Source of the DNA: Romanomermis culicivorax
Taxonomy: Eukaryota > Nematoda > Enoplea > Mermithida > Mermithidae
Assembly: GCA_963922205.1 (NCBI GenBank)
Contig: CAWUHX010000170.1
Span: 372,001-436,000 of the forward strand
DNA: 64,000 bases
Direction: 5' to 3'
Below, one piece after another: positions 1-64,000 of this stretch; the first letter of the stretch is position 1; each line of letters opens with the position of its first letter. The notes under the pieces were generated by a model. That model saw nothing but the letters and a program-made list of their open reading frames with translations, had not been told where the DNA came from and did no database searches. A program made the translations under genes and the position numbers.

Positions 1-1305
1 AAGTCATCCAGATTTGTAAGTTACACGTAATTTAAAGTCATTAACTTCTTGTTTCATTATGGGTAAAAATTCGCCAAAATCAAGAGCTTTTGTTTTGAAA
101 ATGAAAAAGAGCAAAATCAAAACAAAATCAATCCTGTCATTGACCAGATCGAAAAACGATTAAATTTACTGGTGAAACAGAAAGTAGGGCACACTAAAAC
201 AGCTCTCTTGTAGTTTCCAGCTGTTATGGTGTGTATGATTGGATCTATTCTACTCTTTCTATTGTGAAACATGTTGATTTTGTCAATTTTTGTCAATTTT
301 TCAAAATTTATTTGCAAAAAAATTGACGTTTAATATTTTTGATTCTAGTCAGTCAATATTGAAGAAATCTAACTGAAACTTTTCAATTTTTATGCCAGAT
401 GTTTTAAATATCGATGGCAGGAAACCGCATTAAAAAGCTTCACCCATTTGGAAGATATGAAAGTCAGTATTGGTCCTCTTTTTCGGCTTACCCTGTAGTG
501 CTCCCTCAACTTTATATTGCTTTGCATGCAAATTGATGCAAATTGTGGTGTAAAGAAAGTCAATTCAGTGTAACATTACTCATTTACCGCTCTCATGCAA
601 TTTCAGAATTTATTCTTGGAAACATTCGCTCATGATTCCTGTAGAAAGTGAGCAATATGCTAATCACGTGACTATATGGTAATTATTTTTTTCATGTACC
701 CGGGAGTATGAAATTTTATCTCCGTCGCAATCGGCTTTCAATTCTTACGTTCCGAACGAAATTAGGATACAACGTAAGCAAACTTCTCATCGTGTGAATT
801 GTGCTGAAGAAGGTCCAAAAAACGGTTCTCCTAAAATTACAATGTCACACTAGACAGAGCGGATACGATAATCCAGTTCTTTGGACGTTTGAAAATTCAG
901 GAATGCAAAACCACTAAATTTTGTGAATTTCAATCGATTACTTTTTTTCAACTCAAGGAAAATAGACGAATGTGAAGGAAAAACGCTGCTGAAGACTCCA
1001 ATGAGACGATTATTTATAAAGGTTTCAGTTAGTTTTAAGGAAAGTTTTGATCTTTCGCTCAATCATCATAGAAATAATAAAGATTTTGGAATTTTTTATC
1101 GCTTACATTGCAATAGTTGAGTACATGGAACCACGAGAAGCAGTGGTTTACTGTAATGTGTTCTATACAACATTTTAATGTGAAAAAAGAGTGCATCGGC
1201 AATTAGACGAAAAATTTGGAGACTGACTGGCTCGAGGATTTTTAGGCGAACCGTTTTTTTCCGGCCACCCCACAATAGTCAGACAGTTCCATGCTATTTT
1301 TTCAG

Positions 1306-3966
1306 TGTCACACATGATAGTCAGAGGAGCTATATGCCAGAGGTCATTGGTCTCCAGAACTTACTGTTTGCAAGCCTGCTTACGAGAATGCGTCGACCTG
1401 GGTAATACACTCACACTGTACAAGATGCGGTGCTTATCTGGCAAGAAAAATTTCCATTCGCAAATTGGGAACGAATTGTCGTGTAAATGTTATTTTACCC
1501 AAAGAAGAAGGATTCACAAGGCTCGCGGCAGGTAAGTTGAAGGTACATCATCGTTGGCGGGGTATTAAGTTTTAAGCTGATGAAGTTATATTTGCACCGC
1601 CCATCCGTGGAGAGCAAGGACAGGCGCAGATGTGAGATACCAAGAATAGGGGATCGATAGATCAAGATTGTATTCACTGCTGTTGTCTGATATTTTCGAT
1701 TAATGGCCACCGAATTTCAAAATTTCTATGCTTCACTGAAAAATCGTTTGGAAAAATCCCATACCCAAGTGAAAAATTCGAGAAATACTTTGCGATCGAA
1801 AGTTCGAAAATTCGACAAAATGCGCCAAATCTAAACACAATAAAATAAATGACATGCTCAAAAGTGCAGATTATTTTCCACGAACCACAATAAACGAAAT
1901 AAAAAATTAAATATTTGCATCAAAAACATAATATTTCTGATTTTGATGGAAGTATATAAGCTGATACACTTTTCAAAATTCAGAATATTCATCAGGTACT
2001 CGAAAATTAGATAGAAAATCATTTGAAGTGGATAATGAAACATTATTTTCGTGACTTGGGAATGCTAATTGAGCTTAAAATCCAAATTTATGACGAAAAT
2101 TACAATATACTCGTAAAACAGATTTCGACAAAAACCACGAAAAAATTTTGATGTGCATTGGAGAGCGCCTGGACATTAGGGCGCCGTCCGTCGCTCTGGT
2201 TTCTAAGCCTAAGCCTAAGCTAATGTCCGGCGCTCTAATGTCCAGGAGCTCTAAAATATCCAGGCGCGACATTTGAGTACTCGAAAAATTGATATGTTCT
2301 AATTAGAGACGCGCAAACACGCACAGGTGCTGAAGCCGGTGCTTGAGCTGAAAAAATCAAGCCATACCTTTTGGTATGCTAGATCCAAGATTCAAGAAGG
2401 CAGCTCGAGCAATGTTTAAACGTGGCTGCTTCATCACAAGTGTCTGACTGCTGATTGATCAATTCATCCACGGAGTACACAATTCGGGCGCAGGTATACC
2501 CCGGCTTTGGAATTAACCCAGAAAGTGTCTTATCTCACTCACATAATTTGAAAAGTAACTTTGAAGGTGAGTGGAAATTTTTATTTTATAATGGAGCAAA
2601 TTGAGTATTGTGTTGTTAGCTGTTAGATTGAGTGATGAGTGTATTCCGCTCAGCTGTGCTAAAATTGCTTTGTAGTGTAGCAAGAATAGCTTTATGCTAG
2701 AAGTTCCAAGAGGCTCTTATTATCACTCGGTTAGTGATAATAGTTCTCATGACATCCTTATTTGAAGCTAAGATCAATCCGTTGAAGAGAAAAGAGGAAT
2801 TTAAAATTTCGAGAAACTAACCTAAATTTTCGAACTGTTGGTTTTTCAAAACAAAGTCAGCAGGAAGTCAGTCTGAAAGGTGAAAAAAGTGGTTTTTTGA
2901 ATTTTTCGTTGTATGCTCAAATCCATATGGCCAGAGCAGCAGAAAAATAATGCCCGGTATAGGACTTAAACCCTCGACTTTCTGCGTACACGGCAGACCA
3001 ACTCTGCTAACTGAAATACATGGATGGTCCGGAAATTGTGGTATTACCGATGGTGTATGGAACAGGCCACATTATAAACCACTGGACGAACTACTATGAC
3101 ATGCCCTTCAAGATTTGCAATACTTCTTTCTTTTTTTGAGCTACTCTAACCCCCGACTTTCTGGATACAGAGCCACTACCATATACGCTAACTGAGTTAC
3201 ATGTATGGTTCAGAAATTGTTGTTGTAGTGGTGATGATGAGTGCCGAGCAGACTCCTGGTGAAGAGCTGCACGCACCACCACAACAATTGCAAAATTGTG
3301 ATAATGCATTTAAAAGTCACAAAATGTTAAAAGTGAGTCGATGGACCTCACTGAGATATAATTTAAGAATATTTGAGAAATTAAGAGAAATTTGGGTGAT
3401 CGCCGCATCTTCATGCTGGTGACATATGTGTGATGCAGGCGAATTTTGATGCATTTTCTTCTCGCCGCAGGAAGTGTTTGACGTCAGCCTACAGTTGGTA
3501 CAACGTGCAGGACTTTTTCCTCAAGAACTACATGAATAGGACTGGTGAGACGTTATTTTCACGATGGTGACAATTTTTCACAATCGTCTGCTTTTTGTCA
3601 GATTGTGTACCATCGTCGAAGATTACAAATCTAAATACACCCTGCGGTCGAATCATCGTCTCAATGTCCAATGTCACCAATATCTTTAATATGTTTGTCT
3701 CGGCAATAATGCAGCCGACGAGCTCCACCCCACAGGCTGTAACTGTTGCAGTGACCAGGCCTACTACCACAGCCACAAAACCCACCACCATTGCTACCAC
3801 TACCAGTACCACGGAGGCCACAACAGTCACGAGCACCACCACTACCACTATCGCGACCACGGTTGCCACAACAGTCGCCAGCACAGCCCCCATCACCACT
3901 CCCACTTTGGCGACCACTATGGCCACGACAGAAGAACTCATAGTTACACAACAGCCTGATGGCTAA
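1306..3966 (+). CDS. Gene A: secreted cysteine-rich protein with threonine-rich tail (5' partial)
   Basis: Three exons are visible: 1306-1531, 3471-3544 and 3602-3966, ending in TAA. They have canonical borders (TTTTTTCAG acceptor, GTAAGT and GTGAGA donors), and all phases agree. The first exon needs one base from an upstream exon, presumably a signal-peptide exon; a GTAAGT at position 16 suggests that exon may lie left of the window. The protein has ten cysteines (seven in the first visible exon, one in the 74-nt exon, two at the start of the last) and then a tail of about 85 residues dominated by Thr, Ala and Val, which looks mucin-like and O-glycosylatable. The introns and the 74-nt exon match gene B at 47.5-49.6 kb, which is the main proof that this is a real gene. 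I do not recognise the cysteine pattern. A surface-coat or secreted mucin-like protein is inference. Confidence 0.72.
2169..2245. repeat. Short hairpin with telomere-like loop
   Basis: An 18-bp arm at 2169-2186 pairs with 2228-2245 with one mismatch. The loop holds about three copies of TAAGCC (2203-2221), the complement of the nematode telomere unit TTAGGC. It lies in the first visible intron of gene A. Confidence 0.5.
2952..3024 (-). repeat. tRNA-derived SINE head
   Basis: Read on the minus strand this resembles a tRNA body: a box A-like TAGCAGAGTTGG, an anticodon-arm-like segment, and a box B-like GGGTTTAAGTCC. The ends do not form a clean acceptor stem and no CCA-type tRNA gene is evident, so a SINE head is more likely than a working tRNA. 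Related copies are at 3138-3203, 12.9-13.08 kb and 62.9 kb. Confidence 0.5.
3138..3203 (-). repeat. tRNA-derived SINE head, second copy
   Basis: The minus strand reads CAGTTAGCG (box A region), then CAGAAAGTCGGGGGTTAGAG (anticodon stem to box B region), closely resembling the copy 180 bp to the left. Both copies have the same orientation and are followed by similar body sequence. Confidence 0.45.
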
Positions 3967-6732
3967 ACGATATTCACCTTTATCAGTATTTATTCTCGGC
4001 TTTCGATGTGTTTGTTTTTTAGAGTAGTTGGGCATTTTTCGAAACTTGATGATTTTCGTTATATTTGCGTGATTGTGATAATTCTGATATATTTTGGCGT
4101 AATTTAAGAGTATACTTTTTTGTGAAATGGAAACTATTGGAACGTTTCGGATACAACAGAAAAATTATCTTGCCGATCATTATCACAGGTCAGCAATTTC
4201 GAACCCATTCCGATAGTTTTCAACGTTCTATGGATTAGTGCAAAAAAATTTTTTTCCCATTTTGGGTTTATGAGTGATTCAAATATTCTGATTTATGTCT
4301 TCGAAAAGTGCCCTTGCTGATCATTATCAAAGCCGACTTATTCCGGACGCATATCTTTAGTCTAAGCCTAGGCCTAAACGTTGATCTCCGATTTAATTTA
4401 GGAAAATTTTAGGAATCGAATGATAGATTGACTGATTTTATAGATTAAAACGTTATATCACCATAATTAGCAGACATCGTTTTCAGTGTTTTTCTTTGAA
4501 TTAGAATAACAAAACGAGGCATACTGTAAACGAGGGTCAGTGTACCACTACCTTCTGTGGTCTCAATGTGCGTTTTCAGTCGCAAATCAGGTCATTACTC
4601 CGAAGGGTCATCTACCTTCGACACATTTCGTTGGTTGCTCAGATGAATATACTTAAAGTCGTTCATTGCAGGATCATCCAAGTCATCCTTTGTGTGCCTG
4701 GTACAACATGACTCAAATCAATGAAATATCCAGATAAAATTCATCTTAGGAACCGAGGGTTACTTGGAATAGTCGCAGAATCGCTCCAATGATTAAAGAT
4801 GACCTCAAAAACTTTGATAGTAGTCTACGTTTTATCTATTTTGTCACGTTTGATTACGAAGTCGTCTGTTAACCTGCCGATAAGGATGTTAGCACAACCT
4901 ATTTTCGGGAGCACCAATAATCGGTCGGATTATTGTAGCCCAGAATGTTGGTGCATAAGGCTCAAATTGGAAAACCTTGAATTTGACAATGCGGGTTAGG
5001 CTCTTCAACTTTCAAAGTGTCTTCTTCTTTCCACATTATCCAATCACTTTTTGCAAGGCTATTACTCCTAACCAGTGTTTGAGTATGAACCCAAATTCCA
5101 AGTTAGAACCTGCTGAAACTACCGCGCTTCGGCTTACAGTATCCGTCAACTCTAGTTCCACTGAGCGCAGTTAACATTGAGTTTTTATTCAATTATCAAC
5201 ACACCCATCTCAATTTTCAAATATAGCACGATGATTTTCAGGCCAGAAGTTATGTGAGTAACCAGTGATTACTGGCAAGGCTACAATAATCTCCGAGCAA
5301 TCAATTATATAACAGTTTTCCATCGAAACATTGAGATATGAGTGATCAGTGGTAAACTTTTTCGTTGGATCACTCTCAAGGCCCTGTCATACTTCAACTC
5401 GAACGATATTTTCGAACAACTTATGTGTTATAAAGCTGTAATATATTGTTGCTATAACATATTGATGCATACTACGACATCTGTACATGCAGTTAAATCA
5501 CATTTTTTACATGAATTGTGAATTAAGACTCTTTTTTCCGGTATTATTTTATCATAAATGTTTATTATACATGCACAACATAGAAATTCTGTGGGGAATC
5601 AGCCACTACAAGCAGCGTTTTTCAACCTATATTAGCCAAATACGCGAAATTATTGGCTCGGACAGCATTTTTTAAATTTTTAACGCTACTTCTTTGAATC
5701 GAGTATGCTTCGGTTGGAGAGATCGTTTAACTACGGTATCATTTTCATTCCTGACGATTTTCTCTTCTCTGATGATCATTTTTTCGTTCATCATCTTCTC
5801 AATCATTGCCGGGGAGTCAGATCTGCTGGAGGGTCAATAGCCCCAAACCCCCCTCCACGTGCATGTATGCAACATTCGGAAAAAACTCATCCTACATTCT
5901 GAAAAATCCATGATTGATAAGCTTTGGCCATGCACTCAGAAATTTTCTCAGTGAAGTTGTTCCTGTAATTTTATCCCAGAGGTATTATTCACGACGTTTT
6001 CCAAAATAAATATTCAGGAAGATTAGAAATATGTATAGTTAGTTTTTATAAAATGTTTGCAAATTGAAAATGGACAAAACTATTCAATTACCTTACGGAT
6101 AACAGTTGATAGTGCTGTCTGATTATGATGGCCTTCCCATGTAATTTTTTCACTTGTGTAAGGCTTATGTGTAACCAAGAATATTCTCCCGTGAAAATAG
6201 ACATGTGGACTAAACAGAGTCATGGTCGTAAATCCATTCCTACATGTCCGATGCTATGCATGATATCCCTTGAGATTGACTTTAACCTTCGATCATCCGC
6301 GTTCAGAGTAAACACCCGTTCAGTAATAAATTGAACAAGAATCAGATGAATGGTCCAGGTTGTAGGTTGTATGAACCGATCTCTACAACACAATTATACT
6401 GTTAAGAAGACAGACACAAGAATTGATGATCATCATCCGAGAAATGTTGATAATTGATTGCCTCTTCTACATCCGTCGATAATGCAATGGCTTGATGCGC
6501 TGTGCCTGGTATTTTCATGTTCCTGAAGATCGATTTTTCTGTATCTCTTTTTTTGTTAGCAGGAGTGCAAAATTTTAACTATCGTGCGGTTGTACCTTGT
6601 TGATTCAATCGATTCAGCAAAAAATAATCATTATCAAACCTACAGGGGCAAACTCTACTGATAAATGCCTTGTCATTTGTATTTAAAAACATAAACGTAA
6701 ACTCCACTTAATCATTTTCATAGCTTTTTTAA
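3967..6732. other. Intergenic, no supported gene
   Basis: I find no convincing exon here. Repeats seen: a second short telomere-like string (CTAAGCCTAGGCCTAAAC, near 4363); a lone copy of the inverted terminal repeat GGCCCTGTCATACTTC near 5382, the same end as the small element at 46,892-47,284; and a dispersed repeat at about 5770-5890 that recurs in inverted orientation at about 7020-7165 (the CTCAATCATTGC...GGGTCAAT segment ending in an ACGTGCAT stretch). These look like old transposon debris. Confidence 0.5.
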
Positions 6733-9700
6733 ATGCTTCTGTTTGAAGCTATAGTGTGCGTTTCGTTATTTTTACTGCTGTGCTCTGCTGAAACTTCAGA
6801 AAACACGTAAGTCAGGTGTTTGCCGGCTCTCGGGTCATTTAGATGTACTCTTAGGTTCCAGATAAAATTTTGTCAATTTCTTTTGTTTATTTTAAAATGT
6901 CTCCCACTTTGTAAAAATCCACTCGAAAAGATTTGATGTAGTATGTTTATGAATACCGAAAGAACAGTCAAGTCATATGACATGTTTTGTTCAATGGCAT
7001 TCTCCATGTACCTTGCGACCATATATGCACGTGGGGTGTTTGGGGGGTTGGGGGGTTTGACCCCCCAGCAGGCTCTGATTGACCCATAGCAGATTCCAGT
7101 CCCCCAGCAATGATTGAGAGGATGACAAAGGTAAATGAGCAATAGGAGAGAAAAGAAATCATCATAAAAATGCAAGTGATGCTGTAATTTAACAGTTTAC
7201 CTAAACAAAGTATACTTGATTCTAAAAAAGTAACATTAAAGTTTCAAGACACAATTTCTCTAAGACTCCATATTTTGTACAGTTTATTGCACTGAGCAAC
7301 ATGCCAGTAATCGTTTGATCTAAAAATCAAAATTCGCATTGTAACATCAATCCAAAGGTTCAAATTTTTTGAAATTTTCGAAATTTTAGGTCACAATCAT
7401 TGGCCTATAAGTAATCAGCTATGCAATGTAGATCAATAAGACTCTGTCAGTGAATGTAACAATGTTTATTGTACATGCATGACCAAAATTATAGTTTACA
7501 CTACGCTTTAAGTTCCGATTTTTAGCAGTTGTCAATGATTCAAATTCGCACATTTTTGTACCCTGTAAAGTCAAATAATGAGTGTCATTGATTGAACTCC
7601 ACTATGTTATGGCTGGACCCCTTGGCCACATACCCACAAAGTTTTATCAAAATAAAAAAACCGTTGAGCGTGCCACAGTGAAACAAGTGGAAGCCATTTT
7701 TGAATCAAATTATTACGTTTTTTGTTTAAAAACGCAGTCATTTACCCAAAATCCTAACAATTCAACTAAAACTTTTATGCATTGCAGGCTGACATTTTGG
7801 CTATATACTCACAACGTTTGGTCATAATGTCATTATCCCTTACATAGGGAATCACACAAAGTAAAACGCACCCTTGATATTGTTGAAAAAACTTCGGGTG
7901 CAAATTGGTGTTCCATTCAGTTCAAATATTATTAATCCTATTCCCAATCGACTACATTGCAGCCAACATATGTGGCTACATACCCACCAAGTTGCATCAT
8001 ATTAAAAATTAGAAAAGCCACACTCTCTTGGTTAAGTGTTAGATGAAAGATTGTTCAAATTTTTAGCAAAAACTGACAAACGCTGGATAATTTTCAGATC
8101 ATAAGAGCACAACATAAAATCCATTTGAATCTGATGAAAAGATTTGCTCTAAACCAGATGACATTTTTAAAGAGTCAGATCTGCATACTATTTATTGAAA
8201 CAATTATTCAAAACAATCTGATTTCAGTAGTTCACTTTCATATTCTAAATTAGGATCAAACATCACTGAATCCTTGCAGGGTTCTTCTTCATCTTTAACA
8301 CCACATTCTCCTTTCAAGTTGCTACTATGAAATGTAGTAAGTTCTTCACGACAATGGCTGGCTTCCCTAGCCCAGAATCCAGTAATTTTTTGTGGTGTGA
8401 GGAAGTCAGATCTGACAAAAGATGGGTTCCTCCTCATTTCTTTAGTCACAACTTCAACATTAAATTTTTGATGATATACAATGCCACTTCTGTATTTTTC
8501 CAGCAAGTATTCACATTGGTGGAAGGAAGTCATATCTTATGCTTCTTCAAAGCAACTTTTTTCCATAACATAAAGCAATTCAGTTTCATAAAACAATTGA
8601 AGAGCTTCTTGAACTTCAGGCAAGCCAGGGGTCAAGCAAACCCTTTCTAGTGTTCTACTATAGCTTTATATCAGGTAAACTTGATCACTATGGCATTAGC
8701 TTGTAGTTACCTAAAATAAGGTGCTGCAACAAGTTGTGATGAAGTAAAAAAACCTTTGTACAGCCTTCTTCAGGACAGTTGGAGCACCCATTTGCACCTG
8801 AAGTCTTTTCAACAGTATCAAGAATGTGTTTCACTTTGAATAATTTCCCATGTAAGGGATAATGATATTGTGACTAAACCTTATGGGTCTATAGCCAAGA
8901 TGTCAGCCTGCAATGCATAAAGGTTTTAGTTGGATTATTAGAATTTTGGGTAAATGACTGCATTTTTAAACAAAAAAATTTATAATTTGATTCAAAAATG
9001 GCTTCCACTTGTTTCACTGTGGCACACTCAATGGTTTTTTTATTCTGATAAAACTTTGTGGGTATGTGGCCAAGGGGTCCAGCCATAACATAGCGGAGTT
9101 TAATCGATGACACTCATTATTTGACTTTACAGGGTACAAAAATGTGTAAATTTGAATCATCAACAAATGCTGAAAATTTGAATTTGAAGCATAGTGTAAA
9201 CTATAATTTTGGTGCTATATATATCTATATGTGTCATGCATATTCAATAAACATTGTTACATTCACTGACAAAGTTTTATTAATTGACATTGCATAGCCG
9301 ATTACACATAGGCCTTCAATGATAGTGACCTAAAATTTCGAAAATTGCAAAAAATTTGAACCTTTGGATCGATGTTGCAAAACAAATTTTGATTTTTAGA
9401 TCAAACAAATACTGGCATGTTGTTCAGTGCAAAAAACTGTACAAAATATGTTTTTTTGAAGTATGATTAATTTTTTACTTATCATGCTTAACTACAGGCC
9501 TTGGTTGATTCTTTCATAAAATGGAGAATATGCTGCTCGGATGTTAGAAAACCTATCTAAGATATTTTTTTCGTTGTCATGAACGGAAAAAAATTTTTAT
9601 TCTATGCCCTGTCCTCGCTGACCTGCAGAAAAATTTCTATGCTGTGCATGTATGCTTGCGACGCTTTTAAAATTGTCATCTTTAGCGGCAGGTTTATCAG

Positions 9701-12700
9701 AAATCTTCAGACTGTCATGAAATGTAATCAGTCAATTCTTACGCAGGCAGACTGTGGTCTGAAAAACTGGGGCCGATTTCATCAAAGCGACTTAAGCTCC
9801 AGCTGAGCTGCGGCTTAATTCTATACGTTAGACCATTGTCGTTAAGCTGCAGCTCAGCTGTAACATTACTCGTACACAAAACATGTCGAGAAAGTTGAGC
9901 CACAGCTGAGCTGCACCTTAACGGCAATGCTATAACATATAGAGTTAAGCTACACCTTAAGCTGCAGCTCAACTTTCCCGGTATGTTTTGTGTTGGAGTT
10001 GAGCTGTAGCTGAGCTGCACCTTAACTTTTCATGTGAAGAAAATGTTTCCATGGCGTGTTGCCCGGATTTTATCTGAAAACTTTTTGTTCGATTATCGAT
10101 TTTTTTACTTTTGATCCTGCATCACTTTTTCAGCCGCTTTTCAAATTTCCATAATTTTTAGCCAAGTCTTTGACATCAAACATTGCCTCAGGAAACACCG
10201 CATTTAATGAGGAAGTAATTTTTTCCCAAGCACGCTTTTTCCGTTTTTCAGTCGCAGCATCTTTTTGACTAGCTTCCAAAACTGATCGATGTGATAAACA
10301 TAATTCGCTCAATAAATTGGTTTGCGGATAAGTCCAGTTACTAGCACACTTTTTTCTGGGTCGGAAGACATCACATTAGTATGAAAAATATTGCAGACTG
10401 AGAAAATCACCTCAACACAGGTGACCAAAAGACGAACCAACTAACGAAGTGCCAAAAAGCTCATCCACCAGTTGCCAGTATCGGCGAAGTTCCAACAAAA
10501 GGCGAAGTTTTTTGTAGTCGATTGAAAAAATCGATAATCGGACTATAAGTTTTCGGGTAAAATCTGCACAATGCGCCATGGAAGCATTTTTTCATACGAA
10601 AAGTTAAGGTGCAGCTTAGCTGCAGCTTAACTCGTACAGAAAACATATCGATAATGTTAAGCTGCAGCTTAAGCTATAGCTTAACTCTATATGTTATAGC
10701 ATTGCCGTTAAGGTGCAGCTCAGCTGTAGTTTAACTTTCTGGACATGGTGAGCTGCAGCCTAACGACAATGGTATAACACATAGAGTTAAGTCGCAGCTC
10801 AGCTGGAGCTTAAGCCGCTTTGATGAAACCGGCCCCTGTTATTCCTTTTGCAGAGGATTTTTGTGTAAGGATTATGTTGGATCAACTACACAAAAGAGGA
10901 ATGATTCAACAGAAAATTCCAATACACGATACATTGTCATCAAATTGAAAAATTACGACCTAAGTGACCTTGCCCATGCTTCTAAAGTATGCAAGCAGTG
11001 CTACGACGCTCAAGTCCTTTCGCATCTGGACGTCCTAAATGTACCCCGCACTTTATTGCCAGTAATCGTCAACGTAACTGCACATGTTTCCCGCTCGTCA
11101 GACGGCACGAAAAACGTAACATGGGGCAACTACAGCAATTTGGAAAATTTCACAAATAATGACATCCTTTGGGTCTACTGGCACAGCAACCCTTCCACAT
11201 TTGCCATGCTCGCTATGTCACCGTCGCACGATTCTAACATCCGTTGGGCGGCCATACCCCAAGATGGATCATACTATAACCGTAGACTGCATGAAGCTTC
11301 TATGTATTTTTTTGTGGTGAAAAATATTGTTTGTCAACGTCCGTCGAGGAAGTCCTGTCATTATTGGACGACGGAAGGCGATCGTTGCGTTTTTCATCCG
11401 AAATTTGGTTGTCATAATTTTGTAGACTTTATGGGTCAACCGCCGGATGATGCTGATAATGGAACTGTTTGCTCAAAGTTCAAACGTATGGTAAAAAGGT
11501 AAGAAGAAGGCCGAACTCACCAAGTTAGATGTTCCAAACTCAATGTGTCATAAGCAGTGAAGTTGATTGTCAAGTGTGAAATATACGATTGTTGATTGGG
11601 GAAAAAAGACAAAGACACTGCAGATAGCGAGTTTGGCGCGAAAAGTGGGAAAGAAATAATTTACAAGGCTAATCAAAATGACATTCGAGAAAAAGATACA
11701 AACAAACAGCAAAATCAATGGCGAAAATCACAGAGAAAACCAATGTAGGACCGGGTCCAGTGGGTAGGAATATACTGGAGACAACCTGTCCCAAATCACC
11801 AGCGCGCTATCCAGTGATCATTAACTTTAATATAAGAAACGACCAAAATACAGTAGTCTGGATTAGACCAAAGTAAGAAAAGTAGGAGACTGTCAAATAA
11901 TATGATACAGGAAACTTACAGTAATACAGAAAAATAGACAATTTATTCAACGACATGAAGAAATGAGAATGTAAATATTATTTTGGGTGAAACTTGATTT
12001 TGATTTTGGAAAATGATTGAATTGATTTTGTCTAAAATTGGTATGATTTATGTGGCACAATGTTACTTGTGAGACCTGTTTAGAGCAGCATAACTACCAT
12101 ACATTTCTTTATGGACACAGTCTGAGATTAGACGTGGTTGGTCAGATTCAACCTATCGGATCTGGATAGTTTCTCAATCCGTATCTGGTGAATTATGTGC
12201 AGCAGTGGAACTAGTCGAATATAGACCGCGAAGCAACCTGTCTAGTGAAATTTGCAACCAAAACCAGCTTCAGACTTGACTGAATGGAAAACTGATAGAC
12301 GAAAAATGATTTCAGTCTTGAATTTAGTATACATCAAAAATCGCCGAACAAGAATTAAATTGGAGCAGTCATTTCAAGTGCGGTTCTCAGCAAGTCTACT
12401 TTTTGAAAAAAAGATTAGAATGCAATTAATTAGTCATTTTCATGATTCTCACAAATCGTACAAATTAGCCATGCTTCCTGATAGAAACACTGCAATGACA
12501 GTAGTTTTTAGTGCTTCTGCTTACGGGGTCAATGTGCTACTGACTGCGTAAACCAGGCCACGTGCATGGTCGGGAAACTGTGGCTGTAGCCATGCATGTA
12601 ACCGAGCCCAAGGCCTGAGATGAATCTAGCGATTTTTTTGAGGCTGGGCGTCACCACCGATTCCCGAAAATTTTAGGAGACGAGTCCCTGAAGGAAAAAG

Positions 12701-13771
12701 TTCGACTATTTCACCAAAAATTTGCATTTTTCAGTATTTTTCTGACTAAAAGTATGGGGCTCGTAGGACTAGGGGGTCAAAGTGGGTCATATGGGGGTCA
12801 TAGGATTGGCTAATGTCATGGGGGATGGCCCAATGCCTAGCCATATGGCCGACGCTTTCTGGGGGCGGGGATCTATGGCACTTCCGCCCAATAACATATA
12901 TGGTTGTAGTAGTGATAGTGTGTACTAAGAAAGCTGTTCGATGAACAGCCCAACGCACCACGTACGCCCAAAGCCATGTCCATAGCGCATGAAACAAATA
13001 ACACTCACTGAGATGCACAAATTCTTGACCTCATAGATATAAGGCAAGCACTTTACCAACTGCGCTAAGTAAGCCACATGGTGGTTAGGACATAACGATT
13101 GTAGTCGTGATGTTTTGTGTTTACAGGCCACTCGATAAATTGCCAGAAGCACCATTACAACAATTTTCAGTCCACTCGAAGTGTACATTACACATGTGGC
13201 CAATCAATATAAGTGAAGACCGGGTCTTTTTTACAGTTTTATCACTACAACCTTTTTAAAATATTTGATGTACATATCGGACGTGTGTTAGGCTTGGGCT
13301 CTGTGTATATGATGGAAAACTAGCAAAATTTTGTGGTTAGTGGAAATATCCATCGTGATACTACGACACAGAATATTATGAAGCCATCACATCTGCACCA
13401 ATGATATGTATATATTGATGCAAAATATTCCAAACGGAAGAAAAAAGGAAGATATCGTGAATTTCAAAAATAAATTTCATTAGCATCAAAAGCTTTTCCC
13501 ATTACTTTCTAGATGCCCATTGGCAAACTGTTCCTGCTCCGTTACGCCATGGAGTGAATGGAGTCTTTGTGATGAAACACACTGCACCACATCACCCAGC
13601 AATCGGACACGTTACAGACAGGTCGTCGAACCATGCCCTATCGGATGGGTCCACGAAATTTTGAGTCAATCCGAGCCATGTCCCTTGCCAGAAAATTGTC
13701 AAATATTGGCGAATGATTTCATTATGAACGACAGTGTAATTTTGAGGGCTAGTACAATATTGAGAAATTAA
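6733..13771 (+). CDS. Gene C: secreted protein with C-terminal thrombospondin type 1 repeat
   Basis: Exons are 6733-6806 (ATG plus signal peptide, GTAAGT donor), 10854-11498 (CCTTTTGCAG acceptor, GTAAGA donor) and 13513-13771 (TTACTTTCTAG acceptor, TAA stop). They sum to 978 nt, giving 325 residues with every phase matching. Residues 1-18 form a clear signal peptide ending in a CSA-type cleavage site. Residues about 26-239 form a Cys-containing domain with several N-glycosylation sequons that I do not recognise. Residues about 245-305 form a TSP1 repeat (PWSEWSLC, then six-cysteine spacing and an R-x-R-x-R-like strand). TSP1 repeats usually bind matrix, glycosaminoglycans or receptors, so an extracellular role is expected. 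The first intron is 4.05 kb, mostly two transposons (7269-9451 and 9771-10835). The link of exon 1 to exon 2 rests on phase and sense, not on transcript evidence. Confidence 0.75.
7269..9451. mobile_element. 2.2-kb palindromic element with ~650-bp inverted arms
   Basis: The left arm (about 7269-7915) and right arm (about 8783-9451) are inverted copies across their whole length, with substitutions and a few short indels. They are separated by about 865 bp of unique spacer. Both arms can be read as the same protein-like string on opposite strands, an artefact of the duplication. Such long arms fit a foldback or long-inverted-repeat DNA element, or an inverted duplication of a transposon fragment. 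Terminal ends and target duplication are not clear to me. It lies in intron 1 of gene C. Confidence 0.75.
8204..8800 (-). pseudogene. Fragment of a C2H2 zinc-finger gene of a transposon-linked family
   Basis: On the minus strand, starting near 8800, a fragment with the spacing of a C2H2 finger (C-x2-C-P-E-E-G-C then F-L-x2-H-x4-L-x2-H) ends near a GTAACT. It is followed at 8533-8204 by a 109-residue reading frame containing VVTKEMRRNPSF and FLTPQKITGFWAR. These motifs resemble a C2H2 protein family that is highly multiplied in some invertebrate genomes. The pieces are not in one frame, so this is a remnant or a multi-exon gene. The family assignment is from memory and needs a profile search. 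Confidence 0.35.
9768..10838. mobile_element. Non-autonomous PIF/Harbinger transposon
   Basis: The element proper is 9771-10835, flanked by a perfect CTG duplication (9768-9770 and 10836-10838), a CWG target typical of Harbinger. Termini are GGGCCGATTTCATCAAAGCG and the inverted complement with G-to-G/A differences only. The arms are about 330 bp and are packed with self-complementary TTAAGCTGCAGCTCAGCTG-like units, so each arm also folds on itself. The centre encodes a Myb/SANT-like remnant and no DDE nuclease, so it would need an autonomous partner. The right end sits 18 bp upstream of exon 2 of gene C. Confidence 0.82.
10130..10312 (-). pseudogene. Myb/SANT-like DNA-binding domain remnant of Harbinger
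   Basis: A 60-codon frame inside the Harbinger element reads KKRAWEKITSSLNAVFPEA followed by VKDLAKNYGNLKSG. This matches the layout of Myb/SANT-like domains (W-x2-I...V-x2-L-x-K-x-x-NLKS) found in the second protein of PIF/Harbinger transposons. It is short and lacks the rest of that protein, so it is probably a leftover of an autonomous ancestor. Confidence 0.5.
11499..13512 (+). other. Intron 2 of gene C
   Basis: The 2.0-kb intron has a canonical donor and acceptor. It contains a minus-strand tRNA-derived SINE (below). I see no other coding exon. Confidence 0.6.
12900..13080 (-). repeat. tRNA-derived SINE
   Basis: The minus strand from 13075 reads GGCTTACTTAGCGCAGTTGG (5' arm and box A), continues through an anticodon-arm-like segment, and reaches a weak box B near 13,020. 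The body then runs to about 12,900. It is the best preserved of four related copies in the window. Confidence 0.55.
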
Positions 13772-13997
13772 ATGTCACCATCTTTTGTAGTACACATTAA
13801 ACGTATTCAATGACAAGAAAAAAACTGATACTGCAAGAAGTATAGTTTATTCTATTCAGGTGGTATAGAATAGCTTTACGTAAATTGGCAGACTTCAAAA
13901 TGATAAATTTAGCAAAATTGAGAGAACGCCAATTGCAATTCCCCATGTTCATTCTCTAAGTAGTTTTCATATCGTCACGTGATGTGGATGTTGTTAT

Positions 13998-15124
13998 AAA
14001 GGTCTATTCCCAAGTGAGCGATTCCCAAGTGTGCAAATTCTCAATTGAGCCATACTCAGTTAAGCGAATTCCCAAGTGAGTGAATTCTCAATTGAGCGAT
14101 TCCCAATTCAGCGAATTCCCAAATGAGCGAATTCTATATTCGACGATTCCAAACGAGCAAAAGAGAATGCAATAACATTTTCTTCACATTTTTTTATTTC
14201 GTTTCGTCTGTTGCCATTATGTTTTCGTTTATGTATGTTTTTGTATTTTAACCTTTTGTCTCGCTCTCTTTCATTTTCTTTTTCTTGTCATCTAATTACA
14301 AGTTGTCATTTTTAAAAACTTTGTCTCCCATGTAATTGTTATACAATTCGGCACGCTCTAATTCCTATTTAATTTTATCTTTTGTGATTTTTTTCATTCT
14401 TATCTACTTTTCATCTTTTGCTTTTACTTCTTTATTTTAATCTTTTTCTATTCTCCCGATTTTTTTGTTCGTTCTTTTACACATTATTTTTTCTTTCTTC
14501 CTTGCTGCTTTCTCTATCTCGCTTCTTCTTTCTTGTCACATTTCCCATCTTGCTTTCTTTTTCTTATGCTTTTCCACCTATTTTCACATATTCTTAATGT
14601 CTCGATTTTTGTTGACGTTTCCTTTCTCTTGATGTTTTCTTTTTTCCTGCATTCTTTTGTTTATATTTTTCATGAAGACTTTCACACTTACAACGATGAA
14701 AGACTCAAGCAGGCCGAAATCTTCAAGAATTATACGGGAGACTACGGTTATATAAAATGACAACTTGTAATATATTGCATCATGAGCAAAAAAAGAAAAA
14801 TTTAGACGACAAGAAATAATAAAATGAAAGAAAGCACAGACAAAGGATTAATACACACAGAAAACGAAAGAAAAAAGAAATCCGTACAAGGAAAAATATA
14901 AGGTTAAGAAGGAAAATTTGAAGAAAGTGTTAAGACATTATTTTGGAATGGCCCAATTGGGAAATCACTCATTTGTGAATTCGCTCAATTGGGAATCGCT
15001 CACATGCGAATCTCTCAATTGAGAATTCGCTCATTTGAGAACTCGCTAAATCAGGAATCGCCCACATGGGAATCGCCCGCATGGGAATCACTCACTTGAG
15101 AATCGCCCCCATGAGAATACCCCG
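13998..15124. mobile_element. Foldback element with tandemly repeated arms (unit ATTCCCAAGTGAGCG)
   Basis: Left arm (13,998-14,155) contains about nine units of roughly 14-16 bp, variants of ATTCCCAAGTGAGCG or GAATTCTCAATTGAGCG. Right arm (about 14,950-15,124) contains the same units in inverted orientation (CGCTCACTTGGGAAT type). The 0.8-kb centre is T/C-rich on its left half and A/G-rich on its right half, so it is partly self-complementary too. No transposase frame is visible. This is the organisation of FB-type foldback elements. Confidence 0.75.
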
Positions 15125-18100
15125 TAACAAACAGCCCCCATTTGTTTCAATATGTGAGACTGAACGAAGGCAATTTTTAATCATAACATGATGGTGAATA
15201 TTGGTTAGGAAAATAGTCCGGTCTAGTGGCGTTCAAACAGTCATTTGTGCTAAAACATGATGGTGAATGCTAAAAATTAATTGCCTTATTGCCGAATCAT
15301 AAGGGGCAGCGTAGCACAGTTCTGCGAAATAAGTTCATTTTTTCAATCCTTCACAGTTTTGGGCAGGCGTTTGAAAATTTTTCTAGTGGGGGTTTTTTCT
15401 CTAATTTTATTCCAGAGATATTTTTCATGGCAATTTCAGAGAGAGATTTTCAAGAGAATTCGAGATATGTAGCTTATGATTGCATAATTTACAGTAGAGA
15501 TATAAGTAGATAAAAGTTATGAATATGTAAACAGGTGCAAACACGTTCTCAGGACTTGACGTTATTGTAGCAGTGAGAAACATGCCATTAGATGAGTTTC
15601 ATATAAAAAATGGCGAGGCCAAAACAGAGCTCTGCTAAGTGAATACATCATAGAGCCACCAGACATGTACAGCAAGAATTTTCCGGAGGTTAGAGTGCTC
15701 AGACTTTTAATCGAGGTGCTGGGGGGGGCAAACGTGAGCAAAAAACAAAAACAGAGCTCCACAAACATGTTTTTCACACAAAATATTCATAAAAATTATC
15801 AAAAAAATATGTATTCAAGGAAGTACGGGTAGGGTGTCCAGGGTCTCAGGTAGGAGGGTCTACTCCCTACCCCCTATGTGCATGCATGTCAGTGACAACT
15901 CTCAATATGGGTTGGGACATCTTGTTTCACGTTTCACTTTTCTAAGAATATCTCGAGATCTGATATAGTCGTAAATGATTGAAACTTGTTCAGGAATGCG
16001 AGACACAAAATTCGATAAAGCTACTCAAAATTTTAGATTTAGCAGCTTCAAAACTGATCAAAAACAAGGGTACTCGAAACTTCTTCTAGTGCATTGCTGA
16101 TTAAGGGTTTAAGGAATTCTTTTTGGTATGACGGAGGGATGAAATCCGGAGCATTCTCGGGTCAAAGTAGGAGCAAAAATGAAGCAAATTTGCAGAAATT
16201 TGAACTATAAGTCTCTTCTGGTCCCAGCAAAAGTAGATTTGGGAGAAAAAAGCAAATGTACACATCATAATGAATCTCATTGTATTTGCCGCAGTATGGC
16301 GAACACATTTTTGTGAGCAACCGTTTTTCGCATATATGATGAACAGATACTGCAAAAACAATGAAAAATCGCAAACAAAGCCACGTACAAAACAGGAATC
16401 ACAAAAAGTCAACCACTTTTGTTCCATCTTTACGTTCAGATCACTTCAGGATTATGGACTCTTCACCTGGTCGACTACAATTGTGTAGTAAGTTAGGGGT
16501 TGCTGTATGTTACATTACTTGATTAAATTTTGATTCAGTTTGGCCATCTGCCATGCATTACGCCTATGATAAGACAGTCAACAGATGCTCGCAATCCGAA
16601 TTTCCATTTTCAGTTTAGTTTGACGAGATGTTTATCAAGTTCTAAATTTTTTGTGCTATTCAATTTAATGACTGTTTTAGACACAACAGTTGTTGTTGTG
16701 TAACCGAATAACTCTATTTAATGATTTTGTTTTCGTTTGTATCTATTTTTCTGCTGCATATTTTTCAAGTGCCAGAATGAAGATACCTTGTTTCTAGGCG
16801 TGGTGAACGTTTTGGTGTCATTTTTTCTTTCTTGTTCAACGATAGTAGACCAAAATATCAAATTTATAACGTGTACGATATTGACTAAAATTTGCTTGAA
16901 GGGACAATTATCATCTTTTTCTCCTTTTCTGGATGCAACTGAAGCAACAAAAATGCCAACGTTGCCTTTAGTTTTAATTTGATGTTTTTCAATGATCAAT
17001 AAGCATAGAGGCTATCCTTCTGGGCAGAGTTTGTTACCATTTCGATTTCCCGGAAAAAATTTTAATTTTCTGCATTCAAAATTCAAATTTAACAACTTTC
17101 ATAAAGCAGCTTCTAAACTCATCAGTTTGTTCGAGATCTTAGTAAAACTGATTTTGAAAGCTTAGATGTTCAAAACGTGCTCAACTATTATCAAAAAATT
17201 TGAAATTGATGATGCGGAAGAGAAATCAAATTATTTTCATATGATGGCGATTGCATGAAAAATTTTATCAATTCCAGCTTCGAGTACTGCTACTGAATGT
17301 AGTTTCAGTACAAGTGGACGCTTTGTCACAGATTTACACCAAAGAATCGATCCTGGAAATCCTGATGATCTGACATTTTATGCAGTAATTTTGATTTGCT
17401 ATGATCCTATCATGTGTGTTCTTCATTTTTTGAATTTTGAATCATGCAGTATTTTAAGTGAGCTTTTACGAGCTTTTTTTCTCGGCGTCGTTGATAGTCC
17501 AGTCGGATACAGGCCAAGAACGGTTTAGGTCGGGTTAGGCCTGCACTTCTGTGTCCGTAGTCCACATTCCACCAGCATACAATCCACTAGCATAGGTCCC
17601 TAGCCCACATTGATGTTAAAAGTAATTTGAGGCCCAATGGAATACTGTGTGGGTGCTGTACTGTGGTCAGCTTTGATCATTTTTGTGTTGCACCCTATTT
17701 TTTGGTGGACAACCGGATTGATGTCCAGTTAAGGCACCGTCCTACCAATGGTCGGATTTCAATTCGACTGTTTACTTTAACGGCCAAATTGAGTGCTGAT
17801 GGACGAATTCTGCGCACGGCTCTGGCCCGTTCCTCAGCTAGATGTGGATTCTGGTAGAGTTGAGTAGCATCTGATAAACAATAGTTTTACTTCTAGTAAA
17901 TCACAAATTCATCACGCACTATTCCCGGTGATCCGTTAAGTTGGTGTCTTATTTTGTTGTTTTGCTGTCCAGATAGTTGCCAAATTTTTCAAAATTCTAA
18001 AGACTAGTCTGCACTACTTGAGAATATACTACTAACTTTTACACAAATCTACAAACCCGAAAATCCATTGAAATGCATAGAACTATGCATTCAAGTGCTG

Positions 18101-18930
18101 CTAGAGCTTCGAATTTAGCGACGAAATTAATCTAATTTTGACGGCACTAGTTTCTCAACAGAGCAGGACAAGGTTTAGATCCTCATTTGGTGCTACACCA
18201 GCCAGTGAATAGCGAAATTTTCGCATCAGCTATAAGCCGTTTTGCTGTTTCTAGCACGCCAAAAAGACCTCAACAATGATAAACAGATTTTTTGTCCTGC
18301 CGATATTAAAAAAACAAACAAAAATTTATTTCGACGTTTTTGATTAAAATTTATGTGATGCAAAAAATATTTCTTATCTTTTTTATCGAAAAGACTCACA
18401 AGAAAAAGAGAAGCGCACGTCAAAGTCTCTATTCATTTTTTAACAAATACCAGTGTTGGATGTTTATCACGTTTGCCAATATTTCTTACTATGTATATTC
18501 CAATATTTATTGAAAACAAAATCCTGATGCACTTTATTTCTTTTGTTCGAATCAAAGTGCCACCTAATGGTTTTTTTTCAAAATCAAGATGCATTGATTT
18601 TTTTTTTGAAATCAAAAGGCACTTCATCGCTTTTTAAAAAAATCAAGTATAACTTGACTTCTGATGTGTTAATCTCGAAATTTTGAGTGCAATCATAATT
18701 AAATTTTTTTCGACGTCTTGAATTTTCGATTCAGAACTTTATTTAGTGAATGTGGTTTTTCTTGAGTCGTCAGCATTTTCACATAAGCTTTTTCAAGTTT
18801 CGTCGAAAAAATGAAGCAAGTCGAGATGTTGTAATACTCCATTCATTGTTATATTGTAGGTGCAGTACGATCTACAAAACCACTGTAAATTTTTTTCTAT
18901 CCATTTAAACCTGTTGGGAGGTTTGGAAGC
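15125..18930. other. Intergenic, no supported gene
   Basis: AT-rich sequence with no exon I can defend. A dispersed segment at about 15,565-15,605 (AGAAACATGCCATTAGATGA) recurs in inverted form near 53,325-53,350. A G/C-rich string at 15,720-15,890 resembles the dispersed repeat at 5.8 and 7.1 kb. Frames in this stretch are short and lack recognisable motifs. Confidence 0.45.
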
Positions 18931-19123
18931 TTATTGAAGCCCTGGAACTCCATCTGATTCAGGTAAAAAACTTGGCTGACCCTCATCAGAATTTTCATTT
19001 TCTTTGGTTTTTTGAATTTTTATTTGAAAACATCGAAATTCCATGCAGAAAATAATGAAAATTATTAGAAAAAAAGTTGTTCCTTTTCCTACTAGAACTG
19101 AAAGAGTTAACTGAGAAAACCAT
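18931..19123 (-). CDS. Candidate last exon of a membrane protein
   Basis: On the minus strand a TTTGTTTTTAG acceptor precedes 19123. The open frame runs to TAA at 18933-18931. It encodes about 20 residues, a single hydrophobic segment (TTFFLIIFIIFCMEF), a basic stop-transfer stretch and a polar Glu/Ser/Pro-containing tail, as expected for the end of a type I membrane protein. I could not find its upstream exons. It could also be a chance frame in AT-rich DNA. Confidence 0.3.
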
Positions 19124-19922
19124 CTAAAAACAAAGTTGTCAAGGGTTCTGATCAATTTTGACTAGTTCCGAGCACTTTTAACACCGCTGCACCGAAATTT
19201 CTATGCTGTACGTGTATAGTCTGATCTTGAAAACTTCTCTCGTGTTGACCAGACATATTCTTCTGTTAGGATTAAATTTCAAGCTATATTTCAAGCCATG
19301 AAATGTTTAAGGAACACATTTCGATCACAATTCGTTAGGCAGATGTGACTTATTGTGGGTAAGTCTGACATTTGGGCTTATACAAAAAAAGATGCAACAG
19401 TTTTTAACTACGCACATAACAATAAAATAACCTGTTAATTCCTAAATCAGACTCCCACAGACTTAGCATGTCACACGAGCAGTAGCACGTGACACATGGT
19501 AGCTACCTAAGCCTACAGTATACCGCGAAGTCAGCAAGGAGATACCTAACCGTGTGTCTTTGATGTTAACTTAAAATCTCCCTAAGCAAATCACAAAACA
19601 ATGCAAGTTGCGTGTTGAGCCTGTATTCTGTCGAGCAAAATATATGACAAAATAAAAATAGAATCATAAACAATCAAAACAACAAGAATGAATGAAACCG
19701 AAAAGGTGGGACATGATGGGCAATACAAAAAGCTTTTAACTGAATTCATCATCTGGACATTTCTTCTGCTTGCTCCACTGGGCCACCTAAGCCGAAAGTA
19801 AAGTTGACTGCGATTCTTGTACCTAAACAAAATTTTGCAAAGAAACATGCACGAAAACGAAGCATCATCATTGATAAAGATTATTGAAACCTAGTAATGT
19901 TTGTACTTTTTTAGAAAAAATA

Positions 19923-20063
19923 ATGACTAAGATATTTGAATTTTTGATCCCTTTCCTAATTTGTGTGATATCCACAAAAGCGTTCTCTACCTGCCGGCTG
20001 ACCGATGGTCAAATATTGCGCAATGGCACCAAGCGCGTTCCGGATCCAGATCCGATTACATAG
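19923..20063 (+). CDS. Candidate signal-peptide exon, truncated by GATC-rich repeat
   Basis: ATG at 19,923 opens a frame with a strong signal peptide (hydrophobic FLIPFLICVIS, then TKAFS) followed by a Cys-containing polar stretch (CRLTDGQILRNGTKR). Immediately afterwards the sequence enters a repeat of GGATCCAGATC-like units and meets TAG at 20,061. Either this is the first exon of a secreted protein with a non-obvious donor, or a gene broken by repeat insertion. Confidence 0.3.
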   Translation: MTKIFEFLIPFLICVISTKAFSTCRLTDGQILRNGTKRVPDPDPIT

Positions 20064-20815
20064 ATATCCACTCTACTTTCTGGATTCAGTTGAGAATTCA
20101 TTCATGCAATCTTCTTGATCCGGATCCGATCATGCATTTTCCTCGATCTAGACCTGGATCTGGATCCAATGAAGCATACTTCCTGGATCCGGATCTCATG
20201 CTGCCACACGTTGAGTTTCGATCATGATGATGAATTTTTTCACTTCAGCCAGCATCTCATTTTCAGTAGCCAAATTATATTTGACGAACGGCATAATTTT
20301 AACTGTATCAGTCTTTAAACGATTTCGGTAGATACGATCGTAAATTCGACAAGTTTATTTTTTTCGAAGGAAATCTCATAGATGACGCAGATAATTTTTT
20401 TCGCCATACAAGGGCAAGTTCGAATTGAATTCTAATTAGCTTTTTCCTGCAAAAATACTATTATATCGTATGTCTTAATTTGTGGTTGACTTCACTGACA
20501 TAATTTTACTTTCTGAATGAAAAAACTACCTGAGAGGTTTGCGTTATGAGCTCTTGCTCCATTTAAATAATTTTTATCGACCATTATTGAAATGAGAATA
20601 TGATTAGTTTCTGCAACTTGATTTCGACTAATTACACTGTGTGCACGAGCATATTAGACATATGTTATATCGGGATGTGACCATGAACCGACTGAATTTG
20701 TCGTTCTGGATTCGGATTCAACGACCGCAGGTTTCTGGATCTAGATCTGATAAAGAAAATTTTTCCATCCTGATCCAGATCTGATGTAGTTAAAAAAGAG
20801 GATCCGTCGCGGCTC
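20030..20815. repeat. Two clusters of GGATCYRGATC repeats
   Basis: Many copies of GGATCCGGATC, GGATCCAGATC and GGATCTAGATC variants lie at about 20,030-20,205 and again at about 20,725-20,810. Spacing is irregular. The units are self-complementary, so orientation cannot be assigned. They may be the arms of one 0.8-kb element, but the outer ends do not match clearly. Confidence 0.45.
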
Positions 20816-21456
20816 CTAATGATTTTTCTGGACTATGCTCTATTCATTTGAAAAAAATCTTGCGTGATCGAATGTCAGTTATTCCGTTATCCAACAACTT
20901 GCTTTGCTTGTGATTTGTAATAGATTTCATGCATTCGAAAAGGAAAAGGTCTAAAAGCCGTCATCAGCATTTAAACAACAGAGAGCAATAGGAGAAGAAA
21001 TGGAATCTATGAGGAGCTAGTCAAGAAAATGTCACGAAACTGACCATTTATTGTCAATAGGAGGAATTTTAGAACTCGGGAAAGCGAGTATTAGGTTACA
21101 ATTATCTGGTAAATTTTTCCCATAAGACCGTACATAATAACAATTGAGTTGTAGCTCTCGTGGTCGTAGAGAAAGTGTCAAAAGTGCGGAATTTCAGGCT
21201 ATTGTGCGAGCATTTTAAGGCGAAATCTATTGATATTTACTGCTTTTTCCATTAATCCAAAGTAAAAATTTGCTAGTTTAAATGCAAAATCCTATACGCT
21301 GGGCTTTCAGGTAAGGAGATAAATTTGGTCACTGTAATAATTTTATAATAAAAAACGGAACTGATCCACTATGAAAATTTAAGCCATTCTGTTTAGGACA
21401 AGGGAAACTTAAGTTGGTCGTACTCAATTGCAAAATTAAGCACATTTACTTTTTGA
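20816..21456. other. Intergenic, nothing recognised
   Basis: AT-rich sequence downstream of the minus-strand protease-like exon. I see no repeat family or coding frame that I can support. Confidence 0.4.
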
Positions 21457-21972
21457 TTATCTTACATTCTGGATATCATTGCACACATCATAGAAAGGTA
21501 TCAGGGTCGGCATTTCTTCACTACACGCCTGATCCACGGCCAAAACGCCGACCAAGTACGGAAAGCCGTTAACCTGCAAGAAGACTCCGGAACCACTGCT
21601 CAAATTGCGGCACACTGCGGGCGATTGCGTCACCTGCACACACTTTGTTTTTGGGCTCCGGCCTTTGCTGACGCATTGAGTATCGTTTGATAAAATGCCT
21701 GCCAGTCGACCGGACCTGCCGCTGTTTTGTGGATCAAAATACGAAACGAACAAAGCGCAATTTGTGCTTGGATAGCTGCGGCAGAAATTTTCGTCCGGTG
21801 CGGGGTTAATATCGTGAATACCTGGCATCATATTCTTGTGGGAATTGACAGCGATCAATGTGCTTATTCCGAGGTGTGGCTCATTTTTGACCACCTGAGT
21901 GGTATATTCTTTACCATTATTTCCAATTAAGATGTGCTTTCATCGCCACATCCTATTTTTGTGATGATTTGC
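21457..21972 (-). pseudogene. Trypsin-like serine protease homologue, C-terminal exon
   Basis: The minus-strand frame ends with TAA at 21,457. It encodes the second half of a chymotrypsin-fold protein: a TNCALFVSYFD segment where NDIALLKL is normal, cysteines in the expected places, then NLSSGSGVFL followed by PYLVGVL where GDSGGPL...YLVGI is normal. The catalytic Asp position therefore appears lost and the Ser loop is altered (the Asp before the Ser and a Gly after it are changed), suggesting an inactive homologue. The strongest acceptor (CTTTTTTGCAG before 21,972) would include an in-frame TGA at 21,942-21,940; the alternative acceptor before 21,894 (CACTCAG) avoids it. No His-bearing exon was found upstream before the LTR element. 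Either a multi-exon gene or a pseudogene. Confidence 0.55.
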
Positions 21973-23939
21973 CTGCAAAAAAGAACGAAAATCATGAAAA
22001 TAATACCCACCCTATTATTTTGTGGGGATTGTTTTCATTGGGAACTCCCCTGAGTTTCCCATATTTATATTTTCACACATTAGACAGACGTAAAGCTCCT
22101 CTTTATGGCATGGAGCATATTTACAAAAATGTTCAAGGTTGTAACAGATGATAAGATCATCCTAATCCTTATAGTGAACTATGTCCCTATGGCATGCTAT
22201 CTTATTCAAATTTACGCTTACCCCATAATACCATGTTTAAACGTTATGTCATACATCCAAATTACATTATACTCCAAGGAACCATATCTCACATAATGTC
22301 ATACCATGAAATAGTTTATGACAAAAAGACATGACCTTAATTCATTACGCTCAAATGTTTGTGCTCAACTAAGCAGCTGTCTGCTCATTATCTGAAACGG
22401 GTTCAGATTAGGATACCTTGGAACTGTAGAGTTTTAAATAACTTTCAGTTTGACCTTGAAACTACTATAAAAATATGAAACAAAATCTTTATGGGTTCAG
22501 TAGTAAATGTCTATCATGGGCTACTGTATTCCATACTTTGAGATACCTTGTCTGATACTGCCAGCCTTGAGTATGATTTGATCATAATTATTAGAATGTC
22601 TAGGTAACTCTTGTAAACCACCAAGATGATTACAGTTTCATGTAGTTTGAATGGATCTTACATTGGTCTCAATAGGTCTCATGTTGACTCATATCAAGCC
22701 ATACAATATATTGTTATCACTCACCAATTTTTTCCGTCTCTGCTCATGTTAAACGTCCTACAAAGTACGTCCTACTATTCCATCAACAATATGTAGCTGA
22801 TCAGTCTCATAATAAAGGGGTAGATAAGATCAATTAAGACTTTATCAAATACCAGATCAGGATAATGTACTGTACAAGTTCTATTTAAACCCTCTATGTC
22901 TGTGATAAGGAATGAGACAAGAGGAATATAATTTTTTTTAAATTATACATCTTGTATCCTATTCAACGATATCAGCTACCGTAGGGAAAACTTTTTTGGA
23001 CGCTTCATCCTGGGATATGGCACTTCCCAAACACACGTTGCATGGGTATCTAAATATATGATGTTTTCATATTATACATATGCTTAGATCCAATGTGCCA
23101 AAACAGCTGCGTTTAATTTGCATCATGGCTCTGTTCATTTTTCGTTTGGCTAGTTTCTACAGTGACAACAATGCCATTAGTCAACTGTGAATTCAGGTAA
23201 ATACGACTGGTGTCAATTTTAAGGGAATAACTTGCATAGCTCTAAAACCATTACCAAATTTCAGTTAATAAATACAAACCAATCATAGTGAAAATGATGC
23301 CAGTAGGTTGTCATTCTAGTTCTCAGTTTCAGTGAGCAGAAGCCGGCGAGTACAAGCTCTTGTCACCTGAAGCCGGTTTCTCAAAGCTCATGAACTTAAT
23401 TCATTATCGATATTGGCGATTCGTTGAAGAAGTTTCAGAAATTCGTTGATGAAATTTCGGAACTTCGTTGCCGAGATATTTTTTGTGTTTCCCAAAGAAA
23501 ATTTCTTTGGCGAAATTTCGCTGACAAAAATTTCAGCTTGTTAACAAACTTTTGCAAATTTTTTTAACAAAACGTGGCTTCGAATTTTTTACAGCTCCCT
23601 AAATATTTTGCTGCTGAAATTTCCAACTCATAAATTATGCAGGTTTGATCTTTGTACAAAGAATAGAAGGACAAAAATCAGTTGAAAAAAAATTCCGTTG
23701 ACGAAGTTTCGAAAAACCGGCACCTGGTTAGACCATATCAACACTCAGTGTATGAAGAATAGTATAATAACCATTTCATTTTGCATTTTTCAAGTACAAC
23801 CAATTTCTTGAATGTTATGTATTTCTAAAGAATATAACTGTACACCTTAGCTGGCATCATACTTTTAGCAATTCAAATGGTTGCCAGGCAATCGACGCAT
23901 CGCTTTTACTCTGGATTATATGTGCATTATTATTCTCGT
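21973..23939. other. Intergenic region left of the LTR element
   Basis: No exon is supported. At about 23,371-23,728 there is a possible small inverted-repeat element: GCCGGTTTCTC at the left, GAAAAACCGGC at the right, with internal repeats of AATTCGTTGATGAAATTTCG. The ends are too imperfect for a firm call. Confidence 0.35.
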
Positions 23940-23943
23940 GGAT

Positions 23944-24731
23944 TGTCGTATATGCGGTCCTATGCCCTCGGCTACCTAGCTGCGGTTCTCGGGAGATCCA
24001 ATCTGGTACGGCCCCTGACGCTAACCCGGTACTAGATACAATCCTACTGCAGGTCACAGAAACTTGAGGAACAAAGATATTTATTTTGCAACTGACAAAA
24101 GTGTAAATACAACTGTGAGCAAGTGATAAATGGGATACAAAATGTCAAAGTATGAACATGACGCTGATTTCCTCCCTAAGTCGCTGACCCTTCTTTCTGT
24201 CCCTGTGCACAGAGCCCCAGGGATTTCCGGGTATCTTAATCCACGACCTAAGCTGAAAGCTTGTCCAAAGACAAAACAGTCTACCTAACTCCTGAACAAC
24301 CACTCACTAATCTCCTTGATCAAGACTGAACGTCGAGAATCTCCTTAGGCCGTGTGAGTCCTCACGATAGATCCCCGACACGCGGGCTAAAACGCACACT
24401 AATCAAAACGGCGAATGTGACCTCGATCCTTCCTCAGTCACCGCGAGTCTTCTCCGAAGACACAATAATAAAAACGGCTGGACGATAATAATAAACGAAT
24501 TAAGAATGAAAAAACGTACTGCAACGCGTCTAACATCGACTTGCCAGTTGCATGCAAAACATTCGCGTCACCATTTATGTATTTTTTGAACCAAAAATGT
24601 ATGTGACACAAACCGTTTTACCGGTTTGCTTACCTAAGAATAAATGAAATCACTTTAACAACAAAGGAACTTTAGAAAATGAAAGTGAGGTAATTAGAGG
24701 ACCAAAGGTCAGAGGAATTGACCCTCTGACA
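23944..24731 (-). repeat. 3' LTR (element sense)
   Basis: 788 bp with TG/CA ends, same length as its partner. By eye the differences are single substitutions, most of them transitions. Confidence 0.93.
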
Positions 24732-24743
24732 TCCCTCCCCCCC
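24732..24743 (-). other. Polypurine tract
   Basis: The minus strand reads GGGGGGGAGGGA directly before the 3' LTR, the expected plus-strand priming site. Confidence 0.85.
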
Positions 24744-24778
24744 AAAGGCAAGACTTTTCCCGCCAGCGAAGGGAAAAG

Positions 24779-25336
24779 TCAGGAGGTCCCCCAAGGGCCC
24801 CAGACTTCCGATGCCGACGACTCCAACATGTTCAAAATTGACGCTACGCGCCGTTGATGCAATAAAATCAATAACATTAAAACGCCCGTATTGAACGGTA
24901 TCGTTACAACTATGGGGCCGATGGCGCCGGATGCTACCCCCGACGCCAAAAGTTCGCTAATAAGAATGCCCCATGGGCCCGTTTACCCGATTAAAAAGAA
25001 TAAAATGTTTGAACGAATAGCGTTCGCGGCACTCGGGCCGAATTTGACCAAAATTAAAAATAAAATCGTTTGACCGGTGGCGACCCCCGCAGTGCCCGAG
25101 TTAGGTTGTGGGCTGCTCCCCACTGCCGTCGATGTGTTTGTTATTGGCGGCTCCTCCATCACTGATTGTGGCCTTCGTCTCTGTCCTCTCCGGAGGGGGG
25201 TTGTTGAATGTGGAGAGCCCGCAAGACTTTCACAATTTCCGCCGCCGTTGCTCCTCTGGTCCCTTGGCCCGACACTGGCCCCCCCAACACCTTTGGTATT
25301 ATCTGCCTCCAGGGAGAAAGGATGCCCGAAAACCAA
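24779..25336 (-). pseudogene. Hydrophobic ORF beside the 3' LTR, one in-frame stop
   Basis: A frame begins near 25,336 with a Gly/Ser/Pro-rich hydrophilic part, then enters a hydrophobic helix (TILFLILVKFG). A TAA at 24,985-24,983 interrupts it, but the same frame continues open to TGA at 24,781-24,779 with further hydrophobic stretches (SGAIGPIVVTIPF, GVLMLLILL) and a short charged tail. Reading through, it would encode a multi-helix membrane protein. Position matches env-like ORFs, but I see no fusion-peptide, furin or cysteine pattern that would identify it. Confidence 0.5.
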
Positions 25337-25898
25337 ATCCTCTGGCTCTTTGGCTGTCTAGATTTTGAACCAAAAATATTTATGGTATTTGTTGTTAAAG
25401 TGAATCTGCCTTATTAAAAGGTAAACTTAAACCAATAACACGGTCTGTGCCACTAAAAAAAAAGAATTTGAAGTGAAAATATGTTTTGGAAAAAAGGGTA
25501 AAGGGAAATATAAAAATGTTTGCGCGAAAGCTGCCTACACACTGCACGATGTCAGTTGGTGACTGCTTTGGAAGGAAAAGAATGGTCAAAATTTACGAAA
25601 ATACAAAAATTGGCTTATAATTTACAAATTCACCGAAAAGGAGGTACAAAATATCTTCGCGCAGATTCGAATAAAACAAAACACAGACGAAAAAATAAAC
25701 GGAACAAATTACTGAGATTAGTACGAGAGGCAATTTTAAGGCAGATTTTAAAGTGGCATAACGGGTTTTTCATTTTGTAATACTAACGCTCGGAGAAGAA
25801 AAAATAAGTGACCTTTGAAATATCAGAAAAATTTACAAAGTGAAATAATTACCTTTATGGTGACCTCACAAAGAGCGGGGTCATTGTTAACAAATAAT

Positions 25899-26945
25899 TT
25901 ACTTTTGTCTATGACCACTGTGGTCCCGCCCAGGCTGACCGATACCTTGTTCTCTTTTCAACGGCGATATATAATCGGGGTTCCCTGTCGACGGCGGTCC
26001 TTGCGGCGGTTGCATTCCCATTGACGTCCCTGGAATTTCCATCCTTTCTTCACCTTGTACATTACGTATCGGCGGAATTACTGTGGGTGGTGGCATTTGA
26101 AGGCCGGGCGGAACCAAGAATTGGTGATAATATTGCGGTTGCCCCGGCTGGAATTGCAAAACCGGAAATTGCGATACTTGAAATTGCTGTGGCGGAGGTA
26201 TCATTGTATTGGGCAATACTTGGCCTGAAAAGAGAGGGCGATTCATACAGTCAACTCCTACCATGGGCAATCCCGGATAATTCGGCGGCATGTACGGTAA
26301 TTGCTGCTGCTGCGCTATCATCATTGCATTCCGGTCGGCCATCAATACTCCTTGTTGACTCGCTTCATTGGCTCTAGGCCTATTCAGTGAAGCCGTTCGA
26401 CTGGAGTAGGACACGTCCAATCGATCATCGTGTTGATAATATCCCGGTGTCCTCTTTCGGCTACTAGATTTTCGGTTCCCTTTCCTTTCTTCCATTTCTC
26501 TTTTCTCTTTCTCCTTTCGCTCGAACTTTTCTTCGTATTCTTCAATTTCTTTGCGCCAGCTCTCTTCTTCATTTTCTCTTCGTCTTTTCTCTTTCGACAT
26601 CGATTTTTCATGGCGACTTTCGTCCCGGTGCCGACTTTCGTATCTCCTTTTCCTTTCCTTCTCTGGCATCGCCGATTTTTCTCTTTTCCGCTCATCACCA
26701 TCTTTCCTAGTCCAATGTTTGGATACCTTACCTGCCGCAGGCCTGCTGTAGGGGTGCTTGACTCGGTACCCGATTTTCTTTTTTAATCTTTTCTCGACTT
26801 CCAACAGATCATGAGCCTTCTTCCTATCGATAACTTCCCAAAAACGTATCCGGGGATCCGTATTATCAGTTTCTTTCTTCCAAACTTGAATATTCGTATA
26901 TTTTGGTTCCGGGTCTCTTTTATCCTGCAGGACAGCTTTTAGCAA
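25899..26945 (-). CDS. 348-aa charged and proline/glutamine-rich accessory ORF
   Basis: Residues about 1-70 look globular (RIRFWEVIDRKKAHDLLEVE). Residues about 75-165 are dominated by Lys, Arg and Glu, an extended charged helix. The second half is rich in Pro, Gln and Met (PQQFQVSQFPVLQFQPGQPQ), likely disordered. It overlaps the 769-aa ORF by 26 bp in a different frame. A nucleic-acid-binding or condensing role would be a guess. Confidence 0.6.
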   Translation of the reverse strand: MLKAVLQDKRDPEPKYTNIQVWKKETDNTDPRIRFWEVIDRKKAHDLLEVEKRLKKKIGYRVKHPYSRPAAGKVSKHWTRKDGDERKREKSAMPEKERKRRYESRHRDESRHEKSMSKEKRRRENEEESWRKEIEEYEEKFERKEKEKREMEERKGNRKSSSRKRTPGYYQHDDRLDVSYSSRTASLNRPRANEASQQGVLMADRNAMMIAQQQQLPYMPPNYPGLPMVGVDCMNRPLFSGQVLPNTMIPPPQQFQVSQFPVLQFQPGQPQYYHQFLVPPGLQMPPPTVIPPIRNVQGEERMEIPGTSMGMQPPQGPPSTGNPDYISPLKREQGIGQPGRDHSGHRQK

Positions 26946-29229
26946 TTGTATACGCTAACCCTGACGCCTTAGACTGGCAAGAGGCGTATAATGTATGAAA
27001 ATTACTACCTGCTCCTTCTTGTCTGGCATTGAATTCGCGGCGCAGTTTCATGGTAACGTAAGCATGAGCCTGATAGTGGAATCCGGCGAAATTCTGTGGA
27101 ATCCTGCCCAACCGCAACAATTTCATGAATAAACAGGCGCAAGCCCATACCCCGGCTTCATACGCTTTCCCCGGGGGCCGAGTTGTAGCCCATTCTGTCC
27201 ATTGATGTTCGAAAATGTTCCATAATTTTTCAGGTAAATTCGCCTGCAATACGTGAAATTGCAGTTCATAGTAACGTATTGTTTCTATTTCGACTCCCCC
27301 TTCATCGTAGATACGATTTATCAAGTCCGTGGTCATAAGAGCTACCTCTTCATCCAAAGCAGGATCCATGTGCGCGAGATATTTCTGAACACACGGATTT
27401 GACAGAGATACTCTACCATATTGGAAATCTACAACGTATTTTCCCTCTTTCAAAGCTTTTTTCAAGACTTGCCCACGTTTCCCGAGGCCTCGTCGATACT
27501 TGATTTTGTCATTTGGGTTTCCTGGCGGTTGTTGGAACTTTCCGGTTTTCACTTTGTCCAATTCAGCTTTGTTCTCCTCTTTCGCTATTCGCTTCTCTTT
27601 CTCTTGCCTTTTGTTGTACATTACTCTCGCAAACTTTCCAGGGTTGGTTATATTTTCTACACTCTGCCCACCAGCCTTGGCATATACCGGCGGTGCGGGC
27701 AAAACATTATTTTCGGGAGTTTCGTCCTCACTCCCCATTTCGGAAACGACTTCTACATATGGTTCTTCGCTTGTCTCTTCTTCTTCAGCGTTGACATTTT
27801 CCAATTGCTTTGCTAGCTCAATCGCAGCCTTTCCATATTTCTCTTTTTCTAACGTTTCTATCTTTTCTTTCATCTCTTTTATCTGCTCGGTCAGCTTTTC
27901 CACATCGGGTTGTATTTCGCTTTCGGGCTCGACTATTTCCATCAGTTTTTCTTCCTCTACGACATTTTTACTATCGTTAGCAGGTATATTGGCAATAGGG
28001 GGATCCGCGATGATCACTTCCACGGGCTTTTCCTGTTCCATTTCGGTACCTGAAACATTCAAATTATCGATTTTAGAGGGTACATTTTCTGTCTGTTCCT
28101 TCGAAGTTCTTTCCGTAGGACCCTGGCTAGCCGGGACCACAACTTCTACTTGAGGAAACAGATCCGAGTCGTCCCACTTAGTTACAGATTTGAAAGTTGT
28201 AGAAGTGCTAGGGACCCATAGGTCCTTAGCCTCGAATATAGACGCGGAAACATTCCAATAAATGAGATTTTTGCTAGCCGCGTGAACATGCAAAAAATGA
28301 AACACATTATAAAAGTTATGATTCAAAAAATAAATAGAATTTTCGCGTAAATCTGTTTCTATTTCTTCTTCGGGTTCTTTTAAGGAACGCGGTATCCATT
28401 TTATAGGTAGTACGCAGAAAATATTTTGGACCGACTTCTGCGTGCGTACTTTCGGATATCGTTCCATCATTTGTTCTGCTTGTTCGGTCATTTTGTTATT
28501 CACAAGATCTTGGCCCATCCATTTCATAAATTCGATTCGCTCTTGTTCGTTTCTCCATACGGAGGACCACATACCCGACGTAAACCCTGGCACCCAAGAT
28601 CTCCATTCTTGCGCCGAATGAGGCCACAAGAAATAAATGAGGGGATTTATGTTCTTCTCATACAACTCCTTGACCACAGGGACAATCGATCGATTGATTT
28701 TCGGATGGTAATAGTCCCTAAGCGACGATACCTGTTCCCGTATATTATTCGTAAAGTGAATCACTTTGCTAGGCCACTTTCCTTGCTTCATTTCCATCTC
28801 TCTTGGCTCTATTGGTCGTCCGAATTGCCGCGCAGCTAGTATATCTTCTAAATCCCAATCGTTGGTGGGCCCTTCTTCCGATTCTTCCGTATCTTTCCTT
28901 TTCCATGATGCTTTTACCTTTCTTTCTACCCACGGGTACCAACCACGGGGTACTGGTTGCAGGTCGATGTCGCTATTTGAGAAATGCGGAGGGCAATAGA
29001 AATTTCCAGATGCTTGCTCTTCCGATAATTTATAAGTTGCGATTGCCTCCCCACGCATCATGAAATATAACGCATTAATATTACCCTTCATTTCCTCTAC
29101 TCCGTATGCACCCTTCCACTGCGGGTCCGTAGATTTATCCTCGAACGTTTCTCGAAATCTTCGAGCTAAATCAGCAACCAGCTCTGGTTCCATTGTATCG
29201 TGAGGGTATAACTTGAAACAGTTTTGCAC
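26920..29229 (-). CDS. 769-aa accessory ORF of unknown function
   Basis: It starts with ATG 18 bp after the exonuclease stop. Residues about 1-300 are a Trp-rich globular region (WVPGFTSGMWSSVW, FMKWMGQDL). Residues about 350-480 are Pro/Glu-rich and low in complexity, including a predicted coiled coil (KLTEQIKEMKEKIETLEKEK). Residues about 520-590 are basic. Residues about 600-745 form a second helical, Trp-containing region (IFEHQWTEWATTRPPGKAY). No catalytic motif, signal peptide or membrane helix is visible. The end overlaps the next ORF by 26 bp in another frame, so the two may be one broken or frameshift-linked protein. I do not recognise it. Confidence 0.7.
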   Translation of the reverse strand: MQNCFKLYPHDTMEPELVADLARRFRETFEDKSTDPQWKGAYGVEEMKGNINALYFMMRGEAIATYKLSEEQASGNFYCPPHFSNSDIDLQPVPRGWYPWVERKVKASWKRKDTEESEEGPTNDWDLEDILAARQFGRPIEPREMEMKQGKWPSKVIHFTNNIREQVSSLRDYYHPKINRSIVPVVKELYEKNINPLIYFLWPHSAQEWRSWVPGFTSGMWSSVWRNEQERIEFMKWMGQDLVNNKMTEQAEQMMERYPKVRTQKSVQNIFCVLPIKWIPRSLKEPEEEIETDLRENSIYFLNHNFYNVFHFLHVHAASKNLIYWNVSASIFEAKDLWVPSTSTTFKSVTKWDDSDLFPQVEVVVPASQGPTERTSKEQTENVPSKIDNLNVSGTEMEQEKPVEVIIADPPIANIPANDSKNVVEEEKLMEIVEPESEIQPDVEKLTEQIKEMKEKIETLEKEKYGKAAIELAKQLENVNAEEEETSEEPYVEVVSEMGSEDETPENNVLPAPPVYAKAGGQSVENITNPGKFARVMYNKRQEKEKRIAKEENKAELDKVKTGKFQQPPGNPNDKIKYRRGLGKRGQVLKKALKEGKYVVDFQYGRVSLSNPCVQKYLAHMDPALDEEVALMTTDLINRIYDEGGVEIETIRYYELQFHVLQANLPEKLWNIFEHQWTEWATTRPPGKAYEAGVWACACLFMKLLRLGRIPQNFAGFHYQAHAYVTMKLRREFNARQEGAGSNFHTLYASCQSKASGLAYTIAKSCPAG

Positions 29230-29247
29230 ATCAATAGCGAACCCGTA

Positions 29248-29985
29248 TCATAGCAACGCCAAGAAACATAGAAGGGACCCGCGCGCGTCGAGCGTCGCGT
29301 ATCGCAAAACTTCTATGTTTAATTTGTCCGCTTCCATTAACTGCCGAAATTCTAGAGAGCTCAATTGGCCCCACGAAATTTTAAAAGCATCAGCCCACAA
29401 AAATAGAATTTCCGTCATAAGGGCCTTTAAGTTCAGGGCTTCCGGACTAATTCCTATCATTCTTGTCTTTGCTTTATCCTTCATCTCGGCCAATACGATT
29501 TCCAGATCATAGACACAGCACGACAAGATGTAATCGATATTGTCACGCTTTTTTCGGGCTAGCTCTCTTTCTTGATCTAAATATCCGAATCTAGTCAAGA
29601 CTAGCGTGATGTCTTCGCGAATGTGAAAACTGACGATGATATTCTCTTCGCAAAAAATTGTGTTATATATCTTATGAAAATGTTCTTTGTCCCAAAACTT
29701 TAAATCTACTATAAAGTTCTTCCCACACATAGTCGAAATCGTCAAGAGCCTCAAGGCGTCGCTGGGTTTCGAACCCGACGTTTTGGGTTTCCTTCCACTT
29801 TCGGTATCTAGCGCGATGACTATTCGTCCTCTGAATTTCTATTGGTTTATTGCCTTATTAAAAGCTTTAATATTTTCGGGCACGAGGAACAAAGGTTCTT
29901 CGACGGCCGTATGGGGCCCACCGAACAACGACGTGAAATAATTAAAAATGTCTGTTGACCGCACCAATCTTCGCACGTTATAATC
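29248..29985 (-). CDS. RNase D-like DEDDy 3'-5' exonuclease encoded by the LTR element
   Basis: The uninterrupted part is 29,838-29,248 (196 codons). In the same frame upstream, about 50 more codons are open, separated by a TAG (29,841-29,839). The three exonuclease motifs are present in order: ExoI IVIALDTES (29,82x-29,799) with D-x-E; ExoII SFHIREDITLVL with the catalytic Asp; ExoIII LRYATLDARGSL with the Tyr-x3-Asp signature. The pattern and spacing are those of RNase D/WRN-type nucleases. It lies in the place of an env or third ORF. Capture of DEDDy exonucleases by LTR elements has been reported, as I recall, in bdelloid rotifers; here the role (RNA or DNA end trimming) is unknown. Confidence 0.8.
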
Positions 29986-30668
29986 TTAAAATTTTCACAT
30001 AATTTTTTACCTATTCTTTTTTGGTACTAACTTCGAAATAAAAATGACTCAAATGCTCAAGAATAAATTTGGACATAGGCGAGTTGATCAGTCTCTCAAA
30101 TACCCAAAATCCTTGGCATATAAATTGCCGTGCGGTCAATTTAGAGTCCCATTCCGAATAAAAATTTCTACCACATATTTTACCCTTTCACACTTACTAC
30201 TGATTTGGAAATTGGTATTGTCTTGGCGGTCTTGCGGCTGCCCGAAACTATTGTCTACTTCTACGAAATTGGACGTGGCCATATCGCGTTCGAACTTGGA
30301 CTTCAAAAATCCTCCAGTCGACGAAAATAATTAATATAGTAATATTTTGCAAATGAAATCTAAAAAATAGCTCCATAACGCCTTCGATTTTATGGGATCT
30401 GTAACTCGGGGAGGGTTTTCTCGGGACTTATAAACATTTTGACTTCTTCACACTGAGCACGTGAAAAAATATAATTTTGCCCATTAAAAAATTTTCCGGC
30501 GTCGTAGTTTTTGATAACTGCCTAAAACTGCCATAAAATTGCCAAAAATAAGTTAGAACGATAAAAAATTTGAAGGGAAAAATGGGAAAGGTATAATACA
30601 GGGAACATTAAAAAAGGACACATAAAACAAAATTTGAACACAACACACAAATAAAACGATAAAATGAA
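29986..30668 (-). other. Spacer between pol and extra ORFs
   Basis: About 680 bp with no good frame in either direction. In many LTR elements with a third ORF such a spacer carries a splice acceptor for a subgenomic mRNA; I see pyrimidine-rich stretches but no site I can single out. Confidence 0.4.
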
Positions 30669-33131
30669 TTATGAACTACAGTAAAAATCGGGTGTCCGCA
30701 TAACAAAAGGCATTACGCGATTTATGGAGACTATTTGTACACTCGAATCTGGTTTCCCAGCGCGGAGTATGTTTATGACATTTTTATCTAAATTCTGTGT
30801 TTCAATTACTTCATAGGGACTGTCATTTGTAGTGTCGGCTTTCCCTTTTATAATTCCTTTCTGATAGAGGACAAGTTCACCCGTTTGGAACGTCTTTTCG
30901 CGAGCCTTCCTATCATACTGTAATTTTCTTTCGGCCGCTGCTTTTTTATGATTTTCGTTTATAATTTTGTACGTGTTAAGGAGGTGTTCCGTTAACATGT
31001 ATTTATACATCTGGTAATTGTTCTGGACAATTATTGGCCTTGCGATATCATCATCTATCTGAAACATTGCCTCATGTCCATACAATAGACTATGGGGGGA
31101 ACTTTTCGTAGTTTTGTGTGGCGTAATCCGATACACAAATAAAATCTGCTCCAGATAATGGGGCCAGTCATCCGGGTCGGTAATTGCCACTCTCCTAATC
31201 TGCTCAATTAGCGTCCTATTGAATCTTTCCACCATACCATTACATTGCGGGTGGTATGGTGTCGTATTTGTTTTCTTTATTTTCAGGAGATCGCACACAT
31301 CGCGCATTAGTTCGGACATATAGGCTGAGCCCTGGTCGCTCAGCAAGTGTTTTGGCATCCCGTGGGTATAAATTACTTTTTCCATGAACGCCTTTACTAT
31401 AGTATCGGCTTTTTGGTCGGGAATACATTTGTCCTCCACCCATTTTGTGAAATAATCCATAAATACGATAACATATGGCCTCTTTTCTCGTAAGGGCGAA
31501 ATACTAACCACATCGGTAGCTACTATTTCCCAAGGGTAGGAAACAGGTATGGGGTTGAGTGGTTTAATTGGGTTTGCTATTGGAGGACATAATTGGCATA
31601 CGACGCAGGATTTTATCCATTTAATAATGTCGTCTTCCATATTTGACCACCAAAATTTATTCCCAATTGCGGCAATAATTCTATCTACCCCTTGATGGCC
31701 CATTAATGTATCGCCATGGTATTGATGCAAAACAAGGTGCCTAAGCTTGGAGGGAATTACTAACTGATTTCTTCCATGGATATTTTCTCGGTATAATACT
31801 TCGTTTTCCAAGTGAAAACTGTTGAAGTATTTTTTTGAGCTGTTTTCACCGATATTCCGGAAAATATCCACCAACTTCGAGTCTAATCGCTGTTGTTTCT
31901 TGATCAATTCCAGAGAGAATAAATCGGACTCCTTTTTTGCTTCCTCTGGTGTTTGATCTATTTCTTTTTGCATTGGTGGTGGAGGGTCAATAAATGTTTC
32001 TTGTGTCTCTGGTTCAAGCATCTGTCTTGTCATGGCTCTTGTTACCGCCATGCATTCGGGTTCCGTATCCACATTTTTGTCCTCGATTTCTTCGTTACTT
32101 TCTCGCTTCTTGTTTCGGATCTTTTCTTTCTCCTCGGATCTTGATAAAAAATCTGCAAAGGCATTTTCGCGTCCGGCTACATATTCGAATGTATAGTTAA
32201 ACTGTCCAAGATATAAAGCCCATTTCAATAACCTTTGATTTTGTTGTTTTTCTGCGGAGAGCCACGTAAGTGGTTTATGGTCTGTTCTGATTGTGACCCT
32301 AAACCCCATAACGTAATGTCGGTATTGCTTGAATCCGTAGACTACGGCTAAACACTCTCTTTCCGTTGTGGAATATCTTGTTTCGGCGTTGTTTAAAACT
32401 CTACTCGAATAGGCTATCGTCCAGCGATCGTTTTCCGTTTCCTGGTATAAAATCGCACCTATCGCTGTCCCTGACGCATAAGTTTGAATTACAAATTTCG
32501 CCGATCCATCAAATACTGGGTATCCCAGAAAGGGTGCCGTCATTAGGGCGTTTTTTATACCTTTAAAAGCTGCTAACTGTTCTTCCGAAAGCTCGAACTT
32601 CTCCTTCCTATTCTTTTTTACGAGGGCTTTAAATAAAGGCTGTGCGATGAAAGCTAAGTTATGTATGAACCGTTTGGACCATTGTACTAATCCCAAAAAT
32701 TTTTGTAGCTGCTTGATGGACTTGGGTACTTCAAAATTTTTTACCGCTTCTATCTTCTGGGGATCAACTGACATTCCATTTTTATCCAATATGTGGCCTA
32801 AAAATTTTACGCTAGCTGGCATAGAGGAGCATTTGTCAGGTTTCAATGTAAGATTTGCGTTTGTCAGACATCGAAAAATAGTCTCTATATTTTCTAAATG
32901 CTCCTCGACCATTTTTGAAAAAATTATCACATCGTCGATATATACTAAACATATTTTCCACACATAGGGATAAAGAATTCGCTCCATGAGACGCTGAAAT
33001 TCTGCGGGAGCATTTTTAAGCCCAAATGGCATTACTTTAAACTGGAAAAGACCGTCTTGGCATATAAATGCTGTCTTTTCCTTCGATTCTGAATGCATTG
33101 GTACCTGCCAGTACCCGGACTTTAAATCCAA
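30669..33131 (-). CDS. Reverse transcriptase, RNase H and integrase
   Basis: An 820-codon frame. RT palm: YIDD at residues 64-67 with FGLKNAPAEFQRLM before it. RNase H: residues about 210-332; the first catalytic Asp of the usual TDAS is Tyr (TYAS), while TTEREC, RTDHKPL and AFADFLSR are kept. Integrase: zinc knuckle H473, H480, C510, C513; catalytic D541, D600 and E636, giving DD35E spacing. The C-terminus has a YEV...INR-type SH3-like end and no chromodomain. The start at 33,131 is only where the frame reopens after upstream stops. The RNase H change suggests a defective copy. Confidence 0.92.
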   Translation of the reverse strand: MDLKSGYWQVPMHSESKEKTAFICQDGLFQFKVMPFGLKNAPAEFQRLMERILYPYVWKICLVYIDDVIIFSKMVEEHLENIETIFRCLTNANLTLKPDKCSSMPASVKFLGHILDKNGMSVDPQKIEAVKNFEVPKSIKQLQKFLGLVQWSKRFIHNLAFIAQPLFKALVKKNRKEKFELSEEQLAAFKGIKNALMTAPFLGYPVFDGSAKFVIQTYASGTAIGAILYQETENDRWTIAYSSRVLNNAETRYSTTERECLAVVYGFKQYRHYVMGFRVTIRTDHKPLTWLSAEKQQNQRLLKWALYLGQFNYTFEYVAGRENAFADFLSRSEEKEKIRNKKRESNEEIEDKNVDTEPECMAVTRAMTRQMLEPETQETFIDPPPPMQKEIDQTPEEAKKESDLFSLELIKKQQRLDSKLVDIFRNIGENSSKKYFNSFHLENEVLYRENIHGRNQLVIPSKLRHLVLHQYHGDTLMGHQGVDRIIAAIGNKFWWSNMEDDIIKWIKSCVVCQLCPPIANPIKPLNPIPVSYPWEIVATDVVSISPLREKRPYVIVFMDYFTKWVEDKCIPDQKADTIVKAFMEKVIYTHGMPKHLLSDQGSAYMSELMRDVCDLLKIKKTNTTPYHPQCNGMVERFNRTLIEQIRRVAITDPDDWPHYLEQILFVYRITPHKTTKSSPHSLLYGHEAMFQIDDDIARPIIVQNNYQMYKYMLTEHLLNTYKIINENHKKAAAERKLQYDRKAREKTFQTGELVLYQKGIIKGKADTTNDSPYEVIETQNLDKNVINILRAGKPDSSVQIVSINRVMPFVMRTPDFYCSS

Positions 33132-33341
33132 AGTCGAAAAATAGCGTGCACCTCCTAACGCATCTAAGTAATCGTCAATTCATGGTATCGGGAATTTATC
33201 GTCTTTCCTTACTTGGTTAATCCCTCTGTAGTCAACTACTGGTCTCCAAGTGCCATCTTTCTTGCCCACTAAAAACAATGGTGCGGCCCAAGGGCTTCTA
33301 GAGGGCTCAATGACCCCTTTTTCCATCATATCCTTCACATG
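33132..33341 (-). pseudogene. RT N-terminal segment between two stops
   Basis: In the frame of both neighbours this stretch encodes the RT fingers/palm start (SPWAAPLFLVGKKDGTWRP and FSTLDLKSGYWQ). A TGA at 33,182-33,180 sits where Arg (CGA) is usual in the FPIPRID motif. Together with the TAG at 33,342 it splits the polyprotein. Confidence 0.75.
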
Positions 33342-34034
33342 CTAACGGATAATATCTCTTTGCATTATAGGGGCTCTCCAGTAGTGCTTCTGGACTGGCA
33401 ACGCATCTCCTGTGTCGATTCTATGTACTGCCTCATGAGTCATCATCAGAGGGTCGTTTTTCATACTAAATGCGTGCCTATGTTTAAGTAGAACGTTCAT
33501 AAGCTGTTGTTGCCCTTGTCGATCAATACTTGATTCTTTCACTAACTGCGTTATGATTTTGATAAATTCTGGTTCGCTCAGCTGTTGGATTTGCGGTTCT
33601 GACTGAAGTTGATGTATCTTTTCCTCAAATTCTGGCCCCACGAATTTCGTTTTGGATTTTGCTATTAGCTCGTTGCTACGCAATTTTATCCCCTTGTTGG
33701 TTTTGTTTATTAGTAGAATTCGAAAATTATTATCTCTGGCGTCCACAATTGAGGCGTCGACATCGAACAAAGTATTCTTCCCCGTTTCTTCTACCACTAT
33801 GGGACCCTTTGTCCAATCTTTCTGTGGCCAAACCACAGCTTGTACAAAGGAAGTGGTATTCGGGGGAATATATGTCCCATTTTTTGTCCAAATAAAAGTT
33901 TCCTCATTCATTTCGGTAATTCGCATTACTTGTTCTTGATCATCGTCACTTTCTAACTCAGGCAAATCTTCTTCCTTAATTTCCTCCTTTATGGGTACAT
34001 AATCCAAAACCATCGGATTTGTAGGAATTGGCAA
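33342..34034 (-). pseudogene. Pol segment between protease and reverse transcriptase
   Basis: This frame continues the polyprotein from the protease tail (its open frame extends upstream to about 34,155, covering SLDFLTHPS) through an acidic linker to the region before the RT fingers. It ends at TAG (33,344-33,342), where CAG or CAA would be expected. Reading past it, the same frame continues into RT (PSRSPWAAPLFLVGKKDG). Confidence 0.75.
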
Positions 34035-34208
34035 CTGCGACGGTATTTGTGCATCGTCGAATAACGTTTCACTAATTATCTGTCTTTCTACATTCGCTAG
34101 GCATATGTGGCCTTTTCGAAAATCAATAGACGCCTGTATACTAGGATGGGTTAGAAAATCTAGAGACCCAATATAATACCTTCATTCAGGTTATCTAGCA
34201 ATGTGAAT

Positions 34209-36521
34209 CTAGCGAGGAAATTTCCAAAACCAGTTCCAACGTCGTTTTCCAACCGCTGTTACTACTGAATTCAAAATAGGAAATTTTGTCTTTGATATAT
34301 TCAGTAATCTCGACGCTGTATCTGTCCTCATAAAGCTAGATTGCGCTCCCGTATCGATTAGAGCTTTGAATTCTTCTCCACATATTTTGACGGGTATTAA
34401 TAATGGTTGACATTTACAAAAATTTTCCAAAAATAAATGTTCGTTATCATTGGCGAGTCTAGGTTTTGCTTCCGAAGTAGAGTTGATAACATTCGCCAAA
34501 CTTAACTCATAATTTTCTATAAGAACTCCATCTAAGGCTATAATTTCTGGTTTATCTTGTTTTTTAGCCTCTTGTGAATTTATGACATTTATGGAATTAT
34601 TCGGAGGATTATTGATCGGTTGCGATGTTGTTGACGGTGCGATATTCGGCGGTGGTTGCGGGACACTATTTTGACGATAATAATATGCCGCATTTGAATT
34701 TTGTTCCATATTATTATGATATGGCATCCGTTGACCAAAATTCGCAAAACCAGCTCGTCCACGATTCACGAAGCCACCACGATGGTCGAAATTTCGATTA
34801 TAAAAATTGTTACCGCGATTCCACGGCCTTCCCTGATCCGTTGGTTGAATCAATTCCGGGTGAAGAATAAAACAATTTTCGGATGAGTGGCTATTGGACT
34901 TATGGTATGAACAATACGGTCGACGATATGGATTTCCCAAAACTCGATCAGGTAAATTATTATATTGAACATTATTAGAATTATTATTGACTCCCCAACG
35001 ATTAAGAGCTGAAGGGCCCTGATTCCTGATTGCATCATTGACCATCTTCATAATATCTTGTTGAGATACGGGGTTTTGAAATGCTGGTGGCGGTGGAAAA
35101 ATTTGCTGAGGCCTTGTAATTTGTTGTTGTTGACCTATACTGCTATCTTGCTGACGAATCTGCAAATTATTAAATCTTCTATTTTCATAGACTTGATTCA
35201 GCCGATCATCTTCGCCATCTTCTTGTTCTTCGCTGAATTCCTTCCAGGCCGTCGTATCAGCTTTCAATTTATTTACGAATTCTGCCAAGGAGGCGATATT
35301 TTTGAATTCATGGAGCCGACCCTCCATTCGAGTTTGGACGTATACTGGAGCCTTGTGAAAATATGTTTCGATAACAATTCGATTTCTTTCGTTTTCTGTT
35401 TTTTCGTAGTTCAATAAATGCACATAAGTCTTTATTCGTCGCAAAAAATCCTTTGTAGTTTCCCCTTTTCGTTTTTTCATATCATGTAGTTCCCTTCTAA
35501 GTGCAGGAGTATCCATTTTGGGGGCGATCATTCTGATTACGCTTGCTTTTCCTTCTTCATAGCTGCCATTCTTGTCTACATAAGTCGACGTTTCAAAATC
35601 GCAGCAACGCCAGAGTACTTCAATTCTTAGGTCTTCTGTGTCTTCAGGCTTGAATGTGCCTTCCAAACAGGCGAAAAAATTGAGTATTTCTGCAGCCTCC
35701 ATTTTATCAGATATTTCTTTATTTTTTATTTGGCTTAAAATTATCTTCATTCTTTTTTCAGGATCTTCACAATATCTTCCATACTCTTGCCGATTTCGAG
35801 GACTGCCTCCAGATATGGGTTGTTCTCTTCCTTGATTCCATGACGTGGTTGGTATCTCTTCTTCCATCATTTGATGTTGGGCACCTTGAGCCTGTGCCTG
35901 AGCCACGTGGTTTTCAAACCAATTCAATTTTCTTTCCAAACTCCTGTCTAAATGGTCTTTGACCGGTTCAGACGGAAGTATTTCCATATCTCCAGGATTC
36001 GATATTCTTTCATCAGGTCTTTTGTCCATTTTCTTCATCAATTTCCGCATTTGTTTCTCAACTTCTTCCATTATCTTTCTTGAGTTTTGTTGTTCTTGTT
36101 CCCGAAATTTTTCTTCCCATAACTTGCATTCCGCTCTTTCTCGCATGAGTTGATCCAGTATTTCTTGTTCTCGTAACGCCGCCTTCGTTCTTTCTACATT
36201 AACGGCATTAGTCGATTTGTCAACGGCTCTTTGCATGGATTCCAGGATGGCTAAAGTGGCCACATCCTGTATATTTCCACTCGTTATCCTTTCCATTTCG
36301 TTCTTCGGTTTCGCTTCAATGTCGACCTTCGCGTCACTTTTCGGTATTGTAGGCGTATATCTTGAGTTATAAAATGATACCGCATTCGTTTCGGGGGGGC
36401 AAACTAATTTTCTCAAAAGATGATACTGAATCAGAGGACATCTGTATCCGGTGATCCGCATAATCATATGTTTCCGCATCAATAGTTTGGTCTTTATCAC
36501 TGTCCTCGGGTAAATTCGCAA
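34209..36521 (-). CDS. Retrotransposon Gag and aspartic protease
   Basis: A 770-codon frame. Residues about 90-190 are a charged coiled-coil-like segment. Residues about 280-445 match a retrotransposon capsid (Ty3-type gag) domain, with [19 protein letters not shown] at its centre. A Gln/Asn/Pro-rich linker follows. Near residues 535-550 a nucleocapsid-like knuckle has an unusual pattern ([14 protein letters not shown], with His in place of the second Cys of a CCHC). Near residue 719 the protease active site reads [11 protein letters not shown]. The frame breaks shortly after, before the protease C-terminal half; the rest (SLDFLTHPS) is in another frame just downstream. Confidence 0.85.
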
Positions 36522-36672
36522 ATTTCTTTGCTACTTGCTCTATGGTTGCCTCCATATTTGCCATTCGTTCGGCGTGATCTTCTTTATTTACTTCAGTTTG
36601 TAATAATGTTACCTTTGGTCGTCTTGCAGGTTGTTTCCGCACCGTTAATTTCGGTTTCGATACTTTCTTCAT
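36367..36672 (-). pseudogene. Gag N-terminus, frameshifted from the main gag frame
   Basis: This frame starts with ATG just after the primer site (MKKVSKPKLTVRKQ, basic) and is then acidic. Its end overlaps the start of the long gag frame. The two frames meet at a run of seven C on the coding strand (about 36,391-36,398), where a one-base length change would account for the shift. The true gag start is therefore probably here rather than at 36,521. Confidence 0.6.
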
Positions 36673-36682
36673 CCTTCACCTT

Positions 36683-36702
36683 GGTAGCTGTACAAGTCAC
36701 CA
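36683..36702 (-). other. Candidate primer-binding site
   Basis: One base inside the 5' LTR the minus strand reads TGGTGACTTGTACAGCTACC. It starts with TGG, as expected for pairing to a tRNA 3' CCA end. I cannot name the tRNA. Confidence 0.5.
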
Positions 36703-36703
36703 A

Positions 36704-37491
36704 TGTCGTATATGCGGTCCTATGCCCTCGGCTACCTAGCTGCGGTTCTCGGGAGATCCAATCTGGTACGGCCCCTGACGCTAACCCGGTACTAGATACA
36801 ATCCTACTGCAGGTCACAGAAACTTGAGGAACAAAGATATTTATTTTGGAACTGACAAAAGTGTAAATACAACTGTGAGCAAGTGATAAACGGGATACAA
36901 AATGTCAAAGTATGAACACGACGCTGATTTCCTCCCTAAGTCGCTGACCCTTCTTTCTGTCCCTGTGCACAGAGCCCCAGGGATTTCCGGGTATCTTAAT
37001 CCACGACCTAAGCTGAAAGCTTGTCCAAAGACAAAACAGTCTACCTAACTCCTGAACAACCACTCACTAATCTCCTTGATCAAGACTGAACGTCGAGAAT
37101 CTCCTTAGGCCGTGTGAGTCCTCACGATAGATCCGCGACACGCGGGCTAAAATGCACACTAATCAAAACGGCGAATGTGACCTCGATCCTTCCTCAGTCA
37201 CCGCGAGTCTTCTCCGAAGACACAATAATAAAAACGGCCGGACGATAATAATAAACGAATTAAGAATGAAAAAACGTACTGCAACGTGTCTAACATCGAC
37301 TTGCCAGTTGCATGCAAAACATTCGCGTCACCATTTATGTATTTTTTGAACCAAAAATGTATGTGACACAAACCGTTTTACCGGCTTGCTTACCTAAGAA
37401 TAAATGAAATCACTTTAACAACAAAGGAACTTTAGAAAATGAAAGTGAGGTAATTAGAGGACCAAAGGTAAGAGGAATTGACCCTCTGACA
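36704..37491 (-). repeat. 5' LTR (element sense)
   Basis: 788 bp, beginning TG and ending CA on both strands. It is near-identical to 23,944-24,731. As the upstream LTR in element sense it should carry the promoter; its outer edge lies 541 bp upstream of the pore-domain gene but it transcribes the other way. Confidence 0.93.
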
Positions 37492-37495
37492 GGAT

Positions 37496-38031
37496 CAGTT
37501 CCATTTTTTTCAACTGCAGCTAGACAATTTAGTTGATTCAGCTCAGTTGATCTCACTATTAAAAATCGAATGAACTAGCCAGTAAAAAATGGTTTATGAA
37601 ATTCATTCTGTAGCAAAATCAGCAGTTCTTTTCATTACTTTCTTATTGGAGAGCCGCACTGAAATCAAACACACGTAATGATTATATAAGATTTTTTCCA
37701 ATTACTGTGAGACAGCGTTTTTGGCAGTATGAATTCCTTGAACCATTAGTGATTCTAGAAAATGTGTGTTCCAGAAAATGTGTTTTTTAATTCGAAAGCA
37801 TATGAAAACAAATTGATATCTAACACCATCATGACATTTTGTTATTGCTAGACTGCATGTATGGAAAATATTCTATTTTTAGAATTTTCGTGGAAAACAA
37901 GTTCACGATTAGAGAGAATAATAACAAAATCGCGCGCCTCAAGCTGTTCAACTCTGACAATGAAAAATATTATATTTCATACCCGTACATGGTCGCATTG
38001 AATTATTTGCACATTTCCTACACTTGTCGAA
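37496..38031 (+). other. Region between LTR element and the pore-domain ORF
   Basis: About 540 bp. The last part, from an ATTTTTAG at about 37,881 to about 38,040, has a protein-like open frame (FVENKFTIRENNNKIARLKL, then continuing) that is out of frame with the long ORF. It may be an upstream piece of the same gene separated by a frameshift or an intron I cannot place. No clear promoter is visible. Confidence 0.4.
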
Positions 38032-41000
38032 ATGTCCATTTTAACGGAATATCATCCTTTCACTCAAGGGTACGATTTGGCTCGAGAATTTTTCACACCC
38101 TCGAAAAAAGACCAAAGCATTTACGAACCGTTGGTGCCCGATTTTGGCAGCATTTTGACTGCTACCATCAGAAATGGGGCAAATTTCAACAGCAGAAAAG
38201 GAGCCAATAAGTTCGACCACGTTAACTATTTCCTGCACTTCTTTTTGGCCTTGCTATGCACAGGTCAGGAAAGTAAATTAAAAAATGAACTAGGTTTGAA
38301 AAGTTCTTTCTGGTACTTCGACAAAGCTAATGAACAATTGAAAGTTTTCACTACCCATGTTTTAAATGGTCGAAAAATAATGAACTTGAAAACCGTGAAT
38401 TTTAGACCCGAAAATCAGCATCAGAAACATGAATGGAGCGACATTGATTTGAAAAATGTATTTTTTCTTATGGAAAAAGAAAATTTGGCCGCTTACACGA
38501 TAAATTCCCACTGGTACGATGTATGGGCCGAAAATCTGGAAAGTTCGAACATGGAAAAAGTTCTAGTCCCGTCGTTTGTTTTCACAAGCGATGTGAAAAA
38601 CGATATGAAAATCAATGCCAAACTGGTAGACTCGAACTTGAAAAAAAAATTTAGGAAAAATTTTCATAGAATCGATACGGACGACAAACAGATAGCCCAA
38701 ATGGAAGATCTCTTTAGAGATTTGGCTTCCGAAGACAAAGTTAAAATGGCTCGTAGTTTCGACAAACTTTTGGACAAGATTGTCAAACTTCACAAGAAAA
38801 ATCTGTTCGGTACCATAGGCGAGGAAATGCAGTCTTTGAAAAGTGTTTCTCAATGCGCTTTCACACATGGGGCGCTGCTCGCATTGAAAAAACAGTTGCC
38901 CGTGAAACTGCGGGTCGAACAGATCAGATTTTCTGATCCGAGTTATCGTATCCGCATGAGTTGGACGTTGAAAAATTCTTGGAAAGACGTCATGTCGAAA
39001 TGGCCCATGCAAATAGATTTTATACCAAACTTAGACCAATTGGGCACGAGGAGAGAAACCATTTTAGACGACGTGCTAGCCTCATCGCTGGAAATGGACG
39101 ACGAAATGACGGCCGAAACTTTTAAGGACAGGACCATGGTCGGTTATTTGAATTTCAACGCCGACAAAGGCAACAAACTGATTTTGGAAACTAAAGTTGT
39201 GCCACCAACGGCAGATACAATCAATTATGCCAGAAGCATCGGGGCCATAACTCTTACAAGTAAGATTGTGGACAGATTGAACGCCCTGAAGATATTTTTA
39301 GACTCCACATTGTCCTACACACTTTCCACCCACCTGCCTACGTACAAGGTCCAAAAATCAAGATACATGAGCAACTATCTTCATGGATATATTGCTTCAT
39401 CGGAATTCTTATCCCAACCTAATGGAGCAGCCTACAAAATACAACTCAAAAATCCATCCACAATCGAAAAGCAGACAATGACTAGTTTCATGATGTCTAC
39501 TGTAGACGAAAGCGTAGACTTGATATTCAACATTTACGAAATGGACACTTTTTTGCCTCAAGATTATGCGCATATAGCCGAATTGGCCAACAATCGTAAA
39601 TACCCAAAAACGGGTGAAAAAGTCACTTTATCAGTGATCTACGATTTTTACTTGTCGTTCAGCATAGTGAAAAAGAAAGAATTCAAGAATCACATTCTTC
39701 CAAATTCTCAATGTTACATGAAATCCATTCCGAAAGATGGCGAGACGAATTTCGAAATCAGAAAGATTGAACATGTAGATTTTGTTGGACAATTCGCCAA
39801 TTACGATGGTGCAGCCAAAAACAGGAGGCTAGAAGATAAAGAAACTTTGCTGAAGATCAAACAATACTTTGATGATAACTTTTTACACGTGAAAGACAAG
39901 TACGAAATGAAAGCAGTTATAGACGGGCTGCTTCATAAAGTTAAAGTTATACCTAATGTTGTAGATATGAGGAAGAACGTGTTGCAAGCTGCATTCATGG
40001 ATGAGAAAGGTGAAAAGATGAATCTGTTAAATTTCGCCTATGGAAAAAGCCGGGATGTCATCGAAGGATTGGACGATGTGAAGGATTTTGTAGACTCGGA
40101 TGTTCTTAAAGACAAAGAAAAAGTTAAATCCATGAATTTGGCTGTAATAGACGATCACGAATTGGAAAAGGAATCTATGGTATCGAGGAATGATTTTTTA
40201 ACTGTGTTGGCCGTCTGCCAAAAAATGTCCACTGCTCGCACAAGACGTGACGCCAAATGCATGATGGATGATGAAGTGAAAAAATTTCTCCCAAAAATGG
40301 AAGATAATGACGTTGGGCTAAAACCAACAAAATCTAAAATCTATCTCGAAAATTTAAGTAAACTAAGTTCCGGCATAATGTTCGGACTTATGGCCAAAGA
40401 TTTTGTAAGCGATTTAATCCACGGAAACATCGCGGGATTGGCTGTCAATGCCGGATTCATCATTTCCAACATTTTGGCCGGCCATTTAGCCCAAAGACTA
40501 ATGTCGAAAGGTACCATGTTAGCCCAAGAAGATAAACTATTATTGGCCAATATCCTAAAAATTGGCGGCCCTTTTTTGCGGCGTTTACCATCTTTTGCAT
40601 TTGTCGGCCTCGACTTGTACAACAGTATCGTAGCATACAAAAGTAACCAATCCGAAGCACTAGTTAACATTGGCGCCGATGGTGGATACTTGGCCCTGGA
40701 TGTAGCTGAAACTGCCATCGAAGTGGCTGAAACTTTCGGACTGATTGAAGGCGTTTCCGCAATCACAGGACCTATAGGATGGACTTTTGGAGCAGCTCTA
40801 CTCGTAGGATCAGACGTCTATCGCAGCGTTAAAAAGGTCGAACATTTAGATAACGTGGTCCACTTGACTAAAACGGAAAAATTCACCGAAGGCGTGAGGT
40901 CTTTCTTCGGCATGGATCCTGAACAGCATATTGAGAAGTTGATGACTCAAAAGACCACGTTGCAAGGAGCTATTGAAGAAAATTTGAATTTCTTGCTGCA

Positions 41001-42843
41001 ACACGATACCATAACGAGCTATATTTTCCCTGTGAATTTGGAAAAAAGTGAGAAAACCACATTGATCGATTTGCAGCAGGAGAGAAAATTCGTCAAGTCC
41101 AGGGCCATACCAGATTTCAAAAATTATGCTTGCTTGCCGCCTCTACAAGATGGAGAACCTTCGGGAATATTCAAGGGTTATTTGTGCACAAATTCAGTGG
41201 GACTGGAAAGTACCAATCAAGAAAAGATTGGTACTTTGGTGTACATTCAAGTGGCGAGCGGCAGTACTCTGATTCGGGGTCATCTCCAAAATGATAATGT
41301 TTACGACCTGATTGGAAATGGCACCAAAATTATTCACGGTACTGTGAAAGATGATACCTTGATTCTCAGGAGCTGCAATGTGAGTGGAATTTTTCTCGGA
41401 TCTGGTGGAGTCAATATGGTTGACGTATCGAAGCTAAACCTTAGCAAAACAATCCATTTCACAGGAGAACACGTTTCGTGGGCTAGGAAACGAGGATTCT
41501 TCTACTCAAACGTCACTGCCATAATAGGCAGGAAAAATGAGGCTGAAAAAGTTGTGGCTTGGTGTCAATTGACTCATATCGAACTGCACGGTGGTGATCA
41601 GGTGACAGATCGTATCCACATACCAAAAGCCCATTGCTCCTACAACATGACGATTTTAATTAGTGGTAATAATACATGGTTGAGCAATGCCGCAACTCGA
41701 GGCCTGTTCACTTACGTGATTTCAGATATTGGCAGTCTTTTCTTTAAATCATCGGCCAATGACAATCAAACCGTGCTTTTGAACTACGCTTCCGCTGACA
41801 TTGAGTATATCAATGTTAAATTTGGCCCTGATTATAGTATGGTTCACATCAACTTTTCGCAGAATGCTGTGGTTCTTTTTGAGGTACATACGATGTTCCC
41901 TCCACTCATTCTTTTCAAAGATGCATCTATCCTGCTATTGAACAATGATCGGGCAATCTTGAACATCACAACAATCTTGTCTATTGATCAAGCTTTTTCT
42001 GTTTACTCACCATTGTCCATAAAGTCCAACATTTCTTGCATTATCCACTCCACAACAGAAAACGTTACGGCAACTTTGCATAACCACCATATGAAAAAGA
42101 ACACTGGTGTTCATGCCGTGGATATTGTATTTTCTTCCACAACAAATTATGGCTTCAAGAGTTTGGCTCATGAATTAGTCTACATTGTCGACGAATTCCG
42201 AAAACTTACGGATATCAAAATTCATGTGAAAGCTCACCAAAAGGTGGTCATAGACCTAAATAAGCCATCGCAAACTGAAAAATTAACTTTGCGTGCTCAT
42301 ATATTAAAATTGGATGTGATCATGGACATAACTTCAATATCAAATCAATTAAAAAGTAGTCGAATAACTCTGAAGCACGCAATGAAAAATAGTTCGTTCG
42401 AAAATATAGTGATCAGGAAACGATCGACATATATTCTGCAAACGAAAGAAGACGACAATGCTTCTCTAATCTTGGTACCAATTCCGCTCCAGTTCGAAAA
42501 AGGACAAAATTTGATAGTCCTTAATAGTCAAGATGGTCTGGACGTCGGATCAGAAGTACATTTTGCCAGGAGTTTAACTACCAAGTTGGATTTTTTCCAC
42601 ATGAACAACACAGATTTGATGTTGACCAACGTTTTGAACACGGAAATAGAGAATGCGTTGTTCGTTGAAGATCAATTTACGATCATTTTGAAAGATTTTT
42701 TCGTCGATGAAATTATGCAATCTCTAAATTTGGTATTCCAGAATGATAGGAAAATTTCTCTGGCGACTGTTGACCGCATTAGATTTAAACCAATTGATTA
42801 CCTATTTACTGTTCTGAATGCAAATACGTTGTTAGATGTTTGA
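38032..42843 (+). CDS. Large protein with TcdA/TcdB-type pore-forming domain
   Basis: An uninterrupted 1,603-codon frame, without introns, in a locus where other genes have small exons. Residues about 1-730 are hydrophilic and not recognised. RTRR at 736-739 is a furin-type site. Residues about 770-970 hold the hydrophobic translocation-like domain: amphipathic and Gly/Ala-rich helices (LSSGIMFGLMAKDF, GPIGWTFGAALLVG near 912) and then the family's EGVRSFFGMDP motif near 952-960. Residues about 1075-1150 look like a beta-solenoid; the rest is beta-rich with many sequons. No glycosyltransferase or cysteine-protease domain of clostridial toxins is visible, and no signal peptide at this start. 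The domain was first known from bacterial toxins and occurs in symbiont and some invertebrate proteins, so transfer is likely. A toxic role is not shown. Confidence 0.82.
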   Translation: MSILTEYHPFTQGYDLAREFFTPSKKDQSIYEPLVPDFGSILTATIRNGANFNSRKGANKFDHVNYFLHFFLALLCTGQESKLKNELGLKSSFWYFDKANEQLKVFTTHVLNGRKIMNLKTVNFRPENQHQKHEWSDIDLKNVFFLMEKENLAAYTINSHWYDVWAENLESSNMEKVLVPSFVFTSDVKNDMKINAKLVDSNLKKKFRKNFHRIDTDDKQIAQMEDLFRDLASEDKVKMARSFDKLLDKIVKLHKKNLFGTIGEEMQSLKSVSQCAFTHGALLALKKQLPVKLRVEQIRFSDPSYRIRMSWTLKNSWKDVMSKWPMQIDFIPNLDQLGTRRETILDDVLASSLEMDDEMTAETFKDRTMVGYLNFNADKGNKLILETKVVPPTADTINYARSIGAITLTSKIVDRLNALKIFLDSTLSYTLSTHLPTYKVQKSRYMSNYLHGYIASSEFLSQPNGAAYKIQLKNPSTIEKQTMTSFMMSTVDESVDLIFNIYEMDTFLPQDYAHIAELANNRKYPKTGEKVTLSVIYDFYLSFSIVKKKEFKNHILPNSQCYMKSIPKDGETNFEIRKIEHVDFVGQFANYDGAAKNRRLEDKETLLKIKQYFDDNFLHVKDKYEMKAVIDGLLHKVKVIPNVVDMRKNVLQAAFMDEKGEKMNLLNFAYGKSRDVIEGLDDVKDFVDSDVLKDKEKVKSMNLAVIDDHELEKESMVSRNDFLTVLAVCQKMSTARTRRDAKCMMDDEVKKFLPKMEDNDVGLKPTKSKIYLENLSKLSSGIMFGLMAKDFVSDLIHGNIAGLAVNAGFIISNILAGHLAQRLMSKGTMLAQEDKLLLANILKIGGPFLRRLPSFAFVGLDLYNSIVAYKSNQSEALVNIGADGGYLALDVAETAIEVAETFGLIEGVSAITGPIGWTFGAALLVGSDVYRSVKKVEHLDNVVHLTKTEKFTEGVRSFFGMDPEQHIEKLMTQKTTLQGAIEENLNFLLQHDTITSYIFPVNLEKSEKTTLIDLQQERKFVKSRAIPDFKNYACLPPLQDGEPSGIFKGYLCTNSVGLESTNQEKIGTLVYIQVASGSTLIRGHLQNDNVYDLIGNGTKIIHGTVKDDTLILRSCNVSGIFLGSGGVNMVDVSKLNLSKTIHFTGEHVSWARKRGFFYSNVTAIIGRKNEAEKVVAWCQLTHIELHGGDQVTDRIHIPKAHCSYNMTILISGNNTWLSNAATRGLFTYVISDIGSLFFKSSANDNQTVLLNYASADIEYINVKFGPDYSMVHINFSQNAVVLFEVHTMFPPLILFKDASILLLNNDRAILNITTILSIDQAFSVYSPLSIKSNISCIIHSTTENVTATLHNHHMKKNTGVHAVDIVFSSTTNYGFKSLAHELVYIVDEFRKLTDIKIHVKAHQKVVIDLNKPSQTEKLTLRAHILKLDVIMDITSISNQLKSSRITLKHAMKNSSFENIVIRKRSTYILQTKEDDNASLILVPIPLQFEKGQNLIVLNSQDGLDVGSEVHFARSLTTKLDFFHMNNTDLMLTNVLNTEIENALFVEDQFTIILKDFFVDEIMQSLNLVFQNDRKISLATVDRIRFKPIDYLFTVLNANTLLDV

Positions 42844-45800
42844 AAAGGAACATATTTTGTAGCTTTCTTGTTGTTTCGTGAAAAGGCCGAGTTTGGCGCA
42901 CAGTAAAGTTCAAGTTCTACGCCCCTGTGTCAAATAATAGCTTGGTTTTCGTTTTTTGTATTTAAAATTATACAGGAAACCAAATCTAGTCCAGATTGAT
43001 TTGAATCAACATTGTCAGATTTTTGAATCGAGCCGAATATTGAAATTTTGCCTTATGCCTAACTTATGAGAATTCTTGATCAGCCTCGTTCAACAAGGCG
43101 ATAGTTTTTGGGGGGATTACTATTTGATATTAATCTGTCCCTGGATCTTTGGGGAGCAACGCTGTAAGATAGGTGCATGTCATACCATAACACCTCAGAC
43201 GGGTGTGTCCAGACACGCTCTGCCCAGGGCAAATGGGTGTACACAGCAGTTGTCCTCAACTATGGTTTCTGACTTCAGCAAAGTGTAGTTATCCTCAGCT
43301 ATAGTTCTGTGATTGGGGCTAGGAATCTATCTTGCAATAGTTAAGGGTGGGGCTGGCTTGCAGTGGTAAAGCATAGGGTTTCAACCGCAACTAAATGATC
43401 TTGGGTGAGGGCTGCGAATCTGTCGTGCAACAGTTGAGCATAGGGATGCTGTTGTCCTCAACCACGGTTTTTAACGTCGCAAGGTAAAATATCCCCAACT
43501 ATGTGATTTTTGGTGGCCTCTTGGAGTCTGTCCCGCTATTGTTTTTTTTACATTTTTTCAATTTTCTGGGCTTATTTTCACACTATTTCTTATATATGGC
43601 ATATCTCATACTATTTTCTATCCGACTTTTCAAGAAAATAGCACATATTTCACAGATTTTGCTGATTTTTTTGGGTATTTCTCTTGGTATTTCACAGCCT
43701 AGGGTGGTATTTTGGCTTACAACATAGAATTTCATACCTGACATGTCATTTTTAGTTGCAAGTTTACAAAAATCTCAACATTTTTGCTCCATCTTCACAC
43801 TCAGGGCAGGTAAAAGTTTATTCATAGGGATGCTTCTATCGCACACAGAAAAATAATCGTATCGTTGAACATTGAAGCATTTTTGGAGCCTGTCTTTCAT
43901 CAAATTGGAGGGACAGAAGTTCAGTTTTTTCTATCTAATGAGCCCAATAATTCATGGGCATCCTATAGAGTTTCGCATGAGACCTACAAATGAACAGTTC
44001 ACGAGCCCAAGTATTCACTTATGGGTCGAAGCAAGGATTGAAACATAGGATGGCGGAGACTTGCCAGAAAATGCACAGGACCTCTACATTCTTTTTCAAA
44101 CGATTTTACTCTAATAGCAATACTTATTCTTACAAACTTAATCGGAAACCGATTTCGCTTATTCATCTGCAGCTCAAAATAGGGCCATAAGCACAAACGT
44201 ATCACACAAAATCTGCAGGCAGATCCAAAAGTTTACATCAAAATCAAAGCTTTTATAGCGAGGTCAAAAAATTTGCATAAAGTGCGAGGCTTTGCACATA
44301 AGTGGGTTATTCCTAGAGTCAGCTTTTATATACTATAGTTTTTTCCTTCAAATGATGCATTTGGCCAAATTGTGAGTACACTGGAATCTAATTAAGCTAC
44401 CGTAATCACAAAAGCCATGATAATTCTAAAACGGATTAAGGCTAGAAAGTCGACAATATTGAGCGCATCTTGAAACAAGAATTTATTGTTATTCCCTGTA
44501 TTAGCCTTCGAATTAGTGCAGGGCAGTCAAATATCGAAAATCTACGAATCTGGAACGGAAAAATTCATGAAGCTGGAATTTTCTTCAGGGTGAAAGCTTC
44601 ACGATACACTGGTAACTGCAAGATAAATCCATTTTATTTTAAAATTGACAAGTGTACTCATGCTCAAATACATGTCTGTATGCGGAATCAGTTGCTTTCA
44701 ATACAAACGAAACTTGAATCGAACTGTGCATGACATCCTTACAAATAATGGAAAAACTTTACTCAGGTACAGGCACTGGCCTGAATTTGGGTAATTTTTT
44801 GCAGTCCGCACATTAAATTTTTTTTGACTTGACTTTATCAGGTGATGACAACAAAATTTCCATAGTTAAATTCACTGCTAGATGAGATTAACCCTCAGAT
44901 GATATCTACTTGATGTGGGCACGAAGAAATTGACTACAAATGTGGGATTTCCATCAACTTTTTGCCATAAGTTATAAATGATATTGTTTATAATTTATGA
45001 AACATGGTTTCGACAGTATTTTAAATTCAAAAAATAAGAAATCTATAGCCAAATACTATCACGGGTACATTCTTCATTTAAAATGGCCTCTGGAATAGAA
45101 GGGTTTTTGGGGATGTTGGCGTAAAATCAATTAGTGCTAATGTTTCCGTCCCATCTTGATTGTCTTACCAAGCACAAGATGCTGCTGATTTCCAACCAGT
45201 GACTATTAATCCAGACAATCCAATTACAATATATGCCTTGAACCAGATTATGTAGTGAATACAGAGCTGCCAGATCATTGTAACTTAAGTATAGGCGTTT
45301 TTAGTGAATCAGATAGAGTAAAAATTTATTGGTATACTATTATCTATCGCACTGTCTTAGGGAGTCACATTTCTGATATTTTCCCGTCAGTCGTCGACTT
45401 GAATGGCAATCTTTTCAGCACTATCGACTTATTCATCTTTAAGGCTGTAAAAAAGCGTGAAAATTGCACACAAAAATCAGCAAGACGTGAAATTTATGCT
45501 ATTTTCCTGAAAAATTGAGTAGAAAACTGCACGTCCTTTGTTTTTACATACGAAATATGTGCGAAAATATGCATAAAAATTTAAAAAATATGTTATTTTC
45601 TCTAAAAAAGGACATTACAGGGGAAATATTCCGTAAAGCATGCAGAAATATGGTTGTAAAGTCAGAGAAACACTTAAATAATAGGGCAACTTGGCTCAAA
45701 AAAAGCTTAACATAACAAAAATGTACGGAAAATAGGCAAAATTCAGGGCAAAAGCGGTTATTTGGGGCTAAAAATGATCCAAACTAGGCAAAAATAGCGC

Positions 45801-46430
45801 TTTATAAGTGGTATCAGAGAAAACAATGCAAAAATAGCATTTTGTAATCAATAATGAGGAAACCCCCTGAATATTCGTGTTTTTAAATCACATGTGATTT
45901 CTAAGTATAGCTATAGCTACTTTGTCATGAATTACCATTATATGAATAGCAATTTGCATTTAATAGGGCCGGGCAGTTTTGACTTGAATGAGTACAGTAA
46001 AACAGTATTGACCTGATTCACAAATAGTTGAATTATTCATGACAACAAGCACTGTTGCATCCATGATACACGTACCTTATAAATACTGTTGTTTACTATG
46101 ACCAGGAGCTCCATACATGACACGTGCTGGACAGACTCTGAAAGATTCTTCAAGCACCACATAGTCATGGATAACTATTGAATCTTGCTGACGTCAGACC
46201 CACCCGCCCTGCGCTGATTGATTACGTTACAACATACTGTTGTGTCTTGAATAATGACTGGATTAAGGTTGAAATAGATTAGCCTTTGGATAATTGGTAA
46301 ATTTGCAACTGGAATAAGAGCAGCTAAATAGCTAAGTTTAATAAGGCTAACTAACACAATATAATATCAAAGTACTAAATAATACAATAAAAAATGAGTG
46401 ATTGCACAAAACAACACAGGTTATATAGCA
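42844..46430. other. Intergenic, no supported gene
   Basis: At about 43,170-43,540 there are two or three very degenerate repeats of roughly 150 bp around the phrase GTTGTCCTCAACYAYGGTTT. A frame at about 44,522-44,733 after a possible GTGCAG acceptor has four cysteines, but nothing supports it as an exon. From 45.4 to 45.9 kb the sequence is A-rich and simple. No recognisable transposase. Confidence 0.45.
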
Positions 46431-46514
46431 TCATGGAAAATCACGGAATGTTGTAGAACCTTGTAGAATATAAAAGAATATTATAGAATATTGTGGAAGG
46501 TTCTAGAACGTTCC
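46431..46514. promoter_or_regulatory. Array of heat-shock-element half sites with 10-bp period
   Basis: GAA occurs at 46436, 46446, 46456, 46466, 46476, 46486, 46496 and 46506, exactly every 10 bp. TT or TTC lies 5 bp after most of them. The last four units are a perfect nGAAnnTTCnnGAAnnTTCn (GAAGGTTCTAGAACGTTC), the consensus for trimeric HSF1. The array can equally be described as a decamer minisatellite (unit TTGTAGAATA). No gene is close; the nearest is gene B, whose 3' end is 1 kb away. Confidence 0.5.
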
Positions 46515-46541
46515 AATACAATGCAGTACATGAAATATACC

Positions 46542-46635
46542 TGCACATTATATGATGTGATCATACTGTAGGTTATGCATCACTCACACTTGCACATCAT
46601 GTAATGTGATCATACTGTAGGATATGTATCACGTA
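46542..46635. repeat. 49-bp tandem duplication
   Basis: Two diverged copies start at 46,542 and 46,591, each with TGCACAT...ATGTGATCATACTGTAGG. It follows the half-site array by 28 bp. Confidence 0.65.
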
Positions 46636-46744
46636 TGCATATGTGCTACCCATGGATTCTGGGATGGGTTTTCTAATGTTTTGCCATTATTTCTTCGATG
46701 AGTACTGTAGTTGCTCTATGCTTATGGGCTGTTGACTTATGAAC

Positions 46745-47400
46745 CTATATTCTGTGCTTCTAAATAAGGAAAGTGGAAAGTAAGAATCATGTCATATTTT
46801 TTCGATTTTCTGATAAAAAAAAGTGGTACGAGTGAAAATTTGTGAGCATACTGAACTAGCTCTTGACAATTTTTTGAGTGAAAAATCTTACGGCCCTGCC
46901 ATACTTCATCATATAGTGTCGGCCAACACCGGATATGAATAGCATTGACTGCCACCAGCCAAGTCGTCCTACGTTGGCAGACACGATCTGATCCGTATCT
47001 GATGTCAGCCGATGCTGTCCAATGAAGTATAGCCGAGCATCTGACACTATTCAGCTTCATTGTAGGTGTTGATTAATGGGGCGGGGCTTAAACGCAGAAA
47101 AGTGAAGGATTCTCTTGAGTGTTGGACAGTGTTAGACAAAAAATTTCAATTCAATCGAAATTGCAATCTGGTGTCGGCCGACACCGGCTGACACTGGAAT
47201 GCAGAAGTATAAGCAGCTCTGTCTGACTGTCGGCTGAAACCAGCAGGAGTCGGCCAATGCTATCCAACGAAGTATGGCAGGGCCTTTACACTTGCTCCAT
47301 GTAATTGGTTGATGACAATATTGATTTTTTCACTTTTCAATATTCGGATTCATTTTATAAAAAAACATACTACTACCATCCATTGTGTGGAAGTGAACTG
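46745..47400. mobile_element. Small inverted-repeat element (family B), interrupted
   Basis: Segments 46,745-46,891 and 47,285 to about 47,400 together resemble the family-B element at 58,551-58,788 (shared GAGTGAAAAAT...TTAC and TTTTATAAAAAA parts). The 393-bp element 46,892-47,284 is inserted between them. Confidence 0.5.
46892..47284. mobile_element. 393-bp MITE with GGCCCTGCCATACTTC termini
   Basis: The left end GGCCCTGCCATACTTC is a perfect inverted match to the right end. Both arms hold further copies of GTCGGCCAACACCG-like words. Flanks CTTAC and TTTAC suggest a 4-5 bp target duplication. No coding frame. A lone related end lies near 5382. Confidence 0.75.
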
Positions 47401-47513
47401 TTTTAGGTAATAGAAATCGGAAGTGGAATCAGTTTTGATTTATTGTGATATCATTTTCACAGGACAAAATTAATTTACAATAACAGAATGAAATTTCACG
47501 ACATTTCGGCTTA

Positions 47514-49590
47514 TCATGGACTCAATGGTAACTGTGTCGTAAAACCTTGCGTTGTCTGTTCGACAGTGGTTGTGGTTGTGGTGGAGGCTTTTTTAGTCGT
47601 TTCAACAGTGACTGTCGTTATTACAGTTTTCTCGATAGTAATAGAAATGCTTGTCATTGAACTCGTTTGATTTTCTACAGGAACAGTGTTGAAGCTGGAA
47701 AAGGCTGAACTATTGTAGATATTGGTCGCGTTTGACATTGAGAAGATTATACGACCGCAGGACGATTTCAAATCCGTGATTGACGATGATGGTATGCAAT
47801 CTTGTGAAAAATAAATGGTCTGTTTATATGATAGAAATATTTGTTGTGTAGATGTCAAGTGATCAAGCACTTCAAGTGTAGGTCGAAGTTTATGCAAGAT
47901 GTGAGAGAAAAGTAAAAAGATGTGTCAGTTGCTGAACCCTGCAAGAGTGCAACAATAAACAATCTTCATTATTCGTGATATAACCTTAAATACAAAATTT
48001 TCAAGTTTTTTTACAAAAATCACCATATCTACTGCTATTACTGGGAAGTACAAAAAATTCCATATGAAATGGATAACTTACGCTGCCTCTAGCAACTGGC
48101 AAAAAATGATGCATTTTCTGATAATTCCAATCTTCAATGTAACAAATTACAAATTGGTAAAAAAATATGTTGTTTTTAAGATGAAGCGCTTCAAATCAGT
48201 AGTCCACCCGAGTGGCTACATTGATCAGTCTATGGATATTGAACTTAGCTGAACTTTTGATATACCTGGAATGATTTGATTTTTGTCTTGAATGCAAAAA
48301 TTGAGTCTTCATATGCGGTATGTTTGCTATACTGTAATTCTTCACTATAAAAAATTCACGTAGTTTGTCGTGCATCTAGCCGCCTCCATAAGTAGATTTT
48401 TCCTACCTGTAGATAGAAAATCCCACCTGAGGGTAGTTTCTATACTATTTCTACCTGCCAAGTAGATGTTTCCTACCTACAAATAGGGAAACTAGCCACA
48501 CGTAGTATCTACCCACTTTTATGGGTAGTACTAAGAACTGTTGCACCCTTCCTTCGTCTAAGCTCAAAACTCCGGTCAGTTTATAGTGTAGGCCAGAGCA
48601 ACCTAACAAATAGCAGTGACGTGAAGTGTCTCACCTGTCCGATTCATGTAGCTCTTCAAGAAAAAGTCCTGAACATTATCCCAACTGTTGGTCGACGCCA
48701 GACATTTCCTGCAACAGACGAAGTAGTATGCCGTTTTCTGATTACTTTTGTACATTGAAACTCACTTGCCGCGATTTTTGTGAACTTTTTTCCTCTGAGA
48801 ATAGTAACATTTGCATGTCAAATGATTTTCCATTCGCAAAGAACGAGTACTAGATTTTTTCCTGCCGAGCAGGCATCGCATTTTGTACATGGCCAACTCG
48901 TTGCCCAGACCCACGCAGTCACGCAAACATGCTTGCAAGCAGTAAACTCTGGAAGGCAAGGATCGTCGGCACAAGGTGCCCTTGTAGTTCAAACGGGATA
49001 CTGTAAGTTGGAAAGTTTTGCTGTAATCAAAAAAGGTAATTAAGAATTAAATATGGCTTACACTGTAGGGTTACTTCGTTTGGCACATAAATATTGAAAT
49101 CCGGTTGTGACGAGTGTGAAGCTACGGAAGCTTGAAATTTAGAATTGTAAGGCAAATATTCATTATCCTAAGATACTGTTGAAGCATTAATCAATTTTTA
49201 TGAGTTGGATGGCAAAAAATCGAAACTTCATTTGAGCCCGAGAGCTTTCAGAGCCAGTCTAAACCATGCATGGTCGTGAAAAAATTGTTAGGCCTCATCC
49301 AGAAAGTAACTTTTCAAAGCGAATGGGAATTTTCTGGCTGAGTCCATAGCTCCTGTCGATATCTAATAGTGAATTTGTACTTTGGATGGATGGTAATAGT
49401 CTGGTGAAATCCACTCAGATTTTTCTCACTACTGATACAAGTTTATTCGATTTTCGAAAAAGCAGAAAAACTGTAAAAAATTTGACAAGCAAAAAGCCTC
49501 AGGCTGTAAATAATACTTACGTTGCAGTTTTGAGTTCATGAGAAGTCGACTAATCATAACTAAAGTCAATAAAAATTTAGAAATATCCAT
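47514..49590 (-). CDS. Gene B: secreted cysteine-rich protein with threonine-rich tail, paralogue of gene A
   Basis: Exons on the minus strand: 49590-49521 (ATG, signal peptide, GTAAGT donor), 49000-48766, 48708-48635 and 47800-47514 (TGA). They total 666 nt, giving 221 residues, with all phases consistent. Exon 1 is a signal peptide (DISKFLLTLVMISRLL). Ten cysteines are at the same positions as in gene A (CLQACLRDC is the most conserved block; seven in exon 2, one in exon 3, two at the start of exon 4). The last about 60 residues are Thr/Ser/Val-rich. The 74-nt third exon has exactly the length of its counterpart in gene A. Function is unknown; a glycosylated secreted or surface protein is the likely class. 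Confidence 0.8.
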
Positions 49591-52535
49591 TCAAAAACGT
49601 AACAGGTTGTGACGAGTTTCCTCTATTCGATATATACAAAGTTGCAAAATAATCTTGTCTACACGGAATAACATTGTTGAAAATGGGCCAAATTCGGGTA
49701 CAATTTGGGAAAACGGCAATTACCCCGTCTAGAATTTGAGGTCGAAAACATATAAGCACATTTAGAAGTAATTTATTGAAATTTTATTTCTTTCCCAACA
49801 CCATCACATTGTTTTTGTGAACGGAGATGCTATTGATTTGATCCTTTTAAAATTACATATACTCCTGAAATCTTGATCATTTGGAAAATTAATTCTATGC
49901 CATTCAACTTGTGATAATCAAAAAAATTCTGAGGCTGGCTGTCTCATGAAACATGTAATATTTTCAAACGATATCCATGATACTTGCACTAATGACTTTG
50001 TTAGAAAATTGCCCCATATGAAGGACAACGGGCTTTTTCGGATCTCCTCCATAGATCATTGTTTCAACTCTAGAACTAAGTTGAACTGTCAGTTATGAAC
50101 CAATTATAAAGATGAAGTGTATTTATAACTTCCCAAACTCATAGAATTTTGATGTCACATGACTTTGAGAAAGTCATTGAAATGAGCAGCCTCCTCTGAT
50201 TGCTTTTTCACTGTTAAATCTCGTGATTTTTTTCAAAACCATCCACTACCTTTTTACTGCTCACAGTTGATTGAGTTCAATTCATCTCCTATAAATAAGT
50301 GCAGATGCTTGTAGTGTACGCAATAGCGCAGTTTAATCATGAAAAGCTGGAAAACTTCGCCTGGAAGCCCTTCTGGTAACAAGCAGCCCTATGTTTCAAT
50401 ACGGTCTTTGTTTCTCTAAAAAAAAGAGAAAAATAAATCAGAATCCCTGAATAATATTGAAACAGGTTGCGTTTAATATGTCTGTTAAAAAAGATCCTTA
50501 CTGAGTCTATTTTCTCAAAATTTTAGCATTCAAGGTCAGAATTTCAAATGTGCTAAGTCTTCTCTCGGCCGTCAACAAATGACAACATCTTGCTGCAAAA
50601 AAAGTTTAAGCTGTATACATTCACTGTTCATTGTCTGACTTGTTGAGACTGAAAGCCACATATCACCCTGATTGTTTATAAGCTGTTATGACAATAAGCA
50701 AACTGTGACTTTTGGGGAGTAAACGGGTATTTTGCATTCAAAAATGTGACAGGATGGGCATCAATCTGTTTAAGTATTTTATGAAAATGCACATACCCTT
50801 CATAAATGCAAGCCAAAAATCAACTATCGACAGTTTGTTTTTGTAGGAGGAAGGTTTTTCGGCATCACGGTGAGATGGTAATGGAAGACCATTATGTCAC
50901 TATTTGAAAAATTGTCACTGAAATGGGTAAAACTTTACATGGTAACTCAGATTTGAGACTGTTGGTAGCAGAAATGAAAAGCAACTGAGTTGCTATGTCC
51001 AAGTTGTTCTTGGAGGTCCACACAGCCGAGCAGGATTAATTATATGCTTCTGATTACCGTCCATGAGCCACTATTACCCTACTGCAAGCCTGAAACCAAG
51101 GCGCAATCGACACAATAGCAATGTAAAGATGAAGACACGTCAGTCAAGGCGAGAAGCACACAAATTATGGTCACTATGTTATGGGTTTGCGAAATGGTCA
51201 TCTTGATCGAATACTTGGATAATGGAGCCACCATCAATGTTCAACTTAAATTTGTTCCGGAATCTACTGAAGACGTTACAAGGAAAACGGCCCAGAAACA
51301 TTTTACAGTCGACCATTCTGGGAAGTTCACCCGCACCCAGCCCATTCCCCAGATTATTCCCCTAGTAGATATCACCATTGTCTCTGCAACATGACCTCAA
51401 CGAATGAGTCGAGGAAAGCCTGAGAAATTCACGCAGTCACTGGAAGAAATTTATTGGAGAGACGAGCGGCTATGTAGAAAAACCTGATAACATTTAAAAT
51501 TTGAATTGATTTCTTATGTCATATCACACACAAATTGAATGAATGCTGCTCTTATAATAATGTATCTTAATTTTTGGCCGAGTTGGGTCAAAATTTCTCC
51601 TGCATGCCACAATTTCCGCAGCTGTATGCCGAAAACGCCAAATATGGTGATGCGATGATACAGAATTTAAAGATCACAAAAAGAAAATGTAGCAAAGCCT
51701 ATAACTAATTGTTCGTCAAAGTTACGAAAAGTTGAGAAAACACCATAAAGTTCCTGCTGCAATGTGACATTTTCTGCTTCAAGAGGATTCACAAAAACTT
51801 CACTGTCAAATAAAGCAGCCTAAACTTTAGAAAAACTGTAGACAAGTTCGTCTGTTTTTTCTCAAATGTTATTTTTTAGCAGAGTTGAAAGAAAATGCCA
51901 TCAGTAGGCATATATGGACAGCATAAAAATTGTGGGGAGGCTTAGCCGAAATTTTTTTTCAAAAATGGTCAGAATTCAGTCAAAATTGATCAAAAAGCTG
52001 AAAAACTTCCATTTAGACATTTCTCGCTATGCTCCTTCAGTTCCATTAAGAAAAAATAAAATTTTCTCTGATAATTTTCAACATTTTTATATGAAATTTC
52101 CAAGTTTTCGTATAAAAATTTACAAAATCTCAAAAATAAAAATTCTTTCGTAGGTCAGCCAGATTTCTGTGGAGGTCAAGATCCCAACCCTTCCCCAAGA
52201 ACATGTATGCCTGTAGGAAAATGTCCCATTCAGTTTCTTATTAGATGGACAGTGAGATGGATGTTCTGAGAATTCAAATTTTGAAATGTGTATTTTTAAT
52301 TCTTTTCTCAAATTTTCCTTTATAAACCATCGTCAATGCTCTTGTATGCCGAAAGAAACAAAGCAGATTGTAGAATGCTATGCTTCAAATTTATATTCAT
52401 GTTTCTGTGTAATTTGTGAAATAAAATTAGTAACAAAAAGTTTTAGTACTCAAGAAAGGCACGAATAAGAAATTGCAATTAAATTTCAGCATATCATTTT
52501 CAGTTTGAAACCTTTCTGCCAAAATAATCAACTAT
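49591..52535. other. Intergenic, transposon remnants
   Basis: No host exon is supported. A mariner transposase relic lies at 51,055-51,395. The remainder is AT-rich with no family I can name. Confidence 0.45.
51055..51395 (+). pseudogene. Degenerate mariner transposase
   Basis: In one frame with a single stop the sequence reads a mariner core: PYCKPETKAQSTQ (family: Y-D-P-E-T-K-x-Q-S) followed by VTMLW and ILIEYLDNGATIN (family: V-x-F-W-D-x-x-G...L-x-x-G-x-T-I-N). The catalytic Asp after VTMLW is replaced. Only the middle of the transposase is left. Confidence 0.6.
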
Positions 52536-52537
52536 AC

Positions 52538-52774
52538 TCCATTCATTTTGAAATAATCGATGCAGCGAGTTCGCAGCTAAATTTTCATTGAAAATTACGG
52601 AAGGTTCGTTTACTCTAAACAATAAATTTTTCCTTCATGATACAGGATCCTTGATGATCACTCTTTTCAATCGTTTCAAGATTATCGAAATTGATTTCCT
52701 AATCTCTAGTACAGCTGCGTTTGTCGAAACTCAGCTCACTGCATCGATTATTTCAAAATGAATGGAGTATAATA
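52538..52774. mobile_element. Mariner-type MITE, family A, copy 1
   Basis: About 235 bp with inverted ends TACTCCATTCATTTTGAAAT...ATTTCAAAATGAATGGAGTA between TA dinucleotides. No coding capacity. Copy 2 lies 115 bp away in the opposite orientation. Confidence 0.8.
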
Positions 52775-52887
52775 AAGTCTCAATATTCGCATATATTCCA
52801 TGAGAAATAATTTGATGATCTTCTTTGCAACTAAATGATATGAAATCATACTTACTCCAAGCATTCATTTCTACAAGCTGCATTTGT

Positions 52888-53128
52888 CAAACTATACTCC
52901 ATTAGCTTGAAATGATCGATGCAGTGATCGGAGTTTCGGCAAACACAGTCTTACTAGATCTCTAGGAAATCAATTTCGATAATCTTGAAATGATTGAACA
53001 GATTAATAATCATGCAAGGGTCTGTATCATGAAGTAAACTGTATTGAATAGAGCCTTCTATAATTTTCAATAAATGTTTGGCTGCGACCTCGCTGCATCA
53101 ATCATTTCAAAATGAGTAGAGTATAGTC
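52888..53128. mobile_element. Mariner-type MITE, family A, copy 2 (inverted)
   Basis: About 240 bp, same ends as copy 1 with some substitutions, flanked by TA. Its internal words (CGGAGTTTCGGCAAACACAG, AATCAATTTCGATAATCTTG) match copy 1 in reverse complement. Confidence 0.78.
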
Positions 53129-55522
53129 TTGCATTAATTTAAATTACTTAATCCCTTAATTAACCCTTAATCAGCTTTGCGCTTGGAAAGTTATTCAGTA
53201 CTTATGTTTTTTGGCAATTTTTGAAGCTGCTAATTGCACTCAAGGGCGGAAATTTCCAGTGGCTGTAAGGAATTATTTCAACTCACATTCCGAAACAATT
53301 GTCAGGGTTTCGCGACATTGGTATGGAACTCATCTAATGGCATGTTTCCTACTGCTACCACATTGCAAGATCCTAAGATTGTACATACCTAATTTACATA
53401 TTCAAGTTTTTTACACGGTCATGCCTCTATTTTAAATCATGTCAACAAATATTTCCTCTTGAAAAGCAGTTTTTGAAAACTTAGTGAAAAGCACTCTTGG
53501 AATAAAATTGTATCAAAAAACTTTCAAGTGCAGCGCCAAAAGTAAGGTAAAAAAGCCACTGTTTTCAGGGGTTAGGGCCATCTAATAATGAATTTCAAGG
53601 AACTGAATAACGTCATTATAAATAGAGACTGGGTGTTTACCTACAACACGAAGCTTTTTTAAAGTTGGAATGATTCAGGTCAATGAAAAATGCACGGAAA
53701 ACACATTTTTATGGCATAACAACATATTTTGCACGAAATGGCACGAAAATGAAGATTTGATCGAAAATGCACGAAGTTACATTGCGTCTTGATCTTCAAG
53801 CAGATATTTTTAAGAGTTCACATTTACTCTGGATAATTTAGATGTAGGAAATCTTAGATGCCTATTCATTTCTTTCGTCCTATTACGCAGTTACAATGCT
53901 CCTAGGAGTGGCTAAACTGGGTTGTTTAGCAAAAGAGTATTCAGACAACTATATTGCTCCGGGTGAAAAAAATTTTTTCAAATTTTTGCGGGTACACCTG
54001 AATCCATTTTTCCTATACCTGGAAAGGTAGACTTTGCAGGACTACATGGTCATGTAATTGTCCAGCTTATATGAGAGGCGCTCTTTGGGCGCTTTTTGGT
54101 GCGTAGTGGAGGCTACATTCCAGAGGCTAGCTTATGTCTGACAAGCAGGAGTTGTTCGGCTACCTACCTCATAAATGGGATAGGCCCACCTCCTTATATG
54201 CTGCACTTTGCAGCATCTACCACCCAGATGCTAATTGGGACGACTGGACCTTGGCAAGACGTCTTCCAAGCTTGTCTACACAATTCACCGACCCATAAGG
54301 ATGAAAGGCTGTGCGCCTAGCTCAGTTGCCAGAAAAATCCAGGTCACCTAAGATCGAACATGGTTCTCAAGACTATACTCCATTCATTTTGAAATGATGG
54401 ATACAGCGAGGTTGCTGCCAAACCCCATTAAAAATTAGTGATCACTCGTTGAGTCGATAGTTCGGCCTTTGGCCAACTATTTATTTGTCTTACAACAAAT
54501 CTTGAATAAAGGTTGAAATTTCGTGGACATTTTCTTGTACGAAATTTGCACGAAAGCAGGCCCATTTTTGAACGAAATCGGTATACTTTTCAGCACGATA
54601 AACCAGATCTCTACTTATAAGCTATTTGAAATAAAATAGAGTTTTTAAGTCAATGTGCATTTTATATGTTGTAAGTCAACGTGCTTCGCGGAAAAAACAG
54701 ACTATAAATTTTTGTGAATCTTAGTAGTCAGAGATACAGTGTTTCGAAGCTTTTTGATCGCCCGTCGTTGAACCTAAAATGCATAAGGTCCGAAACTGTG
54801 GCACTACCCACCAATTGACCACTCATTGATTGCTGCACATGTTACACAACGACCAGCAGTTTTGTGATTAGCGTATGCATGGTCTGGAGTAGACGTTAAT
54901 ATTTCACCAATTCAGATCTGAAAATATGTAACGGAATAAATCATGGCTAAATTATTCAAAAATTAATTATTTCCAGCTATCCCAAAAAATGCACGTATGA
55001 TTCCATAATTCATGCATAAGTATCGAGAAGTGAAGAATAATGACAGATTATTAGAACGAAATTAGCAGAAGGTACTGAAATTTTTAATTAAACCGCAATG
55101 CGTCATTTGTCTTAGCACAACCGCTAATAATATATTTATTTTAGAATTGCAGACGCAGTGAAAAATTGGTAATATTATCACTGTAGTCAATAGAGAAATT
55201 TCCTCAAAAGGTAAAAATTATTGATGAACTTATTTGAAAATCTAGTTAAAAATTTATCTCGATCTGGGAATGGATGGGATGCCACTTATTGCCGGGAAGA
55301 AATATGGAGTTTTAGTTACCACCATTTAAATTTTTTCAATCCATAAAATTTTCGTGTTCATCTTACTTGGAAGAGAGGTAAATCTGGTACCAATTGACTG
55401 ATCTTTATTAGATCAATTCAAAAATACTATTCAGTTTGTTTTATTTTTACTTTTGACTGTTTTTGTTTCGAAGTTTGTTTTTTTTGTTCGCTGTTTTTCT
55501 TCGAAGCTTGTTCATACTCACA
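53129..55522. other. Intergenic, upstream of the receptor gene
   Basis: Holds a truncated family-A MITE end at about 54,373-54,440 and a dispersed repeat near 53,325 also seen at 15.6 kb. A tRNA-like box A (CTAGCTCAGTTGCC) near 54,318 lacks a convincing box B. I see no exon. Confidence 0.4.
54373..54440. repeat. Truncated MITE, family A, copy 3
   Basis: Starts TATACTCCATTCATTTTGAA and continues with the GCAGCCAAAC-type interior of family A, then similarity fades. Only one end is present. Confidence 0.6.
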
Positions 55523-58500
55523 ATGGAACATTATATTTTCGGCGCTCTATACGGCGTCATGTCGATAATTTTTATAATGTCGTACATCGTCGTCGTTTAT
55601 CTTATAGCGACGACCAAATCGTTACGATCCAAATCCTACAATCTTATAGTGTTGCACTTGACCTTAGCCGATCTTCTACAATTAATATTCAACGGTATTT
55701 CATCGACGTGTTTTTTATTCTGGCCCGCCGTCTACGAATCGCATCATTTGGTCAATAAAATTTGCGGGGCTTTAGCCTTGACCGGTTGGTTTCTTTATTG
55801 TACGTTGGCGAATCTGCTAGCTTTTAACAGGTAAGAAAGTTCAGCAAAACGCAAGAAAAGCTCGCCTTAACACCATCATGCTTCTTTGGTGTTGCTAGAC
55901 GTCCTGATCCCGGTCAGAAATTTCCCTTCATAATGGGTAGTTTACGATGTCTTTCACCTCCTGGCAAAAAATTACCGAAATTCATGTGATACTTGGGGTT
56001 CGCAGAACTTGGAGTTTAAACATTGTCTTATTTTATTTTTTGAGAATTGCAACCTCTATTGTAGATTCTGCAGCAGTTGAATGAAATTTGTATGAAAAAT
56101 CGAACAAGCCTACATTTCTGACGTTTTGTCTTAGTGTAAAGCTATGGGAATCTTTCAGATCAAATGGATATCATTTTCGTTTTTAATGAATCGATTTACC
56201 CCCATATAGATGATTATCCAAGTTTGAACGCCATGAACTCGAAAATGTGGGGGTTTTGTGACAGTTTTAGTCCGAAAGAATTTTTCATGGCATTTTTTGG
56301 AAAATAATTTTCAAGAGTATTCAAACCATGTAAATTCTGTGATGATTGCATGATTTAGAAATAGAGGTATGACTATTCAGAAAATTTGAATATGCAAATA
56401 AGATCTCAAGGGTAGCAATCAGGATTGTGTAACGGGTGGCCGACTGTGCCGTCTGGCCGACTGCAGCGGCTGGCCGACTGTACCGGGTAGCCGAACTCAA
56501 TTTTAAATAGTTTATATGTAAGTCGAACCTTATGTAAAACGTTTTTGCACGTAATGTGAATAAAATGTTGCTAAATATAAGTTTCGATGCACAAGATTTC
56601 ATCAAAGAACGCAAGAGCGACGCAAAAATATGCTAATTAAGTGCAGAATTATGCCCTTCATAATTTTTTAATTCGTTATAAAAGCCTAGATTGATTGATT
56701 CTATTGACCTTCTAATACTTTTGTGGCAAAAAACTATGAATAAAATATGTTAGAACTTGGCAAAAATAGGATTTTCAAGAAAGATAGAACAACAACAACG
56801 GAATTTCGTCTTTACTTGAGTAAATTATCTAAGGGTCGTACACCGGAATGTCTCCGGCTTATTACTTTTTCCGACATATGGACTAATCTCTACGAATACC
56901 CTATGGACAGTGGCGATCATGGGACATCTGATTTGTGTTGGTAGACTCAATACTCAAGATGCTATGGCCCACTGTAGGAGTGCACCATTATGCATAGTGG
57001 TTTAACATGATTCCAGCAAAATCCCAAATTTTTGACCTTAAAGTTTAGACAGCTCAACGAAACTTTGGGAGATTTCTCTGCGGACCGTGGCAATCACGGG
57101 ACCTAAAACTCTTTGAGCTAGGGCCTACTGTAGGAGTGTACCGCTATGCATAATGTAAGAGTATCAACACAGAAATGAACCGGATTTTTGCCCTCAGAGT
57201 TTAGGTAGCTCAATGAAACTTTTGGAGGTTTCTCCGCCGACTATGGAAATTACGGGGATACCTAACATAAATCGGTAGACCTTAAACTTCTTAGGGCCTA
57301 CTGTAGGAGTGTACCGCTATGCATAGTGTAAGAGCATGACCACAGAAACGAACCGAATTTTTGACTTTGGAGTTTAAATTTGTGACAAACCCCAGCTGTT
57401 AACATTTTAATAGTTTTTTACCTGTAAAGAGACGTTCTCCAATATTCGTAAGACGGAAAATTCAATTCAATATTATTTCGTAATTCTTAATCCGGAAAAC
57501 GTTGTGGGAGCAATGATAGACCATTCCTGTAAGCCCTTAAGGGTTTTTCGCCATTTTCGGAGCTTTTAATAATTCCCCCCCTTAACACGTAAGGTTTCCG
57601 TCGTTGTAGCATCAGTTGGAGCACATTGTACGTTATGGCCAACTTCGGGATCACTCTTGACCCGACCATCCCTAACTACAACTCGGCTTTTTTCGCGTCC
57701 TAGCTCTGCACAATTGTTGCATTCATAATACACGGTTTGCAAACCATCAAATCCTCGTTTAGATTTATTCTTTTTGAAAAGCCAAAAATGATTGGGATTT
57801 GTGTGACTTTCGCACTTGAGCAACGTCGAATTTCCATGAACTGTCAACAGATATTCTGCAGCCCCAAAATCATTTTCATTCAGTTTTATAACAAATATAC
57901 TCAACAGAGTGAACGGATACGGGAGGAGAAATTTGTTACAAAATGAAAAACTTTTGAATTCAAATAGGTATCCTTGTGTGCTCTTACTTAATTAGCATAT
58001 TTTCGCGTTGCTCTTGCATTTGTTGATGATATCTTGCACATTGAAACCTATATTTTATTCACATTTCGTGCAAAAACATTTTACATAACATTTGACTTAT
58101 ACATGTAAACTATTTCAAATTAAATTCAGCCACCTGGTACAGTCGGCCATGGGCTACAGTCGGCGACCCGGTACAGTCTGCCAGACGGCACAGTCGGCTA
58201 CGCGGCCCACAACGGCAATCAGAAACACGCCTTTAGATGGATCCGATATGAAAGAATCCCGTGGTGAAAACACATTTGTTAAACTTCATCAGAAAATATC
58301 TCAAGGTAATGACAGTAGAGAGTTGGTCGAAAAAGTTATTACTGCGAATTTTTAACCTCAAGTGCAATTAGCATCTCCATATAGTTACAGTAAACCCGTG
58401 AAAAAAAGATATTGACTTACCGTACAAATGCAAGTTTTTTTATTTTTCCATAAATTGTTTTTTGTGTCGTCAACGTACACTACAGTCCATTCATTTTGGA

Positions 58501-61500
58501 ATGATCGATGCAGTGGTCGGAGTTTTGGCAAAGACAGCCTTACTATTGTCTGTTTTTCTTAAAATGCTTCCAAATAATGAAGGTGGAAAACAAGTAGTAT
58601 TTCAGATTTTTGCGAATTTCTGATAAACAAAATATCACGTTGGACTGGAAATTTGTCATACTGACCTAATCTTTATCAATTTTTCGAGTGAAAAATTTTA
58701 CAAAAAGAACTTTATGTAAACAATTTTGAAGACAGTACTTATTTGTGTCACTTTTCTTTTTGGAAGCACTTTATAAAAAACAGACTATAGAAATCAAGAA
58801 ATCAATGTCGATGGTTGAAAGGAGTTGTCATCCAAAAGTCTGCGTCATGAAAAAAAATTAGTTGTATAGAGTTTTCAAGAGCCTTCAAGAATTTTCCGTT
58901 GATGTTTCGGGATGCGGACAATTCGTCCCCCACAATTCGCCCCTGATAATTCGCCCCCAATGCAGTTCGCCCCCGGACAATTCGCCCCCAACACAATTCG
59001 CCCCCCACAATTCGCCCCCAGTAACTGGCCTCCAATTCACTGTTTTTTTTTTTAATTTAAAAAATTCAGACTTGAAAATAACTCCACTAGGTTGTTAGCA
59101 GTTATGTAATTTCTACACATCCATGCACAAAACCTAGAGATTTTTCTTAGCCGAAATAGCATGTTTATTAATGAATTCTGCATGCAGAGAGCAAGCATTA
59201 TGTACAAGAAGAAGAAAATCTGCACAGCAATGTTCCAAATAAAGGTCCACAAATAATTTTTTTTCTTTCAATATAAGATTTTTTTACTGGTGCCGTTGGT
59301 GCTAAGTCAGTATAAGCTTTTTTTACTCGTACGGTCAGTAATACAGGCGTATAATAGAATGTGTGCAGCTAAAGTTTAACTGACTGAAAATGATCAATTT
59401 CGACCAAAAATGTGTGAAAAATCTCAACACTGGGAATTTACAAATTCATATTTTTTCAAGTTTGTAATGATGGTGTCCTAATCCCCAGAAACCATGGCAA
59501 ATTTTAGTTTGATGTCGTGAATACCCGAGAAAACTTAGGCAGAATTTTAACGTGTAACACAGATATCATAAGCAGAATTGCGAGTTATTTATGTTCTCCG
59601 ATCTGGATTTGTTTTTTTATGTTTTTTGTTCCTTTTTTCGTTTAATTTTCTTTCTTGTATTCCTCTTTTTTGTCTTTCATCTTTCTTGTATAGTTTCTCC
59701 TACTATATTTTTTTTGATTACTTTTTACACATTCTCTTTTTCTTATTTTTTTCCTTTTTATTTTTCTTCTGTTTTTTTCTATTTTTATTCTTTTTTGTTT
59801 CTGGTACACCACAAAGTTGTCACAAAAAAGATAGTGAAGAACACAATAGAGTCACACGTAGAATAATTGTGATACTTTGTCATAATCTTAATTGCTCTCC
59901 ATGTCGATTGCGTGCCGATAAAAAGTTACCTAGAAATGCGGTTTGAAAAAGGAAAATCTGTACGGCCCCTAGACGCTAACCCGAAAAAATCACAATCCTA
60001 AAAAAAGAGTAAAAAGGAAAACTGAGATGTGACAGAGCGAAATGAAAAATCATCTTTTCATCTCCTTTATGTTTCTCATAAAATATGGTTACCTAATAGG
60101 GGAAATGTCCGGAGATATATTACATAACATATCGTGGAGTTGCTTTTAAAGTCTAAAACCTATAGTCTGTTTTTTATAAAATGCTTCCAAATAGAAAAGT
60201 GACACAAATCAGTACTGTCACCAAAATCGTTTACATAGAGCTTTTACTGTAAAATTTTTAACTCGAAAAATTGTTAAAGGTGAGCTCAGTACGCTCAGGA
60301 ATTTCCAGACCTATATGGTATATTGTTCATCAGCAAATCATGAAAATATGTAACGACCAGATTTGTGAAGTTCTTTACTTTATCCAATTACGGACGGTCG
60401 AAACGGCGTACAATGGAATGGGGGGAAGCGGGGTAATTCAACAATACGGTTAGGGCGGGTTCGATGATCGATTGATTCGTCGATTATACAAAAATAGACG
60501 GCGCACTCACTTGCAAATAAAAATACGACTCGGTTTAATTGCTTTCGAAGAAACTGCTGCTTGCAAATAAAAACGAAACGACCGCGGGAACCGAAAATTG
60601 AGAATTACAACGATAATAAAATCACGCTTTGCTTCTCTTTAAATATGACGTTTTTGGCCACTCCCTGGGCGTCGCGGGAGGTCGTGCTTCTGTCCATCTT
60701 CTTCCGCCAATCGTCGCTTCCTGCTTTACTATTCCTGCTTACTTAGTCACACCCTTGAACACTTTTCTAGTACGGCATGCTTTTTGTGTCTTGCTTGTTT
60801 CCTACAGTGGGCTTAGCCACACCTCTGTGCTTCTGTGCATGCTTCCTGTATCTTTTTCTCTGTGTACACATGTTTTGTGGGGCCGTCGCTAAAATTGCAC
60901 TTGAGACTACTGTCTGGCGGGGCTTTTACTTATTTTACTGTGTGCAGGTGTTGTTTACGATTTTTACGGGGGATTACCATAGCCGTGGAATGTGTAGTTT
61001 AGTGTAGGTTCTAAGGGACCAGCTGCCGTTTGTGCAAAATAATTGGGGCAAAATCTTAATTGGGCTACCGGGGTGTGAACGGATCAAAATAGAGTACTTC
61101 AATGTAATTTTATAGGAATGTTTGGGTAAAAAGTGAATCCCAGACACCCTTGATATGATAAAATAGGAAAATGAAATAATATTTAATAATTACTATCTCC
61201 ATTTACAGTATGCTATATATTTACAGTAATAGGGGAAATGTCCCGAGTATATTACATAACATTCGTGGATTATTTAGAAGCATTTCAAGAAAAACAGACT
61301 ATAGGTTTTTTAAGTAAAATGCTTCCAGGGGCGAATTACTCAGGGTGTGAATTGTGTTGGGAGCGATTTGTCCGGGGGCGAACTGCAGTGGGGGCAAATT
61401 ACCAGGGGCGAATTGTGGGGAACGAATTGCGGGTGGAAAATTACTGGGGGCGAATTGTCCTAGAACCGATGTTTGGCTGTCCCTCGCTGCATCAATATTT

Positions 61501-62773
61501 TCAAAATGGATAGTAGCCTACACACCCATTTAAATTTATGGCCAGGAAGGAAGTTCTAAAGTTAGCATATGTTTCATTAGTCTATGATACAATCACGGAA
61601 TCCCCCCCCCTTGATTGAAACATTTCAAAGTACTATCAAAATCATCTTTATAATCTTTCGGATCTCATGATTAAAAACACTGTGATTGAAAAACAATACT
61701 GTGAAGCCTTCCCATGGCCAGGAACGTGTATCCTATTGTTCATCATATTTATAGGCCTAAGATCTGCATTCAACCATGTAGAAGTAAAAGATTTTCATTT
61801 CTGTGATACACAGAAGTTCCTCGATTAAATGAAATTGTGGCAATCATGAATATTTCGCAGGTATTAAGAAAAAATGTATTTTGGCAGACTTCTTGTGATT
61901 GACCATCAGAATATAAGTTTCAACGCATGAAAAATCCTGTCTCTACCCTTGTGAATCTATTACATTCTACCAGAGATGAATGACAGAAAATTTGATTCAC
62001 AATAAAGTCAGGATATCTTGTCTGAACAATACAAAAAGCAAGATATTCTATAGTGTGTCCTTCTTGAACAGCGTATAAATAGTAAAACTGATAGATTTTT
62101 TTGATACTTTTTCAACTAAATCAAACGATAATACGAAATATTACTCGCTTATCAACTAACCCCTGAAAATTTTTAGACTTAAAAGATCTACAGTGAAAGC
62201 TTTTTCTAAGTGATTCCTAAGTTAGCACCTGTGTGATTTTTGATTTTTACATCATATAAACGCAATATTTGAAGACCATGGGAAAATTATACAACAAAAG
62301 TCATGAAATACCGTTCGCCTGTACTTCGTTTTAGATTCATGCACGTCATATTCCGAACAAAATTCGAAGTATATTTTTCAATATTTCGGACGAAAATCTA
62401 CATTTTCGTTATCTGGATTTACGTTATTTGCATATTTTTGTCGTTCACATTGCATCCGGACGTCTGTTTTTGCTTCGTAATGGATGTATATTCGTGGGTT
62501 TACTGTATCGAATCGTGGCAAGGTCGATTAGCCAAGAGCATAGATTTCTACACCGATACATTGCACGTTTTGTGTATGGCCATTTGGTACTCTTGCATCT
62601 ATGTACATTTAAAATCAAAGGTAAGATTTGATGGAGGAAAATTTTTCTAGTTTAATTTTTTCCAGTGTCACAAAAAACAAAAAAAACAATACAAAAAAGA
62701 TAACGTTTTTCGAGAACGTGCTCTTGATTGGAAACAATCCATCGAACTGCTTAAGGTTTTGCTGATGATCTAA
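55523..62773 (+). CDS. Serpentine chemoreceptor, Srt-like, apparently truncated
   Basis: Exons: 55,523-55,830 (GTAAGA donor), 62,335-62,620 (TTCGTTTTAG acceptor, GTAAGA donor), 62,666-62,773 (TTTTTTCCAG acceptor, TAA). Phases agree; the first junction rebuilds an Arg codon after LLAFN, the family's NR at the end of helix 3. Exon 1 holds helices 1-3 ([51 protein letters not shown]); exon 2 holds helices 4-5 ([34 protein letters not shown]). Exon 3 encodes a Lys-rich loop and stops; AATAAA follows about 25 bp later, so helices 6-7 are missing at this locus. Reading is 233 residues, versus seven helices in intact receptors. It could be a pseudogene, or an unseen donor (after LLK, 62,755) leads to exons outside the window. 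Such receptors sit in chemosensory neuron membranes. Confidence 0.62.
56820..57385. repeat. Tandem repeat, ~165-bp unit, about three copies
   Basis: The phrase CTACTGTAGGAGTGTACCGC and its surroundings recur at 56,971, 57,128 and 57,301, with AGCTCAAYGAAACTTTKGGA in each unit. Copies are diverged. It lies inside the 56.4-58.2 kb element. Confidence 0.7.
57566..57904 (-). pseudogene. FLYWCH-like zinc-finger frame of the MULE-like element
   Basis: A 112-codon minus-strand frame. It has VYYECNNC, then [21 protein letters not shown], the spacing of a FLYWCH-type finger (paired Cys, a basic beta strand with a G-x-V, then H-N-x2-C). Such fingers form the N-terminus of many MULE transposases. Nothing resembling the catalytic part follows. 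Confidence 0.45.
58551..58788. mobile_element. Small inverted-repeat element, family B
   Basis: About 238 bp with ends TTGTCTGTTTTTCTTAAAAT and the inverted TTTATAAAAAACAGACTA, at a TA site. Other copies: 60,163-61,304 (interrupted) and 46,745-47,400 (interrupted). Confidence 0.7.
59578..59820 (+). repeat. T/C-rich low-complexity tract
   Basis: Almost pure runs of T with C. Its open frames encode only Phe/Leu/Ser strings and are not genes. Confidence 0.7.
59953..60000 (-). repeat. Degenerate LTR fragment of the 13.5-kb element family
   Basis: About 45 bp containing TACGGCCCCTAGACGCTAAC, matching the LTR segment TACGGCCCCTGACGCTAAC near 24,008. It shows that older relatives of the element have been in this locus. 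Confidence 0.6.
60163..61304. mobile_element. Family B element, copy interrupted by a ~0.9-kb insertion
   Basis: The left half (60,163-60,348) and right part (about 61,265-61,304) match family B in inverted orientation. The interruption begins TGTAACGACC (60,349), is less AT-rich than its flanks, and has short simple frames only. It may be a solo LTR (TG start), but I could not fix its CA end or a target duplication. A 35-bp direct repeat (AATAGGGGAAATGTCC...) lies at 60,097 and 61,229. Confidence 0.4.
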
Positions 62774-62899
62774 CACATTTTGTTATGTTTGTAAAATAAA
62801 TGAGGGGTTGAGGACTATCACCTCAGATCAAAGTTCGTGAGTGTGTCATATGCCGAAATCAACATGATCAGTGCATCAGAAAAATAAAGCTCAGTGAGA

Positions 62900-62962
62900 G
62901 ACTGGAACACTTGACGTTTCTGCATATAAAAAAGACGTGAACTGCGCTAACCGAGCCATGTG
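62900..62962 (-). repeat. tRNA-derived SINE head, fourth copy
   Basis: Minus strand: GCTCGGTTAGCGCAGTTC (box A), a TGCAGAAACGTC anticodon-stem-like part, and AGTGTTCCAGTC (box B-like). More decayed than the copy at 13.0 kb. Confidence 0.4.
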
Positions 62963-62984
62963 GATGCACCCTTGGAGGAGCGAG

Positions 62985-63245
62985 GGGCCTCTGGTGAGGT
63001 CACCAATATTGTACGCCCAAATCCACGTTGCAGCTTTGCAATGCCTGCATAATAATAGGCTGATAGCTTTGACTCAAAAAAAGTCCTGGATGAGCGTTTC
63101 GACCTGATCATCGTTTTCAAATTCCATATCGACAAGGCTATTTTACAATGACTAGAGCAAATAATAATCCAATGGTGCAATGCCTGGTAAATATGGCTGA
63201 TGGCGTGACAGCTCTCAATTTACTTCCTGGCTTTTTGCATGGATA
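62985..63245 (-). pseudogene. Degenerate mariner transposase C-terminus
   Basis: The minus strand reads HQPYLPGIAPLDYYLL, then, after stops, EFENDDQVETLIQDFF and YYAGIAKLQRGFG. This is the mariner layout PYSPDLAP-x-DY-x-L ... fF ... GI-x-kL-x-R. The third catalytic Asp (in PLDYYLL) survives, but at least three stops break the frame. Confidence 0.65.
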
Positions 63246-63774
63246 ATGCGGAGCAGGCATTATAACGGAGCAAAAGTACTCCTTTTTACCAATGCAGGCT
63301 GCTTCTGAATCAAGACTGGCCTTTGTAGACTCTAGGAGTGATGGTCAGACCAGGTGGAAGTAGTTGAAAGTGGAAGATTTATCGGGTTGACAACCATGGA
63401 CATAATATAATCTTGTATGAGTGTAGATTGGGTCTTGGAACTTAAGCTGGTTTTGAGCCTCTGACCCAACTTTTCATCTCTAATGATGACTTGATCAAAG
63501 AGAAGTTCAATTTTATACTGTTAAAATAATGATATGGAACGTTGTTGCATAGCACTACCTCCCAACTTTTGAGCCGACCATATTTGGAACTTGCAAAACT
63601 TGTTTATCTGCTTCATTTAATTTCCAATAGTAGTGTGGGGAATGGTAAAAACTTCTGCTTTTTCCCTAGTAGTTGCCTCTAGATCAATTTCCAGCTGATC
63701 TGTCTGTTTCTGATAGTTCACCTGGTCATTCACTATGAGTTTCATCTTTGATACTGTAGTCAAGGAGCCGGTAT

Positions 63775-64000
63775 TACTGTTGCGACTTAAGCTGGAGCTT
63801 AAGATGCAAGCCAAGTCTCTACAATGTTAACATATAAAAAAGTTAAGCTCCAGCTGAGCACCAGCTTGACCGGTGTATTACTAAAAAATTGTTAAGCTGC
63901 AGCTGAGCAAGAGACTTAAGGTTCAAACAAGTCTCGAACTTGAATCTGTTCAACTGTTAAGCTGGAATTTAAGTCTGACCAGTAATACAAAAGTTAAGCT
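63775..64000. repeat. Palindromic TTAAGCTGCAGCTGAGC repeat, cut by the window end
   Basis: Several TTAAGCTCCAGCTGAGC-like self-complementary words, as in the arms of the Harbinger element at 9.77-10.84 kb. The left end near 63,775 is GTTGCGACTTAAGCTGGAGC and does not share the GGGCCG terminus, so it is a related but different family. Confidence 0.5.

What the first reader, a model, noticed from the sequence alone, without database searches (positions are those of the whole stretch)
29248..29985. RNase D-like exonuclease captured by a Ty3/gypsy LTR element
Downstream of integrase, where env would sit, the element encodes ExoI (D-x-E), ExoII and ExoIII (Y-x3-D) motifs of a DEDDy 3'-5' exonuclease. 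LTR elements seldom carry such an enzyme; I recall a precedent in bdelloid rotifers, which would make this a second lineage or an independent capture. A nuclease could trim ends, counter small-RNA silencing, or process cDNA.
Basis: partly seen in the sequence, partly recalled or inferred. Interest (0 to 1): 0.85.

Follow-up and report, generated by a model that had tools for sequence, protein, structure and literature searches.

The report
Exonuclease gene inside nematode retrotransposons
A family of jumping genes in a mosquito-parasitic roundworm carries, where a retrovirus would keep its envelope gene, a long-conserved RNA/DNA-trimming enzyme domain of a kind known from the jumping genes of bdelloid rotifers.

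Summary
The window is Romanomermis culicivorax (mermithid nematode). The frame 29838-29251(-) lies between integrase and the 3' LTR of a 13.5-kb Ty3/gypsy element (788-bp LTRs, 98.9% identical, 4-bp target duplication) and encodes D-x-E, D and Y-x3-D motifs. Pfam misses it (PF01612 below cut-off), but profile-profile comparison with 51 bacterial DEDDy sequences is clear (32.6; 500 shuffles: mean 13.6, maximum 22.9). It is the N-terminal domain of a spliced ORF3 of about 1,390 residues. Of 1,551 candidate places the best 150 were scored; 47 have a frame of 1,350 residues or more without a stop in the match. Of 87 gapless copies, 78 keep all five catalytic residues; dN/dS is about 0.05, lower than in the next part of ORF3 or the pol C-terminus. 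The window's own copy is broken. A second repeat family ('B') in this genome has a clear PF01612 domain (80 matches, all over cut-off; the 30 read are all B, 26 with integrase-like sequence upstream). The rotifer precedent is real, so this is a new variant of a known kind: a second animal phylum, two families, and evidence of purifying selection that the rotifer study did not find. Substrate and function are inferred.

The parts
36704..37491 (-). 5' LTR of the element (788 bp, TG..CA)
   Evidence: 98.9% identical to the other LTR, 9 mismatches in 788, no gaps
23944..24731 (-). 3' LTR of the element
37492..37495 (.). target-site duplication GGAT (right copy)
   Evidence: flanks printed; LTR edges
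23940..23943 (.). target-site duplication GGAT (left copy)
   Evidence: flanks printed; LTR edges
36684..36703 (-). putative primer-binding site directly after the 5' LTR (primer tRNA not identified)
   Evidence: sequence; by position only
24732..24743 (-). polypurine tract before the 3' LTR
   Evidence: G-run
34212..36530 (-). gag and start of aspartyl protease (open stretch)
   Evidence: PF13650 E=2.5e-05; gag by position
33345..34181 (-). pol stretch, same frame, interrupted on both sides in this copy
30672..33179 (-). RT (part), RNase H, integrase
   Evidence: Pfam; best PDB match Ty3 Gag-Pol, E=6.2e-93
30198..30282 (-). ORF3 exon 1 (ATG, 28 codons and one base)
   Evidence: ATG, GT donor and AG acceptor present in 17 of 17 sequences aligned (window and 16 other loci; the rearranged L014 left out); the junction residues match gene models such as P0009, P0025 and P0028
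29985..30197 (-). ORF3 intron, 213 nt, kept in all 17 sequences compared
29839..29984 (-). ORF3 exon 2 upstream of the exo core, ending in an in-frame stop in this copy
29251..29838 (-). DEDDy exonuclease core (196 aa; D11, E13, D76, Y180, D184)
26923..29247 (-). continuation of ORF3 in the same frame after a stop (775 aa, no Pfam match)
   Evidence: other copies are open across this point
25902..26954 (-). C-terminal part of ORF3, in another frame in this copy (charged K/R/E/S-rich)

Best explanation
SHOWN: the element belongs to a Ty3/gypsy LTR retrotransposon family of R. culicivorax whose third ORF, with its own ATG and one intron by sequence and gene models, begins with a DEDDy-type 3'-5' exonuclease domain. 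Most copies compared keep all five catalytic residues, and the domain has been under strong purifying selection, so it does something for the element. INFERRED: it is a working, metal-dependent 3'-5' exonuclease, made from spliced RNA, as env is in retroviruses, while unspliced RNA is copied; this would explain why the intron survives in all 17 sequences compared. Most likely it acts on RNA 3' ends (about 0.6 in all): processing the element's own transcripts or cDNA ends (about 0.35) or destroying or trimming host small RNAs aimed at it (about 0.3); other uses share the rest. The charged tail of ORF3 would tether it to nucleic acid or to the particle. The confidence given is for the identity and for selected function, not for the substrate.
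Confidence: 0.82

Rival explanations
1. A catalytically silent DEDDy-fold RNA-binding domain (as recalled for Egalitarian, Maelstrom, EXD1) that chaperones or localises element RNA.
Against: Each catalytic residue is kept in 84-86 of 87 copies and in 25-27 of 27 copies of family B; silent members of the fold have usually lost some of them (recalled).
Confidence: 0.12
2. The exonuclease is specifically a silencing suppressor that destroys or trims host small RNAs directed at the element.
For: DEDD-family nucleases act in small-RNA pathways and as viral immune suppressors (PMC7968707, start of abstract in a search listing; mut-7 discussed in PMC5408684). The host lacks piRNAs and 5'-triphosphate small RNAs (PMC4323106 passages), so other small RNAs would have to do any RNA-based silencing (inference).
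Against: No small-RNA data were examined; the domain would serve RNA or cDNA end processing equally well.
Confidence: 0.3
3. An env-like membrane protein with coincidental motifs.
For: Post-integrase position and spliced expression, like env.
Against: No hydrophobic stretch of transmembrane strength in one 1,361-aa frame (maximum KD19 1.29, 0 windows over 1.6); shuffle and decoy controls.
Confidence: 0.02
4. A host RNase D-like gene picked up by one insertion, or lying beside the element by chance.
For: DEDDy genes are common in cells.
Against: Same order in 17 of 18 loci, inside the LTRs here, at least 150 places in the genome.
Confidence: 0.01

Closest known systems
DEDDy ORF3 of bdelloid rotifer LTR retrotransposons Juno and Vesta (Rodriguez et al. 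2017, PMC5408684)
   Same: DEDDy exonuclease in the third ORF, after pol, of LTR retrotransposons of an invertebrate; acquired at least twice there; ORF3s said to be expressed from spliced messages.
   Different: Nematode host; exo is the N-terminal domain of an ORF3 of about 1,390 residues (length of the rotifer ORF not seen in the parts read); no dUTPase found by Pfam (a mark of Juno and Vesta); purifying selection is evident here between diverged copies, whereas that study reports intragenomic ORF3 variation among close copies as mostly neutral (its table concerns env and GDSL ORFs, so the two tests are not the same); it reports DEDD changed to DEED, not the rule here. Sequence kinship could not be tested.
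DEDDy ORFs of rotifer Athena/Terminon retroelements (PMC6431247, PMC5408684)
   Same: Same enzyme class carried by retroelements.
   Different: Penelope-like, not LTR elements.
Family B of the same genome (found here)
   Same: DEDDy ORF just downstream of integrase-like sequence in a repeated element.
Cellular DEDDy exonucleases EXD2, Rrp6, RNase D, Pol I exo
   Same: Catalytic residues and, with low confidence, the fold.
   Different: Below the Pfam cut-off; fused to a long ORF3; part of a mobile element.

Membership tests
DEDDy 3'-5' exonuclease superfamily | Catalytic D-x-E, D and Y-x3-D in order | tested here: met
   Window frame and 84-86 of 87 gapless copies per residue; all five in 78 of 87
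DEDDy 3'-5' exonuclease superfamily | Profile similarity to known members beyond chance, motifs in register | tested here: met
   hhalign 32.6, 0 of 500 shuffles, 11 decoys at most 17.1; ExoI and ExoII in the confident alignment, ExoIII only in the extended one
DEDDy 3'-5' exonuclease superfamily | RNase H-like fold with DEDDy topology | tested here: inconclusive
DEDDy 3'-5' exonuclease superfamily | Metal-dependent 3'-5' exonuclease activity | not testable with these tools
   Needs an assay
Pfam PF01612 (by curated score) | Score over 23.6 bits | tested here: not met
   None of the 21 members of A1; best 15.6 bits. Family B meets it
Ty3/gypsy LTR retrotransposon | LTRs with TG..CA, target duplication, polypurine tract, primer site | tested here: met
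   (primer site by position only; primer tRNA not identified)
Ty3/gypsy LTR retrotransposon | Order PR-RT-RH-IN, RT closest to Ty3 | tested here: met
   (closest among solved structures); pol interrupted in this copy
Rotifer Juno/Vesta lineage | dUTPase between protease and RT | tested here: not met
   No dUTPase in the Pfam scan of the frames; the frames are interrupted there
Rotifer Juno/Vesta lineage | Exo grouping with the rotifer DEDDy ORFs in a tree | not testable with these tools
env-carrying retrovirus-like element | Transmembrane segment in ORF3 | tested here: not met
   Maximum KD19 1.29 in one long-frame copy

The most novel reading that the evidence does not exclude
Post-integrase DEDDy exonucleases are a recurrent, selected module of animal retroelements: in this piRNA-less nematode at least two integrase-bearing repeat families carry very different ones after integrase, and a recently multiplied family-B form keeps its exonuclease ORF open although no reverse transcriptase was found in the two copies whose pol was read. 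The enzyme would then act on the element's RNA or on the small RNAs that silence it, a counter-silencing weapon rather than a copying tool.
Probability: 0.2. Interest if true: 0.85.

Novelty: new variant of a known kind. Interest (0 to 1): 0.62.

Why it matters
The rotifer report left open whether an exonuclease ORF helps the element that carries it and found no departure from neutrality in the ORF3 variation it examined. Here an animal family with at least 150 places in the genome, in eight clusters among the 88 sequences compared, differs at 23-59% of third codon positions between clusters while the exonuclease protein barely changes, so the ORF has been needed. Two unlike exonucleases in one genome make acquisition, exchange and function testable in a host with a reduced small-RNA repertoire. 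It also shows that a Pfam scan misses this domain.

Tried and rejected
Chance motifs: rejected. Host gene or single capture: rejected. env: rejected. Direct HMM proof: failed for family A, as did PDB sequence searches; a first hhalign with shallow profiles gave nothing significant for A against B (16.3) or against E. coli RNase D (16.4). First AF2 model poor (52.6), second better but low (58.6). Foldseek not significant. Relatives outside R. culicivorax: none in three protein searches (3, 20 and 39 hits, overlapping, all R. culicivorax), but these need shared 5-residue words and a similar length. Oomycete elements, cited by PMC6338049 beside rotifers for a DnaQ-like exonuclease (passages): the cited paper (PMC5348765) has 0 occurrences of 'exonuclease' or 'DnaQ'. 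Rfam: no match in the element at gathering scores. No tRNA in the window to identify the primer. Not done: LTR search for family B, tree with rotifer and host exonucleases, RNA evidence, family A places beyond those scored.

Full report
Where it is. The window is G000:C170:372001-436000 of an assembly of 359,112,060 bases in 595 contigs. This equals the published R. culicivorax v2 assembly (359.1 Mb, 595 scaffolds; PMC10879605, passages), and all protein relatives found are named R. culicivorax. The host is a mermithid nematode that parasitises mosquito larvae.

The element. On the minus strand, LTRs of 788 bp at 36704-37491 and 23944-24731 are 98.9% identical (9 mismatches), begin TG and end CA, and are flanked by GGAT on both sides; a G-rich polypurine tract precedes the 3' LTR. 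[quoted passage not shown] In this copy pol and ORF3 are interrupted.

ORF3. After integrase comes an ATG at 30282, 85 nt of exon, a GTAAGT donor, a 213-nt intron and an exon starting at 29984. ATG, GT and AG are present in 17 of 17 sequences aligned: the window and 16 other loci; L002 is the window itself and was dropped, as was L014, which is rearranged. The junction residues agree with database gene models. In 47 of 150 scored matches the frame holding exo is 1,350 aa or longer without a stop in the match (counted); with exon 1 this makes about 1,390 residues. In the one long frame read, the exo domain sits near the N-terminus, followed by about 1,100 residues without a Pfam match, including a charged K/R/E/S-rich stretch; no window reaches transmembrane hydropathy.

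Is it kept? A search of the genome found 1,551 candidates and scored 150; all 150 matched at E below 1e-114; 16 of them carry a stop inside the match. I fetched exo stretches of 96 places, 76 from that list and 20 from a search with a more distant relative; these are among the best-scoring places, so decayed ones are under-represented. 87 were gapless over the domain and 9 partial ones were left out of the counts; of the 87, 9 have a stop. ExoI D 85, ExoI E 85, ExoII D 86, Y 86 and ExoIII D 84 of 87; all five in 78 of 87, and in 70 of the 78 without a stop. The mean column is 94.7% conserved, so this close set alone does not single out the catalytic residues. Selection is shown by the codons: mean distances at positions 1, 2 and 3 are 0.093, 0.035 and 0.319 over 88 sequences, which fall into eight clusters at a 12% cut-off. 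Pairwise dN/dS falls from 0.19 (dS below 0.05) to 0.04 (dS 0.5-2) over the 2,210 of 3,828 pairs that fell in those bins, the rest having higher or saturated dS; a neutral simulation gave 0.90 (0.49-1.70). Over 17-18 loci, dN/dS is 0.048 for exo (86 of 153 pairs unsaturated), 0.095 for the next 499 residues of ORF3 (143 of 151) and 0.088 for the last 136 residues of pol (136 of 136); pooled pN/pS, with no pair left out for saturation, is 0.072, 0.169 and 0.116. The order pol end - exo - ORF3 is the same in 17 of 18 loci, the window's own (L002) included; L014 lacks the pol piece.

A second family. PF01612 itself, searched in the same genome, gave 80 matches, all over the cut-off; by eye none is one of the 150 listed family-A places. 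All 30 fetched belong to one other repeat family, B (77.6-100% identical to one member over the exo part aligned), with sequence similar to family A's integrase just upstream in 26 of 30 (23-33% identity), although Pfam was silent on the one such frame scanned (L030). B's catalytic residues are D 27, E 25, D 27, Y 27 and D 27 of the 27 loci covering them, with codon distances 0.113/0.053/0.313. In 12 of 80 matches the exo frame is 608-610 aa (one with a stop in the match); the 10 of these fetched are 97.9-100% identical over exo, so this form multiplied recently. Of the two copies whose upstream stretch I read, L092 shows zinc knuckle, RNase H and the integrase zinc domain in Pfam but no RT, and in both tblastn with family A's pol matched only from RNase H to integrase; RT further upstream is not excluded. 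A and B exo profiles do not match each other significantly (16.3), so one shared acquisition is not shown.

Precedent. PMC5408684 (parts 1, 2, 3 and 5 of 5 read) describes DEDDy ORF3s in Juno and Vesta LTR elements and Athena elements of bdelloid rotifers, acquired at least twice by LTR elements, with no departure from neutrality in the ORF3 variation examined and function open. PMC6431247 and PMC5718144 (passages) repeat the rotifer case, the former adding Terminons. I found no report of such an ORF in nematode elements in the listings of searches of the open-access library; of these, 30, 38 and 93 listed only 20 of 36, 20 of 35 and 15 of 19 papers, and subscription papers are not in it.

How it works. 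Survival of the intron in all 17 sequences compared, together with a separate ATG, suggests that the RNA copied into DNA is unspliced and that ORF3 is made from spliced RNA, as retroviruses make env (inference). Selection on the domain and retention of the five residues argue for an active enzyme. DEDDy enzymes shorten 3' ends of RNA or single-stranded DNA, so the candidate substrates are the element's RNA or cDNA ends and host small RNAs. R. culicivorax lacks Piwi and piRNAs, and no 5'-triphosphate small RNAs were found in it (PMC4323106, passages), so any small-RNA silencing would have to use other classes. I lean slightly to end processing over counter-silencing; nothing here decides it.

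Noticed in passing
L022-L051 (own genome): A second repeat family (B) with a strong PF01612 exonuclease ORF: 80 PF01612 matches in the genome, all over cut-off; the 30 read are all B, with integrase-like sequence upstream in 26 of 30.
   Followed up: partly
L092, L093: Family B copies in which RNase H and integrase parts but no RT were found in the stretch read, while the exo ORF (608-610 aa) stays open in recent copies; perhaps mobilised in trans.
   Followed up: partly
window 29985-30668 (intron and pol-ORF3 spacer): Non-coding spacer (mean distance 0.128) and intron (0.088; centre 30111-30026 about 0.05) are more conserved between 17 copies than third codon positions of the flanking genes (0.21-0.33): possible cis-acting RNA element. 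No Rfam match.
   Followed up: partly
G000:C158:182213, 187991, 193769: Three partial PF01612 matches exactly 5,778 bases apart: a tandem array or repeated assembly unit.
   Followed up: no
UniProt R. culicivorax proteins P0001-P0042: Dozens of predicted host 'proteins' are pieces of these transposons, one joining integrase to exo (P0036) and two named 3'-5' exonuclease proteins: the public gene set contains transposon fragments.
   Followed up: partly
L010, L011 (G000:C125:568171-569079): A more diverged family-A relative (source of P0016, 61-70% identical to the other listed places over the exo part), useful for dating the acquisition.
   Followed up: no
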